A DNA stretch of 64,000 nucleotides from Chloranthus sessilifolius. Its lineage: Eukaryota > Streptophyta > Magnoliopsida > Chloranthales > Chloranthaceae. Shown here in pieces: positions 1-64,000 of this stretch. Location of the stretch: assembly GCA_021018995.1 (NCBI GenBank), contig CM037590.1:108563097-108627096 (forward strand), written 5' to 3'. Every line of letters starts with the position of its first letter. The first letter of the stretch is position 1. The translations under genes and the position numbers were made by a program. Below the pieces are notes generated by a model. That model made no database searches. It was not told where the DNA came from and was given only the letters and a program-made list of their open reading frames with translations.

Positions 1-153
1 TCATGTTGTGATACGACTACATTGACACCACGCTCTCCAAGCATGGTCAACACATTGAGATACAAATCAGCATTCTCGCCTCCTACTCGTATTTTTTTTC
101 CATTTTAAACTCATCCTCAATGTACCATTGTCGTAACAATTTCGCAACCTATC

Positions 154-159
<6 letters not shown>

Positions 160-199
<40 letters not shown>
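160..199. repeat. (TA)n microsatellite
   Basis: Uninterrupted TA dinucleotide run of about 20 units, just beyond the 3' end of the recognisable copia gag remnant. Confidence 0.95.
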
Positions 200-201
<2 letters not shown>

Positions 202-268
202 CATCGTCTTCGTAACATTTATATAATATAGTCAAGATTGCTTGAAAGAAGCATAAGCCTTTTCCCTT

Positions 269-1048
269 TCACAAATCAGTTTCAAGCATTAATTTCAATT
301 TACATGGTGAAGTTAAGGAGTTGTTGATGCTTCTCAGGGTGAACTGTGTGGGTGCACTGACAGTGGCTGCAAGTGGAATAACCTCATTATTTGTGAGCTT
401 TCGTGAAGCATTGGTGTTCTCTGAATGATTGCGAGGCCGAGAGGCACCCTTTGGATAGCCAATCAAGCGGTAGCATTGAGGCGAGAGGCATGGTTATTCT
501 TATTGCAATGGTCACACTACACGTTCTTACAGTGAGAAGAACGGGAATCATGAGTCCATCAGACCCGTGATGCTGAGCAGAAAGGGGGGGCATGACTTCT
601 GTAGTAGTGGAGACGAGATGCAATTCTCTTATCATTTCTCTTGTAAAATCACAATATCTCTAGCAACGGATGGTAGCAGATCGAGGAGCAAAATTTGATT
701 GGGAATGATACGAAGCATCGAGTACCATGAGAAAATTGCATAAGATTCTCATTCGGTTGGTCGCCAGTGAGAGACTTTGATGTACATCCCAATATTGTTT
801 TAAGAATGGCGAAATAGGAAGCAACGGAAAGCTGCTCTTGATGATGGGTAGCAATATGTGACACATTGCTTTGAGAAAAGCACCGGCGAAGATCTATCAA
901 AACTTCATGGGCAGTATTAGCATAAGAGGCATTATCTGCGATTTCTTTGATCATGGTTATCAGAATGAGAGATGAGTAGTTTATCACCATTAAAAGGGTG
1001 AGAGATGAGATGAGTGCGTGGTTATCAGAATGAGAAACGTAATGCGGA
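269..1048 (-). pseudogene. Ty1/copia gag remnant (UBN2-type), frameshifted
   Basis: Read on the minus strand, this matches the conserved copia gag core. Around 1000-970 is an N-terminal block with SDN and NYSS. Then comes EIADNASYANTAHEVL followed by DLRRCFSQSN, and QLSVASYFAILKTI, the usual 'W..L...F...N......QG.LSV..Y...LK..W' pattern. Near 510-460 is a CX2CX4HX4C-type zinc knuckle (CDHCNKNNHA) whose last Cys (CYRLIGYP) is reached only after a frameshift. Conserved Trp codons are missing, and the segment between NYSS and EIAD is much shorter than usual, so there is a deletion. The gag would package element RNA. This copy cannot make the protein. Protease and polymerase are not seen, because the element runs out before the TA repeat. 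The start is lost because a SINE sits at the gag N-terminus. Confidence 0.75.
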
Positions 1049-1259
1049 AACCTCAAGGGGTTAGGTGAGCTGATCAAATACCTTCTTCCAAAAGCAAGAG
1101 ACCTGAGTTCGAATCCCCTCCCTCCCTTGGGGCCACCCTAGGGATTTATATCCCGTGCTGACCCGACATGTGCTGAATTTGGGGTGCACATTTGCCCCTG
1201 GGATTAGGCGGGTGCTCTAAGAGGCCCGGATACCCAAGTTACCAAAAAAAAAAAAAAAA
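1049..1259 (+). mobile_element. tRNA-derived SINE with poly(A) tail
   Basis: About 211 bp with a polymerase III box B-like motif (gagttcgaatc, 1105-1115), a weaker box A-like motif near 1062, and a 3' A-run. It is flanked by a 15-bp direct repeat with one mismatch: gaaacgtaatgcgga at 1034-1048 and gaaacctaatgcgga at 1260-1274. This is the target-site duplication expected of LINE-mobilised insertion. It lies inside the antisense copia remnant, so it inserted after that element. Confidence 0.85.
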
Positions 1260-1460
1260 GAAACCTAATGCGGAGGGTTGTTAAGAGAGCCTTCAGTCTG
1301 TAATCTAGAGGCCATGGTAAATACAGGAACACAACAATAAAATGGGAAAACCAAAAAAAATTGAGGTAAGGGTCATCCAATGAACATAGGATTGGCAAAT
1401 GAAAGGCGATAGAAAGGAAACGAGATGGAGTGGAAGTGGAAACGTGCCTAGGAAGGTCAA

Positions 1461-1472
1461 GCTCTCATACCA
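1461..1472 (-). other. Copia primer-binding site (initiator Met tRNA type)
   Basis: On the minus strand this reads TGGTATGAGAGC, one mismatch from the usual copia site TGGTATCAGAGC. It directly abuts the LTR end at 1473. Confidence 0.8.
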
Positions 1473-1719
1473 TGTAATTAAAATTAATGCTTCAACTGAT
1501 TTGCGAGTGGGAGAGTCAATGACCCCATTCACTCATCAGTGAATGAATGAGTAGTTATCCCTTATCTATACCAACTCCTTTCTTAGTTTTGCATGCCACA
1601 ACCCACATTTGGATTCCATAGTAACTAATTGAGAGCTATTTGTATTTATGAGATTCTCCATTTTTCACACATATGGAAGATCCAATGGCTGTTACATCAC
1701 ATCACAAGAGCAAATTACA
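1473..1719 (-). mobile_element. 5' LTR of the antisense copia element (far end tentative)
   Basis: The LTR edge at 1473 is fixed by the adjacent primer site, and the plus strand begins tgtaatta there. The other edge is placed at 1719 because caaattaca gives the matching inverted terminus. The partner LTR lies outside the window, so this edge is not proven. Confidence 0.55.
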
Positions 1720-1812
1720 TGATAGTGGTGATGACCATCATGGTCCATTCAACTTCCTTCTATGAAAGATCAGTTCAATAACAAATCAACAAATGAAGAA
1801 AGAAGCTATTAT

Positions 1813-1818
1813 TTTATT
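1813..1818 (-). promoter_or_regulatory. Candidate polyadenylation signal of PPD4
   Basis: The minus strand reads AATAAA about 25 nt after the PPD4 stop codon. This would leave a short 3' UTR between the gene and the copia LTR. Confidence 0.4.
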
Positions 1819-1841
1819 AATCTATTAAAATATAGGGAAAA

Positions 1842-4800
1842 TTAGACTTGAAAGGAATCAAGTATGGCATTGAGGGTTTTCTGAGAGGCTGGCCATTGTT
1901 TATCGTTTGCACTAGCCACAAATAAGATGACTGTGCTTCCCTTTGCAGTTGCTTTTGCCAGATTGTGGGAACCTGTCAACGCCAATGGAGTCTCTAGCAC
2001 ATACCTGTAATACTGTCATCACGTGCATATGGAACCAATAAATCTTTCAATCAGTCATACACTTAACCAATGAATCTATAAATCATAAAACACCTCACCT
2101 ATCTCGACCATCTAATCAAGGGACCCGCGCGACCTGAATTTTTTACTGGGTTGGGCTCGTAAACTTGACCTGTTGGGTTGGGTTGGGCATGAAGCATCTG
2201 ACTCAACCTTCAGGTCAGGTCGGGCAAAAAACAGGTTGGGATGGTTCGACCTGACCTGACCTGACCTGATATTTATACAGAGAATGAAGAAAAATAGGGA
2301 TTCACTAACGGGTCAGGTTTTCAGGTTTCGGGTCGGGTTGGGAATATACACGACTCATGCTCTTTATTCGCCGGCAGCCAAAATTTTGGCCCAGGCCAGC
2401 CCGACCCATTGACAGTACTAATGATTATGAGTGACCAATCCACTTAAAAATATGTGAATTGGATTAGATGAGTGCAACTTTCAGATTCTAGAGGACCATC
2501 GATTGGACTGCAATAAGTTTAGCAAAAATCTTTTGGTTTGTCTAGATTTCAACTTTTATCAGAAATCTTTCTTTTATGATGGTGGTGGTGATGATCCTTT
2601 TCTAATATCCCCCCCAGCAAAACTCCATAAAAACCAATTGATATTCCCTAAATGCTAATGTGATCAATTGCGATGTGGTGCTCCCCATAAATTTTGGTAG
2701 GTTTGAGATTTTCATTCCATAAAAACCATTTGATATTCCTTAAATGCTAGTGTGATCAATTGAGATGTGGTGCTCCCCATAAATTTTGGTAGGTTTGAGA
2801 TTTTCATTCCATAAAAGCCATTTGATATTCCCTAAATGCTAATGTGATCAATTGAGATGTGGTGCTCCCCATAAAGTTTGGTAGCTTTGAGATTTTCATT
2901 CCATAAATTTTGGTGGCTGTGAAATGTTGCAAGATCAGTATAGAACACTATTTAGGCTGGCATGCAACAAAAAATGCAATGTGGTGGAGGTTTGAGAATA
3001 AGGGACCAATATTGCTTCCTCCTAGATTACTGGGATGCACAAAATTCTAAGAAAAGGAGGAAATCGTGGATTTTCGCACCTGGTGAGCATAATCACCAAG
3101 TCACCAAGTCGATGACTTTTTGAAAAGTAGAGATTAAAAACCAACTTATTTGTAAGATTAATAAATCACATTAGAATATAAAATTACAAAAATCGCTATT
3201 TATTCACAACTTTCTCAATATTTTTTATATATATTTTGTAATTTTTAATGTTTCTTGAACATTTTGATTTGTTTGCCCTTATCTTTGGATTTTAACCTTG
3301 CTGGCTTATTCCTGAACTCCAACTTGGTGACTATGGTGTTTAATGAGCTAAGCTTGGTGGGTAGATACCCGTAACAACTCTTGGATGTAAATGAATGGAC
3401 TTTGAAAAGAAAGTTTACTATTTTAGATAATTCTATAAATTTAGAGGGAGGAAAACAACCTTAAGACTTGGATGTCGAATCTGTGGCGCTGTTTAGGATC
3501 AAGGTGTATACTTAGGAAATGTGGGGTAGATTTCTTACCTTTGGGCAATTTGGTAAAAGGATGGAGGTATCAATTGAATGGAATTTTTTGGTGTTGAGGA
3601 GGAATTGGTTGAACGCCTACTTATGAGATCGAATTCATAAATATTTCTAGGATTCATTTCAGTTACAGTTTGGAGTTAGAAGATGCCTGAGTGATTCTTG
3701 CGCTTTGGTCCTGCCGGGATGGTTAGAGGACGCTTTTTTTGGGAACATTGGCATACTGTGAAAGGCAATTCCATTGGCTATCTTCTAGGAAATGTGGAAA
3801 GAAGGAATAAAATGATTCTTGAATGGAAGTTCAAAAGCCTTGTACATTGTGGGTTTCATCATAGAAGATCTACATTGGTGGTATTTGGCCTCACCTACAT
3901 CGCCTTTTTCGATTTGGTTGCTTTGTGTTTTTGTTTTTCTTTTTTTCTGTTTTTTTTTTTTTTTTTTTTCTAGCTTTTCCTCGGTAAAGGATCTTGCTGC
4001 ACCGTTGAACTTATTGAACTTTGTTATATCTTTAATAAAATTGTGACCTTAAATTGATTTATTAAAGAAAAAGAAGATATTCCCTAGACTTTTCCAAAAC
4101 CTAGGTGAACAAATCATTTGTACCTGCAAGCAGACCCCATAGTTTTCGAGCATCCAATTGATGGGCTACCACTTGATTGAAGCAGGATGTTCCTCATAGT
4201 CTGATCTGCTTTTGGAACAGACAATTAAGTTATGGGCAATAGTCAACCCAAAAAACCCATTTGACTGGATGGTTAAGATCCTCCAATCAGCTGTGGCACA
4301 TATAACAGGTGACCCATCGATCAGACAGTTTGATTATAACTAAGTTAAACAAATTTGTATAAGAGCTACTCTCCAGTTTTAACACCAAAACCATTCCCAT
4401 TTGTTTTCCTTCTTGCATATGTACTAAAAAGAAACTTCACAACAAATATTAGTATCATGGTCTTTCCGATCACTATAATTGTAGTTCTTGCACATCTCTA
4501 ACCAATGTTGTCACAAATTAAAAAAATATTTTAAAAGAAAAAAAAAAACAATTTTGCTTAAATCTTTAGCTCTGAATTTATTTATTTTTTTAATCTTATT
4601 ATGGTATTTTTTTTGTCTATGGTAAGAGGTATGTAATCTCTGTATTGTAGATTTTCAGTGTGATGCATTGGCTATGCCCATGAGACGCTATCAGTAAACT
4701 AAATATATTATCGAGTTGGTTTAGGGTAACCAACCTATTCAATCTTGACCTGTTCACTCTCAAGTGTGAATTGGTCAATCTTCTTCTGTTACAATGGTCC

Positions 4801-7800
4801 AAATGGTAGCGTAGTTTCACTGATTTGCTTGCTCATAAATAGTTGTGTACTTCCTAATATTTGCCCATTTTAGCATTAGGAGATTGACCTATTCACAGTT
4901 GAGAGTGACCGGGTCAATTACCCTATACCAAGTCTATCATCTGATAGTAGGAGAAAAAGCGGAAAACAATATTCTAAAATTGAAGTAGAACATGGGCAGG
5001 AGCAAGAAGACCGATACCGTCTGGTTTCCATTTTTCTCAATGGAAGTTTCAAGGAGCTCATCAGGATCATAGGTGTTTCCGGTGACAAAGGGGCCAAGGG
5101 AGGCAATCAGCTTCTCAGGGTTTCCAATGTCTTCAATTGTGGCATTTGGTTTGTTAGTTAGACGGATCAATGGAGAAGCAACCACCTGAACTTTGCCTTG
5201 CTTTTCATCTTCGAATTTCACCTCCACCCATGGCTCAGCGCACTTGGGCTGGCAGTAGTTGCCCGAGAGGATGTTGGCAATTCGTAACTGTTTCCAAGTG
5301 GGCGGGAGAATGAACTGGTATGGCTGTACATTTCCTACAAAGCAATGAAGCAATGAAGCAATGAAGCAATGAAAGTTCATGATGCGGGAACTTACTAAAT
5401 GCAATGTTAGGGCTGAGATTAGGATTAAAATTAATTTAATCAATTAAAATAACAATTTCTCATAACAAATTATCACGAAAATTCTAGAAATTCAATTAGG
5501 TGATTTAATTTCGACCTAAAATAATGATACTTTCGTGTATGTTCTCTACCGCGGATCTAGAAGACTAGGGTTTTTATGAACGGCTAGATCTTCGATAGTT
5601 TTAGGGCGTCGAACGAACTCGCAAGCGGGTTCTCTCGATACCAAACGAAAATAAAAGGCTAATAAAATTAATGATGAACAAAATATTGATTTAGGGCTTT
5701 TATGAAATCAATAAAATAATTAAGATTACGTTACTTACGCAAACCGTATATCTAAAGAAAATAGAGATAGAAGAAGAGTTGGCCTCGCACCAAACTGCAA
5801 GCGGGAATCGAAGAATCGCTCTCCGTTTTGAGAGAATCACACCCTCACGAAAGTTTAGAACTCTCAATTTGCATAAGCAATTTTCATTAACCAAAAACTA
5901 ATAATAAAAGTGTTTACAAGCCTTTAAATAGGCTAACCAATTCAAATAAAAGAAATATCCTAATTCTTCTAAAACAATAAAGTCCTAAACAATAAGGAAT
6001 CTAATCTTATTTCTAATAAAAGAAACAACTCTTTTTAAAATAAAATAATAAAAGAGACTAATCCTAATTCAATTAGGATTCTTGAGATTCGTCACTTTAT
6101 GTGCACCCTCCGAAAACTGACCATAACTTCTCCAATACTTGACGGAATTGCACGTTTTTTGACTTGTTGGAAAGCAACTTTGATAAGCTTTTAAATATGA
6201 CCAATTTTGCATCAATCCGACTTCGTTTGACACTTCAAAATAGGCCAAACATAAATGTGACGGGATTAAAAGTTGAGAGCCTAATAAATTTTGGATTTTC
6301 TTCTTTCTGATCAAAAGAATCTTTAATGGACCTTTTTTTTAAAAAAAACTCATTCATGGGTCCACTTTCTCTTTTGACGTCTCCTCTTTATCCGACCACG
6401 ATTCAAACAGGTGGATCTAAAATACACATCAATCCCTTCTACTTTGAAAAAGTTCAACCTCGAACTTTGGTTAGCATGAATTTTCACGGTCGCGATCACA
6501 GACAATATATAGGGAACCTCGATCGAAAGCGGCTTAAATCGAGCATCCCCATCAACTCTCCCCGGATTAGAATGATGCATTCCCGATGAATACTGGTTGT
6601 GATAGAGCTCCAAGAGATCCGGGTCAATCTGCTGAAACTCTTGTGTAAACCACATGGTCTCTGAATCACTCTTGTTCTTCCACTTGACCAAATACTTCTG
6701 AAGTCCCCCTTGGTTCGTGGACACAATATAATCTTCCAGTACATCTTCAATGATCTCACGAGTTTGCCAAGTAGGTGGGGGTAGTGATGTGGGTAGGGAA
6801 ATTATTGCTTCATCAGATGTAGAAGGCTCAAAGGGGTTGGCAGGGATGGTTGAAGGGCCATGGAATGGAACAAGGTCCTCCACGTTGAAGGTCGTGCTAA
6901 TCTCCAAATCCAACGAAAAATCTAAGATGTAAGCATTAGAACCAGCACGCTTCAAGATCTGATAGGGTCTAGCACCGCGAGCTTGTAACTTCTTTGCAAC
7001 TCCTTGCGGGAATCGCTCGAGTCTATTTCGAACCATCACAAAATCACCCTCTTGAAATTCTTTGAACTGTTTGTGAAAATCTGCAGAGAACTTGTATTTC
7101 TCATTCTTTAAATTAATTATTTTCTTAATCTCAGCATGCAACTCATGAATGCAATATGCAAAAGTGGATGTAAACTTTGATGACCTTTGATGAATGGACA
7201 TTGGGAGAAAATCTATGTGTGTTATAGTATTAGGCTTACCCTTCTACTCGATGAGGTATGCCTGATGTTTCTCAGATTGCGTTCTCCTTGCAGTCCAAAT
7301 TTTGTCAATTTTTTGTTTACCTTTCCACTTAAGAAGATACTCTCAGTATGCTTTGTGTGTTTTTATTGTAGTAACAAAATATGAATCTCCCAAAACTTTT
7401 TTATCTAACCTCTTCACATATTGTTCAGGCGGGTATTTGAAAATCAATGAGTAGATAGGATTGGGCTTAGGTGGATGGGCCTCAAGGAATGGGTCTGAAG
7501 GTTTTGTTGTTGGGCCAAAAAAAGGTGTACGTGCATCTACAAACTCTATAAGCTCATGTGTAAGTGACACTACTGACACTAATGACTCTTGTGTGAATGA
7601 TGCAAAGGGCACTAATAGCTTATGTACACTCGACTCGATTGACTCGTGAGTACTCGCTTCAACCAAAACCAAAGACTTTGGGGTACTCGATTCAATTGAT
7701 ACTAATGGTTCTTGTGTACCTAGTTCGATGAACTCACATGTATTCGACCCAATGGGCGCCAACAAGTTGTGTGCGCCCAACTCTACGGGTACCAATGACT

Positions 7801-9756
7801 CATAGGCAAGTGACTCGATTGGTTCAAGTGTAAGTGACTCAACATCACTACTCACAAGGGAAATATAAGTTTCTTTAACATAAACTAGACTTTCATCAGC
7901 TTCTTCTATCTCCTCTTTACACAGCACGGTATTAGGGTCGTACACTTCTTTCACTTCCCTATTCTCCAGCTCCTTAGGACTCACTCTTTTAGTCAATAAA
8001 TTCAGAGTGAGAAATTTTGTGGGGCATTGGTATGCAAAGTGTCAAAACCCTTGACACTTAAGGCAATCAGGACACTTATCCGTCTTGGTTTTCAAACTCC
8101 GAAGAAGGTGACGATGTATTAAAGGAACATACTTTTTAATAAGTCTCACCTTCATGTCCTCCCATGTGGAGATGTGTTTATTTCAAAGAGATTCAATACG
8201 ATGTTCTACGCGAGTCCAAAACATTTTGGCATTACCCTCCAACTTTGTTTTTGCTAGCCTAATTTTGTACTCATTTGATACGTCATACCAATCAAAATAT
8301 TCATCTACACTAGACAACCACTCCACGAAGGTTTTGGGGTTTAACCATCCCTCAAAACTTGGAACCTCATTCCGAATAGATTTAATAAACTTCTCGGCAG
8401 AGTCGTACTCAGGTTCACAATGATGAGGGTATCCCCTAACTCTAGTCTCATCACGATTTTTGAGACTTTGCCAAGAATTTGGAGTGTAGTGGTTTCCTTG
8501 TTTGGCTAGTACCCTTTCATGACGGGTAAGGAATTCACGGTGACGTGTAAGTGACTCATACATGATGCTTGACACAAACACAATTTAGGCACAATACTAA
8601 AAAAACACACTATGAACCAACAATGGATAAGGACTTTTGTCAAACACTAGACGTGCACATTAATGAATACTGCTGAAATAAAATGCAATAAGATTGAAAT
8701 GACATGCAATTATGAAACTAAGTGATGTAAAACAAAAGTTAGACAAAAAAAAACTTAGATGAAAGCTTTAAAAAAAAATATTTTTTTAAATGCAGACAAA
8801 AAGCTAGATGAAAATTTTCAGACAGATGAAAATTATAGACAAAAGCCAGACAAACTTTTCAGACAGAAGTCGGACAGTATTTTTTTAAGACAAAGCCAGA
8901 CAGAAATTACAGACAAAATGGTAAGCAAAAATTTTCAGACAAAAAGTTTTCAGACAAAAGCTAGACAAAAAATTTTCAGACAAAAATCAGATAAATTTTT
9001 TTATAGACAAAAGCTAGACGAATTTTTTTATAGACAAAAGCTAAACTTTTTTTTTTTTTTTTTTTTTTTTAAACCTAAAAAGAAAAAAAAAAACCTAAAA
9101 CCTATATTAGCACTAAAAGTCTAAAACCCTAAAACCAAACTGATTCTCTTCTCTGATACCAATTGGATGCCACGTGGCACACTTACATTGCTCAGACAAT
9201 TTCTAGAAAATGTGGAAGCCACAAAAATCTTTTATGGAGCAAAGTACCATTATATTTCAGTTGTGACATTTTTATTTTTTTATTGTTCCCCAGTCCTCAC
9301 ATTGATCTACATTATTACCCACAGTTGTACATAGAACTAATTAGCCCTTGTAAAACATATACACTTGCAAGTCAAGAACGCAGACATGAATCAAAAATAA
9401 ATGCATTTCACAAGTGATCCAAATTCATAATTAAGAAACCGAAACCCTAAAATAGATTCACCAGCACCTGCTCGAAGAGCGGGAGTATCTGTGGGAGTGG
9501 CCTTAAAGAGGACAAAGGCGGGATCGGACGGCGATGGCGGAAGATAAGAACCAACCTCGACCTCTCTACCGTACGATTTCGAAGGTTCGATGGAGAGTAT
9601 CGAAATGGAGGCGATTCCAGTGAGGAACTCTCTTCTGAAAGGGAGTTGCGCGGAGATTTTAACGGAATTGGCGTTGATGGAGTGAGATTGTGATGGAGAT
9701 GAGAAGTTCAATTTAGGTTTTAGAGAGAGAATGTTGGTTGCAGAGGGGGTAGCCAT
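1842..9756 (-). CDS. PPD4: PsbP domain-containing protein 4-like, thylakoid lumen (3 exons)
   Basis: Exons on the minus strand are 9756-9468, 5334-5018 and 2012-1842, joined by GT-AG introns in a single frame. They total 777 nt, or 258 residues plus stop. Residues 1-~60 look like a bipartite chloroplast/lumen targeting peptide, with a twin arginine (RREFLTG, residues 41-42) before a hydrophobic stretch, as in Tat-imported lumen proteins. The mature part starts near REVEVGSYLPPSPSDP. The PsbP-like domain follows at ~98-258, with YQFILPPTWKQLRIANILSG, YCQPKCAEPWVEVKF, PFVTGNTYD, YYRYVLETPLALTGSHN and a C-terminal QKTLNAILDSFQV. Order and length agree with Arabidopsis PPD4 (thylakoid lumenal ~29 kDa PsbP-like protein), whose exact role in photosystem assembly is not settled. 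The start is the first ATG after a CT-rich leader. It is the only gene here with a fully open, splice-consistent frame. Confidence 0.93.
2013..5017 (-). other. PPD4 intron 2 (3.0 kb)
   Basis: The donor is GTATCGG after the ACG codon (5017) and the acceptor is ATGACAG before TATTAC (2013), in phase 0. The intron holds a tract rich in GACCTG and GGGTCGGG motifs at ~2100-2420, a 92-bp tandem repeat (2625-2920), a poly(T) tract near 3955, and otherwise AT-rich sequence. The short open stretches around 3700-4050 resemble no family I recognise. Confidence 0.9.
2625..2920. repeat. 92-bp minisatellite, three full copies
   Basis: Copies begin at 2625, 2717 and 2809 with 'ccataaaa', exactly 92 bp apart. 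A fourth partial copy starts at 2901. Copies differ at a few positions (for example ttccc/ttcct and caattgc/caattga), so the array is not very recent. Confidence 0.93.
5341..5372. repeat. Octamer tandem repeat (agcaatga)x4 at the intron 1 splice acceptor
   Basis: Four perfect copies of agcaatga end six bases short of the exon 2 boundary. On the transcribed strand they read as TTCATTGC/T-type repeats and make up the pyrimidine-rich region before the AG acceptor. Confidence 0.95.
5440..6349 (-). mobile_element. Probable 3' LTR / 3' non-coding part of the intron chromovirus
   Basis: Non-coding sequence directly downstream (minus strand) of the chromodomain reading frame, with a TATA-like TATTTAAAGG near 5921-5930 and repeated 'gcaagcggg' blocks at ~5620 and ~5800. 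I could not find the matching LTR on the other side, so both edges are approximate and the LTR call rests on position. Confidence 0.4.
6350..7201 (-). pseudogene. Chromovirus integrase C-terminus with chromodomain (gypsy fragment)
   Basis: The minus-strand frame starts in the late integrase core/C-terminal region (LPMSIHQRSSKFTSTF, HELHAEIKK) and continues through KEFQEGDFVMVRNRLERFPQ, KKLQARGARPYQILKR and STTFNVEDLVPFHG, typical of Ty3/gypsy integrase C-termini. A chromodomain-like block follows (YLVKWKNKSDSETMWFTQEF, LLELYHNQY), marking a chromovirus. Reverse transcriptase, RNase H and the catalytic integrase core are absent: upstream, after ~140 bp, the sequence is already gag. The tail after GRVDGDARF is probably untranslated sequence read through. 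Confidence 0.85.
7343..8581 (-). pseudogene. Chromovirus gag remnant with zinc knuckle
   Basis: The gag core is at 8581-8183 on the minus strand: EFLTRHERVLAKQ, a capsid-like stretch VPSFEGWLNPKTFVEWLSSV, and KIRLAKTKLEGNAKMFW. After a decayed stretch, a CCHC knuckle (CLKCQGFxHFAYQCP, around 8060) contains an in-frame stop. The 7996-7343 frame then encodes a low-complexity tail of roughly 14-residue repeats of the type ESLVPVE/ESLVSV, which I cannot assign. The frame then runs directly into integrase C-terminal sequence. Confidence 0.75.
8740..9075. repeat. Degenerate CAGACAAAAGC repeat in the element leader
   Basis: About a dozen variants of cagacaaaagcYagac separated by runs of T lie between the primer-binding site and gag. 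Spacing is irregular (about 20-35 bp). Ends in a long T-run at 9048-9070. Confidence 0.75.
9151..9163 (-). other. Primer-binding site of the intron gypsy element
   Basis: The minus strand reads TTGGTATCAGAG, matching the initiator-Met tRNA 3' end used by many plant LTR elements. It gives the element's 5' border, but no LTR matching the 3' side is visible to its right. Confidence 0.6.
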
Positions 9757-9757
9757 T

Positions 9758-9781
9758 AGAGAGAGAGAGAGAGAGAGAGAG
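9758..9781. repeat. (GA)n microsatellite in the PPD4 5' leader
   Basis: About 12 GA units directly upstream of the ATG, read as (TC)n on the gene strand. CT-rich runs are common in plant 5' leaders. Confidence 0.9.
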
Positions 9782-9983
9782 GGCGGGATTTTAAAGGTTT
9801 GGATTAGGCTCCTCCGATCCCCCGGTCTTATCCATTAAAGGAATGTCCAATTATGAGTTCTGCTGTGCACCAGTGAATCTCCAATTAGCTGTATTTGAAT
9901 ATCTAACACCGTCTATTTATTGGGTGGATTGATTGAACCATCCAATAAAAAAATATAAGAGAATTATTTTGAGAGAAAAAAAA

Positions 9984-10036
<53 letters not shown>

Positions 10037-10197
10037 CACACACACACGTAAATAAAGACGATAATTAAGGGATTTTTTTACCATTATTTACACTCTTGAA
10101 AGTGTGACCTCACCCATCTCCTGTAACCGGTATACACCCATCTCCTCTAACCGGTATGCATTGATTGCTTTCAATAAAATTGATCCAGATTTATTAT
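9782..10197. promoter_or_regulatory. PPD4 upstream region with (TA)n tract at 9989-10034
   Basis: Only about 440 bp separates the PPD4 start codon from the MULE end, so this is all the proximal promoter that remains. It holds a 46-bp TA repeat followed by (CA)5, and a duplicated 'cccatctcctNtaaccggtat' block at ~10110-10158. I see no clear TATA box on the minus strand. Confidence 0.55.
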
Positions 10198-10295
10198 GGA
10201 AAATTTACCTTATCAACCCTGTCAGATACACCTTTTCCGTCAGAAACGGTATATTTTCACTTTTACCCAAGCCGACTAGCTTCAAGCCTAATTGA
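10198..10295 (+). repeat. MULE left terminal inverted repeat
   Basis: Pairs with 20811-20902. The left copy has a few extra bases after 'ttacct' and several substitutions relative to the right copy. Confidence 0.9.
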
Positions 10296-10710
10296 CTCTA
10301 AAGAGAGTAAAAAATTCAAATTACCCCCTTCTATGACTTTTTTTAACCCACAAAAGCATCAGCTTCTTTCTTATTTTAATTTGCTACAGTTATTAAAAAG
10401 TTAGAGGTGACGAAGGTGACGATGCCTTCTTCCTTAGTCTGATCTGTTATTTGGAAGAAGAAAACAGAGACTTGGGAAAAGAAGCACTTATATTTTGCCA
10501 TTAGGAAAAGAAGACCCTGCTGTTTGTCATTGCGACGTAAGGTATGTTCAGATTATTCAGTGTAAACCCCATTTTCAGTTTGTCAGGGTCTCTTAATGGT
10601 GCAGTATAAGAAATAATTTTATTTTATTGGTCCTCATTTTTAGTTTGTTAGGGTCTCTTAATAGTGCAGTATAAGAAATAATTTTATTTTATTGGTCAAT
10701 TTTTTAAACA

Positions 10711-10859
10711 ATCGATAACGATTGTCTAAACGGTCGATATCGACTGTATAAAGAGTCGATATCGATTCGTTAACCAATCGATATCAACTGATTATACAAT
10801 TGACAGCAATTTTATCGACTCTTTATACAGTTGATATCGATTGTATAAACAATCGATAT
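10711..10859. repeat. 22-bp palindrome array A (5' of the transposase)
   Basis: Twelve-bp palindromic cores start at 10711, 10733, 10755, 10777 and 10799, exactly 22 bp apart, then at 10830 and 10852. The best core is the perfect palindrome GTCGATATCGAC (10733-10744). Spacers are AT-rich. The array lies between the left TIR and the transposase ATG. Confidence 0.95.
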
Positions 10860-12945
10860 GTGTTATCAGTCGTCGTCTCTCTTTTGTGTCATCAGTCTTA
10901 TGACCCATTCCTTCTCATTTTTAAATAGGCGATGTCAGAGATAGATATTCCTCTTCTTTGTCGCTATGATGGCTTTCTTGTAAGCAATGGTGATTTGTAT
11001 GAAGGTGGCCGGCGGAGGATTATTAACATTTCGATGGGTATTTCTTATAAACAATTTATAAAGAGAATGTCCACTGTCAGTTTTGTGAGGGCAGATGAAA
11101 CAGTTTCCATTAAGTTATATATGAAGATAATGAATACCCCTTTGCTTACCAACATTTTGGAGTCTGATGATTTGACCACTATTTACAAAGTCAGGGTGGA
11201 CGTCATAAAGATATTCATCATTAAAGAACCGTCATCCTTTCAAATCGAAGTTGAACAAGTACCTCTTGGCGGGACTGGTTTTGCGAGTAACCATTCCTTT
11301 CAGGCATGTAAGTTTTAGGAGAATGAGCCTATATATGATACCGCACGATTAGACGATGACGACGATATTACGGTGAACATGTCGGCCAGAAAAATAACTA
11401 TTGATTTAAAGGATGCTCTAGTTGAATCATATGATGACCCACTAAAATATATATATGGGTCACAACAATGTAGTCAAGGGTTAGACTACACGTTAGAAAG
11501 GGTGGGGGATACCAACGATTTCAGTTATATCTTTCCCGATGGATGGACAACTTTGTTTACTCACGAATTATGTTCTATCGTTTTATCGATGGGGATTATC
11601 GGAGGAGCTGAACCCCATGTCCATACACAAGAGCACCCCTTCGGTGAAGGGCCTAATCAACCATGTCAGAACCCCTTCGGTGAAGGGCCTAATCAATCAC
11701 ATCAAAACGCCTTCGATGAAAGATCTAGTCAACCACACCCTAGTCATCCTCAACCCACTAATGAAGATAACTTAGAAGAAGATTATGACGGCGAACCAGA
11801 TGGGTTTATAAAAGAGGAGTCGAAGTGTCAGAGGTATTAGGCTACTCTTCCGATCAAGAGGTGGAAACCAAATACCGCAATTGGACGTTTAAATTTGGAG
11901 AGATCTTCAGAGAAAAGCAAACATTCCAAAGAGCATTGAAAGAACATGCGGTGGAGAAAACTTTCAAATCCAGCCCTTGAAAATTGCTAGTTATCGAGTG
12001 ACAGCCGGATGCTACGAACCTAATTGTTCGTAGTGAATACATGCGTCTAAATTCGCCGTGCTCGACTCTTTCAAAATCAAAACGTTCAATAGTACTCACA
12101 TATGCGAGTCGCTAAAATCAGACCGCACGGTCACTATGATGCAACAATCTCCTTCGTAGCCAACTATGTACGGGAGAAACTTATGAAATGATTTGACTAC
12201 ACACCTGCATCGATAATGTTTGATATTACAAAAACTTATAACGTGCAAATCACATATATTAAGGCTTGGAGGGGGAAAGAACTCACCCTAAATTATATTA
12301 GAGGCAGTTGGAAAGGAAAATTTATGGATCTACCGACCTACGTGAAGGAAATGGAGAGGGTAGATCCTAATGTACTAATGTCCTTTCAACTTACGCCTGA
12401 CGGTAAATTTCAAAGATTTTTTTGGGATTTTGGCCCGTGCATCGGAAGCTACCGCAATACACTTCGTCGCATATTGCTTGTAGATAGCACACACCTATGG
12501 AGATATTTTGAAGGGATCCTACTTATCGCTTCGGCACAAGACGGTAATGGCCATCTAGTTATCGAGTTAGAAGAAGAGGATACGTGAATGTAGTTTCTTG
12601 AACGGGTAGGTGCATTCATGATCGGTGAGTTTATCGAAGATTTTGTTATTATCACGAATAGGTCGACGGGTTTAATAAAGGCGGTGACATGGATCTCTCC
12701 TAACGCATTCATAATTATTGTATGCGACATATGACACAAAATTTGGTACACAAGTATTGTAACAGCCGACAAAACTGTGCTTCACTCTATATGTCACACA
12801 ATATTTGGAAAATTGTTTGAAGCATAACATAGCTCATCACACTTTTATGATGATACATCATCATGTTTGACACATAAAGGTGCCAACCCTTTTGATCCAA
12901 CACCCCATCAGTGCATATATAGAAGTGTCAACCACAGCCTGATGG

Positions 12946-13060
12946 CCTTGCCTCAACACCTGAGGCAAGCATAGTGGGCCTCAACACCTGAGGCAAACTC
13001 AGGAGGTTGCCTCAGCCCGTGAGGCAAGTAAACTGTGTTGCCTCAGCACTTGAGGCAACT
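12946..13060. repeat. TTGCCTCAG...CTGAGGCAA palindrome cluster in the solo LTR
   Basis: Four imperfect palindromes of about 21 bp lie at 12948-12969, 12979-12996, 13007-13027 and 13039-13059. All have arms TTGCCTCA/TGAGGCAA around a variable centre, spaced about 30 bp. Confidence 0.93.
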
Positions 13061-13766
13061 ATAATCATTCAATTAAGTTATTTTAAAGTTGGCTTATACA
13101 CGTAACTCGTGTATTAGTTTTATATATAATCCAAATCCTTTTCTTTTGACTTAAATGCATATACAGGTTCAACCAAAATATAAGCTTGATACAGAATTTC
13201 AGCCCAAACAGCTTGTAAGCTGTTTTGTTCGCATATTGCCTCCATGAGCCATTGTTAGACTCCCATGCACGCAAAGTGGAAGCAACCGCTACAAGAGCTC
13301 ACCAACCATCTTCATTCTCCTTCCGTTTTCAACCTTGGAAGAAATCTGAATCCCATTCAACTTTGCACAAACATTAAAACCAGAGAAGGAAGCCTTCTTT
13401 TAGCACTAATTCTCAAGCCCTTCTCTTGTAAACCTCTTGAATTCAAACCTTGAATTTAGAACTTTGAATCCCGAGGTGACCTGCGATTCGAGTAAGTGGA
13501 TTTCGAAGGAAATCGTTGTCGGGGTGCAAACCGAGTTCTTACGAGCTCCGTCGCCAACACACGCTCAATAGCATCGCATCGTCACCACGATTCTTCCAAA
13601 AGGCATGTCGTAAATAATATATATCCAATTTTGGTGCAATATATAGATACAATATATAAGCTTTATATATAAGCTTTATATATATATACAAAATACCTGG
13701 CCAATTGCCTGAGTAAACAAATCCAAAATGGAGCAAAAAACATATCGGCAAGCCCAGCCTGATAGG

Positions 13767-13825
13767 CTTGCCGCGGCAACCTTACAGGCTTGCCGCGGCA
13801 AGGTGCTCAGGCTTGCCGCGGCAAG
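13767..13825. repeat. CTTGCCGCGGCAAG palindrome cluster in the solo LTR
   Basis: Near-identical 14-bp palindromes start at 13767, 13789 and 13812 (spacing 22 and 23 bp), with a fourth at 14017-14029. The core CCGCGG makes them GC-rich islands in AT-rich sequence. Confidence 0.95.
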
Positions 13826-16349
13826 CACTGTGCTCAGACCTTTGGTCAATATTTTGATTATAACTTTTGATCTCAAACTCAGATTGGCATGATTCTTGAT
13901 GCGTTGGAAAGGAGGCAACGAGCCCTACAACTTTTATGAAGGAACAAATTTCTGAATATAATGTTTAAGGGGTCAAAAATTGGTATCAAGTCACAGCAAG
14001 GTCCTCAACAGGAGAGCTTGCCGCGGCAACCCCTATTACTTACCGCGACAACCCTATTTTTGGGCCTCGTTTATACTTTGTGCTGATATGCATGAGGTCT
14101 ATGTGTTTAAGGCCGTAACTCCTATAAGTAAGACCCATCTAGGAGACTTATATAGGTCTATAATGACCCTGGAAACCATTAAAATATACTAAACCTAGGT
14201 ATCTTACACTATAGGTGCCACTTGGTGCACATGACGCGTTTGCTTGAAGACGTGCGTGCACGGGAAATCAGTTTCACGTAAGCCTGGTATAAGGTAGGGA
14301 GATTACCTTGCTGACATATACTTTAGTATTTCATTGCACTTCTGAGTAGCATAATAATTGTATTGTATAGTCAGTGTAAATTGATCATGCTCATGATGCC
14401 TCCATATATTTATTAGTATTTATGTTCGATACATGATCAAGGATTATATGCATCTGAGAATAACTAATAGATAAAGGATGTCCATGATGAGAGGTCCATG
14501 ATTGCATAGTGATGCCAAATTGACAATGATGTATATGGATAATATTAGTACACTCGATACCTATATAAGTGCATGTCGGATTGAACGATGATGATTGATA
14601 TATCTATCGGCCTGGTATAAAATGAAGATTGTCAGTTAGTTTAGTATAGTAGTTATTGTCTACAAGTTTCATGAGTGCATGATGATTTGCAGACCTGATC
14701 TATCTTAGTCTCTATCATGTCTTATTTTCTTCTGATTAGCAGGATAATATAAAAGATGTAGAGATATCTCATAACTCGTGTTAACTAGTATGATGAATGG
14801 TTCCATATATGCTAGTGTAGTTTATGTAAAGATAAAGAAATCCGATAACTAGTGCAAATTCGATATCTAGATCTGATATACGAGAGCATGTCAAAAGATT
14901 GTGCTAAGTACAACTCAGTGATGAACCAGTTTTGATAAAGTTAGTTAACAGAAATACTTTTACCTCACTAAGCTATGCTAGCTAGATGAAATGCCCATTT
15001 AGTTAGTTTTGATGGATGATCTCATATGCTTATTTGAGTTCTAGTTCAATAAATGGTTAGGCATGAAAAAGCTAAATCCAGTTGGATGTATAGTAGTGCA
15101 TGATGATGAGAAAATCAGTTTAGACGTTTGCTTTTGTATCATTATTCATGATGCTTGATGTATAGTATACTGATGATACGATACTTAGGATTTTATTTAA
15201 CTATGCTCATGACAGTATTGCTAAAGATGATAGAGTCAGTTGAAATGACGGTTTTTGAATGACTTGACTCATGATGGTTTTAATGAATAAACATGCTAGT
15301 TTAATTTCGATAAAGGGAAAAGTCAGGCTGTCACAAGTATCCCAGGAGTGGTGTGTTGGATCTATGTTGGAGCGCTGCGCGTGCATATTTAGTAGAGAGA
15401 TTTGATCATTTTATTAATAAAATGAAGAAAGATGTTGCTGATCCTCAAGCCATAGAGTATATTTTTAAAATAGACTCGAAGCATTGGGCACACACATATA
15501 TGAAAGGAAGGCAGTACTATTCCCTGACTACGAATAATGCTGAAAGCTTAAACAACATACTGAAAATAGCTCGAGAGAAACCAATTATTGACTTAATCAG
15601 AACTATTAGAGAGAAAATCACTGATTATTTTCAAAAGCACCGATAAATATTTGAGAAATGGAGCACCATCCTCTGCCCGAAAGTAGACGAGCACATAAAG
15701 AAGGTGTTGCAATGGGCTAGTAGAAAGAGAGGTCAATCATACGGGTGCGATTAATTCCAAGTCAATTATAAAAATTTCATTCATCACGTTGACTTAGAAC
15801 ACAAGACATGTACTTGCCGCCGTTGGCACATTCATAGTTTACCTTACTCGCATGCCGTTGCAACCATCAATCGGAGAAGTTATGATCACCATAACTTCTC
15901 TAAGAAGTGATTTTTCACCGCTTGTTTTAGAAAATCATACGATGAATAATGGCTTCTCACCCTCGATTAAAGCCAATAGAAATTTCAAACTGAGCAATTG
16001 CGGGAAAATATGAAAGTGAGATCACCCTATAATTGTCGAAAGCAAACCGGCCGTCTGAGGAAGAAAATGATACAGTCTAAGGGTAAAATTAGGACCCTAC
16101 AGTGTGGTAGGTGCAGTGAGTATGATCACAATTGCAGGAGTTGCACTACAGAGGGATCGATGGGTTGATAGTATACATGTAATGACGATCGATATCGATC
16201 CATTCAGTTCTTAATAGTGATAGATGGAATATAAATGAGATAATATATATTTGCTCAGAAACTCAGAATTTAATTTTTTTGTTTCGTAATAGTTGTAATT
16301 TTGGATTGTACAGTTGCTCAAAAACATGGAATATGAAATGTACAAAAGA

Positions 16350-16490
16350 GTTGTTGGCGACTGTATATACCGTCGTTGGCGACTGTATATACAATCGTTG
16401 GCGACTGTATATACCGTCATTGCCGACTGTCTAATGAGTCGTCTTCAACTATAAATACAGTCGTCAACGACTATATATATAATCATTCAT
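16350..16490. repeat. 22-bp palindrome array B (between the convergent MULE genes)
   Basis: Cores start at 16350, 16372, 16394, 16416, 16438 and 16460, all 22 bp apart. They are variants of GTCGTTGGCGAC/GTCGTCAACGAC. The array lies between the 3' ends of the transposase and the ULP1-like gene. Confidence 0.95.
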
Positions 16491-17618
16491 CTGACCAAAG
16501 AGATGTTGAAGTCTATCTATTAGCAAGTTAACTTAGTAGTGGTTAAATAATTTACAGTAACAAATTCACATTTCCATGTACACAACTGAAATTTGAATTT
16601 GAATTTACAAATATATAGTTTTGGAACTTACATTACAAATGATCATATATTCAAATTCACAGTTTCATTTACATTACAAATTTGAGGATGGATCCACTTG
16701 TACATCTTCACTAGGGTCCTGGTCAAATTCCCCTCCTCCATCGTTGGTACATTTAGCCAGGGCATGGCCAATTTATGCCTTAAACCTACTAATATCTGGT
16801 TGCGCGAAGTTAAATTTCTTCTCCGACATGAAGTACTCCACATACTTCAATACAAACACCCCATAATCACACGAATTGGTCTGTCGGGGAACGAATTTGG
16901 TCCGGCAGTCACTAGATGACCAAGGATAGGTCTTAAAGTTCAGTGCAGTGGAGTCTCCATATGAACATAAAATTACGAGAATGTAATACTTCTATTTCAA
17001 AATAGTGGAATGTCAAATATGCTAAGCAAACAATGATGAAAAATGTAAGTTTGAACGAATTTGTATAATGATTACTTACCAGTGTTTTCAATTGATTCGG
17101 ATATCTTTCCTTAGAGAGCCTATTAAAAATAGGGTTGATGACCATTACAGATTGTTCGACAATCTTCACGATCGCAAGCGCCCAGTGTAATGATTGTTGA
17201 GAATGAATTGGGACAAATATATGCAAAGAAGAAATATAATCTCAAAGGGTACGATTTGAAAAATTATAAAGATGTTGGTAGCATACTGTGTTATAATTGT
17301 GAGCTCACAGATTTTGAAACAAGTTAAAGAAGAAATTTTGTAGCAACTTCCTGCCTTGGTTCTCTTTGGATTTATGGGCAGGCCATTGTTCGATTTGTAT
17401 CTCGAATGATTCTTCATACAGTTTTTTAGTAAGGAGTTTGTCGAAATCCTTCAGCTCAAAGCTCATGTAGGTCAAAATGGTGGGACACATAAGGAAGCAT
17501 TTCTCCTTTCCGCCAGAATGAATAGTATCATCAATGACTTCCAAGAGTCTTAGGTAGGCTCCCATTATCTGAAACCAATACAGTTACAACGTTAAGCATA
17601 TAAACGACACTCTAAAGA

Positions 17619-17797
17619 GTCGTCAACGGGTCTGTATGTAGTCGTTGATGACTTTCAATAGAGTCGATATCGACTATATAAATAGTCGTCTTTGACTCTT
17701 TATACAATTGATACCGACTCCATAGGAAATCGATATAAAGAGTCGTCGACGACTGAATATACAATCATTAACGACTTTGTATAGAGTTGATAACGAC
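17619..17797. repeat. 22-bp palindrome array C (ULP1-gene intron)
   Basis: Cores at 17619, 17641, 17663, 17685, 17707 and 17729 are 22 bp apart. They shift to 17742 (13 bp), then 17764 and 17786 (22 bp again). Includes perfect palindromes GTCGATATCGAC (17663) and GTCGTCGACGAC (17742). Confidence 0.95.
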
Positions 17798-19216
17798 TAT
17801 ATAAGAGTTGATCTACTGGCTACGGAGTTGTTGACTATTGTCTAGTACTATTTGGTGCTTACAGTAGCACAAATGAGATAATTAAATACATGAGTTGTAA
17901 GGTTACTTTACTTATAATATTATCCAAGTATGTCATGCCCACCAAACATCTGAAAGACTGCACCACCAGCGTATAATCACTGATGGTGCTTACGTAGGTG
18001 CTGCATAAATAACGACCAATGTAGCTAAATAAAAAAAAATAAACTAGGGAAAACTACTAACTAACAATCCTGGGAAGAATGACTTACTCATCCTTAGATT
18101 CAAGTGTGTTCCAGAGGTCCATCATATATTTCTGCTCCTCTGTCGGCTCAGTAGTAGCATCAGCTAGAGGTCCATCAATGGCCCTCTTCGTTACAGGCTT
18201 TTCGTCGTGGCCCCCTTTTGATATATCCTAAGTTTTATGGCAGTTTATTTCATGAGTTTCACTTGCTGAGGTCTCAAGCGAGTGTCAATTTGTTGCTGAG
18301 GCACCACCGTGAATTGGGAAGAGGTTTTCTCATCATCACCTGGACCCTTATCGGCTTGAGACTCGGGCTGCTCATCACCAGCTGTCTCCTCCTCATGCAT
18401 GGGAGGAGATGGTCCTTATCGATGGGCTTTTCCGTGGATGATGGGGTATTGAAGGCTGTGCCAGACACTTTCAATACCAGCTCTGAAATAGCAGCATCCT
18501 GAACATCGAATGTAACATTATTGGAAAGCTGGCTAGAATTATATTCACTTATACAAACTGTGTTACAATACATACCTTAGGTGTCACCTCTAGAATATTT
18601 TCAAGAAGTTCTTTCAGAATCCCTTGGTCCTTTCTGAATAACTTATTGAGGTGAATCATCTTTTGCAGCTCCACATCTCTTGAAGTGAGCCGCTCATTCA
18701 AGGAATTGCATAGTGTCTCTACGAAGTCGCAACATGTCGCAAGGACATCATTCTCTCGCTCTAAATGGCTCACTCTCTGGGTGAGTTTCAAGTTCTCCAT
18801 CACTAGACTGTCGATCCTCCTCAACAACGATTCATTAGAGGAAGTTGGTGCACTTGCGCTCTCCTTCATGCCCCCTAGTTCTCGGCCGCTCTACATGGAC
18901 GAAGCCTTCTTTCGAGAACGATTCTTCGTCCGACGTTGATTGGACGTCAAATTCTTTCTCGTCAATATTGTTGACCAAAATGTAATTTCTCTTCTTCATC
19001 GACCTCACAACCACTTTCACAGATTTCTTGATCAGTTTATGAACCACTTCGTGAACCTCTTTTCTCTTCCCTCAACGACCTTTCGATCCCATAGATATTC
19101 TCGTAGGACGGGTATCTCTAATTCAAAGGCAACCGGTATGAGAGGAGCGCAAACCTTTTGAAAAAAAAGGAAACACCTAAATATCAGATTACTAAATTGG
19201 TAATAGAATATAAATG

Positions 19217-19450
19217 CAAGGTATCGACTCTTTAAGAAGTCGGTATCGACTATTTACAAAGTCGGTATCGACTATTTGCGAAGTCGTTATCGACTATTTA
19301 TGAAGTCAGTATCGACTCCCTAATAGATCGTTATCAACTCTGTACGAGATTGGTATCGACTCATTAGGAGGTCATCATCGACTCTTTAATTTATCGGTAT
19401 CAACCCTTTAAGAAATCGTTATCAACTCGTTAAGTATTTGGTACCCTTAT
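19217..19450. repeat. 22-bp palindrome array D (ULP1-gene intron 1)
   Basis: Cores start at 19239, 19261, 19283, 19305, 19327, 19349, 19371, 19393 and 19415, every 22 bp without a slip. They are variants of GTCGGTATCGAC. The array is entirely within the 364-bp intron 19155-19518. Confidence 0.95.
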
Positions 19451-20441
19451 TCAATCGGCATCGATTCTCTTTACAGTCCTTAACTTTATAAATTTGAATT
19501 ATTAAATAGACATTATACCTTGCTGTTCAACATCTTTCCGAGAGTGTAGCCTTTGATCCTCAATTGCGCCTTCTCCGACCATTTCAACAATCGTGGGAAA
19601 GGGTCCTTAAGGGGTGTCCGTGTAAGCGAGATTTCTAGCAGCATGTCATAAGCCCAATATTGATGTATACATATGCATCCATATGTGTTGTACGACTTAA
19701 AGCCTTTTTTCATGTCAACAGTCTTTCTATTCACCACAACCTTTATTATATACTCGATCAAGTCATGGTACACATGGAAACCCCACGGAGTTCAATTAAA
19801 GTTCTCAACATCATCAATGAGGTCGACGCGGCCTTCCGCCAGTTAATGATGGGACTCGAGAAAAAGAAATATACACAACACAAATAAAAGAGACAACTTT
19901 ACGAAGTAGTCATCACCATTCGCTTGCCTAATTGCACCGTCTATATGAGACCAGAGAATTTTCCCGGTAGGCATTCCATGAAAATATTTGTATCGAATGG
20001 TTTGTTCTTTCGATGGTTTAATGGATGGGGTATACTTTTTGGGGATAACTACGGTAAGGCCCAGTATCAATGCAATGTCCAACTTTCGAAAATAGACATC
20101 AGTCTTCCCGATTCAGAAGTGATTTTTTTCAACCCAAAAAAACAGCATCGCATCGACGACATCTCTAAGAATTCTCACACCCTTAGGCATTTGAAATATT
20201 TCACCGAAAACTAATGCTCTCAGTAACTCCTTTCGCCTTGGGCTAGCATCATCGTAGAGATTCCAAATGCCACTGGGGGAACATTTGGCAATAGCCCGGT
20301 GTACGACCATCGTGGCAACATGTTCAAATGAACTATAATAAAAAGGAAAGGAGTGAGTCTCATACTAACATGGATTGTTTAACTGTTAAATGAACTGTAA
20401 TATATAATCAGGCTGAGATAACGATGTCGCCCATAGAAATA

Positions 20442-20541
20442 GTCGATATCGACTATATATACAATCGATATCGACATGCTATATCATCGATATCGACTCT
20501 ATAAATAGTCGATACTGATTGTCTATACTGTCAATATTGAC
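20442..20541. repeat. 22-bp palindrome array E (5' of the ULP1-like gene)
   Basis: Cores GTCGATATCGAC, ATCGATATCGAC (twice), GTCGATACTGAT and GTCAATATTGAC start at 20442, 20464, 20486, 20508 and 20530, exactly 22 bp apart, between the ULP1-like gene start and the right TIR. Confidence 0.95.
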
Positions 20542-20810
20542 TATATATAAATAACCTTGAAAAATTAATTCAAAATATACACCGTCTAAAGAAGAAGAAA
20601 AAGCTTTACAACAATGGAAGATAATTTTATTTCTAACTTACAGATTTGGTAGCTTGAAGATTCAAAAATGGAGCGCCAGTGACAACGAATCGATACTGCC
20701 TCTCCACTGACTTCGAATGAAAAGTAAAAAGAATTAAATAGTAATGATCTAAATTTTTGACGGCTATTTATTACCTTAGGGGTAATTTTGGCATTTCATC
20801 AAGGTGTGCG

Positions 20811-20902
20811 TCGGCTAGGCTTGGAGCTGGTCGGTTTGGGTAAAGGTGAAAATATAGGGTCTCCGACGGAAAAGGTGTATCTGACGATCAGGTAAATTTC
20901 CC
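20811..20902 (-). repeat. MULE right terminal inverted repeat
   Basis: Reverse complement of the left end, followed by the 9-bp target duplication atttatttt (20903-20911). Confidence 0.9.
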
Positions 20903-20974
20903 ATTTATTTTTCTGGCAGTCTTTCAAAAATGGATCTTAAGATCGTATACTAAAAGGTATAAAAAATCATCCGA

Positions 20975-21165
20975 TATCGATATGTATCAGCAATACGTAT
21001 CGGCTTTTCAGCAAACTGATATGTATCGGTCCTCCAACTCAATATCGGTATCGTATCAGCCGATACGAACCCGTATCGGTTTGGGCCGAGAAACGTATTT
21101 TATTTTTTTAAGTGCCGATACGTATCAGTATCGGCCGATTGACTGATACCCAATATTGATACCAA
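20975..21165. repeat. CGATAC/GTATCG-rich degenerate repeat tract
   Basis: At least ten copies of gtatcgg/ccgatac variants, several as palindromes such as ccgatacgtatcag. No regular period. It lies just outside the MULE's right end. I see no termini defining it as an element. Confidence 0.7.
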
Positions 21166-21506
21166 GTTTGACACCTTATCGTAGACATACAATAAGACAC
21201 TTAGTTTTTAATTTCACATGACACACGTCTAAAAAGTGACCCAAAATTATGTTTGACCGTGATGTATATTATGTGGTTTTAGGGTCACGTTTTGGGGTAT
21301 GTGTTGCGTGGAATAAAAATTTAACCGTGGTATGGTACACTCGTGAACTCAAGATCCTTTGTGTAGAAGATTGGAATAAAAACTATCTCCGTCATTTGAT
21401 TCAAATTGGTTAATGCATAGCGGGTGGACGAGTTGGGTTGAAGTTGCATTTTAGTGGTGTAAATAATTGTACCTATTTTTTTGTCACAAATATTTTTTAG
21501 GGTAAT

Positions 21507-21929
21507 GACTCTGACCGATGTTTAAACACCAATTGGTGTTTAAATGATCTTACACCATTAAAATTAACTTTTTATCTCACACCTTTGAAGTGTGATTTAT
21601 CATTATGCTATGTGACACACATCTATGATCAATCAAAATTGCTCAAGTAGCAATCTATCATTGGAATATGTCTCAGCCCAATCAAACATGTCAATAAGTG
21701 GATTTGAACCATCCGATTGATGAACTTTAATATCAACCATTAAAACTAAAAATAATGGTTGATATTATAGTCCAAAAATTAGATAGTTTAAATCTCCCTA
21801 AAACACTATTTTTGGGCAGGTTGCACTTTAATCTGTAATCTATCACTTTGACGGTTTGGATCACCCATATTTTAAACCCTTGATGGTGTAAAATCATTAT
21901 TGGTGCTTAAATGATGACCGGAGAGTTGG
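21507..21929. mobile_element. MITE-like element with ~55-bp inverted ends
   Basis: The left end (gactctgaccgatg, then taaacaccaat, atgatcttacaccatta) is matched by the reverse complement of the right end (aactctccggtcatc, taagcaccaat, atgattttacaccatca). No coding capacity in 420 bp. The target duplication is not clear, so the superfamily is open. Confidence 0.55.
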
Positions 21930-22600
21930 TCCCATTTTTTTATATTCTTTGCAAAGTTTTTTAATACGGTTTGGACAGTACCTTTATTTCCAACCCAAGT
22001 TTCATCATCTTTGATTGTAAATATTTTCTCTTCCTATCGAGTTATTTTTTTGGGTAATTTAAAAAAGTAAATAAATTTGGAGCTTTTTAATAGAAGCACC
22101 TTTATCTACAATTCAGATTCTTCCTCCTCAATTTCGGTTTAGTTGACAGCTTTCAATCACACGATGGAGATCATTTTCATCTCAATATTCGATGCAATAG
22201 ATCTTGAAATCTTGTGCTTACCATTAGATTGTACATCAACCGTGATTTTGGATCACTTTTGATCAAAATCTGACCCTTTTTTTTCACAATATTTTTATGA
22301 CTTCTTTTATAATATTTTTATGGCATCTTCGCTATATTTTTATTTTCTCTTAACTATTTTTTTAAATTCCTTTATTTTTAGTTATAAAAAATGTTATTCC
22401 AACATCAAAATGAAATGAGTATGTTAATGTTAGGGGACTTTAGAAAATGAGGATTCAAAACGGAAAGTATAAGGACCATATACTGGGCGAGAAAATTTTG
22501 TGATTTAGGGATCCTCATAATACTCGGAGCGCATTGTTTTAGTTTATAAAAGTAATTTTACTTCCCTAACCTTCTACATAGTCACTCTTTCACCCCTAGA

Positions 22601-22846
22601 CCCAATACATACCCTAAGCCAGTAAGCAACCTAATCTTCCTTCCAAAATCGCCCAATGTTGGAGACGCCCAGCTTCCAAAATTGCCCAAGGGTGGAGATG
22701 CCAAGCTTCGAAAATCACCCTAGCCCAATACATACCCTAAGCCAGTAAGCAACCTATTCTCCCTTCCAAAATCGCCCTAGGTTGGAGACGGCAAACTTCA
22801 AAAATCTCCCAAGGTTGGAGACGGCTAGCTTCCATCCGATCTTGTG
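22601..22846. repeat. Two-copy 123-bp tandem duplication
   Basis: The block beginning cccaatacataccctaagcc starts at 22601 and 22724. Each copy holds sub-repeats of the form cccaaggttggaga. The stretch from 21930 to 22960 otherwise shows nothing recognisable except AT-rich sequence. Confidence 0.85.
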
Positions 22847-24259
22847 GGGTTCCTAATCATTGAAGGTATCAATCATCGAAGGTGAGTGATCAATCACATA
22901 ATTTACCACTTTATCACTTTAAATATGCATTTACGTGTCAAAAATCAAGCGAGATCATTACTACGAATGAACAAGTCAATGAGCTCAGGGAAGCATAAGC
23001 AGGCCGTGAGGACATCTCGGGTAACTTTACTAGAAGTGTATAAGCAAGCTGTGAGGGCATACTTGATGTCCCCATACTACTAGATGTCGTCGTAAGGTGG
23101 CGGGAGGAGGACAAACTCCTGCTAACCATAGAATATGAGATTTTGATGGTGCATAAATATGACAAAGAGCTCGATCATGGCATCCCGTATCCCCTCTGAG
23201 AAAAAGATTGTTACCCACCCCTTTTGGAAAGCATTAGATACAAACTATTTCCCGCATCACTGAGCCTTTCCTCCCTCTTCTATTTTTATTTCGGACGATA
23301 AACTAGAAGCCTTATAGGATGTTCCTAGAAATGAAACTGAAAATCGATGAATGACGACTGATGCAATCACCTACTATATCTACCATACTTCTCCCTAATA
23401 ACCACGGGCTAGGATGACCACCACCCTAAGATAAAACCTGTAAACAACTGACCTAATAAAAGAGACCTCCCCGGTTTGATGACAGTACGGATCATCTTTT
23501 CTTCAAAACTAACTCACCAAATACCCATGACTGGTTATAGACCTAAAGTGCTCGTCTCAAAACTCAGAAAAGCTTCACTGCATCTTGACGCTGGGGCATT
23601 TTCTTTTTGGATTAGAAGAAGAATCATATCAGAAGCGTCGGCTTTTCCACAAAGAAGATACGAAACGACAAAGTTACCCTCCGAAAAGTGCTACCAAAGA
23701 TACCATACTGCCGATCCTACCACGCTCCAACACTGGGGCATTTTTATTTTATTGTTTTATTATTATTTCTATTTTAGCTATTTGTTTTCCTTGTTGCATT
23801 ATTTTCATTTCTAAAAAAAAAGAGAAAAAAAGAAACAAAAAAAGAAAAAAAGAAAGAAAAAAGAGAGAGCACATATCTATCTTTTGCTACCAGACTCCTG
23901 TCTAAGACACTTACCCCCTTGACAACTAGCAAGGGGGCGAACAAAACTACTGACGGCATTACTCTCACATGTGCAGATACGAAGCAACCTTTAACCATCA
24001 CCGGGCCAGCTTAGGAAGCATCCAAGTCCCAATGACGGTCGATGGCGCTAAAGTAAAAAAGAAAAAACAAAAGTAGATGCAAGAGGTAACTAAAAGAAAC
24101 AGGAGCCAATCAGGTACATCTAAACCAAAAATCTCTCCATATATATATTAAAATCTTTTCATTTCTTTTTATACTTATCACCGAGGGCATCCCCCCTATA
24201 TATACAACACACACCTGCTATGGATACAAACACACACACACACACACACACACCTACTC

Positions 24260-27200
24260 CCTACGTTGTCGCTGAGATGGCTGAGCGCTGCTGTTCCCAG
24301 TATTATCAACTCGGAGGTCCGTAGACTGGTACTCTGAAAATACAATCTCGGCACTCGGAGTCCTCGAAACCTCTAGACGATGAGGCCCTACTACTGAGCC
24401 TCCCTCACTCGTTTGGCTAACAAATCGCCTTGATCGAGAACGAGGAGGATACCTCGCAAGAATATCATGAACGGCCGAATCCCTATGAGCATCATCCCTG
24501 ATACGTTCATGTGACGTGTGCTGAGACTACCCAGCCGAGGAACCCATAGCCCTTGTCTCCGAGCCATCAAGCTTACTAACCATCACTCACTCCTCGCCAG
24601 ACGATACTGCAACCAATAAGTCTTCCTGACTCTGCGTCTCCCCAAGGACTCGTCTCGCCTTGGGAGTGGCGCTCGCTCGCATCGCCTCTAGACGCGCCTC
24701 CTCAAGCTGACAGACCTGCATAACCACGCCAAGTTAAAAGAATATTAATATATATACATGAACCAAATAAGAAACTTTGAAAAGGTAATAGTCATACCAG
24801 ATCCAACCTCTCCTCCAGAAGTCGCCCAACCGTCTCAACAGTCACTGGATCAACAGGAGGCACGGAAGGAACAACGAATGTAGGCGGCTGCAATAAGAAC
24901 AAATAAATACATCAAAAAAATACTATAATGACAAATAAACCACGAACACAATAACTAAAACATACCTGAGTAGGGATAGGAACAGACTCCCGAGGGGGAG
25001 CCTCGGGAGCAGAGTCCGAAATAGCCTGCATAAAGAACCAAACAAACTAACACAAGACATGTTAGAATAAAATAAAGATGAAATAATCGAAATAGAATTA
25101 TGCCACACCAAAAAAAAAACTATGCCTGACTCTCAAGCAGAGGCAAAGAATCCCTCCTCATCTCAAGATACTGATAACCCATGATATTAGTAAGCTACTA
25201 AGAAAATGAAACAATGACACCCAATAAACTAATGCAATGACACAAATAAGATAAAAGATTGAATGGAACTTACCCAATGATCTAGCTCGGCCCGAAGTTG
25301 AGCCATCGCTGGATCCTCCCGACTGGAGGAAGCGACTGAAGACGGATTAAATGCCAAAACAGAACCTCCAGTGGTGAGCTCGACTCTCTACAAATAACAA
25401 TAAACACATTAGTTGGTAAGCTCACAATACTAACAATTAAAAAAACCATGTTTGTAAAGACACCCACCAATCGGTCAATCTCAGATCATAAGTTGGCCTC
25501 CACCTCTCGGCCGACCTGCTGCTGACCGCGTAATAACTCGACCATCGTCGTCTAACGAGCAATCTCATCCTCCCTCGTAGACTGTCCAAAATAAAATAAA
25601 ACAAAACACCACAGCCATGTCAGAACGACTAGAAGGCCAAATCCATATAATATAAAAAAAACATAAATTAACTCACTAGGAGCCGTCGAGTTTCTGCTAG
25701 CTGAGCCCCCAACTCATCCTCCACTGCCCTAGCCTGAGCAACCGAGGAGGCTAAGGAGTTCAGCACCTCCTCATCTGGACGAGGAGCACACCCCATCCTC
25801 TCCATCGCCCTATGGAGAGTGTCTAAATCCCCCTGCAGGCTCGCGGTGAGATGGCCCTGCTCCAACGCAGCCAACCTCTCCCTTAAAGCCGACGCCAACT
25901 CCGACCCATCGATCACGAAAGAGCCACTCCCATGGAAGGGACGTGTGAAGAGGCACCCACCACCCAACGCACTAAACCACCGCACATACTCTTGAGCGTC
26001 TGCCTCGTCACGCGCCCCTGTAACCTTGGTCCCCCAGCTCTAAAATTTGCTACCTGAAGCGCCATCCGCTCCGCAAAATTTCAGCCAGGAGGGCTAGTCA
26101 TCCTCTTCGCCACTCTGTGGTGAATCTCTGGAGGGACTCCCTAAGCGAGCCCCAGCTGCCGTACCACGTGAGATGTGTAGATCCTTTCCACCCTCTCAAA
26201 ATAATGGACCCATATGTCCACATCAAAGAATGGTCGGCCAGACTGAATCACCGGCACGCCGGCATCCTCCTCATTCGCATAGGACCTCCAAATCACCTAC
26301 AACCAAGCAAACAAGCCGACCCCTCAATGAAGACTAGGATTCTAAAACACCAAAATGAAATGAAAAAATATGCATGACGATCTATACTTGTCCCGCGTGC
26401 ATATCCTGAAAGAGGCCTCACGCGGTCTGAAGATTCGAAGACCAACGGCGACCCCTCAATGCCTCCCTCCCCACGTGCATCTATGGAAATGTTAATGTCA
26501 CCTCTAATGGAACTCCCGGACGAAGAAAAGCGAAATGATTATATGCCCAAAACTGAAAAAAAATAACAACAACAACAACGACATGCAAGAAGAAATACTA
26601 AATAGATGTTACCACTAAACGACCTAAAATTAACCAAACTAAAGATATCATGATGCCAATTAACTAAAACTCACCTGGATGAACGGAAGGAAGCCTCTGA
26701 TCGACACGACACCCTATCCTCAATGGTAAAGCTGCTCTAGAGGTGCACCAATGCTGCCGCACCCCACGCATAGGTGAGGACTCGATCCAAGTCCCCGAGA
26801 ACCATAAAAAATAACTCGGTGACACGTCCTCGAGTTGAAGAAGAGAAGAGCACCGCACCAAGGAAGTGCATCAAGAATGCTCGGAGCACCCTATCCGCAG
26901 CCAACCCTGGCTCCACCATGGGCTCCCGACCTGCCACTATCACACAACGCGCCTCATAGGTCACCTTCGCCTCTGAGTGGCACCTTGGGGGGACGATGCC
27001 ACTCGCAAACATATCAAAAAACTAAGTGACTTGAACTACACCTGGCCCTGAGCCGCTCGACCTATACGGCACACCCAAGATCTCCTCACACCTCCAAATA
27101 ATGACCTGCCATCCACCCTGTGATCGGCTCACCCTCAAAACAAAGACCGATGATATGGACCTAGTCCTCCGGAGTCGGTAACATCATGCCTACTGGAAAG

Positions 27201-28028
27201 AGAAGCACTTGATGCTCCTCCCTCCACCTCTCTAGAATCGTCGTGATCAGGCCATGATCAACCTGAAAGTGCTCCAGCTCCAGGATCGGTCTGAAACCAA
27301 AAGACACCAGCCGCACTCGCTGAAACTTTGACAAGGGACGGTACCAAGTATGAGACTCAGAGCAGGCCGAGCTGATAGCCAGCGAAACACAAATAATAAC
27401 AGTAAGACTAACACATACCCATGACGAAAGATAAACGAATTTAGAACTAAAAGCAAGTCAAATATATCCCAAGCACAACAAAAATTTACAACAAATACAC
27501 AAAACGTGATAAGAATAACTGAATAAAAACATGACCAATCTCTAGATGCTGTTATGATGCATGAGTGAGCACACAACCAAGGATCAATGCAGGTTCGACA
27601 TAAGTTAGAAGGGTTTCTAGATCCTAATAAGCCTATGTCTTAACCTAAGCGGCTAAGAAAATGGAAGAACTCTTGCTCATGGTTGCTTACCCGACCTCGA
27701 GCGAAGAAATCCTCTAGTGGGAAGTGTCTGCGATCTCGATGCTCCTCACCCTGGTGCTCCGCGGCCGCTCCCTCAGCTCTCTCACCCTCAGGTATCTCAC
27801 CCTCAACTCTCTCACCCTCATCCTTAGCACCCCTTGCTCAATCTTGAGCACCTCCTCCTTGACCTCTGACTGATCAACCTCTAATACCTCCTCTCCAACT
27901 ACCTCCCCAACATCCACCTCCCCGACAATGTTAGTCCGAGCCTCGGAAGTCTCACCCATCTCTGCCCCTAACATCCTCTCCAACTCAGAAATAGTAATGT
28001 CGTGCCTACCACCACCCTCAGACTCCAT
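24260..28028 (-). pseudogene. Plant mobile domain (PMD) protein gene, antisense in element A
   Basis: Exons on the minus strand, by frame and splice sites: 28028-27691, 27371-26675, 26552-26388, 26296-26054, 26017-25678, 25581-25468, 25387-25274, 25194-25126, 25025-24966, 24887-24798 and 24715-~24587 or further. The PMD signature is clear: ILERWREEHQVLLFPVG, LPTPED, IIGLCFEGEPITGW; then RAFLMHFLGAVLF, LGDLDRVLTYAWGAAALVHL; then IYTSHVVRQLGLA and GVPPEI. A Leu/Glu-rich coiled-coil tail follows (LRERLAALEQGH). Exons from 25678 onward join in phase 0 with GT-AG borders (one GC-AG at 25125). Stops inside exons and a 36-nt gap too short for an intron (26018-26053) show decay. PMD proteins (MAIN/MAIL families) act in TE silencing and gene regulation in Arabidopsis. 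TE-borne PMD genes are known. This copy's function is unknown. Confidence 0.85.
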
Positions 28029-31000
28029 CCTAGAATCAAGAGCTCAAAAAACTAAAGAGAATGAAAGAAACGGCGTCGGAAACGGAAGACCGAATCGCGA
28101 GATATCATAAACACACAAAAATTAGAGCACAAAGAAACAAGTAAACAGAGAATCGAAGACTAACATGGATCGTGCGACGAAAGTGAAAAATTTTGAACTA
28201 TTTATAGGACACGGCTGAATCGCGAGCGTAAATCCAAACTCGTAAATTGATCACGCACCACTCTCATCGCATTTAATTCGGATCACACGACCGGTCTTAA
28301 GAGTGCAAACCAATCGTCGCCTGCCCAAACTAACCCGACTATCTGGTTGCGCGCTGCCTATTGAGCGCATAATCACTTCAAGTGTCCACACAGTGGCGCG
28401 CGAATGCCAATGGTTGCCCATACAGTGACCAGCCACTGCCTTGATCACACGCCTGGTATCCTGCGTTTAATTCGGTTAAACTATAGGAAATTGGCGCTTA
28501 ATAACCTCCTGACGCTCTGAACGCGCGTCCACCCTTTTGTGTACAATTAATTTATGCGCCCGGAGTGAAGCGCACAATTCCCCAGAAACACAAAGAAAAT
28601 GTCCAAGGCAGCACGTTCACAGCCCTGAATTAAGTGATCTTCGATACTAATTATTAGCCTAAACCACGCCCTTGTTAAGCCCGATCTAGAATATTCCAGA
28701 CTTAAAGAAATCTGCACCCCGGTAACTAAAAGAAAATGTTCCAAACTAAGACCAGAATCACAAAAAAATACCCCGACACCGTTTACACACTCCAACCAAA
28801 ACTAAACAAAAATAACTTACCCCAACTAAGGCGAAACTAAACAAAAAAAAATATCCCCAACATCACCTAAACACTCCAACTAGTACCAAGACTAAAAAAA
28901 TGCCCCCATCATCCATTCACTTGAAACTGAACTAAAAAAAAAACTGCTCCAAGAATACCCCAGATCAGAATAGACAAATAAGATCAGACCACATTTAAAT
29001 ACATCAGCATCACACTCAAAACAAATTGAAGCAAGCTACCAAATAAACTAAAATAAACCAAATAGAAACTGCCACAAATGAAAAGAAAAATATAATCACT
29101 CCATAAATAAATAAAATAATTACAAAATACACTGAGGGCATACCCTCTGAATATATAACTTAAAACAAGATACTTAAAATCCACACGTTCAGGCAATGCT
29201 CGAATCCGGATTTATTCGGGAAACTAAAAATCTCGGAGAAGCCCGGAGGGGTGGAGTGCTCTAGACGATTTCTAACAGTAATAACCTCTTCCCCTTGCCT
29301 TGAACCGGCAGAAAAGAAAGAGTGGCTCACGGCAAGCCACCCAGGACCTGCGGGATTCGCCCTTAGAAGCTCACCTTGGAAACCATAACAAGGAAGAGCA
29401 ACTAATATGGGATCTGCAAAGCCTATTGAGGAAAAATAGGCATTGGTCATAAGAATTTTGACCCTGCCTTATCCTTGGGTTTCCTTTCTACCACATTTTT
29501 CTCCTTCATCTCTCTCTAAGCATGGCAGCAATTCGACCGCTACCTTGCATTTTCAATCTCGTCCATTCTCAACAATTCATCCAATAAATACAACTCTTCA
29601 GGTCCAACACCCGGGATACAGAAAAGAAAGGAAGAAAAGACATTAATGAGCAATCTAAGTTAAAACAAAAGAAAATGCCCCAAAACTTTTAATCCCAAAC
29701 TTGAAATAAGATTCAAACCAACAAGAACCCAAAACTTTTAACTCAAACATTTATAAACTATACCTCCTGAATTACCAAATGACAAGTGTCACCCCTTTAA
29801 ACCTTTCTAGTCTAATCAAATCTACAACAAACACATAACCCTTTGAAAGACCACAATCCATGACAAACCTAGATGGACCAATAATCACACAATACTTAAC
29901 CCCCTAAGAAACACCAATCTCCCCAAGTCTAGATAAACCAATATAATTAAAACACCCAACACCCATTTAGAACCTTTGAAAACTCACACCTTTTAAGTCT
30001 CATGTTAAATCAAACAAAAGACTAAAACTCAACTTAAAATCAAACCTTAAACTAGACAAAACTTTAAATAAAAAATAAATTAACAACTCTCTAAAATTAG
30101 ACCTTGACTAGTTTAGGACCAAGAAAATGCCCCTAACAAACCAAACAAAACTAAATAAATCCTCTAAACCAAGCTGAATAAAACGAATTAACCTCGGGAT
30201 AAGCCCTGAAAAAATTCGGAATGAATCCTAAGCTAAACCAAAACTAAGTCGAACAAATCAGATAAATCTAATTAATCCGCTGATAAGCTTAAACGAATAA
30301 ACAAACAAGAACAAAACACAAAAAAACGCCCCTTTATTCATGACTCAGAAGTTTTACAAGTATCACCGGAGGCATACCTCATGAATTTACAACCTAAAAT
30401 GAAAACCTAAAACTTTAACCTATAACCCAAAACAAAGATTGGGTTCAAAACTGAGACGAAGAGAGGAGCAGATTCCCCTTGGAGCGTCCAATCAGAGACT
30501 TTAGGGAGCATTGGTTGGGAAATACATCTCTCCACTTTTTACTCCTCTTCCGCTATCTTCACCTCCTCCACCGCTGCCTCCTTAACGCCACCTTCACTGC
30601 TCCCTAAAAAGGACTGATGTGAAGACACGCACTCTCATTCCCAATACCGCCCACTCCCAGAATAATGCCGTTCATGAGCATCACCTCAGGATGGAGATCA
30701 CGCGAGATAACAAATATAGGAAGAAGCAACATCCCAATCGGACAGTTAGATCGCCCAATATCATTAAAACACGAATTTCAGAACCCAGATATGCAAAAAA
30801 AGTCAAAACTCAAGACTAAATTAGAGAATGAAAAACAAGTGAAAGTTCTATCACTTATATAGACTACGACCTTAATCACGCGCTCAGACACGCGTTTAAT
30901 TTGATCATGCGCTAGGCATGCTGCGCACAATCCAAAACACACATTACCACCCAAGCGCTTAATGAAACCATTACCCGCACCAACTGCGTGACGCTCCGAT

Positions 31001-31269
31001 CGCGTGCACTCCATGAACCGCACAAATTAATCAAACGACACACTGTTGTCGTGTGACCTGAATGGTCAACCGTACACTGACATGGTGATGCTCCGATCAC
31101 ACGCTTATATTATAACCTGTAATATAATCGCACGCACACTCTCACACGCCTAAATGACCCCTCAAGCCCGAGATCGCAAGCCCAAAAATAGGCGTGCAAT
31201 CATATTGAGCGACCTAAAACAGGCGCGTAATGCCTGACTTTGGATGAAATCTACACTCTCACACCTTTT

Positions 31270-31860
31270 TATCCCATCTTGGCCAAAATTCTTCTGTCCC
31301 ATCGCATAGCCTCACAGGCTATTTTGGCAGAAAAGAAAGACCTACTCACCCATCCCATCGCGTACCCATTGCATGAGAAGGAAGCATTGACAACACCCAT
31401 CCCCATCGCGCTAACATGCACACATGAAATATTACCTCAATATCTAGTCCCATCATAATAAATTAACCATACCCTCATGTCCCTTCGCGAGAAGCCGAAA
31501 GTAAATCTCTCAAGGATGCGAGCACGCCACCGCTAACTACGCTCGATCGATATCCCATCACAAATACCACTACCTGAAAAAAAACTCCGATAGCACATGT
31601 GATGCCGTATGATGAAAAGAGGGAAAGCTTGATTGTGACCCATCGCTAAGGCAAAGAGCTCTCTCTCTCTCCCGAATCGATTTCCACGTCCCACCAGGAA
31701 TCACCCAGCATGCAACCAAAGAAAGGGAGAATCTCCAGGTACCATCGCGACATCATGTCTCCCAAGACATCACATCACGACTCCCAAGCCCTGCTACAAC
31801 AGACCTGAAGAGAAGAATTCCCCAAAGTCCCATGGCGATACTACAACACCCCCAATCCTG
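31270..31860. repeat. CCCATCGCG motif cluster in element A
   Basis: Roughly ten close variants of cccatcgcg/ccatcgcga at irregular 20-100-bp spacing. The homologous part of element C (56360-57060) has a similar number, and the motifs remain recognisable while the intervening sequence differs. Confidence 0.75.
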
Positions 31861-33193
31861 CTACAAACTATGCATAACTCAGGTAAGTATCACCCCTAGG
31901 AAAGTACTACCCATTTTTCAATCACTCGATATTGCAAATATATATAGTTAGCTATGATTAAGTCAAATATTTTTAAAATTCGTCTCTCTCTCAACTCACG
32001 AATCACTGTAGTCCTCCCATAAGAGATAATCATGAATACTCGCTAAGAAGGTTAGATGGAGTATCTGGCATGCCAAGTATCATCATGAAAACCACAACAA
32101 CGGTCGGGTCCATAAATCCTATACCGGTGGATCTGATTAGCGACATCTTGGAAGCCACATTTTTTTATTGTTTTACCATCGAATTGATCTTAAGTTAAAA
32201 TCCCTAAAATTTCAAATTTTCAAAACCCCTTTATTTAAAAAAAAAAACCTTTACTTCACAAAATAAAAATAAACAAAAAAAGAAAAAAAAAGAAAAAGAG
32301 GAGAAGAAAAGAAGAACAAAGCAACAAGATAAATAGGCCCGATTCACTTGTCTTTAAATATAAAAAAAAAACCGATTAAGTGCCCCACCACCCGCACAAT
32401 AAATTACACTTAAACCTGACCTTTAACTCCTAAGAACCCCTGAACTCGCAATCAAGCACATATTCCACTGCGCAGAATTGGATTAAGCGCACACTCCACT
32501 GCACAGAATCATTTATTTAGACACATTAGGACTGAAATTCCCCAACTAAGACCCCTGAACTTGCAATCAAGCGCATACTCCACTGTACGGAATCATTTGT
32601 TCAGACACATTAGGATTAGAATTTCTAACTTAGAGGCCGACTCCAGATGAATCAAGCACATATTCCACTGCACATAATTTGATTGAGCACACCTCACAAG
32701 ACCCCCACTTTATTTACCAGCCCAAACCGGCCATTCCCCTGGGAAACTGAATATTGAGTATATTTAATCTCAGAACTTATAAACACCTATTGGAAAAAGA
32801 ATGCCTAATGCACATTGGTGTGAGCAATGACGCGCCCGGTCTGACATGACTTGCAAAAGCCTTCGATATTACATGATACTTCATTTTATCTTTATCGGTC
32901 CCTGGGCCTTGTTTTGGATATTTGATTGATACCTCGATTACGTAAAATCCCTCTGTTAGCCCGTGCCATGCGGCAAGATGCGCCATGCACCCATAGACCG
33001 GGAACGTGCCCTTCGACAGCTACCATTTGCCCTTCAAATACTCCATTTTAGCTTGCACTGATAGATAAGAAAGTCAAGCTTGTCATCTCAGTATCACCAA
33101 TTCACATTTGTGATTTCCCAAGAGAAACGAGAAGACACCTCGAATGAGGGGTGTTTACTTCTTCGACGTGTTCTTTCTTTGCAAGAGTGCGTC

Positions 33194-33203
33194 GAAGAGG
33201 GGC
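33194..33203 (+). other. Polypurine tract of element A
   Basis: gaagaggggc followed three bases later by the LTR start tgtagacacc. The same arrangement occurs at 58211-58220 and, inverted, at 62741-62750. Confidence 0.85.
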
Positions 33204-33206
33204 ATC

Positions 33207-35631
33207 TGTAGACACCCCCATTTTGTCCTCTCAAAATATGCAATTTTGTTCGATCAACCTTTGACCTTATAACCTTGATATGGGAACCATGCACTAAAAT
33301 AATAGTATATGGTTGAACACAGGATGGAATAATAGCTCTATGACTTAGATCCCAACGTAGGGAGACTATATACTGAAATAATAGTATATAGTCGAAATAC
33401 AAACTGAAATAATAGTCTTGCATTTCAGACTAGAGACCAGACCCGGACAACCTCGAATTAAGTGTCTGAAACCCCGCGCGTAATTCGATTACACGATAGA
33501 CCACAAATGCGCAATCAGTCCCCCTTTCAGACCAAACTTTCTTTCCCTATCTCGAGACTCGATCATGCACCTGAAATCAGACGTGTGATCAGATTGCATG
33601 CCTGATCACTAACGCGTAATTGGCCTACTCCCGACCTAGCCTCACAGTCCTTGACCCTTAAGCTTCCTTGATTGAGCGCTTATGAAGAAACGCTTAATCA
33701 GATTACGCACGTACTAACAAGCGCGCAATTAGCCCTAATGCTATTAGGACTAGGAAAATCATTGAGTAAGTCAGTCGGTCGCTCATTGAGTCGGTGACTG
33801 ACTCAAAGCGATTAAGCACCGAGAAACTAGCGCATAATTCAGTTAAACGCTTGGAAAAGGGCACATAATTAGAGAAAAACCTATAAAAGATTTTTTTCCT
33901 AATTCGCTCGAGAGGCTGGACACAACACGAGAGAGAACGGAATTTTTTGGGATTCCGAAACCAAAGAACTTTGAGGACAAACCCATAGAGCAACCTAGTC
34001 ATGATTGCGAGATTCAAGCTTCTAATCTTCGAGATTTCTCTCCGCAGCCCCGGTCCTAGGTAAAAATCTTAGTTTTAGACTTAGGGTATTTTTCATAGCT
34101 TTGATCATTAGTTTTAGTCATAGATTTTAATTTTTAATCCGAGACCGTAGCACCCTTTTTAGACCGCAAATATTTAATACCTAGTTCTAATTCTTCGAAT
34201 TCAGAACCAGTCTTTAATCCAACAGTCTAATTTATCAACCCTAGGCTTTAATTCCTCTCTAAAATCTTAATTTCCAGTTCTATCATTAATTTCTTGTTCT
34301 AATCCTTGGATTCCAGAACTAGTCATTAATCATACGGTTTGATTTTCAAATTTCAGACCCGAATTCAGTCCTATAAATCTAGATTTTAACTTTAATTCCT
34401 TATTTTAATATCTCCAAAAATCCTAAATATTAATTTCAGTTTCTATCATTCTAGTTCATAACTTAATTCATAATTATTATTCCGAAATCAATTCCAAAAC
34501 ATCTAAAATACTATTTTATCATCCAAAATCCAATTTATCTTCAATCTCAGCCACCCAATTTGCTTAAGGAAGCTTACGGAGGGTCCTCGGGAATGAGGCC
34601 AATCCTCCTTAGCATAGCGGGCCCAAACCCCTTTTTTTTTAAGAACTTTAGGATTAATTAATTTTTTTTTTTTTTTTTAGTATAATTAATTAGTAGATTT
34701 ATTTTATTTCGGCATAATTAATTAATTAAGTTAATTGGATTTTAGTATGATTGATTAATTTCTTTAAATCAAATTTTAATTGGTTAATTTCTCGTTTTAA
34801 TTAGATTTTTAGTATAGATAATTCATTGCTGTGATTAGAATTTTAATAAAATTAGTTTATTTATTTTAATTAGATTTTTAATAAAATCAGTTTATTTGTC
34901 TGAATTAGATTTTAATAAAAGTTAATTTGTTTGCCTTAACTTAGAGTTTCAGTAAAATTAGTTTTCTATATCAATCAGAATTCTAGTAAGACTGTTATAC
35001 TTGATTTAATTAGAATTCTAATACAACTAGTTTACTTGCTCTACTTAGAATTTCAGTATCACTAGCATGCTTGACTTAATTAGAGTTTTATCAAGACTAC
35101 TACATGAGCACTCCTAGTATAATTGGGAAACCTGATCATAATTGGACTTCTAATAGTATGAGGACACTTAATTAATTAGACTTTCAATCGGGATAGGAAT
35201 AGTAAAAATTAAGTAGACTCTTGATAGAACTAGAATATTAAATTAAATAAACTACAATAGATCACCACACAACCAAACTCACAATAGAATCAGGAAAGTC
35301 TAAACTGATCAGAACTATAATTATAAAGAGAAATAAAAGGGAAATTAAACTATCTAAATTAAGAAAAAGACATAGCTGCTGACGTTCGCTGGCGGATGAT
35401 TCAGTATAGAAGTAACCCATACCCGCTCTTAGGCGTGATCATTGACCTGCTGCAATATCGATAAATATCTATAGCTGGCGATCGCAATAAACTAGGAACC
35501 TTCCTAGAAAACCCCTTTATTTTTTTACCTCCACTATTCCAAACGCCGCATCGTTAGAGTCCACTTAGACAGAATTGGAGCCACAGATTCAACAGGAACC
35601 AAGAGGAACCCAGAAAAAGCGTGCACCAACA
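33207..35631 (+). mobile_element. 3' LTR of element A (2,425 bp)
   Basis: Starts tgtagacaccccc and ends gtgcaccaaca. It has a TATA box (ctataaaag, 33881-33889), two GAAATAATAG-type modules upstream of it, and a 3' half with a repeated ~34-bp CTCCTA...TAGGAG palindrome. A PBS-like TGGCGATCGC lies at 35476-35485, about 155 bp before the end. Confidence 0.85.
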
Positions 35632-36330
35632 GTCACGTTCGCTACTTAGCCAACTGTCCCAGGCATGGTCGTGGGTGGGGGATATCCGACTGTATCAGAC
35701 ATCATCGCACCGACGGAAGAAGACGAAGGGCATTGACTAGGAGCAGCTTTTACTTTTTTTCTTTTTGATGAACATTTCAAACTTTTAAACACTTAGAAAC
35801 CATTTAATAACGATGAATGGTTGGGTTATTTGGATGATTTAGTTGAATGGATGTTTTTGATTTCCCCTTCTGTGTGTTTCCTCTCTTTTAGATGTGATGT
35901 ACTTGCTCTTCTGCAGGATGGGCCATGATTTTGGTAAATGGGGCAATGACCCCTGAGTTATGTATTAGCCAAAATAGACAAGGTCCATGTGTTCCATCTT
36001 CCCCTATTTTGGGCACGACACCTGTAAAAAGGAAGTGTAAAACAAGTTAAGTGGTAGGCTTAGGTGTCCCAGCTCATGATCTGGGGTGCGAAAAATGTGC
36101 GCATGTGAACTGGTGCAAAGGACGGGCAGAAAAGCAGATTTTACTACCCTCCCCCCGTCCTCTTTTTATTTTTGGCTTTCTGGTCAAGCGTGTATATTAT
36201 ACATGCTTGGCAAATTCAGTGTGTTTTTGGCCTAGTGTGTATTATATACATGCTAGGTATTTCTGGGGATTTTTTGGTCTAGTGTGTATATTATACATGC
36301 TAGGCATTTTTTGGGGGATTTTGACCTAGC
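35632..36330. repeat. Unassigned spacer with three TGTATATTATACA palindromes
   Basis: No gene recognised. At ~36190, ~36237 and ~36284 the motif gtgtatattatacatgct recurs about every 47 bp, each centred on a palindrome, in the sequence leading up to the Athila-like LTR. Confidence 0.7.
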
Positions 36331-38963
36331 ATGTTGTTGGTTGATATTTTAGGGTTTTCTTGCTGCTATTTAATTAGAAAACAATTATAAAAATAGAACA
36401 AGACAAAAGGGGTTGAAATGGAGTAAAAACACAGCACAAATAGCAAGTCTAAAATATCATAGACCTGCAAGCCTGCTGTAGCAAGTTTTGATAAGAAAGG
36501 GTTATCCTACATGGAAACTTGATCTAGAACCACAAGGGTTGCCTTAGTAGATCTCCAGATCTGAGTACAGATCTTGCAATCCTAAAGAAAGGGAGTTTTG
36601 GGGTTGTCAGAACTAAAATTAAAACATAAAATAAAATAAAATGAAACTACAGTCCTATGCTATGCGAAAGGGTAGAGAAGGATGGTGATGGTTGTGTAAA
36701 AACAAAAGGGAAAGGGTGAGAAGTATGCAGCTGCGAGTAAATCAGTTTAGTAACTCAGATCAAGAGATGACTCTACAGAAATCCTTCAGATGGCTACAAG
36801 CACATCTGCAAGGTAGAAGAATCCAAATCAACCCTGTAATTTAGACTGCTCTTAAGGCTATAATCTGTCCACTTAAATGGTCACAAACTATCCTAGGGAG
36901 ATGATCAAATCACATGGATTAAATCAGAAATCTAACCTAATCTAAGGGAATGGATTGATCTTAAGGCTATAGCCTGTCTACTTAAATGGTCACAGACTAT
37001 CCTAGGGATTTTCTCCAATCAATGAATTAAATCAGGACATGAACACCATTGTAGACACTATGTTTGCAAGGCTACAAGCTCATGCATCCATAGGAGTAAA
37101 CAATCCTAAAAATTCAGTGGAAACCACAGATAATCAGAGGCTGTTTGGGGACTTAGACTCAGCTGATCATTGCTACAACAGGTCTGCTATGACTCAGCTC
37201 ACAAGTCTGCAATCTCTACAGAATATTAGATCTAAAATTGAAAATGACAATGTAAAACAGAGGAGAGTTTGGCTCTGCAACTATCTCTCACTTGGCTACA
37301 AGCTCAAGTGAAGAGAAGAAGAATTCAACTCTACCCTCAGGTTTAGATTAGTCTAAAGGCTATGATCTATCCACTTTAATGGTCACAGATCATCCAATAG
37401 ATTTAGTCCAGTCATGGGGGTGAGGAATGGAACAGAAAAATTATTGTAGGCACTATGGATGAAAGGCTACAAGCTCAGACATCCATAGGTGCATCAGATC
37501 TATAAAACTCTAAAGTAATTGAATAGAAAGAATTATAGATCTAATGAAACTATAAAAACAGCTCTTCATTGATTGCAATTACAACTTACAATGAGTCAGC
37601 CTCAAGCCCACAGTCTGTGCAAGAGTCCAAGCTGCTCTCTATGCAATTACAAAACCCATTACAAAACTGAAATTAAACCTAGCTGCTTACAAAGAACATA
37701 GCCAGCAAATGCTAAACTAAGGAAGAAGAAAAGAAAAAGGAGTGACCTAACCCTAACCCTAATGACCTAAGAACTCTTGAGCTCACAACCAAATTGGGTA
37801 AAGAGGGGAAGATGGTTTTCTGCTAAAAAGCTATAGCTTATATACAATCCATGTCAAAAATATCTTGCCCTGGCCAATAGGAGAATAGATAAGGAAATGC
37901 CTAATTTGACATTGCTGTCGTGGCCCATTTGTGGCCCTTGGATGCCTCGGGATATGGGAACTAGCTAGGGCACCTCGGAGTGTGTGCCCTAGAACCAGTG
38001 AAATACCAAAAATATCCTTGGAGTTAAAGATAGGTGGCTGGAAGGTTGGGAGCCCTAGCTTCGCGCAGATGAGTGCTTCAAATGGTTTGGCTCGCTAGGA
38101 TCTCGTGAGGCTGAAATGCAACTTACGAGGATGAGTGTCACATGAGGAAGAGCTTGCGAGGTTGAATTCCCGTGAAAGCAGTAACTCGAGTAGACGGCCG
38201 CCAGGATGGAATTAAATAGGTCACATAGATGGCTTTGCCTGTGAAGAGCACGAGAACTGTGTGAGAGCTTAGCGACAGGTTCCGTCTCTGAAGTGTGTGG
38301 GATCCTCGTGAAGCCTTTAAAGTTTGATGTGTGTGGACCTCGCGAGAACTGCGTGAGTATAATAAATAAGCATCTTTGAGGATCTCGTGAGGATGGCTTG
38401 ATCTATCTTTGAAGTGTGCGAGGTCCTCACCAAGCGACTTTCTGGTGCTCTAATCCTCGTGACAACTGCGCGAGTGTATATTTCTGAAGCTCTTTCTTCA
38501 GTGATCCGCGTGAGGAATGCCATGGACTGTGCGAGTTTTTATATGTTGCAGGCATGTGAACCTTGCGACAGCTGCGCGAGGCACTTTCTGAATAAATTGA
38601 ACCTCGTGAGATTTGTGTGAGGTATCTATTATGCTTCTCTGCTGTAGTGCATAGATTGCTACAGCAGCCTCCTCTGTTTGGGTCCACCTTCCTCTCTTCT
38701 GTGGAAACTTCTGGGGTCCACTTAGGCATGCAATATGGCACACATGGTGTGATCCACCATGGTACACTCACTGATCTTCACTTAGCTCCAAGCCTTAGCT
38801 TTAAATTCATTCTTCTTTGGCCTCCAAAGCATGGATTGTTATGCTAAGCTGCATTTGTTATTCTTAACTACAAAGCACACTCAAAACACAATTATTAGAT
38901 GGCTCCCAGGCGTAGTAAAGGCTAGGTTAAGGGGTGAAAAATGGTATTTTTCAGTGCTTAACA
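36331..38963 (-). mobile_element. Athila-like 3' LTR, minus strand (left edge tentative)
   Basis: The right edge is fixed. On the minus strand, AGGTTTTGGGGGTA (polypurine tract) precedes TGTTAAGCACTG, with GAGGACTAGCAAAG just upstream, the usual Athila 3' arrangement. The left edge is a guess at a TG. The interior has a duplicated block (taaggctatNNNctgtc, near 36855, 36970 and 37350) and a cluster of CCTCGYGA...GCGNGAG palindromes at 38090-38620. A two-unit ccctaaccctaa occurs at ~37750. Confidence 0.5.
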
Positions 38964-39571
38964 TACCCCCAAAACCTAATCTTTGCTAGTCCTCGAGTAA
39001 AGGAAAAATTAAACAACTATTCTAAAATTTTAAATGCCACTTTCGTAGGGAGCACGGATGAATTTAGCTTATGCATCAAGCCTTTGAAACCCCTAGTGGA
39101 GGGGTGAAGTCTCCTGAGGGTTTTCAGTGAAGATACCCACAAACTTCTCAATAAAACAGTTAAGCTAAGTGCAACCATGATCAAATAAGTTTTCAACAAA
39201 TAGAGTATCAGTCCACCCTTAATCTTTCAAATTTGAGGAGTTCTAACACAATGAATGCAAATTGTTAACACCTAAATCATACATGTATACTCATCAAACC
39301 AATCAACTGATATCAGGAAAAACAGTGTATGCAAACCAATACTAAGCTTACCAATAATTCAAAATTTAGGTTTACACAATGCCCATAATAAGTCCAATCT
39401 CAGACCCAATGCTTACTGGGGTTGTCATTCACAAATGAGTTTAAGGGGTGTTCCATTTCACACAAGCTCAAGAGCAGTTACAGACCTCAAATGGGCCTGC
39501 AAGCATGAGCATAGGCAAAGCTCCTAATTTTTGATATCATCAAACACTTCTCACCATAGATTAGACAGCTC
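38964..39571 (-). mobile_element. 3' internal end of the Athila-like element, cut by element B
   Basis: Polypurine tract at 38964-38977 followed (minus-strand upstream) by about 600 bp of non-coding 3' internal sequence, which ends where element B's LTR begins. No coding sequence seen. The rest of this element is not in the window. Confidence 0.5.
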
Positions 39572-42277
39572 TATAGACACCCCTATTTTGCTCTCTTGGA
39601 ATATACAAATTTGTTCGGTCAACTTTTGACCTCATAACCCTGATATGGGACCATATGCTGAAACAATAGTATATGGCTGGACACAGGCTGAAAAAATAGC
39701 TTTGTGGATCAAGCCCCATACTCCCGACGTGGGAATCATGCACTGAAATAATAGTACACGACTGAATACAGGATGAAACAATAGCTCTGTGGCTTAGATC
39801 CCGACGTAGGGAGACTATATACTGAAATAATAGTATTTAGTCGGAATGCAGACTGAAACTATAGTCTCGCACTTCAGACCCCTTCATCCTAATGTAGGAC
39901 CATATATTGAAACAATAGTATATGACTTGACACAGGCTAAAACAATAGCTCTGTGGCTTAGGCCCCATATCCTCGACGTGGGAACCATGCATTGAAACAA
40001 TAGTACATTGCTAAACACAGGTTGAAACAATAACTCTGTGGCTTAGTTCCCAACGTAGGGAGACTATATACTAAAACAATAGTATAATGTCGAAATGCAG
40101 GCTAAAACAATAGCCTGGCATTTCAAGCTCGACCCGGACTCGAAAAACCCTGAATTAAGCACCTACAACCAAGCGCATAATTCGATAGCACGTAAAACCA
40201 CAAAAATGCGCAATCAGTATCTTCTCAGACCAGACTTCCTTTCCCCAGACTAACTCGAGACTCGATCATGAGCCTGACACCAGACACACGATCGGATTGA
40301 GCGCCCCATCACCGGCGCGCAATTGGCCTATGCCCGACCTAGCCTCACTGTCCTTGACCCCTAAGTTTTCTCGATTAAATGCTTTGAGAGTGGCGCTTAA
40401 TTGGATTACGCACCTCAAAATAGGTGCGCAATTAGTTCTAACGCTATTAGGACTAGGAAACTCATTGAGCAAAGTCAGTAGTCGCTCATTGAGTCGGTGA
40501 CCGACTTAAAGCGATTAAGCACCGAGAGACCAGCACACAATTTGATTAAATGCCTGAAACAAGGCGTTTAATTAGAAAGAAACCTATAAAAGATTTTTTT
40601 CTTAATTCACTCGAGAGGCTGGCAATTTTGGAGAGAGAACGAATTTTTTTTTGGGATTCCGAAACCAGAGAACTCTGAGGACAAACCCACAGAGTAACCT
40701 AGTCATGATTTGGAGATTCAAGCTTCGAATCTTCGATGATTTCTCTCCACAGCCCCGGTCTTAGGTAAAAATCTTAGTTTTAGACTTAGGATATTCCTCT
40801 TAATTTTAATTATATGTTTTAATTTTCAGTCAGAGACCGTAGCACCTTTTTAGACCATGATTTTTTATATCTGGTTCTAGTTCTCCGAATTTAGAACCAG
40901 TCCTTAAATCGACGGCCTAATTTATCGACCCTAGGCTCTAATTCCGTTATAAAATCTTAATCTCCAGTCCTATCATTTATTTCTTATTCTAATCCTTCGA
41001 TTCTAGAATTAGTCCTTAATCATATGGTCTAATTTTATGATTTCGGACCCGAATTCAGTCCTAGAAATTCAAATTTTGATTTTAATTTCTTATTTTAATA
41101 CCTCCAAAAATCCTAAGTATTAATTTTAGTTTGTATAATTTTAATTCTCAATTTAATCCATAATTATTACTCCGAAATCGACTCTGGAAAATCTAAAAAT
41201 ACTATTTTATCATCATAAATCCAATTCATCTTCAATCTCAGTCACCCGATTTACCTAAGGGAGCTTACAGAGGGTACTCGGGAACAAGTCTAATCCTCCT
41301 TAGCATAGCGGGCCCAAATTTTTTTTAGAATTTTAGAATTAATTAATTGCTTTTCTTATCATTTTAGTATAATTAATTAGTAGATTTATTTTATTTCAGC
41401 ATAATTAATTAATTAAGTTAATTAGATTCTAGTATGATTGATTAATTTCTTTAAATCAAAATTTTAATTGGTTAATTCATTGCTCTAATAAGAATTTTAA
41501 TCAAATTAGTTTGTTTCCCTTAATTAGATTTTTCTATTTTATTCATATAACATTAATTCATTGCCTAAATTAGAATTCTAGTAAAATCAGTCTTCTACTT
41601 CAATTAGAATTCCGGTAAGACAACTATACTTGATTTAATTAGAATACAACTAGCATACTTGCTCAAATTTGAATTTCAGTATAACTAGCATGCTCGATTT
41701 AATTAGAGTTTCACCAAAACTACTACATGTGCACTTCTAGTACAATTAGGAAACCTGACCACAACTAGACTTCTAATGAGATTAGGAGACTAAAATTAAT
41801 CAGACTTCTAATAGGATTAGGACACTTAATTAATTAGAATTCTAGTAGTGCTAGGAAACTAAAATTAATTAGACTCCTGATAGAATTAGAATACTAAATT
41901 AAATAAACTATAATAAATTTCCACATAACTAAACTCATAATAGAATTGGGAAGTCTAAACTGATCAGAATTATAACAATAACGGGAAGGGAAGGAAGATT
42001 AAACTATCTAAATTATAAGAAATGACATAGCTACTGACGTTCGCAGGCAGACGATTCAGTAAAGAAGTAACCCATACCTGCTCTAAAGCATGATCATTGA
42101 CGTGTTGCAGCGTCATTAAATATCTGCAGCTGGCGATCGTAATAAACTAAGAACCTTCCTAGAAAACTCTTTATTCCTAACACACCAAACGCCGCATCAC
42201 TAGAGTCCACTTGGACAGAATTGGAGCCACTGATTCAACGGGGACCGAGAGGAACCTAGAAAAAGCGCGCACCAACA
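39572..42277 (+). mobile_element. 5' LTR of element B (2,706 bp)
   Basis: Starts tatagacaccc (canonical tgtagacaccc with G to A) and ends gcgcaccaaca, followed by a primer-binding site. It is longer than the other copies, mainly because a 250-bp U3 segment is tandemly duplicated (39649 and 39899). The TATA box ctataaaag is at 40584-40592. Confidence 0.88.
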
Positions 42278-42280
42278 GAC

Positions 42281-42298
42281 TGGCGATTGCGATGAGAC
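42281..42298 (+). other. Primer-binding site of element B
   Basis: TGGCGATTGCGATGAGAC starts three bases after the LTR end. The equivalent in element C is TGGTGATCGCGATGGGAC at 49037. Ogre-type elements use a tRNA-Arg primer. I have not matched the tRNA here. Confidence 0.7.
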
Positions 42299-42415
42299 AC
42301 TTTTGTAAACTCTTTTTCTAGATAGTTAGTTTTCACCTTATCTTCCTATTTTTCTTCCCATCGTATCATTTAGACTCCCTTTTATATATATATGAGTCTT
42401 CATTAAAAACTTGAG

Positions 42416-44240
42416 ATGTCTAGTATATGAAGAGTGAGTTTAGGAGACCCACCATTATGGGGATATCATAACAACCCCACATATGAAGAAGAATCATTTC
42501 ACAATTTCAGCCTACGACAACCTGAGATTAATATGGCCGACGAGCAAGAAAATCCCTTCTCCACCCCACACACCAATAATAATCATAATGGGAGAGATGG
42601 TAACACCGGACAAAACGTCATCGCTCAACAGATTGTAGAACTCAATATTCAAAGAATATAAAGAGGAGACGACAACTCCGAAGAATTGCTTCGAGGGTTG
42701 GCCGCTGCGTATGAAACTATTAGGTCACGACAATTTTTGAAAGAACAAGAGCGACAAGAGAGGCCACCTCCTACCCCGAGTACGGTGTCAGCCCACGCCA
42801 CACCATTGAGACAACCTGCCCACATATTCTTCAACGATGACTCTTTAGACAAGGTTTGCTCATGGGTCGCTCCAAAAGACAGCACCGTTAAAATCGAAGA
42901 TCTCTCTAAAATTCTTGATGAGTACATGGCCAAGAGAGATCGCCCCGGTCACTCATTCGGATTCGATAAATTTTTTCAAGACGTTGAGTTTAATTTATCA
43001 ATAAGATTTAAGCCATTGAAATTTACTAAATATAATGGCATGGGAAATCCGAATCATCACTTGGCCCTCTTTTGTATTGATTTCTGACCCATACATGATA
43101 ATTGAAGACTTCTCATTCACTATTCCCAATACTCATTAGAAGGAGAAGCTTTAGATTGGTTTGCAGGACTCCCGCTTTATAAGATAGAAACCTTCAATGA
43201 ATTAGTTGGTCAATTTTTAGACCAATACAAACACTTGATCCAAGAGACAGTTAGTCTCAACGACCTAATGGTAGCCAAGCAAGGACCTGATGAAGAATTT
43301 ACCGACTTTATTGCCAGATGGAGAAAACTCACTGCTAGGACCGACACTTCAATGAAAGAGAAGGATTCGGTGGACATTATCGTCGATAACACTAGAGAAC
43401 CGTTAAAGAGCGCACTTGTCATAAGTGATTGCCCCGACTTCACTACACTCCACTCCCGGGCATCCCGACTAGCGCGACACATTAAAGGTGGAGACCTTGC
43501 TCTATCCATAATCACATCGAAAGTGGGCTCTTTCAACGAATCAAAATCAAAAAATAATAAGAAACCCTTAGGAACCGAATAGGTTAACACCATTTTTAAT
43601 TAAGGATAAAACTCTGGGAATAAAAATTTTCACCCATGAAACTTTGAGCAAAATCAAAATCAGCAACGATACACGAACCAAAACCAAGGCCCTAATCAGC
43701 AAAGATATGTAAACCAAAATCAAAACCATAACCAGAATGAGGGCCAGTATCAGAATAGAAATCAATATCCCAATACCTACCAGAATCAAAACACGATGCA
43801 TAATCGACCGGCCCATGTGCTGAATTACAATAGTGTGCTCCCACCGTAGAACTTTAACCCAGCTAGAGGCCCCTACCAGCCGAGGTGGGAACACTACCTC
43901 CCTTCACTAGATACGATTCCCAACATCTTTCGTCTCCTTAACACTCATAATCTCCTCTGATTCTTGCAAGAAAAATCCCGCCCATGGCCGACAAATCTAG
44001 ACTATAGTAAATACTGTGCATTCCATCGATACGCAGGACACAACTTAGAAGACTGCTGGGTCCTCAGGGACATAATCTATTATATGAATAACTGAAGTCA
44101 TATCGATTGGGAAGTACTTAGGAATCCTAACCCTAATAATATCCAACCCCAACAAAATTTAGGGATCGTTAATAACCCCATGCCCAATCACAACCAAGCA
44201 ACACCAACTCAGGTCACCACCGTAGATCTCTTCGGTTGAT
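42416..44240 (+). pseudogene. Ogre-like gag of element B
   Basis: Starts MSSI, then a TGA in place of a codon aligned to C's Arg (MADIRKL), then DPPLWGYHNNPTYEEE. The capsid core is FKPLKFTKYNGMGNPNHHLA, LLIHYSQYSLEGEALDWFAG, FLDQYKHLIQ, FTDFIARWRKLTAR. An Asn/Gln-rich stretch follows, then a CCHC-like motif YCAFHRYAGHNLEDCW near 44020. Stops at several positions and frame changes after 43580 show it is dead. Gag forms the particle that packages the RNA. Confidence 0.85.
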
Positions 44241-45536
44241 TCCCCTTCCAACCTTCCACCTTGATCACTCGCATTCAACCCTCTGCTACTTTTGCCACAC
44301 CGGCGAGAGCTCCTTCACCCCTGCATCCCTCGACCTTGATCACTCGCATCGCCCCACCGAATCCACCCCCTTATCCAAAATTCACTCAGATATGAGTCCA
44401 TTCCTTTAGGGTCAGGAGAGCATTCCTTCATAGTCACCCACCAGATCCTTCAACCCCTCTAAATCCTGAACCAACGCCATTACCACTCCCTTTGTCCGAT
44501 TCTGAACCCAAGTATGGAGATCACGTTCTCCAAACTATAGTCCAAATTGCTGCATGGATAGAAAGTGTCACCCGAAAGACTCCAAGTCAAGACAATGAAA
44601 TAACCACCAAGTGTTTGCTCAATCTAAAAGAAAGCAAGCCAGAAGTACATCCTGATCTGTGAGAGACGTTGGTCTCTAGTTTCCTAGAAGAGGAAGATTA
44701 CACACAGTACCTCCCACCTTGGAGAGGCACCATTCAGGTATGCGTTCCAACCTCAAATTTCAACCATTTTACAAATACATCTATGTCAAGTCGCACCGGG
44801 TTTGGTCAACAACCGACTTGCCCGATTCCTAAATCAGTAACCAATTACCCACCACCGCCTTTCCCTCAAAATAAAGATTTCACGAACGCACAACCACCAA
44901 AGGGGAGTGGGAGAGAAAGAGAAGTTAACTTGCCTCCCCCACCTCACATCATCCCTCTACCAATTTCTGCACCTCAACCATTCCAACAACCCACACCTAA
45001 GGCCCATCGGCCAAGCAAAGAAACTGTGCTCGAGCCAGGACAAGAATAGGACCTTCTGTGGCATCTCCAGAGGATCCCGACCTAGATATCCAACCTCTGG
45101 TGGATAAGGATACGATCTTAGGTGAGCTTCATCAAATCACTTCGATCATGACGCAACCTCTGGTGCTCACTTTTACAGACGTAGATATGCCTAAAGAGTC
45201 ACTCCGCGGGAGTGTGGCCTCATATACCTTATGGTCATAATTAGAGAATTCTCCGTACCACACGCACTCGTTGACACCGGAGCAGGACTTAACATCTGCC
45301 CTCTCACCACATTAAAAATGCTCGAATATATGGAGCAAGATGTCAGACCCTCCGCACTGTCACTCATAGCTTATGACGGCTCGCGTCACTTTGTCAAAGG
45401 AACTATCAAGCTATAGGTTCACCTTGGACCTGTAATGAAAGACGTTACCTGATGATACTGTCGCATCTATATACCATCAATGCGCCAAATTCTCATACGA
45501 GGACTCCATCGTCCGTATATACGCTGATGCACCCCT
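44241..45536 (+). pseudogene. Element B linker and aspartic protease remnant
   Basis: A Pro-rich linker precedes a retropepsin block at 45231-45420: HALVDTGAGLNICPLTTL with the catalytic DTGA, and SALSLIAYDGSRHFVKGTI, as in Ogre-type proteases. A stop follows at 45414-45416. The flap and C-terminal parts are frameshifted. Confidence 0.8.
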
Positions 45537-45543
45537 CCAGGAG

Positions 45544-46945
45544 ATGGATACTGATTATGCGGCGAGTATACAAATCGCTCACGATTATGTGTTGAACATG
45601 GGTCATATTCAAAATACTCGAATCCCTGATGAGACAACTGTTGCGAAAGTTCGTCCCCCTACCCCTCCTTGTTATCCCTTAACGTGCCAACAAAAATTAA
45701 TGAGAAGAGAGGTTGGCCTAGACCTCGCCAAACTCTATGCCATTAACCCTACCGTGACAAATGGGTGGGACCTTATGTACCAACTTGGATATGTTTCCCA
45801 CACTGGACTTTATAAAAATAAGGAAGATCATGTAGGACCCATTGTCCCAACGCAGATACGTAAGCACATAGGGTTAGGTTACCAATTAGACGACCCGCAA
45901 GTCGACTTGTCCCCTACCTCACCAAAATAGTCTCTATATGACCACTTCGCCTATGGGACCACTGAGAAAGCAGATGTGCCAAAGCATAAGAAAGTGTCCT
46001 TCACTAGATTCCAAGAAGTAGAAATTGAGCGAATGACTAAACCGTTCAATAAATTAACTAATTTAAATGACGATATTGATAAGCCGCTCGAAGGAGTCAA
46101 TCCCATGTTTGACACTAAGGAATTTGCAGAAGAGAGGAGGGAGGAACCTCCAGAACCCGACCCACAAGTAGAAGATTAGGAATCCACTGACGACGAAGAT
46201 TTTAACATAGCAGCCTTACAAGATAGTGAAGAGCACTTACGCTTAACTTGGGAAAGAGATGACACTCCATAAGAAAATACTAGCTCATATAGCATCCGCC
46301 TCGACCTTGCACTTGAGGGATGGGAATGCCCTTGTGACTCCCCTTGTATCGCCTACCCATACCAACCTCGCTGTAGGGCATGTGCCAGCATATTAGAACG
46401 CTTCGCTAGTTGGATCCAACACTCTACAATAGAAGAATCGAATCACTCCAACCTCGTGACCGCCGACACAAGTAATGACCTACCAACTCAGCTACCGACA
46501 CAAGAAGCTGAAAATCCCGATGATCATTAGGTTGACCAAGGGGGAAACACTCGACATGCCCTCATAGAATTTAAAAAGGAACTTGAACTAGACACTTCCA
46601 CATCCCCAAATTCACCGCAACTCTAAATATTTTAGAAATCTCTAGAGGAGGAATGACAACCCCCTCCTAGTGATGATGAGGACTACTGGATAGACCTCCC
46701 TACGCTCGAGCTAGCAGAGCAGGCCAACCTAGGACTTCCAGCACTATCAGATCAAGAAGATGAATTCGATACCGTCTTCGACTCTAACCTAGAAGGATGG
46801 GAATGTCTTTGGGGATCACCCTGCATTCTTCACCATTATCAACCTCGCTGTCGAGCATGCGCGCTCATCCTAATATATTATGAAGATCAAGGAAAAGAAC
46901 TTGCTACCCTTGAGGATCCTTTGGGAGATCCCTCGTGGTGGGAAG
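45544..46945 (+). pseudogene. Element B pre-RT region with duplicated Cys motif
   Basis: Contains the GYVSHTGLYKNKEDHVGP/IGLGY block found between protease and RT in Ogre-like elements, then an acidic linker. Two copies of a Cys motif lie in it: WECPCDSPC...YQPRCRACA (~46320-46385) and WECLWGSPC...YQPRCRACA (~46800-46860). Shared spacing is C-X5-C-X8-C-X2-C. Interrupted at 46945 by element C and resumes at 60357. Confidence 0.75.
46941..46945 (+). repeat. Left target duplication of element C (ggaag)
   Basis: Identical to 60352-60356, the five bases after element C's 3' LTR. Confidence 0.9.
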
Positions 46946-49033
46946 TGTAGGTACCCTCATTTCGCCCTCTCGGAGTACACAAATTCGTTTGGTCAGCCCT
47001 TGACCTTTTTAACCCTCGACACGGGACCATGCAGCAGTACATGGCTGAACACAAGCTGAAATAATAGCTCTGTGACTCAGATCCCAACATAGGGAGGCTA
47101 TACACTAAGCAATAGTATATAGTCGGGATGTAGACTAAAACAATAGTCATGCATTCCATTCATGAGACCATACTCGGACAACCCTGAATTAAGTGCCTGA
47201 AAACTCATGCGTAATTCGATCACGCGCAGAATCACAAGTGCGCGATCAGTCCCTTTCAGACCAAACTTTCTTTCACATACTATTTCGAGACTCGATTATG
47301 CCCCTGGAACTGGATGCACGATCAGATTGAGCGCTACACTATCAACGCGCAATTGGCCTATGCCTGACCTAGTCTCCTACTCTTGACCTCTACGTTTCCT
47401 TGATTAAGTGCTTCAGATAACATGCTTAATTAGATTACGCACGTCCCATCACGCGCACAATTAGTCCTAATTTTGTTAGGACTAGGAAACTAGCTGAGTA
47501 ATTCAGCCAGTCGCTCACTGAGTTGGTGACCGACTCAAAGTGATTAAGCGCTAAACTGGCGCGTAATTCAATTAAATGCTCGAAAATAGGCGCGTAATTG
47601 AAGGAAAACCTATAAAAACTCTTTTTCTCGACGAGAGATAGAGAAGGCTACAAAATTTAGAGAGAGACCATAAATTTAAAAGACTAGAGAGTTCTTATGA
47701 GCCCCTAGAGCCATGATTTTGAGATTCGAACTTCGAGATTTCTCTCTGCAGCCCCGACCCTGGTAAGAATTTTATTTTATTTTAGACTTAGGATTTCCCT
47801 TTAGTTTAATTAATCAATTATATTTCTAATTTTTAGACCGTAGCACCCTCTTTGAACCGAAATTCTCTATATCCAGTTCTAGTTCTGTTTCTAGAACCGG
47901 TCCTTAATCTAGCGATCCGACATACCGACCTTATGCTCTGATTCTACTTTAAAATCATAATTTACAGACTTATCATTAATGTCTGGTTCTGACTCTCAGA
48001 GTTCAGAACCAGCCCTTAATCATATGGCCTATTTTTTCTGATTTCGGACCCGAATTCAATCATAAATTACTAATTTATAATTTAATTCTATATTTTCATA
48101 CCGTTAAAAATTCAAAAAAATATAAATTTCAGTTCATAACTTTAGTTTCTCAGTCTAATTTCTTATTATACTTTCGAATTCAATTCTAAAAATCCCCCTT
48201 TTATTATTTAACTATCGATCTCTCTTTTATCTCAGCCATCCGATTTGCCCACGGGAGCTTACGGAGGGTACTCGGGAACGAGGCCAATCCTCTTTAGCAT
48301 AACGGGCCACACTCTCCTTTTTTCCATCTATTTATTTTGTTTAATTTTATTTCAATAAAACTAGCATGCTTATTTAAAATCAGAATTTCCATAGAATTGG
48401 CATATTTAATTTAGTTAGAGTTTTATTCAAATCAGTACAATTCTAATCAGTCATAACATAATTAAGAACGGTTGTATTCCTAGTACAATTAGGGGACTAA
48501 TATTAATTAGACTTCTAATAGGATTAGGAAACTAAATTAGTGGGTTTAAATTAATTAGACTCCTAGTGAGATTAGGAGACTTAATTAAATTAGACTCCTA
48601 GTAGAATTAGGAGACTCTTTCTTAATCAGACTCCTAGTAGGATTAGGAAATTAAATCAATCAGACTCCCAGTAGGATTAAGAGACCAAATTAAATAAAAT
48701 TCCAGCAGGAATAGGAAAACTAAACAAGTTATACTAAAGGCAACCCACAGCTGCTGACGTTCACCGGCCGACGATTCAGTAAAAGAGTTCAACTTGCAAG
48801 CCCTTGCTTCCCTTTAAAGCGTGATCACTGACGTGTTGTAGTGTCGATAAATATCTACAGCTGGCGATCGCATTTTATCAGGTATTCTTCATTTAGAATC
48901 TGCCTCTTTAATTTTAGCATTAATATTTTCTAATTTATTACTCCATCATCGCCATTGCCAGAGTCCGCTTAGGACAAAATTGGGCCACTGGTTCCGAGGA
49001 CCGGAAGGAACGCAAAAAAAGCGCGCACAAACC
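46946..49033 (+). mobile_element. 5' LTR of element C (2,088 bp)
   Basis: Starts tgtaggtaccctc and ends gcgcacaaacc. TATA box ctataaaaa at 47610-47618. PBS-like TGGCGATCGC at 48862-48871, 171 bp before the end. Confidence 0.88.
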
Positions 49034-49235
49034 GACTGGTGATCGCGATGGGACTCTTTTTCGCTAAAGTTGCCCCGATTTAATTAATTTGGTTTTCTAT
49101 TTTCCTTGCTTTATTTAATTTGGTTTCATATTTTTTTGCTTTTTATTTTGTTTCGCTTTATCACATTTCTACACACACTTGCACGTGGATAAACTTTTTT
49201 AAAAAAAAAACAAAACAAAAAAAAACTATTTTAAA

Positions 49236-50573
49236 ATGGCTGACATCAGAAAATTGAACTTTAATGATAACGACCCACCCGTATGGGGCTCCCATAGCGA
49301 CCCTGAGTATAACGTTAGGCCGTCCCCGTGGACAACCCAACGTCGCGCTCGGTTAAACATGGTTAATGAGAGTGGAAAATACCCCTTCGCTCCATGAAAT
49401 ACAAATCATAGTGATAACACTGAAGAAAGTGGTACTGTGCGAAGCTACCCCGATAGTCAAGTTATGGACCACACTCCCAGTGCACTCACAAAAGGAGGAA
49501 AAGAAGTCGACGCATGGCTCCAGTCCCAAAGACAAGTTATTCCGAGGGACGGACAAAAGGAGAGGACGTCGATTCCTCCACATGCTCCGACTCCCACGAC
49601 ACATAACACATAACACATATACCTCTCACACCTTCTACAACAATAACTGTCGAGGACAACCCTCCCCAAGGCATCTAGAAAAGACACTGCGATAAACGTA
49701 AACAACCTCCACCAATTTCTAGATGACTAGATGGCTAACAAAGAATGCTCCAGTCACACTTTTAGATTCGACAAATTTTGCTGAAACATCGACGTCACTG
49801 TACCCACTAGTTTTAAACCTCCAAAATTTAACAAATATAATGGTACGAGAAACCTAAAGCACCACTTGGCCCTATTCTGCAATGACTATCGACCAATCCG
49901 TACCAATCATGGGCTCCTGATCCACTACTTTCAGAGATCTCTAGAAAGAGAAATCCTTGACTAGTTTGTGGCCTTACCTTTAACCGAAATTGAGACATTC
50001 GAAGACTTAGCCGACAGATTCCTAGATCAATACCAATACCTGACTCTTGAAGAAATCAGTCTCGCTGACTTGATGCACACAAGATAGGAGGACAGTAAAG
50101 ACTTCTCGACATTTGTCAACCGTTGGAGAAGACTTGCTGCTCTAACAGGGAATCAAATAAAAGAAAGTGATGCGATAGAAATTGTGATTAGCAATACCCG
50201 AGAGCCTCTTCGGAGCATTCTCATCCTCAGCGACTATTACGACCTCACTATCCTTTATCAACGCGCCTCACGCTTAGAACATCGACTGAAGAATGGAGAC
50301 CTCAGTCTTTCTACCTTAACCTCCAACGGACCCTCCTCCGACAATCCCGAGACAAACACCCTAAACGAGACTCTAGACTCTGAACAAACTCACACGAACC
50401 AAGAATCGAACCAACCAAACTCTCAACCGTACCACCCATACGACCAAGCTCAAGATCTATGCATAAATCTATACCCTGACCAAAATCAATTATTACACAT
50501 AAACCAAGGTCAACACCAAAACCAACCACTATATACCAACCAATACATGAACTTGTACTATGACCAAAACTAG
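49236..50573 (+). pseudogene. Ogre-like gag of element C
   Basis: Starts MADIRKLNFNDNDPPVWGS. The capsid core is FKPPKFNKYNGTRNLKHHLA, YRPIRTNHGLLIHYFQRSL, FLDQYQYLTLEEISLADL and FVNRWRRLAAL, with a Gln/Asn/Tyr-rich tail. It is collinear with element B's gag but has its own stops (for example after YPFAP at ~49398) and a frameshift near 49600. Confidence 0.82.
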
Positions 50574-50699
50574 TGCCCCAACGACACGCAAACTAGCATC
50601 ACCTATTTCAACCCATTGTTTGATCAAACTCAACTCGCATAAGAGACTGTACACTCATTCACCCCCGCCCCATTCCACCCAGCTAGCCTGATCTGAAGA

Positions 50700-52439
50700 A
50701 TTGGACCTCCCTCAGAGCAAGACCATACTATTCACTTACAACCAACCAACCCTATCCCAGGCACCTATAAACGCAAAGTTATCTTTCGCCCTGAACCGAT
50801 TTCCAAGATCACTAAAATCCAACCTATCACCGACTCCACTCCTAAGCTAACTCAACCCATCCCCAAACTCATCGCCGAGCTCAACGCGCTTATCTCTGAG
50901 CCAACTCAACCTACCCTTGAATCTGATAACCTATCAATAAACAAATCAATCCCCACACCTCCTAAACAGACCGAACCAATGACACAAACTACCCCCCAAC
51001 AAACTCATGTGCCAATTCTAGGAGTAGCTTTTAAACTAATCAATCGGTATTATACGACGCCATTCATACTTAAACCAATCACAAAACTAAACTCTGAACC
51101 CAAATCAGTAATCAAATCTACTCCCAAAATTACTAACCATCTCGCTTCCAAATCAACTCCAAAACTAACTCTCGAAATCAAACACATTGTCGAACACATT
51201 GCCCCACTAATCTCAAAACCAGCCCCTGAATCAATCCCTACACCTGCTTTAAAACTTGAACTCAATAACAAACACATCACCCCACTAACCTCAGAATCAA
51301 CTCACGAATTAGTCTCTACACCCGCCTCAAAACCTAAACTCACAACCAAACTCACCACCTCTCCAACTTCAAAACAAAATCTTGAATCCGGCTCTATCAC
51401 CAAACAGACCTCCGAACCACCCACTCAAAAATCACTCGTTGGATTAATTTTGGAACCAACTCATGAATCAATCCCTACAGAACTTACCACAGAACTTATC
51501 ATCCCCTCAACTCCGAAACAAGAACTTAAACCCACTATTGAACTTACCGTTTCACCAACCACGAAACTGAACCCCAAACTCAAACATATCATCAAAACTA
51601 AACTTAGCATCAAACCTAAACTTATCATCAAGCCTAAACCTACTATCAAAACTAAACCTATTATCGAATCTAAACCTATTATCAAACCTAAACCTATCCT
51701 TGAACATGAATCTATCACTGAACCTATACCCATGATCGAACTTGAACCTGTCATCGGACATCATTGAACTTAAACCCATCGCTGAATCTAGGTCCAAACC
51801 TATCATCGACCCAACACCCATCCACAAGCTCGAACCCTCCATCAAAGGCGAACCCGCCATCAAATCCGAACCATTGTCAAACCTGAAACTATCGTCAAAC
51901 CTAAACTGATCACCGAATACAAACTTGACATCAAGCCTCCAACTATCAGTGAATCTAAATCGACCCTCGAACCTGAACCTACCGTAAAACCTAAACCAAT
52001 CACCGAACACAAAACTGTCATCAAACCTCAAACTATCAACAAATCCAAGCCCATCATCAAACTTGAACCCATTGTTGAACTCGAGCCTGTTATCGAACAT
52101 GAACTCGGAACTAAAATCGAACCTATTCCTATAATGCCAACTCCACTCACCTTTGAGCCTACCATAAAACCTATCAAGGAGTCGATCATTGCTCCCACTT
52201 TCGAAATCAAACCAAACCCAAATCTTACGACGCCAATCACCATCCAAATCAACATACCTCAAATCCCATCAAAACATGAAATCAATGCCACAACTAAAAT
52301 CGCTTTTGATCATCAGTCCCAAATCTCCGTGGACCTCACAATCAAAACTTTCATCGAACTCCAATCGGTGACAAAGCTACTACGTCAAACTTCTAATACT
52401 CAACCTCCTCGAAAAATTATAAATAAAACTTTAAAATAA
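50700..52439 (+). pseudogene. Element C Pro/Lys-rich repeat ORF
   Basis: Low-complexity coding sequence with one main frame break near 51767. It consists of degenerate 6-8-residue repeats such as IIKPKPT/IIESKP/TPELKLE, corresponding to ~18-24-bp units around cctaaacctatcatc. It occupies the place of the Pro-rich gag-protease linker in element B. I do not recognise a domain. The repeat is probably an expansion of the linker. Confidence 0.6.
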
Positions 52440-55400
52440 CCTCACGATAAATCCAAAGTGTGAATCAAACCAAACAAGCATAATCAAACAAAACTGGACC
52501 GCCCCACACGTAGGAAAGGTCAACCTTGGGCCCCCACGTCTCCTCTTCCTATTCTACCTCTGCCTTATCTTATCATTATCTCTGCAAGACTACCATCCCT
52601 CTCAATGATTTCCACTCCAACTTCACTCGCAAACAACTTTCCAACGATCCATAAATAATTCTGGAGAACTCTCCAATAACTTTATGCTTCAACTCTATGA
52701 GAGGCCTCCCTCTGTCGAAAAATAAAAGGTACCTCCCAATAAGGAGACCCCGGACACAAAAGAACTATGGACGGAAGAAATCAAACGACACTACACTTAT
52801 TTTTATAAACCCTATACCATCCAGAATACAAACCTAAACATAAGCTCGCTCTCATCCCTATCCCTCATCGATTAGATCGAAAGGGATCGAGGACCCTGAA
52901 ACAATATTAACTAATCGAACAGTCACTTCGACCACCCAACTTGTCCCACCAAGCGGACTTCCTGAGTCAGTCTCCTGCCTAAGGAACTGATGTTATACCG
53001 TAACACGATAGTAATAACAAAAAAATAATATAAAAAAATATAAAGAAATATAGAAAAGTACACAAAAAATAAAAGTATAAATTCCCAAAATGTAAATACT
53101 CGAAAATAAAAATACTCTTCTATGCCCCAAACCCTTCGGACTTATACTCGACTGAGAACTCGAAATCGATGAGCTACTGCTAAGAAAAGTGCCTATACAA
53201 CCACCTCACCTAGAAGAAATCAAAACCCACAAGGGAAGTCCTTATATTATCTCGAAAACATGCCCAGGAAATAACCACAGGGGAAGGACTTTCTGACCCT
53301 TGGAATCATAACTCAATGACCATCATGTCTCGTAGCCTAAACAAATATATTTATATACCTATCATCCTCGCAGTCATCACAAGGCATTCGCCAGTCGTAA
53401 GTCATTATTTTCAAAACTATTTTGGGCATCATCTGACTCATTGACTACCCTCCTACTCAGGCAAATTGATCGAAAGGGCTAGTGGATCATGAAACTCTCT
53501 TTCTGAAATATAGAAAACTTTGGATTCTCATACACCCTTTCAGCCATTGGAGTCGATGTTAGAGTGGAAAGAATAAAAATATAAGGTTCTATCAAACCTC
53601 ATAATTCTTGCGTTAGTAGGTTATTTAAAAAAATATATATAGAAAAGAAACACAATCGAGGGAGAGCAATACGACGAATGAACAGTCAATAAATTTAGGG
53701 AAGCATAAGCAAATTGTGAGGGCATTCCTGGTAATCTTATTAGGAAAGTATAAGCAAGCCGCGAGGGCATCCCTGACATCTTCACACTACTAGATGTCAT
53801 CGTACGGTGGCGGGAGGAGGATAAAACTCCTGCTAACTATAGAATTTGATGATTTGATGGTGCTAGACCATGACGGAGAGCTCAATTATGACACCGCATT
53901 ATTCACCCGAGAAGAAAGTAGTTGACTACTATTTTAAAATTTGGTTGAATAAGAAGCTACCCTCAGATCAATAAACCTTACCTCCTCTTCACCCTTTATT
54001 TTCTTTTCAGACAATGAGTCAGTTGATTTCCAAAATCTCTTCAGAATAAAATCAAAAACTCTCGAATGACAAGTGATGTAATCACTATTTATCTACCATA
54101 CACCTCAATCTTATTGAAAGCTACGATACATGATGATTGTTCTGCACTTACAAAATCAAGCCTGCCATGTGGCCGAAATAATTGAACTACTTCCTAGCAT
54201 GGGATCGTTACTAATACACTCCATGACATCTGTGAGGCTGATAAAAGTCCCACCATTACTTCACACTGGAGCATTTTTTTTTAAGAGCGCTAGCACCTTG
54301 ATAGCGATACTCAGGTCACAAGACCGATACCCCAAACTAGGGCATTTTTTTTATTTTTTCAATTTAGTTTTTGGTTTTTCACCTCGGATACCCCAAAATG
54401 GGGCATTTTATTTATTTATTTATTTATTATTATTTTTTATCTTTTGTTTTTTAGTTCTCACTTTTCCATCATGGGACCCTAAAATGAACACTTAAAACAA
54501 AATAATAGAGATACACTCAAAAAAATAAACACCATACTCTAATACTACCCATTCCCCTTCTAACGTAACATACAATGACAAACATAAACAAGCGTAAATG
54601 AAACAAACACAATAAGAGAAAAATATCGTTCATTCTCAACAATAAAGAAAAAAAATGAATAATTACATGAATAATTACAAACCTCTTAGGATTTAATATC
54701 TGGGATGCAAAATAAAAAGGAAGAAAAGACATTAGAAAATAAAAGTGCCCCAAACTTTTAAATCCTAAGTTTATAAACAAAATTCAAAGTAAAACCAAGT
54801 CCCTTAGCCTCTATTGATAACATACACCTCCTAAACTTAGGATTTAAAAGTTTGGAGGATTTTTATTTTCTAATGCCTCCTAAATCACCAAACAACAAGT
54901 GTCACCACAAATATCCTCCACCTAATTAAATCTTTGACAAGCCTAGATAACCCAATAGGATTCAAACACTTAACACCCATCTAGCAACTTTAAATTAAAC
55001 CCTAAATTCACACACTTCTAACAAGTGTCATCTCAAATCAAATAAAAGACTAAAACAAAATACTTTAAACTTTAAACAAAAGAATAATTTTCTAGAATAA
55101 GACCCTGACTTGTTTGGGACCAAAAAAGAAATGTCCCCAACAAACCCCTTAGAACCAAGTAAACCCTCTAAACAAAACTCAATAAAATAAATTAATCTTG
55201 GGATAAACCCTCAATAAATTTGGAGTGAAACCCTAAACTAAATTAAATCCTTAAATAAATCAAACAAATCAAATAAATCCAACTAATCCATCAATAAATT
55301 AAATCAATAAACAAGCATAATAATAATAAAAAAAAATGCCCCTTTATTTATAATTTAAAACTTTACAAATATCATCGGAGGCATTCCTCCTGAATATACA

Positions 55401-58223
55401 ACCCAAAACGAAAACCTAAAATCTAACATACAACTCAAAATGAAAACCAAAATTACGATGAGCCAAAACAAGGAGCAGAACATTCAATCAAAGGCTTTAG
55501 AAATGTTGCCACCAGACTTGGAGAACTTAAATGAGCCATCGGCAGAAGAGACAGAAGGATTGGTTGGGTAATACATCCCTCCATTTACAGCACCTCCTCT
55601 CCCCGCCATCTTCACTTCCTCCATTGCCGTCCCATCAACGCTTCCTTCACTGCTCCCTAAAAAGGAACGGTGTGAAGACCGACGCTCTCATTCCCAACAC
55701 CCCCCATTCTCAAAATAATACTGTCCCCGGATATCACACTAGAATGAAGATCACGTGAAATAATGAATATAGGAAGAAATCTCATCCCAATCTGATGGTT
55801 AGATCACTCAATATCACCAGAACACGACTTTCAGAATGCTAGAACGCTCAAAAGGGTCAAACTCAAGCCTAAACCCGAGAACAAAAAAAAAACAAATGAG
55901 GCTCCCCCTAATCACGTGCATGACAGCACGCGCTTAATTTAATCACGTGCTACACACATGGCGCTCAAGCCAAAACACGCGCTCGAATTCTGCTTACAAT
56001 TAGAGCGACACCCGCGCAACCTTTCGATCCCGCGCTTGCTACATACCGCACAATCCAATCGAACGACAAATATTTGACGCTCAATACGAAAGGTCACTCG
56101 CACAGTGACCTGGTGGCTCTCCAATCCCGCGCTTATAATAAGTCGCGCAAACATATTAAACGATTCACAGTAGCTGCGCAATATCGAAATGCCACCCGTG
56201 AGTAATTCAATCACACGTTAACATTTACACGTGTAAACACTTTCTTTATACCCTGAATTGCACTCCTGAAATCGAGTGCACAGTCAGTTCAAACGGTTGA
56301 TATCGGGCGCTTAATTCCTGATTTTGCCCAAAATTTGCTCCTTTTCGAACGAGAGTCCCCTTTGTCCCATTGCATAGCCTCATGAGCCATTCAGATTAAA
56401 AAGGGACCGTCACTTGCTGTTGTCCCATTGCAAAATTGTAGCCATGCCCTCATGGCCCATCGCGAAAAGCCAAAAATAAAGAAACTGCACAGAATTCAAT
56501 GACAAACAACAAAATAAATAAACTAAGTCAATCACAATGCAACTACAACATAATCTAACCAGAACCCAAGATCTGCCAAAGAAAGAAACTAGACACACTT
56601 CTCACATGAACACCCTACTCAGCGTAACACTTAGCTCACTTCCCATCGCGGACACCACTACCCAAAAAAATTTTCAAACAACACCGATCGCACTAAAAGA
56701 AGAAAGGGAGAAAGCACGAGCACGTCCCATCGCTGAAACAAAGAGCCTCCTCCCGAAGTGCTCTCCACAAACCTACCAGATGCCACTGTAATAGAAAGGC
56801 AGGAAGACGTGGGACTCCTCCCATGTCCCATTGCATTTCACTACTGCCAAACTACAACGCGAACATCCTAGCAATACCTCTCAAGTTCCATCGCGGTATC
56901 ACTATAATCACCAAGGCCCCATCGCGACATCACGCAGACAACCGCCAGCCACCGCTTAAGCAACAAGCAGGGAAAAAAAAAAAAAATCCCCGGGGTACCC
57001 TACTATGACATTGCACCCGAAACATTGCATTACAATGATAGCCACCAAGTCCCGTCGCGATGTTACTGCCAAAGTACCAACATTACAATATTCCCAAGGT
57101 CTCACCGCACAATTCAGGTAAGTATCACCCCCAGGTAAGTACTATCCCTTTTTCAATTACTCGATATTTCTTCTAAATTATAATTATCTATGATTAAGTC
57201 AAAATATTTTCAAAACCCGTCTCTCTCAACTCGCGAATTACTGTAGTCCTCCCATAAGAGACAATTGTCAGTATTCATCGAGAAGGTTAGATGGAGTATC
57301 CGATATGCCAAGTGTCGTCTTGACAACCACATGAACGGTCGGGTCCACAAATCTCGTACCGGTGGATCTGCTCAGCGACATCTCAGAAGCCACGTTTTTC
57401 ATCGTTTTACCACCGAATTAATCTTAAGTTAAAATCCCCAAAATTTCAAAACCCCTTACTCATTCTAAAATCTTTTATTTCAAAAATCTTTCTTCTCTTA
57501 CAAAAAAAAACAAAAAAAGAAAAGAAAAAAATGAATAAAATACGCCTTTCTTTAAATACCACAATCAACTACACTTAGCCTTGACCTTTAATTCCCAAAA
57601 CCTCTGAACTCGCAATTGACCGCATACGCCACTGCGCAGAATCACTTGTTTAGATGTAAAAATAAACAACGACTCCAGATGAATCAAACCCATATGCCAC
57701 TATGCAGAATTCAACTGAGCACACTTCACAAAATTTACCTCAATTACCAGCCCAAATCAACCATTCCCCTGGGAAGCCAAACAATGAGTATACTCAATCT
57801 AAGAACTTACAAATGCCTATTGAAAACGGAACGCCTGACGCGTATTGGTGTGAGCAATGATGCGCCCGGTCTGACATGACTTGCAAAAGCTCTCGATATT
57901 ACATACTATTTCATCTCTTTTTATATTATCGATCTCTGCACCCTATGGACATTTGATTGACGCCCCGGTTCCTCGATTGCCTAAAATCCATTTGTTAGCT
58001 TATGCCATGCACTCATAGATCCGAAATGTGCCCTTCGACAGCTACCATTTGCCCTTCAGATGTTCCATTAAAACTTGTGCTGATAGATAAGAAAGCCAAG
58101 CTTGTCATGTCAGCATCACCAATTCACATTTGTGAATTCCCAAGAAATGGGAAGGCACCTCGAATGAGGGGTGTCTACTTTCGGCACTTCTTACTTTGTA
58201 AGAGCACGCCGAAGAGGGGCATC
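52440..58223. other. Element C internal non-coding region
   Basis: No protease or polymerase found. The first 1.2 kb (52440-53640) is unassigned. From ~53670 it is collinear with element A's internal region but lacks the ~5-kb PMD segment. It holds CCCATCGCG motifs (56360-57060), one 'ggaggcattcctcctgaatat' module (~55375), and GCGC-TAATT motifs (55900-56300). Confidence 0.65.
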
Positions 58224-60351
58224 TGTAGACACCCTCATTTCGCCCTCCCAGAGTACACGAATTTGTTTGGTCAGCCCTTGACCTTTTTAACCCCTGACAT
58301 GGGTCCATATAGTAGTTCATGGCTGAACACAAGCTAAAACAATAGCTCTGTGGCTCAAATCCCAACGTAGGGAGGTTATACACTAAGCAATAGTATATAG
58401 TCGGGATGCAGACTGAAAGAATAGTCTTGCATTCCATTCTTGAGACCATACCCGGACAACCCTGAATTAAGCACCTGAAAACCCGCATGTAATTCGATCA
58501 CGCGTAGAATCACAAGTGCATGATCAGTCCCTTTCAGACCAAACTTCCTTTCACAGACCGTTTTGAGACTCGATTACGCGCTTGGAATCGGACACACAAT
58601 CTGATTGAGCGCTGCACTATCAGCGCGCAATTGGCCTACACCCGACCTAGTCTCCTACCCTTGACCCCTACATTTCCTCAATTAAGCACTTCAGGTAACA
58701 CGCTTAATTGGATTATGCACGTCCCATCATGCATGCAATTAGCCCTAATTTTGTTAGGACAAGGAAACCCATTGAGTAATTCAATCGGTCGCTCACTGAG
58801 TCGGTGACTGACTTAGAGTGATTAAGCGTTAGAAAACTGGCGCGTAATTCAATTAAATGCCCAAAAACAGGCACGCAATTAAAGAAAAACCTATAAAAAC
58901 TCTTTTTCTCAAAGAGAGAGAGAAGGCAGAAAAATTTAGAGAGGAGAGATCGTAAATTCAAAAAACTAGAGAGTTCCGAGAGCAAACCCCTAGAGAAAAT
59001 TAGCCATGATTTTGAAATTCGAACTTTGAGATTTCTCTCCTCAGCCCCGACCCTAGGTAAGAATTTAATTTTATTTTAGACTTAGGACTTCCCCTTAGTT
59101 TAATTAATCAATTCTATTTCTAATTTTTAGACCGTAGCACCCTCTTCGGACCGAAATTCTCTATATCTGGTTCTAGTTCTTTGCTTCTAGAACCAGTCCT
59201 TAATCTAGCGGTCCGATATATCCACCTTATGCTCTGATTTTACTCTAAAACCATAATTTACAGTCCTATCATTAATGTCTGGTTCTGAATCTCAGAGTTC
59301 AAAACCAGTCCTTAATCATACGGCCTAATTTTTCTGATTCCGGACCCAAATTCAATCCTAAATTTCTAATTTATAATTTAATTCTATATTTTCATACCGT
59401 CAAAAATCCAAAAAAATATAAATTTCAGTTCATAACTTTAGTTTCTCAATCTAATTTCTTATTATACTTTCGAATTCAATTCTAAAAATCCTTCTTTTAT
59501 TATTTAACTATCGATCTATCTTTTATCTCAGCCATCCGATTTGCCCACGGGAGCTTACGAAGGGTACTCGGGAATGAGGCCAATCCTCCTTAGCATAATA
59601 GGCCACACCCTCCTTTTTTCCGTCTATTTATTTCGTTTAATTTTATTTCAATAAAACTAGCATGCTTATTTAAAATCAAAATTTTTATAGAATTAGCATA
59701 TTTAATTTAGTTAGAGTTTTATTCAAATCAGTACAATTCTAATCAGTCATAACATAATTAAGAACGGTTGTATTCCTAGTACAATTAGGGGACTAATATT
59801 AATTAGACTTCTACTAGGATTAGGAAACTAAATTAATTAGAGCTCTAATAAGATTAAAACGTTTAAATTAATTAGACTCCTAGTGGGATTAGGAAACTTA
59901 ATTAAATTAGACTCCTAGTAGAATTAGGAGACCCTTTCTTAATCAGACTCCCAATAGGATTAGGAAATTAAATCAATCAGACTCCCAGTAGGATTAGGAG
60001 ACCAAATTAAATAAAATCCCAGCAGGAATAGGAAAACCAAACTAGTTACACTAAAGGCAACCCACAGCTACTGACGTTCACCGACAGACGATTCAGTAAA
60101 GGAGTTCAACCTGCAATCCCTCGCTTCCCTTTAAAGCGTGATCACTGACGTGTTGTAGCATCAATAAATATCTGCAGCTGGCGATCGCATCTTTTCAGGT
60201 ATTCTTCATTTAGAATTTGCCTCTTTAATTTTAGCATTTAATATTTCCTAATTTATTACTACATCATCGCCATTGCCAGAGTCTGCTTATGATAGAATTG
60301 GGCCATTGGTTTCGGGGATCGAAAGGAACCCAGAAAAAGCGCGCATCAATA
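58224..60351 (+). mobile_element. 3' LTR of element C (2,128 bp)
   Basis: Follows the polypurine tract. Starts tgtagacaccctc and ends gcgcatcaata. TATA box at 58891-58900. The PBS-like TGGCGATCGC is at 60179-60188. The duplicated target ggaag follows at 60352-60356. Confidence 0.9.
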
Positions 60352-60356
60352 GGAAG

Positions 60357-61690
60357 AATAACATTATTACAACCCAGAGAATGATAGTTTAATTGACTAC
60401 GATCTTCAGAGCTTCTTTGAAGAAGAGGCGATCAATATGGCAGAAGAAATCCAAGCGCTAGTGCTGTTGTCACCAGCGTCACTCATTCAAAAGATCTCAC
60501 TAGATGAGGACTCTAAAAAAAATGCCAAATTCACAATGAGTTTGCATTTCCCAAAGAATCGCTCGAACGGCTCCACCAGCCGTCTCGCTCCCTCAACTAG
60601 AGGAAGCAATCCTCTTGGCGCCCCTTGAGGTGACCGACCCTGTACCATATTTGTTATCAAAAAAAAAAAAAAAGAAAAAATAGAAAACCCTAAAAATTCA
60701 AAAATACAAAATCCAAAAAAATTAGAAAACCCCAGAAAAGAAAGGGAACTCTTCGTCTCGAACCAAATTTGTGGCCAACAAGGTGACTTTTCTCCTAACG
60801 TTTCTATCCCATTACCCGCATGAGGACGTGAAGCATCCCGGCTAAACAACAAGCCAGTGATCATACCGGACGAGATACTTCATGACTTTGAGAGAAGAAT
60901 CGGTAATCTTGACCTTCACCTTACCAAAGATCTCTCAGTCATAGATTGGGTCGATGAAGGGTTACCTTTCACAAACTCAGATCCCCAGTGTAGCAATTTC
61001 GTAGGATACGAACTTACCGAGGACGAAGAAAGAACGCTAGTTGCCAAGGAGGCATTGGACTTCCAATGGGTTATCAAGCATTTCGATGAGCATACCCAAG
61101 CTGCCGTAGAACCCATAGAAGAACTTAACTTTGGCACTGAAGAGAAACCGAAGAAACTACTGATTAGCGTAATACTCGACCCCAAGGAACGCCAACAAAT
61201 TGCACAAGTCTTGCAAGAATACTTCGATTCCCTCGCATGGTTATACGAGGACATGCCCGATTTAGACTCAAGTTTAGTAGAACATCGCCTCATCTTAGAA
61301 CTCGATGCAAAGCCTGTTAATCAGAAACTCCGTAGGATGCACCCACAAACTGCCCTCCAAGTTAAAGAGGAAGTTGACAAGTTACACAAAGCTAAATTTA
61401 TCCGAGTTGTCCTCTACCCTAAGTAGGTCGCCAACATAGTACCTGTCGCCAAGAAAGACGGCAGAGTACGGGTTTGCATCAATTTTTAAAACCTCAACCA
61501 GGCATGCCCAAAAGATGACTTCCCACTTCCACACATTGACACTCTAGTCGACAACACCGTTGGACATGAGATGCTATCCTTTATGGACTATTTCTCTGGA
61601 TATAATCAGATCAAATTAGCAGAGTCTGACCAAGAGAAGACTTCCTTCACCACACCATGAGAAACTTACTATTATGTCGTCATAATAGTA
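60357..61690 (+). pseudogene. Element B reverse transcriptase N-terminal part
   Basis: Continues element B after C. The first block (YYNPENDSLIDYDLQSFF) joins the 46945 frame. A poly(A)-rich stretch at 60656-60730 breaks the frame. From 60857 an open stretch leads into RT: DSLAWLYEDMPDLDSSLVEH, VNQKLRRMHP, VANIVPVAKKDGRVRVCINF, KDDFPLPHIDTLVDN, FMDYFSGYNQIKLA, EKTSFTTP and ETYYYVV. Stops replace Trp/Arg codons (for example after LYPK, and TGA for the Trp of TPWG). Sequence stops before the FGLKNA block and the YxDD catalytic motif, at an inverted junction. This is the Ogre/Tat RT type. Confidence 0.88.
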
Positions 61691-61691
61691 A
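61666..61691. repeat. Perfect 11-bp hairpin at the RT/inverted-LTR junction
   Basis: ttactattatg and cataatagtaa are exact reverse complements around the loop tcgt. The left arm is RT coding sequence and the right arm overlaps the start of the inverted LTR homology. Confidence 0.95.
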
Positions 61692-64000
61692 ATTAAGATT
61701 TTAGAGTAGAATCAGAGCATAAGGTCGGTATATCGAACCACTAGCATAAGGACCGATGGTAGAAATAGAGAACTAGCATCAAATATAAAGAATTTTGATC
61801 CGAAGAGGGTGCTACGGTCTAAAATTAGAAATATAATTAATTAATTAAACTGAGGGGGAAATCCTAAGTCTAAAATAAAATTAAATTCTTTAGGGTCGGG
61901 GCCGTGGAGAGGAATCTCGAAGATTCGGGAGTTTGAATCTCGACAGCATGACTAATTTGCTCTATGGGCTTGTCCTTGGAGTTCTCTGATTTCGAAGTCC
62001 CAAAAAATTTTGTTCTCTCTCTCAAAATTGCCAACCTCTTCTCTCTCTTCGAGAAAAAAAACTTTTATAGCTTTTCCTTCAATTACGCGCCTATTTTCGG
62101 GCATTTAATTGACTTGCGTGCTAATTTTCTGGCACTTAATCGTTTTGAGTCGGTCACCGACTCAGTGAGCGACCGGCTGAACTACTCTGCGGGTTTCCTA
62201 ATCCTAACAAAATCAGGACTAATTGTGCGCGTGATTGGACGTGTGTAATCCAGTTAAGCATTTTACTTGAAGCACTTAATTGAGGAAACGTAGGGGTCAA
62301 GGGTAGGAGACTAGGTCGGGCGTAGGCCAATTGTGCACTGGTGCTGTAGCGCTCAATTCAATCGCACGTCTGTTTCCAGGCGCGTAATTGAGTCTCGAAA
62401 CGATCTGTGAAAGGAAGTTTAGTCTGAAAGGGGACTGATCACATGCTTGTAGTTCTGCGCATGATTAATTTATGCGTGGGTTTTCAGGCGCTTAATTCCG
62501 GGTTGTCCAGGTATGGTCTCAAGAATGGAATGCAGGACTATTGTTTCAGTCTGCGTCTCGACTATATACTATTGCTTAGTATATAGCCTCCCTACATTGG
62601 GATTTGATCTAAAAAGCTATTATTTCAGCTTGTGTTTAGCCATGTACAATTGCATGGTCCCATGTCAATGGTTAAAAGGTCAAGGGCTGACCAAACAAAT
62701 TCGTGTACTCTGAGAGGGCGGAATGGGGGTGTCTACAGATGCCCCTCTTCGACGCGCTCTTGCGGAGTAAGAACACGTCGAATAAGTAGACACCCCTCTT
62801 TCGAGGTGCATTCCCGTTTCTTGGGAATTCACAAAAGTGAATTGGTGATGTTGGCATGGCAAACTTGGCTTTCTTATCTATCATCATAAGCTAAAATGGA
62901 GCATTTGAAGGGCAAATGGTAGCTATCGAAGGGCATATTCCGGGTCTGTGGGTGCATGGCGCATCCCGTCGCATGGCGCGAGCTAACAGAGGGATTTTAC
63001 GCAATCGAGGTATTGGGGCATCAATCAAATGTCCAAAACTAGGTCCAGGGATCGATAATAAAGAGATGAAATAGTATGTAGTGTCGAAAGCTTTTGCAAG
63101 TCATGTCAGACTGGGCACATCATTGCTCACACCAATGCACGTCAGGCGTTCCATTTCCAATAGGCATTTGTAAGTTCTTAGATTGAGTATACTCATTGTT
63201 TGACTTCCCAGGGAAATGGTTGATTTGGGCTGGTAATTGAGGTAAATTTTTTGTAGTGTGCTCAGTCGAATTCTGTGTAGTGGCATATGCGCTCGATTCA
63301 TTTGGAGTCTTTTTTTTTTTGCATCTGAACAAGTGATCCTGCACAGTAGCGTATACGCTTGATTGTGAGTTCAGAGGGCTTTGGAATTTAAAGGTCAAGG
63401 CTAAGTGTAGTTGGTTGTGGTATTTAAAGAAAGGTGAGTCGGGTCTATGTATTTTGTTCATTTTATTCTTTTTCTTTATTTCTTTATTTATTTATTTGCT
63501 TTGCAAGTAAGAGAAGAAAGATTTTTTGAAATAAAAGATTTTAGAATGAGTAAGGGGTTTTGAAATTTTGGAAAATTTTAACTTAAGGTCAATTAGGTGG
63601 TAAAATGGCTGAAAACGTGACTTTCGAGATGCCGCTGAGCAGATCCACCGATATGGGATTTGTGGACCCGACTGTTTATGTGATTGTCAAGACGACACTT
63701 GGCATGCCGGATACTCCATCCAACCTTCTCGATGAATATTGATGATTGTCTCTTATGGGACGACTACAGTAATTCGCGAGTTGAGAGAGACCGATTTTGA
63801 AAACATTTTGACTTAATTATAGATAATTATAATTTAGAAGAAATATCGAGTAATTGAAAAAGGAGTAGTACTTACCTAGGGGTGATACTTACCTGAATTG
63901 TGTGGTGAGACCTTGGGAAAATTGTAGCGATGGTACTTTGCCAGTATTATAGCGTCGCGACGGGACTTGGTGGCTATCATTGTAATGCAATGTTTCGGGT
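61691..64000 (-). mobile_element. Element E: inverted, truncated copy of the element C family
   Basis: Reverse complement of the element C region ~57,000-59,270. It comprises internal 3' sequence (64000-62738), a polypurine tract (62741-62750), and an LTR beginning at 62737 (tgtagacaccccc on the minus strand) and cut after about 1.05 kb at ~61691. TATA box at 62062-62070 on the minus strand. The 5' half of this element would lie beyond the window. Confidence 0.88.

Follow-up and report, generated by a model that had tools for sequence, protein, structure and literature searches.

Strictly phased arrays of a near-symmetric 22-bp unit fill the non-coding DNA of a Ulp1-carrying MULE family: putative docking lattices for an element-encoded protein

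What are five arrays of a short palindrome-like sequence, repeated every 22 bp, doing in the non-coding parts of a single transposable element? The arrays lie in a 64,000-nucleotide stretch of the Chloranthus sessilifolius genome (the window), in a MULE with terminal inverted repeats (TIRs) of about 90 nt and, on either side, a 9-bp target-site duplication (ATTTATTAT / ATTTATTTT) that matches at 8 of 9 positions. Duplications matching at 9 of 9 flank L001, L008, L014 and L018, four of the ten elements inspected, the rest being unclear or without one. In Pfam searches of the window transposase PF03108 falls below its cut-off and PF04434 (5.2e-4) above it, PF10551 is not reported, nor is the candidate CCHC-type knuckle. 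Relative L014 matches all three (MULE domain PF10551, 1.2e-18; DBD_Tnp_Mut PF03108, 9.9e-16; SWIM PF04434, 1.2e-9). By its TIRs, its target-site duplications and this predicted MURA-type transposase with MULE, MuDR DNA-binding and SWIM domains, the family belongs to the Mutator superfamily. The copy in the window is dead.

Table 1. Features of the MULE in the window (positions counted from the first letter of the window)
Feature	Position	Strand	Basis or remark
Whole MULE, TIR-bounded, decayed	10198..20902	+	terminal repeats and flanks; inverted repeat I2
Left terminal inverted repeat	10198..10290	+	terminal repeats and flanks
Array 1, 5' of transposase gene	10701..10863	.	with 47-nt inverted duplication 10715-10761 / 10813-10859
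Transposase gene part 1, decayed MURA-type, MuDR DNA-binding domain	10932..12757	+	PF03108 1e-4
Nested solo-LTR-like insertion, TGTAACAGCC...GGCTGTCACA, foreign to the MULE	12758..15335	.	termini, sequence; 5-bp duplication AGTAT
Transposase gene part 2, SWIM zinc finger, candidate CCHC-type knuckle	15336..16168	+	knuckle read by eye
Array 2, between 3' ends of both genes	16350..16481	.	
Antisense second gene: DUF1985/PMD-like exon, candidate coiled coil, C-terminal Ulp1/C48	16773..20800 (limits approximate)	-	profile matches
Array 3, intron of second gene	17619..17807	.	
Array 4, intron of second gene	19217..19475	.	
Exon 2 of second gene, DUF1985/PMD-like region, three in-frame stops	19519..20332	-	profile matches
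Array 5, first intron of second gene	20432..20551	.	exon 1 match in L006
Right terminal inverted repeat	20816..20902	-	I2 = 70 nt at 89%

The five clusters stand where a preliminary description of this DNA had put them, and hold 38 cores against the 35 or so then estimated. The period, said to be kept almost without exception, is exactly 22 bp in 30 of the 33 spacings between neighbouring cores (the others are 31, 13 and 39), and the autocorrelation proposed as a check gives lag 22 as the strongest lag between 8 and 59 in every cluster and, over the whole element, 4.5 sd above lags 5-99. Scanning both strands with a pattern for the 22-base unit, RTCGNTANCGAYTNTNTANANA, at up to three mismatches yielded 61 matches in the window, 60 of them inside the element and one isolated elsewhere; dinucleotide shuffles yielded 2.1 on average and 7 at most. 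Lag-22 signal, shuffle controls and spacing counts rule out chance repeats. The TIRs have no match to the 22-base pattern. As described, arrays lie 5' of the transposase gene and between the 3' ends of the two genes, but clusters 3, 4 and 5 all fall in introns of our model of the antisense gene, which therefore houses arrays in three introns, not two. None of the 38 cores is in coding sequence, as had been claimed; five blocks placed at random were free of coding in 4 of 200,000 trials, a window-only figure that is partly circular because the introns were modelled in knowledge of where the arrays lie. The better test of coding avoidance is a tblastn comparison at 15 loci, where 8 cores fall in the 53.5 kb matched as coding and 385 in the remaining 42.9 kb. 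The arrays are concentrated in the element's non-coding regions, as are the VANC motifs of VANDAL elements.

That palindromy is kept in the cores, as had been described, holds only in part: they are far more dyad-symmetric than letter shuffles (141 of 204 pairs against 55; 0/5000), yet perfect palindromes make up just 5 of 34. Dyad symmetry extends to the 10-bp spacer (95 of 170 pairs against 59.5; 0/5000), and the family unit, RTCGATATCGAY + TGTATATACA, is made of two palindromes. When units are oriented by the transposase, the spacer and the outer R/Y columns are nearly mirror images and columns 5 and 8 are not (A 0.49 vs T 0.67), the symmetry of the half-sites being imposed by the scan pattern. 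With partners shuffled over all 42 units, 42 of 2000 trials were as well paired as the data, and 441 of 2000 when shuffling stayed within clusters; among 535 family units, pair 5-8 is complementary in 179 (shuffles 211, sd 9.5) and pair 6-7 in 397 (shuffles 409, sd 4.7), each less often than in shuffles. Neither result supports selection on palindromy via compensating changes. Decay at the half-sites takes a single form: the 21 changes among 136 CpG positions are all C>T or G>A, the pattern expected from cytosine methylation.

Examination of relatives, also proposed at the outset, was carried out in the same genome on 29 copies chosen by their terminal repeat alone, not by the motif. At least two exact cores are present inside 28 of them, the 29th being interrupted; in all, 110 cores lie inside the copies and one in 43.5 kb of flanks. 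Distances that are multiples of 22 occur between exact cores in 25 of the 29 copies, and in 28 with one mismatch allowed; L036, L044 and L049 have two or more exact cores yet no such multiple among them. Of the 162 exact-core distances that do not exceed 140 bp, 125 are multiples of 22, as are 860 of 1007 distances in 20 motif-sampled loci. With a low-complexity filter, lag 22 gave 104 tandem regions in L001-L020, 98 of them with at least two cores (one mismatch allowed), and each other lag from 15 to 40 gave at most 7. Relatives selected by terminal repeat thus carry phased arrays, the opposite of the outcome named beforehand as a refutation (relatives without arrays, period or palindromy), and the lag-22 regions add to the case, which excludes a chance satellite confined to the window copy. 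Short TIR-bounded copies without coding matches carry cores at 22-bp spacing in 6 of 7 cases. In the 2.17-Gb genome GTCGATATCGAC occurs 1734 times and its backward control 81 times (21-fold), and 19 of the 20 motif-sampled 10-kb windows contain a TIR or a protein belonging to this MULE family: the motif, like those of VANC, is largely confined to its cognate family. No exact match to the array pattern was found in viral and prokaryotic contigs.

The second gene runs antisense to the transposase gene in the window and in the relatives that hold both. Its predicted product ends in a Ulp1/C48 domain (PF02902, 1e-10 in the window copy), which, with this orientation, makes the element a Ulp1-carrying MULE of the KI/KIU type; the presumed catalytic-cysteine position is conserved in 9 of 12 relatives. 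The 23 residues of the short first exon, which array 5 follows, match L006 at 87%. DUF1985 matches all eight exon-2 proteins (E up to 1, best 2.9e-7) and PMD, which scores as well, seven of the eight (best 4.5e-8). The DUF1985 match of the window copy is weak (E 0.048; 14.1 bits against a curated cut-off of 35.1), and one A1 member, at 24.5 bits, also lies below that cut-off. Weak zipper-type matches suggest a candidate coiled coil. At least 150 DUF1985 places are among the matches listed in the host genome. A general protein database returned no relatives of the transposase or of the second protein at E 1e-3, and therefore seems to lack such plant proteins; a PDB search gave no match up to E 10.

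A protein-binding array was among the first suggestions for this locus and is the best reading. Its likeliest binder, unnamed at the time, would be the element's own second protein: we think it probable, from the sequence features above, that the arrays are docking lattices for this putative VANC-like product of the antisense gene. With its DUF1985/PMD-type domain, candidate coiled coil and Ulp1-type domain, the protein would occupy successive 22-bp units in a cooperative manner, all from the same side of the DNA; docking would extend to every non-coding part of cognate copies, non-autonomous ones included, and the docked protein may counter DNA methylation at the arrays. Across eight elements the unit profile tracks the divergence of the second gene (Mantel rho 0.83, 14/5000). 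Shared ancestry may underlie this co-divergence.

Could the arrays instead be a neutral or selfish 22-bp satellite, spread within the family by slippage and purged from exons only where it broke the frame? Array length does vary, 13 of 26 aligned copies sharing one common remainder modulo 22, and arrays grow and shrink in 22-bp steps, as such a satellite should. Cores are more alike within clusters (identity 0.736) than between them (0.663; 0/1000), a sign of homogenisation within arrays, and half-sites are no better conserved than non-array flanks (between-copy difference 0.191 vs 0.146). Against this, one near-symmetric unit and one phase recur at five separate places in one element and family-wide, no lag between 15 and 40 other than 22 behaves in this way, and the rest of the window has its one isolated match only. 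Moreover, the TCG/CGA half-sites (0.191) and the centres (0.156) vary less than the spacers (0.28), even though the half-sites are CpG-rich; half-site CpGs differ at 0.259 and flank CpGs, of which there are 8 sites, at 0.295. We therefore regard the satellite as unlikely.

Binding by the MURA-type protein itself, for assembly of a transposition complex or for auto-regulation, appears distinctly unlikely. Known MURA sites are located in TIRs; here the TIRs lack the 22-base pattern, the arrays fill introns and intergenic space, and a position in the other gene's introns is of no evident help to transposition. In favour of MURA binding stand the MuDR DNA-binding domain of the transposase and the hypomethylation that maize MURA causes in TIRs (PMC10398659).

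Array transcripts folding into double-stranded RNA, as a source or decoy for RNA-directed methylation, are very improbable as an explanation. In a test of seven strands (both strands for two arrays), RNA from parts of every one of the five arrays folds more stably than shuffled sequence (z -4.2 to -11.4), array 1 reaching -64 kcal/mol through its inverted duplication; this is largely because the tandem unit is dyad-symmetric, the strict 22-bp phase and the cores are left unexplained, and feeding silencing would harm the element. Binding by an insulator protein or transcription factor of the host, with the CpG-rich dyads acting as an enhancer in the element, is scarcely to be expected. Dyad symmetry and helical phase are typical of dimeric DNA-binding proteins, but a host site should occur elsewhere too, whereas the motif is 21-fold over its control and 19 of 20 motif-sampled 10-kb windows contain a TIR or protein of the family; the unit profile, moreover, follows the second gene.

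If the docking reading holds, sequence-specific anti-silencing via long phased lattices would exist outside Arabidopsis, in long-TIR MULEs, and protein-array pairs from a single genome would form a natural series in which to study how TE protein and target change in concert. Near-symmetry together with strict phase makes a directly testable prediction about binding geometry, and annotators could use such arrays to spot VANC-like genes and their non-autonomous passengers with ease.

Among known systems, the CACTA element Spm has many short subterminal TnpA sites. The likeness lies in an element-encoded protein (here the putative binder), many short sites and a link to demethylation (here a putative one); the difference is that the sites of the present family fill introns and central parts of the MULE. 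TnpA and demethylation are mentioned in PMC10398659. Kaonashi and KIU MULEs of Arabidopsis, melon, grapevine and rice also carry Ulp1 (PMC13317346, PMC2528002): the C48 gene is antisense to mudrA in Arabidopsis KI-MULEs, and grapevine and melon members bear TIRs, whereas the available portions of these two papers describe no 22-bp dyad arrays for them.

The closest parallel is the VANDAL MULEs of Arabidopsis, whose VANC proteins bind short tandem motifs lying within introns, between genes and in terminal non-coding DNA (PMC5735166); tandem-array anti-silencing motifs in non-coding MULE DNA are thus already described, contrary to the earlier belief that no MULE feature of this kind was. VANDAL arrays vary in copy number and sequence between subfamilies (PMC5735166, PMC10398659), VANC genes with a Ulp1 domain act on their own motif class (summarised in PMC13317346), a probable non-autonomous VANDAL has VANC6-type repeats (PMC12312487), and some group-45 VANDAL relatives do possess TIRs (PMC6446971). 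Both are MULEs with tandem motif arrays in non-coding DNA, and both have arrays that change in copy number and sequence; the second gene of VANDALs has a DUF1985-type domain, for which that of the present family is a candidate, PMD scoring as well. A 2022 paper on eudicot VANC systems, whose abstract reportedly names DUF1985, DUF287, Ulp1 and a helical motif periodicity, would bring those systems closer still.

The differences lie in the unit, its phase and the termini. The unit is unrelated to YAGTATTAY and AGTTGTMC: the VANC21 motif YAGTATTAY, found 4 times elsewhere in the window but never in the element, is ruled out as array unit, and the VANC6 motif, with two occurrences in the element and two outside it in the window, was rejected too. 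VANC21 motifs are described as sharing one orientation, whereas the units here are nearly symmetric and run in tens at a strict 22-bp phase, and VANDAL TIRs are degenerate, whereas long TIRs are kept here; a symmetric unit, strict phase and retained long TIRs were not found in the accessible part of the literature. Tentatively, and with some reserve, we suggest that the family may represent a distinct branch of TE anti-silencing, a TIR-bearing Ulp1-MULE whose putative protein would read a doubly dyad-symmetric 22-bp unit, giving a continuous one-faced lattice with two dyads per two helical turns and family-specific units that change with the protein. Were this so, anti-silencing lattices would not be tied to degenerate TIRs, as in VANDALs, and the host genome, with thousands of DUF1985 candidates, would hold many parallel protein-array pairs.

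The five arrays announced by the preliminary description are present in the window MULE, with 38 cores and spacings of exactly 22 bp in 30 of 33 cases; the 22-base pattern matches 61 times in the window, 60 of them within the MULE (2.1 expected). Column by column, the strong positions of the window units are TCG..TA..CGA in the core and T.T.TA.A.A in the spacer. The palindromy said to be kept holds for the consensus unit and not for every single core: symmetry is a property of the consensus, individual cores are often imperfect (5 of 34 in the window are perfect), and a search of the window units for compensating change between paired core positions gave no support. Cores are more alike within clusters (identity 0.736) than between them (0.663; 0/1000 permutations), and the clusters are homogenised. 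A lone perfect core, ATCGATATCGAT, lies outside all five, at 16188-16199, directly behind the transposase stop. Array 1 (10711-10858) is an inverted duplication (RNA fold -64.2 kcal/mol, z -11.4), and its RNA is a possible source of small RNA.

Features of the window, with the repeats found in and around the MULE
Feature	Position	Details
Decayed MULE	10198-20902	TIRs of ~90 bp at ends; 9-bp target duplication, 8/9 matching
Second gene		antisense; C-terminal Ulp1/C48 domain (1e-10); DUF1985/PMD-like exon
36-bp tandem repeat	11635-11737	within transposase gene; codes for repeats of a 12-residue peptide (NPFGEGPSQPCQ-like); shared by relatives
Solo-LTR-like element, 2.6 kb	12758-15335	AGTAT duplicated; splits transposase gene
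GCCTCA...TGAGGC copies	near 12948-13066	in solo-LTR-like element; 28-31 bp apart
Palindrome arrays, TTGCCGCGGCAA	near 13766-13829, again near 14016	solo-LTR-like element's own; 22-/23-bp spacing
22/23-bp tandem repeat, ATATTTTTATGGCATCTTAACT	22288-22364	beyond MULE limits; without core
Tandem array, unit ~34-35 bp	34794-35053	related to the next three by eye
Tandem array, unit ~34-35 bp	41766-41909	one of three with clearly related units (TCCTAGTAGGATTAGGAAACTAAATTAATTAGAC-like)
Tandem array, unit ~34-35 bp	48546-48693	as preceding
Tandem array, unit ~34-35 bp	59774-60035	as preceding

Relatives were sampled in two ways from the host genome (2.17 Gb searched, 32 contigs). In the first, GTCGATATCGAC was found 1734 times genome-wide, against 81 for the backward control, and 20 windows of 10 kb were drawn from 50 listed places among these occurrences. 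Second-gene or transposase matches are present in 15 of the 20, and these or the TIR in 19, a match within the same 10 kb not in itself locating individual cores inside an element; L007 has none of them in its window. Multiples of 22 account for 860 of the 1007 exact-core distances up to 140 bp, and with low-complexity sequence excluded 104 tandem regions fall at lag 22, with at most 7 at any other lag from 15 to 40. Over the 15 loci with protein matches there are 8 cores in 53,453 protein-matched bases versus 385 in the remaining 42,937 bases of the spans, the latter including any diverged exons that escape matching.

The second sample was blind to the motif: the left TIR as DNA query gave 2165 first-look candidates, of which 40 were scored, leaving 30 loci, that is, the window copy and 29 relatives. 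At least two exact cores lie within 1.6 kb inside the TIR in 28 of the 29, which extends the arrays to the family; the other, L029, has no exact core there because a different repeat starts ahead of the array. (L029 consists of the TIR and ~330 bp of MULE, then an unrelated repeat resembling, by eye, the window repeat at 39648-40125.) The 22-bp phase, on whose persistence in relatives the first reading had been made to depend, is kept between exact cores in 25 of 29 (exceptions L029, L036, L044 and L049) and in 28 if one mismatch is allowed, with a pair exactly 22 bp apart in 26. Inside the TIR there are 110 cores in 47,346 bases, outside it 1 in 43,500. Of seven short stretches, 0.66-1.44 kb long by approximate limits, that lie between TIRs and have no coding match, six hold at least two exact cores and at least one 22-bp spacing, and exact cores are absent from one. 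The first array varies in length, 13 of 26 lengths sharing a common remainder modulo 22 among aligned copies that include the window's, some of these rows being clipped by alignment borders.

Between the aligned copies, pairwise difference is 0.191 in half-sites and 0.156 in the centre, against 0.28 in the spacer (0.389 at the outer R/Y), so that the core is better conserved than the spacer; the flanks differ by 0.146 and 0.148, so that the array as a whole is no better conserved than its surroundings. At CpG the values are 0.295 in flanks (8 sites) and 0.259 in half-sites.

The 20 loci sampled by motif yield 535 units, whose majority reading, RTCGATATCGAY TGTATATACA, consists of two palindromes with centres 11 bp apart; since the scan pattern RTCGNNNNCGAY forces symmetric half-sites, independent evidence comes only from positions 5-8 and 13-22. 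When units are oriented by the transposase the spacer is a near-mirror of itself, columns 5 and 8 not being mirrored. Position 1 is G or A across the family. For this reason, of two measures of decay in the window copy, the CpG figure (21 of 21 changes C>T or G>A) is cleaner than that for outer positions compared with GTCG/CGAC (38 of 40, over 34 units). The pattern points to past methylation of this copy.

The second-gene product contains, by our reading, a coiled coil. At E ≤ 1, all 8 exon-2 proteins aligned, from the window copy and seven relatives, match DUF1985, with 2.9e-7 as the best value, and 7 of them match PMD, where the best is 4.5e-8; the window exon by itself reaches only 0.048 for DUF1985. 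The domain therefore lies near both families. At the expected catalytic position of the Ulp1 domain, 9 of 12 relatives with an aligned C-terminal stretch have Cys, and three, like the window copy, have Tyr; in the window copy this Tyr would be consistent with a G>A change. Over eight elements, the profile of the unit is correlated with divergence in exon 2 (rho 0.83, Mantel 14/5000), for which common descent may be enough to account. Genome-wide, DUF1985 gave 4046 first-look candidates; all 150 places scored exceed the cut-off, and many of them lie in frames that stay open for 200-300 aa. None was found in 14 control genomes. Judged by these frames, the genome possibly holds many intact VANC-like genes.

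The element is a MULE of the Ulp1-carrying type. A 2022 paper on VANC systems in eudicots reportedly lists DUF1985, DUF287 and Ulp1 as domains gained and lost, and its abstract is said to name helical periodicity among the determinants. PMC2528002 describes Ulp1 genes that run antisense to mudrA, as well as Ulp1 genes in TIR-MULEs of grapevine and melon, and a review describes KIU, Ulp1-carrying VANC genes acting on their own motif class (PMC13317346). The preliminary description knew of no similar MULE feature, but the kind is already known, and novelty is accordingly lower than it estimated: according to PMC5735166 and PMC10398659, VANC proteins of Arabidopsis VANDAL MULEs strip methylation off cognate copies and bind short motifs whose tandem repeats occupy introns, intergenic stretches and non-coding termini; the former gives their domains as DUF1985 and DUF287. 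Beyond the VANC work, no prior description of 22-bp dyad arrays was found in the literature searched, in which most subscription papers were out of reach. VANDAL elements have degenerate TIRs, whereas those of the window MULE are long; as degenerate TIRs were tested for and not found, we do not assign the element to VANDAL. The exon-2 domain close to both DUF1985 and PMD, and the near-mirrored units, speak neither for nor against such an assignment. The arrays are likely to be protein-binding, and from its layout, gene content and family-wide arrays the MULE would work like a VANC system, its near-symmetric, strictly phased unit in TIR-bearing elements looking like a new form among the known motif arrays.
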